NCBI GenBank assembly: GCA_024227975.1
Contig: JAAETV010000495.1
Coordinates: 1 to 6,806, forward strand
Reading direction: 5' to 3'
DNA: 6,806 nt
Source: Actinomycetes bacterium
Lineage (GTDB): Bacteria > Actinomycetota > Acidimicrobiia > Acidimicrobiales > SZUA-35
Shown one piece after another: positions 1-6,806 of this stretch (position 1 is its first letter; the number at the start of each line of letters is the position of its first letter). The notes under the pieces were generated by a model. That model was not told the DNA's origin. It did no database searches and saw only the letters and a list, made by a program, of their open reading frames with translations. The position numbers and the translations under genes are program-made.

Positions 1-1
1 G

Positions 2-1012
2 GATTCGGAGGATGATGTGGACTCACTGGCCGCCGAGCCCCTCCAGCTCTTCATCGGCTACGGAGGCGAGACTGAGGCCAGCCTGTTCCCCTCAGGAGTC
101 TCAGCCGGCTTCTGGGCCGCAATCGGTGGGGTGTTGGCGGTGGCCATCGCCCTCACCGTCATGGTTGCGTCCAGGATCACCCGGCCGATCGTCTCGCTGA
201 CCGAGGCCGCCCGGCAGATGCGGGGGGGCGATCTCGGCGCCAGAGTGGAGGTGGCCGGAGGCGACGAGCTAGCCGAATTGGGCCGAGCCTTCAACGAGAT
301 GGCGGCCTCGATCCAAGCCGAGGATCGCGCCCGTCGAACCCTCACCACAGATGTGGCCCATGAGCTTCGCTCTCCCCTGGCCAACCTGCGTGGCTATCTG
401 GAAGCGGTGCAGGATGGTGTTGTCGACCCGGACGAGGCCACCATCAACTCGCTCCATGAGGAAACCATGACCCTCCAGATCCTGGTCGACGACCTCCAAC
501 AGCTGTCACTGGCTGAGACCGGGCGCCTCGCTCTGGTCATGACCGAGGTCGATCTCGGTGACCTGGTCGAGAGGACGGTTGCCACCAATGCTGGCTCGGC
601 CGCCAGCGCCAACGTACAGCTGGAAGCGGTAACCGAGCCCAATGTGAAGGTGATAGCCGACGGGGATCGGGTCCGTCAGATCCTCACCAACCTGATCGCC
701 AACGCCATCCGCCACACTCCCGGCGGCCAGGTGGTGGTGACTATCGTGGCCGATGATGAAGCACACCCGGCAGCCTCTGAGCTGGGTGTGGAGGTGCGCG
801 ACAACGGTGAAGGCATCGAGGCCGTCCACCTCCCTCACCTGTTCGATCGCTTCTACCGGGCCGATCAGTCTCGAACTCGTTCTACCGGCGGTACCGGCCT
901 TGGCCTGGCCATCGCCCAGGAACTGGCTCAGGCCAATGGTGGCCGGATCGAGGTCGAGAGCGTTGTCGGGCAGGGCTCGACGTTTCGCCTCATCCTCCCC
1001 CGCCCTCGTTGA
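2..1012 (+). CDS. Sensor histidine kinase, HAMP-HisKA-HATPase (5' partial)
   Basis: This is the C-terminal part of a membrane-bound sensor kinase. The frame is open to the left edge, so the true start lies outside; the GTG at 17 is only the first in-frame start-like codon. Counting from that codon, a hydrophobic transmembrane segment spans about residues 32-51, followed by a HAMP linker (RITRPIVSLTEAARQMRGGD, about 53-72 and on). HisKA carries the phospho-accepting His115 in DVAHELRSPL. The ATP domain shows an N box (NLIANAIRHTP, about 225-235), G1 (DNGEGI), F box (LFDRFYRAD) and G2 (GGTGLGLAIA). This order and these motifs fit BaeS/ResE-type kinases that phosphorylate OmpR-family regulators. 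The partner gene is not in the window and probably lies upstream. The signal cannot be told because most of the extracytoplasmic part is missing. Confidence 0.93.
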   Translation, partial: DSEDDVDSLAAEPLQLFIGYGGETEASLFPSGVSAGFWAAIGGVLAVAIALTVMVASRITRPIVSLTEAARQMRGGDLGARVEVAGGDELAELGRAFNEMAASIQAEDRARRTLTTDVAHELRSPLANLRGYLEAVQDGVVDPDEATINSLHEETMTLQILVDDLQQLSLAETGRLALVMTEVDLGDLVERTVATNAGSAASANVQLEAVTEPNVKVIADGDRVRQILTNLIANAIRHTPGGQVVVTIVADDEAHPAASELGVEVRDNGEGIEAVHLPHLFDRFYRADQSRTRSTGGTGLGLAIAQELAQANGGRIEVESVVGQGSTFRLILPRPR

Positions 1013-1014
1013 GC

Positions 1015-1035
1015 GCCAGGTCGTGCCGGCCTGGC
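1015..1035. terminator. Hairpin between convergent genes, possible terminator
   Basis: GCCAGG (1015-1020) and CCTGGC (1030-1035) form a perfect 6-bp stem, extendable by a G-U and a C-G pair to leave a 5-nt loop. It sits just after the kinase stop codon and before the end of the convergent gene at 1051, where a terminator is expected. No U-tract follows, so this would be a non-classical terminator at best. Confidence 0.35.
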
Positions 1036-1050
1036 TGTGCAATTGCCCAG

Positions 1051-1380
1051 TCAATCCCGTGGGGTGACTGGCAGCTCGTCTGGCGGCAGTGGCGTGTTGG
1101 ATCGGAGATAGGCCCCGAGCCGATCAGCATCACAGTCGGGACAGAGGTGAATCAGGCGCACCGACTGCATCGAGAGCTGGGTTCCCCTTGATTTCTCCAG
1201 AATCGACTGGAAGGCGGGGCGGACCTCGGTCGACCCGCAGCGTCCACAGCGGGGAGACAGATCACGATCCCAGACGAGACCGCACTGCTGGCAGGTGATG
1301 GTGATCGCATCACCATCTTGTTGGCCTCGCAGGTCGTCGTCTTCTCCACATTGGGCGCAAACCAGATCCGAGTCGGTCAC
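1051..1380 (-). CDS. Small protein with four CxxC pairs, probable zinc ribbon
   Basis: A 109-residue protein starting at GTG 1380. Cysteine pairs lie at C8/C11, C30/C33, C45/C48 and C80/C83, enough to bind two zinc ions as zinc ribbons. Between the third and fourth pairs is the segment LEKSRGTQLSMQ, which I believe recurs in actinobacterial hypothetical proteins of this kind, although I cannot name a family. There is no signal peptide or membrane segment, so it is likely cytoplasmic. It is convergent with the upstream kinase and divergent from the CinA-like gene, with a 57-bp gap between starts. No clear Shine-Dalgarno precedes the GTG, but TAGCCT lies 7 nt upstream, suggesting a leaderless mRNA. 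Function unknown; nucleic-acid or protein binding is only a general possibility for zinc ribbons. Confidence 0.75.
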   Translation of the reverse strand: MTDSDLVCAQCGEDDDLRGQQDGDAITITCQQCGLVWDRDLSPRCGRCGSTEVRPAFQSILEKSRGTQLSMQSVRLIHLCPDCDADRLGAYLRSNTPLPPDELPVTPRD

Positions 1381-1387
1381 CCAATCG

Positions 1388-1393
1388 AGGCTA
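1388..1393 (-). promoter_or_regulatory. Possible -10 element for a leaderless transcript
   Basis: On the minus strand TAGCCT matches the actinobacterial TAnnnT -10 pattern and is followed by 7 nt and then the GTG start at 1380. That spacing would place the transcription start at the start codon, which agrees with the lack of a ribosome-binding site. Confidence 0.4.
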
Positions 1394-1437
1394 GGACCGT
1401 TGGTGGTGTCGACAACGGACTGCTTGACTGGTTGGCC

Positions 1438-1938
1438 ATGACGACATCACCACTACCGAACGAGCTGCTCGAGGCGGGGGCCACCTGCGGCCAGCTGCTG
1501 AAGGACCGGGGAGAGACCGTTGGGGTCGGTGAGGGCAGCGGTGGAGGCTTGATCTCGGCCGCCTTGCTTACGGTACCGGGGGCCTCGACCTACTTCCTGG
1601 GTGGGGCCGTGATCTACACCCGTCACGCCCTCGACGGTCTGATGACGGGTCGGGTCGATCGACCAGCCAAGTTGAGGGGTGCCTCCGAGCCGTGGGCTCT
1701 CCATCTAGCTCGGGCAGCAAGGGCCCACATGGGTTCGACTTGGGGGATCGGTGAAGGGGGTGCCGCCGGACCGTCGGGCAATGCATACGGCGACCCTTCG
1801 GGCCACGCTTGGGTTGCTGTTTCCGGACCATCGGAGTCAGCCAAGAATGTGCAGACCGGCATGGATGATCGGGTAGCGAACATGGTGGCTTTCGCTATTG
1901 GCGCCCTGGAGCTGCTGGCTACCGAACTGAAGCGCTGA
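1438..1938 (+). CDS. CinA C-terminal domain protein (PncC-like), divergent active site
   Basis: A 166-residue protein, the usual length of a stand-alone CinA C-terminal domain. In PncC this domain deamidates nicotinamide mononucleotide to nicotinate mononucleotide in NAD salvage. Start at ATG 1438; the frame stays open back to 1318, but that extension would run into the opposite gene. Recognisable parts are the N-terminal helix, GEGSGGGLISAALLTVPGAS (residues 31-50), GGAVIYTRHAL (55-65) and GGAAGPSG (107-114). Against E. coli PncC (as I recall it), ESCTGG is here EGSGGG and the Lys five residues after the conserved Tyr is Leu65; Tyr60 is kept. I recall related CinA-family proteins with similar GS/ST-GGL motifs, so this may be a distinct subgroup. 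Whether it is an active NMN deamidase is uncertain. The USP gene follows 68 bp downstream with its own candidate promoter. Confidence 0.82.
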   Translation: MTTSPLPNELLEAGATCGQLLKDRGETVGVGEGSGGGLISAALLTVPGASTYFLGGAVIYTRHALDGLMTGRVDRPAKLRGASEPWALHLARAARAHMGSTWGIGEGGAAGPSGNAYGDPSGHAWVAVSGPSESAKNVQTGMDDRVANMVAFAIGALELLATELKR

Positions 1939-1957
1939 GACGAGTACGTGGTTGGAC

Positions 1958-1971
1958 ATGACCTAAGCCTC
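1958..1971 (+). promoter_or_regulatory. DosR-box-like operator upstream of the single-domain USP gene
   Basis: The 14-mer ATGACCTAAGCCTC matches 10 of 14 bases of the stronger box at 5212-5225 and 6 of 10 half-site positions of the GGGAC-N4-GTCCC core of the DosR motif. It ends exactly 35 bp before the ATG at 2007, the same gap as the 5212 box has to its gene, putting its centre at -42.5 from the start codon. Weak alone; the shared spacing is what supports it. Confidence 0.5.
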
Positions 1972-1990
1972 TTCGCCTATTGGTCGCAGC

Positions 1991-2000
1991 GAGCGACGAT
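1991..2000 (+). promoter_or_regulatory. Element GAGCGACGAT before the USP start (-10-like or weak RBS)
   Basis: This 10-mer is at -16 to -7 relative to the ATG at 2007 and recurs with one mismatch (GAGAGACGAT) at the same place before the second USP gene (5910-5919). GACGAT resembles a degenerate TAnnnT -10 box for a leaderless transcript; GAGCGA could instead serve as a weak ribosome-binding site. Confidence 0.4.
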
Positions 2001-2006
2001 TGGTTC

Positions 2007-2447
2007 ATGAGGAAGATCATTGTTGGAATCGACGGCTCCGAGCAATCGACAGAAGCACTCCAATGGGCCCTCGACTATGCATCCCCCGGCGACCAGATCG
2101 TTGCCACCCATTCGTGGCAGCTTCCCCCGATGAGTGGTTTCGAGTTCCCGGCCTACAATCCGGCCGACGTCGAGGTCTACGCCAACCAATTGGTCGAGCG
2201 AGTGGTCTCCGAAACCGTTCCCGAAGACTCCGACGGCCCGAAGGTGATGATTTCGGTCCACCACGGTCACCCCGGTCGGGTCCTGATAGACGAGTCAGCG
2301 GGAGCTGACCTGATCGTTGTCGGGAGTCGGGGTTTTGGGGGGTTCCGAGGCCTCCTGCTCGGCTCGGTCAGTACCTATGTCGTTCACCACGCCACCTGCC
2401 CCGTCGTCATCATGCCCCATGATGGCCAAGAGCCAGACGATGCCTAA
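2007..2447 (+). CDS. Universal stress protein, single UspA domain with ATP motif
   Basis: A 146-residue UspA-family protein. It opens with the family pattern MRKIIVGIDGSEQS (beta-1 and the conserved Asp) and ends with CPVVIMP. The nucleotide-binding motif G-2x-G-9x-G-S is intact: G106, G109, G119-S120 within VVGSRGFGGFRGLLLGS, so it should bind ATP. The ATG at 2007 is preferred over an in-frame TTG at 1980 because the domain begins right at this Met. The gene is convergent with the sensor kinase and follows the CinA-like gene. Upstream are a DosR-box-like site (1958-1971) and GAGCGACGAT (1991-2000), suggesting control by the DevR-like regulator encoded nearby. In M. tuberculosis several DosR-regulon genes encode USPs, including Rv3134c beside devRS, so the association is expected. 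Confidence 0.93.
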   Translation: MRKIIVGIDGSEQSTEALQWALDYASPGDQIVATHSWQLPPMSGFEFPAYNPADVEVYANQLVERVVSETVPEDSDGPKVMISVHHGHPGRVLIDESAGADLIVVGSRGFGGFRGLLLGSVSTYVVHHATCPVVIMPHDGQEPDDA

Positions 2448-2448
2448 C

Positions 2449-2506
2449 GCCGTTCCTGAGCCGCCACAGGTCTAGCATCGGGGCCGGATCAATCGAGGGG
2501 AACGGC
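2449..2506. terminator. Inverted repeat across convergent gene ends, possible bidirectional terminator
   Basis: GCCGTTCC (2449-2456) is repeated in inverted form as GGAACGGC (2499-2506), with a 42-nt spacer. The repeat begins just after the USP stop codon and ends inside the last codons of the convergent kinase gene. Perfect 8-bp arms at this place could form a stem that ends transcription from either side, but the loop is long and there is no T-run, so support is modest. Confidence 0.28.
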
Positions 2507-4417
2507 CCAGCGGAATTCGCAACCAGCACCGGAGCCTTCGCCATAGTCGAGGCTGCCCCCTAGCGACATGGCCCGCTTCGTCAGGTTGCGAAGCCCGAAC
2601 CCCTGGGCCATCCCCGGGCGAAGCCCGATACCGTCGTCGACGACAACCACCGTGAGCTGGTTGTCGTCGACTGAAACCAGCACCGATGCGTTGCTGGCCT
2701 GAGCATGGCGCTCCACGTTCGACAACAGCTCGTTGACGGTCGGCAAGAGGTGGTTGACCACCACCGATGATAGGGACTCGATCTCACCATCGATTTCGAG
2801 CACCAGGTGGCTGCGACCCGAGGCTCGATGACGATCGATCAGCCGCCTCAGCTCACCGGCAACCGTGTCATCGGGTTGGCCAAGCTGGAAGATTGAATTG
2901 CGGACACTGTCGATCGTGTCGTCGAGCTCGACGACGGCCTCCCCGGCCCGATCAGCCAACAATTCAGGACGCCCAATGGATGCTTGGAGCCGCATTCCAG
3001 CGGCATAGAGCCGTTGGATGACAACGTCGTGCAGATCTCGGGCGATTCGCTCTCGGTCCTCGACCAGCAGCATCCGGCGTCGATCGGCCCTGGCTCGTGA
3101 CAAGACCAATGACACCGCGGCCTCGGCCGCCAACGATTGGGCAACGGTGAGATCATGCTCGCTGAACGGCGGGTCGTCGCTACCTCGGACGATGGCCAAG
3201 ATCCCTTCGACCGAGTTGGCGGTCCGCAATGGGAGCACAACGATTGGACCGACCAAGCGTTCCGCCCAGCCTGGTCGTTTCCCAACCGGGAGCACCCGAC
3301 CCAGCCCAGCGGGGGCGGGCACGACCTCGATCTCGGAGGTCTTCATGACCCGGCCGGCCACACTGTCAGCAGACAGGACGGTCTCGAACCAGTTCCGCTC
3401 CCTGATCTCATGGGTAGTCCTGACCTGAAGCGACCCGCTGTGATTTGGGGTGGCGACAAAGGCAAGGTCGACGGCCAACACGTTTCCCACTGCGGTCACG
3501 ATCAGCTGGGTAACCTCATCGATCGGCAACTCGTCGAGCGATGCCTTCCGGATCGCGGCCAGCGCAACCAGCAACTCCTCCCGCTGGTCCCGTTCCTGTT
3601 CAGCCGCGACCTGCCTGGTGATGTCGATGATGTGGACCAGGGACTGGCTGGCCTCACCGGTGGGGGCCAGCCGGGAGGTATTCACGACGGCCCACAGATG
3701 GCTACCGTCGGCCCGACGGTAGCGAAGCTCAGTCTGGTAGCTGGGTTGACCGTGCAAGAGGGCACGAGCCTGTCCGGTGTTCTGCTCCCTGTCTTCGGGA
3801 TGGGTCAGCTCGACACTGCTGTTACCGGCCAGCTCTTCGGTGCTGCGCCCCAACAGGGTGGCTAGAGCCTCGTTGGCCCTGACGATGGTCTGCGTCGCCG
3901 GGTCAGAGATATCGAGAATGGCCATAGGAACCGCAGCATCGTCGAAAGCCGACCGGAAGGCGGCCTCGCTGATCCGAAGGCGGCGGTCGGCCTCCTGACG
4001 GTTGGCCTCGAGCTCGGCCTCGGCCGCCACTCGCTCACTGACGTCGCGGACCACGACCATCACCAGGTCGTGCCCATCGATGGTCACTGGACTCAGCGCG
4101 ATGTCGACCGGAACCAGCTCACCTGACGCCGTCTGGGCCTCGAGCCGGGCCGTCGGATCACCCATGTTGCGAGGACGGGGCAGCTGACCGAAGCCTCCCC
4201 GATGATTGATATGGACCCCCCGGCGGGCATCTGGCACCAACAGCTCGACCGCCTGGCCGATCAGCTCCTCACCTGAGTAGCCGAGTTGATCGCGGCAGCG
4301 CTCGTTTGCCATCACGATCACGCCGTCGAAGTCGACAACGAGGATGGCGTCGGGGGCGGCCTCCAGGTAGTGATCAGCAACCATGAGATGGGGTAGATCG
4401 GCGGCGTCGACTGTCAT
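2489..4417 (-). CDS. Soluble PAS-PAS-GAF sensor histidine kinase, NarL/DevS class
   Basis: About 642 residues with no membrane segment, so a cytoplasmic sensor. Numbering from the overlapping GTG at 4420: PAS1 about 16-128 (ILVVDFDGVIVMANE), PAS2 about 150-272 (ending in HIIDITRQ), GAF about 285-440, then HisKA_3 with phospho-accepting His464 in ERIARDLHDVVIQRLYAAGM, and a HATPase with N box (NELLSNVERHA, about 563-573), G1 (DDGIGL, 595-600) and G2 (GFGLRNL). The kinase core is very like DevS/DosT of mycobacteria, but those have two GAF domains and no PAS. The start overlaps the regulator's stop codon (TGATG, or GTGA if GTG 4420 is used), so the two are translationally coupled and surely partners. 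The ligand is unknown. His70 in PAS1 lies where FixL has its haem-ligand His, so redox or oxygen sensing is possible but unproven. Confidence 0.93.
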   Translation of the reverse strand: MTVDAADLPHLMVADHYLEAAPDAILVVDFDGVIVMANERCRDQLGYSGEELIGQAVELLVPDARRGVHINHRGGFGQLPRPRNMGDPTARLEAQTASGELVPVDIALSPVTIDGHDLVMVVVRDVSERVAAEAELEANRQEADRRLRISEAAFRSAFDDAAVPMAILDISDPATQTIVRANEALATLLGRSTEELAGNSSVELTHPEDREQNTGQARALLHGQPSYQTELRYRRADGSHLWAVVNTSRLAPTGEASQSLVHIIDITRQVAAEQERDQREELLVALAAIRKASLDELPIDEVTQLIVTAVGNVLAVDLAFVATPNHSGSLQVRTTHEIRERNWFETVLSADSVAGRVMKTSEIEVVPAPAGLGRVLPVGKRPGWAERLVGPIVVLPLRTANSVEGILAIVRGSDDPPFSEHDLTVAQSLAAEAAVSLVLSRARADRRRMLLVEDRERIARDLHDVVIQRLYAAGMRLQASIGRPELLADRAGEAVVELDDTIDSVRNSIFQLGQPDDTVAGELRRLIDRHRASGRSHLVLEIDGEIESLSSVVVNHLLPTVNELLSNVERHAQASNASVLVSVDDNQLTVVVVDDGIGLRPGMAQGFGLRNLTKRAMSLGGSLDYGEGSGAGCEFRWAVPLD

Positions 4418-5136
4418 CACTCGTAGCGACGTCGCTGACGCTCCTCCAGCCTGGCGGCAAAAGCCGCAGCCTCTGTCCGGCGGCTCATACCAAGCTTGGC
4501 CAACATGTTCGAGACATAGTTCTTGACCGTCTTCTCGGCTAGGAACAGGGTCTCGGCGATCTGGCGGTTCGAGTAGCCATCGCCAATCAGATCAAAGATG
4601 CGGCGCTCCTGCTCCGTCAGTGCGTTGACCTTGCCTTCGTCACTGTCCTTCAGCCGATGGAGGCTCATCCGAACCGTTGCCGCGTCGAGGAGTTGGATTC
4701 CGGCCGCCACCTTGCGGATCGATTCCACCAGATCGTTGCTCCTGATCTGCTTCAACACATAGCCGGCGGCACCAGCCATGGCCGCGTCGAGCAGGGCCTG
4801 GTCATCGGCAAACGAGGTGAGGATCAGGCAGGCGACCTCGGGGTGGGCGGAGCGGATGTCACGGCATACCTCGATGCCGTTCCCTTCCTCGAGGCGGACA
4901 TCAAGGACGGCAACGTCAGGGCTGGTATCAGCAACGACACGGATGGCCTCGGTTGCAGTCGCAGCTTCGCTCACGACCTGCATGTCGGGCTCGGTGTCGA
5001 CCAGATCGGCCACCCCTCTACGGACGATCTCGTGGTCGTCGAGCAGGAACACCCGGATGGGGGAACCCTCTTCATGGCCTGAACCAGCCGGTTGAGTTTC
5101 GGAGTCCTTACTGATCACCACAGACGAGTATTTCAC
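4417..5136 (-). CDS. devR: DevR/DosR-like response regulator, NarL/LuxR family
   Basis: A receiver plus LuxR-type HTH regulator that matches DevR/DosR along its length: RVFLLDDHEIVRRG, phospho-acceptor Asp in VLDVRLEEGNGIEVCRD, switch Thr in LILTSF, Lys in GYVLK, and the HTH segment LTEQERR...SNRQIAETLFLAEKTVKNYVS. The motif EKTVKN holds the two Lys and the Asn that contact DNA in M. tuberculosis DosR, so a similar box is expected. The start is unsure: GTG 5136 (GGAG just upstream, short spacing) is used here; ATG 5193, ATG 5208 and GTG 5121 are also in frame. The stretch 5085-5193 has weaker third-position G/C and no domain match, favouring a late start. The overlapping kinase is its partner. 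It is divergent from the SRPBCC-like gene and may control itself through the box at 5212-5225. Confidence 0.9.
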   Translation of the reverse strand: MKYSSVVISKDSETQPAGSGHEEGSPIRVFLLDDHEIVRRGVADLVDTEPDMQVVSEAATATEAIRVVADTSPDVAVLDVRLEEGNGIEVCRDIRSAHPEVACLILTSFADDQALLDAAMAGAAGYVLKQIRSNDLVESIRKVAAGIQLLDAATVRMSLHRLKDSDEGKVNALTEQERRIFDLIGDGYSNRQIAETLFLAEKTVKNYVSNMLAKLGMSRRTEAAAFAARLEERQRRRYE

Positions 5137-5211
5137 CTTCTCCGTTGTTTCACTGCGCGGGCCTATCGGGCAGAGGAAAAGGTCACGAGCCATGGGTGAC
5201 CCCATCATCGA

Positions 5212-5225
5212 GGGACCTAGGCCCC
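5212..5225. promoter_or_regulatory. DosR-box-like palindromic operator in a divergent intergenic region
   Basis: GGGACCTAGGCCCC agrees with the DosR core GGGAC-N4-GTCCC at 9 of 10 half-site positions and is palindromic at 12 of 14 bases. It lies between the divergent regulator and SRPBCC-like genes, ending 35 bp before the ATG at 5261 (centre at -42.5). That is where a class II activator overlapping the -35 region would bind. It is also about 75 bp upstream of the chosen regulator start, so autoregulation is possible. This is the strongest of the three boxes. Confidence 0.65.
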
Positions 5226-5250
5226 TGGCCAGTGCGATCGAACCATGGTC

Positions 5251-5256
5251 AAGGTG
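5251..5256 (+). promoter_or_regulatory. Ribosome-binding site AAGGTG deciding the start at 5261
   Basis: AAGGTG is complementary to the 16S anti-Shine-Dalgarno and its AAGG core lies 6 nt before ATG 5261. This favours that start over the in-frame ATG at 5192, which would overlap the longest versions of the divergent regulator and swallow the operator. Confidence 0.55.
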
Positions 5257-5260
5257 TGGT

Positions 5261-5830
5261 ATGGAGAACCGTCACCTCAGCCCTCCTTCGCTGGCTTCGG
5301 TTGGTGAGTCGCGGTGTCTCTATGTCCATGACTTCGTCAGGGTCGACCTGCCGTTCGATGCCGTGGTCGGGGCCTTCACCCATTTCGTGACCTCAGACAT
5401 GATGCGTCAGCTCGTTTCCGAGGCGTGGGACGACGAGTCAGCCGAACTGACCGAGGTCCTACCTGAGATCGCCAAGGGTGGGAACACCGGAGGCCAGCCC
5501 CACTCAGATGTCGTGGTAACACTGGGCCACCGGAGAGCACGTCGTGATGCCCTGATCCTCTCTCTGAGCTGGACCGCCCTCTCTGACCGCTGGGTCCCTC
5601 CCTTGGAGGCTGACCTCGAGATCGTCAGTTTCGGTCCGGCCAGGACCCACCTCCACGTGCTTGGCCAATCACAATTGCGACCCCAGACCCCTCTTTTCAC
5701 CGAACGGGCGAGCCTCGAGCATCGCCTCACCGTCGCCGTTGTCCGCCACTTTCTACGCCTGCTGGCCGATGTGGTGTCGACGAATGCCCCGCCGGATCGC
5801 CAGACCCAATCGGGCAGCCAACCTAGGTAG
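5261..5830 (+). CDS. SRPBCC-like hypothetical protein
   Basis: A 189-residue soluble protein without signal peptide or membrane helix. The start ATG 5261 follows AAGGTG at good spacing. The middle and end resemble, from memory, a group of actinobacterial hypotheticals with an SRPBCC (START-like) fold: a strand SLSWTAL (residues 101-107), then WVPPLEADLEIVSF (111-124), a T-x-L-x-x-x-G-like strand (THLHVLGQSQLRPQTP, 129-144), and a long C-terminal helix HRLTVAVVRHFLRLLADVV (154-172) that would cover the hydrophobic cavity. Such a fold usually binds a small hydrophobic ligand, but no catalytic residues can be named. The last ~17 residues are polar and probably disordered. It sits between the regulator and the tandem USP gene and has the best DosR-like box, so it is probably part of the same stress regulon. 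Function unknown. Confidence 0.75.
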   Translation: MENRHLSPPSLASVGESRCLYVHDFVRVDLPFDAVVGAFTHFVTSDMMRQLVSEAWDDESAELTEVLPEIAKGGNTGGQPHSDVVVTLGHRRARRDALILSLSWTALSDRWVPPLEADLEIVSFGPARTHLHVLGQSQLRPQTPLFTERASLEHRLTVAVVRHFLRLLADVVSTNAPPDRQTQSGSQPR

Positions 5831-5875
5831 TCGGAGTCCAGGAGTCGGTGCCGGCAGCTCCCCAGGAACTGTCTT

Positions 5876-5889
5876 GTGACAAACGACCC
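5876..5889 (+). promoter_or_regulatory. DosR-box-like operator upstream of the tandem USP gene
   Basis: GTGACAAACGACCC matches the GGGAC-N4-GTCCC core at 8 of 10 half-site positions. It lies in the 95-bp gap after the SRPBCC-like gene and ends 36 bp before ATG 5926, one base more than the other two boxes. The agreement in both sequence and position argues for a real operator and for separate transcription of the USP gene. Confidence 0.6.
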
Positions 5890-5909
5890 TGGTGAGCGAG
5901 CGCGCCCCA

Positions 5910-5919
5910 GAGAGACGAT
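5910..5919 (+). promoter_or_regulatory. Element GAGAGACGAT before the tandem USP start (-10-like or weak RBS)
   Basis: This 10-mer is at -16 to -7 from ATG 5926 and differs by one base from the element at the same position before the other USP gene (1991-2000). GACGAT may be a degenerate -10 box of a leaderless promoter; the purine-rich GAGAGA may instead act as a weak ribosome-binding site. Confidence 0.4.
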
Positions 5920-5925
5920 GACGCG

Positions 5926-6806
5926 ATGTTCGACGATGTGCTGGTGCTTCTGGACGGGTCAACCGATTCCGCCCGGGCGATCGGCCCGGCGGCCGCCATC
6001 GCCCGTTACCTCAACGTCACCCTCCGAGCTGTCGGGTTCCATGAAGGTCCGACCAGCCACTACCTGGCCACCGCTATCAACGACCAGATCCAGGGTCGGG
6101 GCGATATCAGGCTCGAGGTGACCATCGAACCCCTGGTCAAGTCGGTCGGGGAATCGCTGTCCGGTGTGTTGGCCGATCACCAGACCTCCCTCATCTGCAT
6201 GTCAACCCATGGCCGGGGTCGCTCAGCCGCCCTGGTTGGCAGTGGGGCCTCGGAAGTGCTCGATGTCGCCCAATGCCCGATACTGCTCGTCGGGCCAGGC
6301 TATGGGGCATCCAGCTTCCGTTGTCACGGACCCCTCATCGTTGCCGTCAACGGCAGCGACGACTCACGCACCATCCTCTCCGCCGCTCAGGCTTTCGGTA
6401 GTTTCTTCGACTACGACTTGGAGATCGCAACCGTCGTCGACCCCAAGGCTTCGTCCCAATTCGAGCAGCTCCAAGCATCGTGGGGAGAGGGCGACAGTAC
6501 CGCCATCGAGTCGGCCGGTGTCCGCAACGCCGCCTTGGCCACCGAGGCCGAGACCAACGCTCCCGTTTCGTTCACCGTCTTGTACGGGGCAAACCCGGCC
6601 ACCGCCCTCACCAGCTACGCCACCGAGACCCATGCCACCCTGTTGGCCATGGCCACCCAGAACCCGACTGGGATGGAGCGGGTGGTGTCGGGCAGCACAC
6701 TGGCCGATGTGGCCCGTTCTGCTCCCTGCCCCATCCTGGCCATCAAGGCACCCAAAGGGGGCCCGGCACCCAAAGGGGGCCCGGCACCCAAAGGGGGCCC
6801 GGCACC
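5926..6806 (+). CDS. Tandem two-domain universal stress protein (3' partial)
   Basis: The frame is open from ATG 5926 to the right edge (293 codons seen, no stop). Domain 1 covers about residues 1-124 (FDDVLVLLDGSTDSA to CPILLVG) and domain 2 about 135-274 (GPLIVAVNGSDDS to CPILAIK). Tandem USPs of this size are common in actinobacteria. The ATP motif G-2x-G-9x-G-S is eroded: domain 1 has S-TH-G then only 8 residues before GS (S93 to S106), and domain 2 has A-TQ-N-9x-GS (A243 to S257), losing two glycines. The conserved early Asp is Asn142 in domain 2. ATP binding is therefore doubtful, especially in domain 2. After the second domain the chain enters APKGGP repeats and leaves the window. A DosR-like box at 5876-5889 precedes the gene. 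Confidence 0.9.
   Translation, partial: MFDDVLVLLDGSTDSARAIGPAAAIARYLNVTLRAVGFHEGPTSHYLATAINDQIQGRGDIRLEVTIEPLVKSVGESLSGVLADHQTSLICMSTHGRGRSAALVGSGASEVLDVAQCPILLVGPGYGASSFRCHGPLIVAVNGSDDSRTILSAAQAFGSFFDYDLEIATVVDPKASSQFEQLQASWGEGDSTAIESAGVRNAALATEAETNAPVSFTVLYGANPATALTSYATETHATLLAMATQNPTGMERVVSGSTLADVARSAPCPILAIKAPKGGPAPKGGPAPKGGPA
6748..6806 (+). repeat. 18-bp in-frame tandem repeat encoding APKGGP
   Basis: GCACCCAAAGGGGGCCCG is repeated exactly: 6748-6765, 6766-6783, 6784-6801, then GCACC to the edge, about 3.3 copies with no mismatches. Because 18 is a multiple of three, each copy adds Ala-Pro-Lys-Gly-Gly-Pro to the USP C-terminus, beyond the folded domain. It may be a true flexible, basic tail that varies in copy number, or the place where an assembly stopped. 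Confidence 0.9.

Follow-up and report, generated by a model that had tools for sequence, protein, structure and literature searches.

The window, by which we mean the whole 6,806-nucleotide stretch of DNA analyzed here, appears to carry the DosR/OsdR two-component system in an Acidimicrobiia form, together with three of its targets. On comparative evidence from sequence, we assign a probability of about 0.85 to a DosR/OsdR-type system that activates class II, partly leaderless promoters of universal stress protein (USP) genes and other stress genes. By sequence kinship, the window comes from a member of the Acidimicrobiia; the nearest relatives of its regulator come from Acidimicrobiales assemblies, and an assembly labelled Actinomycetia bacterium encodes a protein with 99% identity to its SRPBCC-like protein. 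The window also encodes the end of a HAMP-HisKA kinase, a zinc-ribbon-like protein and a CinA-like protein. The genes, boxes and predicted -10 hexamers under discussion are as follows.

2007..2447, forward strand: single-domain universal stress protein (Pfam Usp, 6.6e-30), predicted leaderless target
2489..4420, reverse strand: sensor kinase, PAS-PAS-GAF-HisKA_3-HATPase (Pfam), likely partner of the regulator
4417..5208, reverse strand: DosR/OsdR-type response regulator, receiver and GerE domains (Pfam), with helix EKTVKN (sequence)
5261..5830, forward strand: SRPBCC/START-like protein without a Pfam family, predicted leaderless target
5926..6804, forward strand, running off the window: tandem-domain universal stress protein (Pfam Usp, two stretches, 1.2e-29), predicted leaderless target
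1958-1971, forward strand: box 1, DosR-type, ATGACCTAAGCCTC, 35 bp upstream of the USP ATG at 2007; weak
5212-5225, forward strand: box 2, DosR-type, GGGACCTAGGCCCC, 35 bp upstream of the ATG at 5261; strongest in the window
5876-5889, forward strand: box 3, DosR-type, GTGACAAACGACCC, 36 bp upstream of the tandem USP ATG at 5926
1995-2000, forward strand: predicted -10 hexamer GACGAT, 23 bp after box 1, ending 6 bp before the ATG
5250-5255, forward strand: predicted -10 hexamer CAAGGT, 24 bp after box 2 (+25 spacing form)
5914-5919, forward strand: predicted -10 hexamer GACGAT, 24 bp after box 3 (+25 spacing form)

An initial annotation of this DNA had placed three DosR-like 14-mers at a fixed distance before two USP genes and an SRPBCC-like gene, and had pointed to a regulator with the motif EKTVKN. 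These claims hold: by direct reading, the boxes end 35, 35 and 36 bp before their start codons and match GGGACN4GTCCC at 6/10 (box 1), 9/10 (box 2) and 8/10 (box 3) core bases, the motif is present in the regulator sequence, and Pfam identifies the genes starting at 2007 and 5926 as USPs. A hexamer of the form NANNNT is read at or adjoining the expected place in all three window promoters; for boxes 2 and 3 it sits one base beyond the commonest spacing. Autoregulation through box 2, read on the minus strand, was considered and rejected, because that strand shows neither an ANNNT at the offset required nor a start codon at a gap of 35 or 36 (gap being the distance in base pairs from box to start codon).

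The tally of sites in the window is no proof, and position is the evidence, since GGGACN4GTCCC with at most 3 mismatches was found 41 times against 63 expected from shuffles (no enrichment); box 1, with 4 mismatches, lies outside those 41. A matrix built from 38 sites of other genomes, with the window excluded, ranked box 2 first, box 3 second and box 1 eighth among 6787 window positions (scores 17.8, 16.1 and 3.0), and the per-position p values at the tested gap were 1.5e-4, 2.9e-4 and 1.2e-3, respectively, with eight starts examined. Five other window starts (CinA, an alternative SRPBCC start at 5192, the zinc-ribbon-like gene, the kinase and the regulator) had no box at gaps 35 and 36, with matrix scores of -14 or lower. 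That the fixed distances are mere coincidence in G+C-rich DNA draws on the shuffle result and on the weakness of box 1, where it keeps most ground, but those position-specific p values and the recurrence of the same gap in relatives (below) make it scarcely credible. Box 1 is weak by itself, and what speaks for it is where it lies, the -10 hexamer that follows it and the related USP genes.

Relatives of the regulator are encoded at 79 loci, three of them remote (L077 to L079), and USPs and kinases often lie near them. A box-like site precedes the start of the USPs of L001, L003, L005 and L007 by 35-36 bp; the L003 site is even weaker than box 1 (5/10 core bases), and the L007 site has no hexamer. 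The USP and the kinase of L001, L003 and L005 are convergent, like those of the window. Two further SRPBCC genes were inspected upstream, and that of L002 shows a box at gap 35. Across 175 upstream regions (the relatives' loci plus the window, with L071 and L077 to L079 left out), 18 of 85 matrix hits above 6 fell at gap 35-36 against a mean of 0.94 per 2 bp, the matrix having been trained on sites in those same regions and not on site positions. An unguided dyad search placed the GGGACN4GTCCC dyad only 14th (95 occurrences against 39.8 expected); many of the dyads ranked above it reflect coding periodicity, and TAGGGN8, in 10th place, could be this very box together with flanking bases.

Whole genomes gave the same picture. 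The box pattern GGGACNWWNGNCCCT matched 117 times in the genomes of 20 relatives, which were chosen for having the regulator, against 17 times for the reversed control; with an ATG 20-50 bp further on, the count was 75 against 5 (a site may count repeatedly). For the promoter layout, we took 80 stretches from 18 of the genomes, holding 101 distinct sites picked by box sequence alone (12 of about 113 distinct sites lay outside the retrieved stretches). ANNNT, with A at +24 and T at +28 after the box, occurred at 65 of the 101 sites and one base later (+25) at 18 more; at each of 68 other offsets, it occurred at 0-7 of the 101 sites, and on the opposite side of the box it reached at most 8/101, at +15 and +24. 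Control boxes with permuted arms had the -10 element in 1/20 cases, compared with 57/102 for the real box in the sample of that count. An A was enriched at +35, the expected transcription start (39/101), and ATG-started open reading frames of at least 80 amino acids began at gap 35-36 in 20/99 cases against 1.6 expected. An ATG or GTG start with an open reading frame at gap 33-38 was found for 21 of the 65 promoter-like sites and was absent for the other 44, so that leaderless starts would be common and not universal (about a third of promoter-like sites).

The box centre at about -42.5, counted from a transcription start at the ATG, and the -10 element at its usual distance place the regulator where a class II activator would stand. 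The class II geometry and near-leaderless starts of the initial annotation are, in this respect, supported by the relatives. As we reconstruct the system, the kinase (2489-4420) would phosphorylate the response regulator (4417-5208), which would bind the GGGACN4GTCCC-like boxes as a dimer. At each predicted target, the box centre lies about 42 bp before the start codon, the NANNNT -10 follows 23-24 bp after the box, and the start codon falls at or beside the expected transcription start. The bound regulator, at the -35 position, would touch sigma and recruit the sigma-A polymerase, yielding leaderless or near-leaderless mRNAs for the two USPs and the SRPBCC-like protein. Activation instead of repression, the transcription starts and a signal of the hypoxia or NO type are all things that we infer. 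A box over the -35 place would suit occlusion by a repressor equally well; yet DevR activates transcription where its box overlaps the -35 in this way, according to PMC3029386, and a rigid spacing from box to -10 is expected of an activator that contacts polymerase, where an occluding repressor should tolerate shifts. We regard repression as highly improbable and retain activation.

Only single boxes were seen in the window, with no pairs, in contrast to Mycobacterium DevR, which binds two or more boxes cooperatively (PMC3029386). Among the 65 promoter-like sites of relatives, likewise, only 4 had a relaxed neighbour 25-26 bp upstream. Paired boxes before USPs are present in L014 and L015.

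The regulator has receiver and GerE domains, and its closest relative among solved structures is DevR/DosR (3c3w, 222.5 bits), followed by VraR (132.6 bits). In the alignment with DevR, DVAVLDVRL and FLAEKTVKNYVS are identical in both proteins, as is the recognition helix, so that by identity to DevR the regulator has the phosphorylatable Asp and the DNA-contacting helix. This helix makes the DNA contacts in DosR-type regulators. A DNA-binding K182 is named in a published abstract. MadR was the best named NCBIfam model, at a score under its cut-off (180.7 against 300). The first ATG of the regulator (5208) is separated from box 2 by a mere 3 bp, and in many relatives the alignment does not begin until residue 45-51; for these reasons, the true start probably lies downstream of 5208, with a GTG at 5136 as a candidate.

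The neighbouring kinase is the likely partner of this regulator. Its catalytic (ATPase) domain, taken alone, is closest to DosT. The mycobacterial DosS (DevS) and DosT kinases have two tandem GAF domains, the first with haem; the kinase here differs, Pfam giving PAS-PAS-GAF, and so does its class, Acidimicrobiia. Its first PAS resembles the haem-PAS oxygen sensors FixL and DosP, at low similarity (34 bits for FixL). His69 of this domain aligns with a His of FixL, which we take to be the haem ligand of FixL, and is conserved in the best match from every one of 43 loci, though these best matches need not all be partner kinases. Haem sensing by the first PAS is thus a lead and not a result. In the kinases of L002, L013, L014 and L015, the aligned PAS domain looks more FixL-like.

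Across 148 genomes of the class, the combination of box, 23 bp and ANNNT was matched 114 times, in 52 of them, and the control gave 2 matches. The regulator (E<=1e-40) was present in 78 of the 148, including 47 of the 52 genomes with the motif and 31 of the 96 without it; both were present in 47 genomes, the match only in 5, the regulator only in 31 and neither in 65. Fisher tests, which ignore shared ancestry and incomplete assemblies, gave 2.7e-12 for all genomes, 7.4e-6 for the 101 of at least 2 Mb and 3.0e-4 for the 80 of at least 2.5 Mb; the centre genome had been chosen for having both. The strict combined match was absent in 31 of 78 regulator-bearing genomes and present in 5 of 70 without a regulator hit. 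The local DosR-type regulon of the initial annotation stands as DosR-type, DevR being the best solved relative, and falls as merely local.

These counts bear on the possibility that another transcription factor, such as a different NarL-family regulator, binds the boxes and that the regulator beside them is incidental. Genomes of this class are rich in regulators of this broad kind, with up to 96 first-look candidates per genome, and 5 genomes held combined matches without a regulator hit. Nevertheless, the box fits the DosR consensus and some OsdR sites given in the literature, the recognition helix is that of DevR, motif and regulator co-occur in 47/52 genomes, and seven relatives (L026, L034, L036, L047, L049, L054 and L061) have a box 35-38 bp upstream of the regulator gene. 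We consider a different factor improbable and take the neighbouring DosR-type regulator to be the one that would bind.

More broadly, the Acidimicrobiia might run a class-wide DosR-type regulon in which a FixL-like haem-PAS kinase replaces the haem-GAF sensor and a single rigid arrangement (box, 23-24 bp, NANNNT and often the start codon) connects the targets; this is a tentative proposal that we would not yet favor. If true, the regulon of uncultured genomes would be readable from sequence alone. Beyond the class, 60 Actinomycetes sites from 10 genomes had ANNNT at +24 in 18 cases and at +25 in 15, the next best offset having 6; these sites were hand-chosen from 128 matches in 40 genomes (control, 40), mostly match-rich ones. 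Three further regions around related regulators (one Nonomuraea and two Streptomyces) add weak support, with ANNNT at +25 in 3/27 loose boxes and at +24 in 1/27. The spacing from box to -10 seems general to the phylum, boxes 2 and 3 showing its +25 form.

Among the closest known systems is DosR/DevR-DosS/DosT of Mycobacterium, which is alike in regulator sequence and recognition helix, in box and -10 element (PMC6448022), in box position (PMC3029386) and in USP targets. The DosR consensus of Mycobacterium smegmatis is GGGACTTNNGNCCCT with ANNNT as the -10 (PMC6448022), mycobacterial -10 elements are ANNNT without a -35 consensus (PMC6448022, PMC8022548), and the box proximal to the transcription start overlaps the -35 (PMC3029386). 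A DosR-type regulon outside mycobacteria, as proposed by the initial annotation, is supported by the comparative data and already known in kind from OsdR of Streptomyces coelicolor, whose regulon with OsdK also includes USPs and pyruvate phosphate dikinase (PMC5069765). Some OsdR sites listed there, such as AGGGACCTTCGGCCCC, have the 14-base core in common with the boxes here; unlike these, the OsdR consensus has GGGCC arms, and the distance from the listed OsdR sites to the start codon varies (PMC5069765), where the gap here is often 35-36. In the literature searched, we found no joint mention of Acidimicrobi- and DosR. Our reading would extend the hypoxia/dormancy switch of mycobacteria and Streptomyces to a class that is represented here mainly by metagenome assemblies, and the strict promoter rule (23-24 bp from box to -10) would make target genes predictable from sequence, among them an SRPBCC-like family without a Pfam name.

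Predicted targets were reading frames after promoter-like sites, chosen by length and not by a gene caller; 73 of 76 were scanned with Pfam (one each from L138, L199 and L206 was dropped). Tallied over the best 25 of 73 families, USP was found in 14 frames, cyclic-nucleotide-monophosphate (cNMP)-binding domains in 4, cupredoxin in 3, multicopper oxidase in 3, pyruvate phosphate dikinase in 2, CBS in 2 and receiver and GerE domains in 2; L138 and L139 are two close relatives, and the USPs there are partly counted twice. One predicted target is an iron-sulfur cluster repair protein, and another is a homologue of the window SRPBCC-like protein (33% identity, start at gap 36). Boxes of the GGGACN4GTCCC type are found upstream of USP and other stress genes, at the -35 place of promoters with a sigma-A type -10. 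In Streptomyces clavuligerus (L345:14318-15645), a gene for a protein with a cyclic-nucleotide-binding domain adjoins a related regulator; the same domain is the one that recurs in 4 of the 73 predicted Acidimicrobiia targets.

The SRPBCC-like protein (5261-5830) had no match in Pfam or NCBIfam, and 34 related proteins were found. Eight residues (D24, F25, W56, R92, R94, W104, H130 and H132) are invariant in 33 aligned sequences, which hints at a conserved pocket. An AlphaFold model (pLDDT 85.3) was searched with Foldseek, and 20 of the 25 PDB matches at E<=0.001 had titles of the helix-grip type (Bet v 1, aromatase/cyclase, cytokinin-binding, norcoclaurine synthase or START proteins), with modest TM-scores (0.26-0.52) and large rmsd. 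These 20 presumably belong to the SRPBCC/START superfamily, and the model suggests an SRPBCC-like (helix-grip) fold at modest scores.

The tandem USP closes with an APKGGP repeat, which a short tandem repeat of about 18 bp encodes at 6750-6806; this region reaches the window end and may be a contig-end assembly effect.
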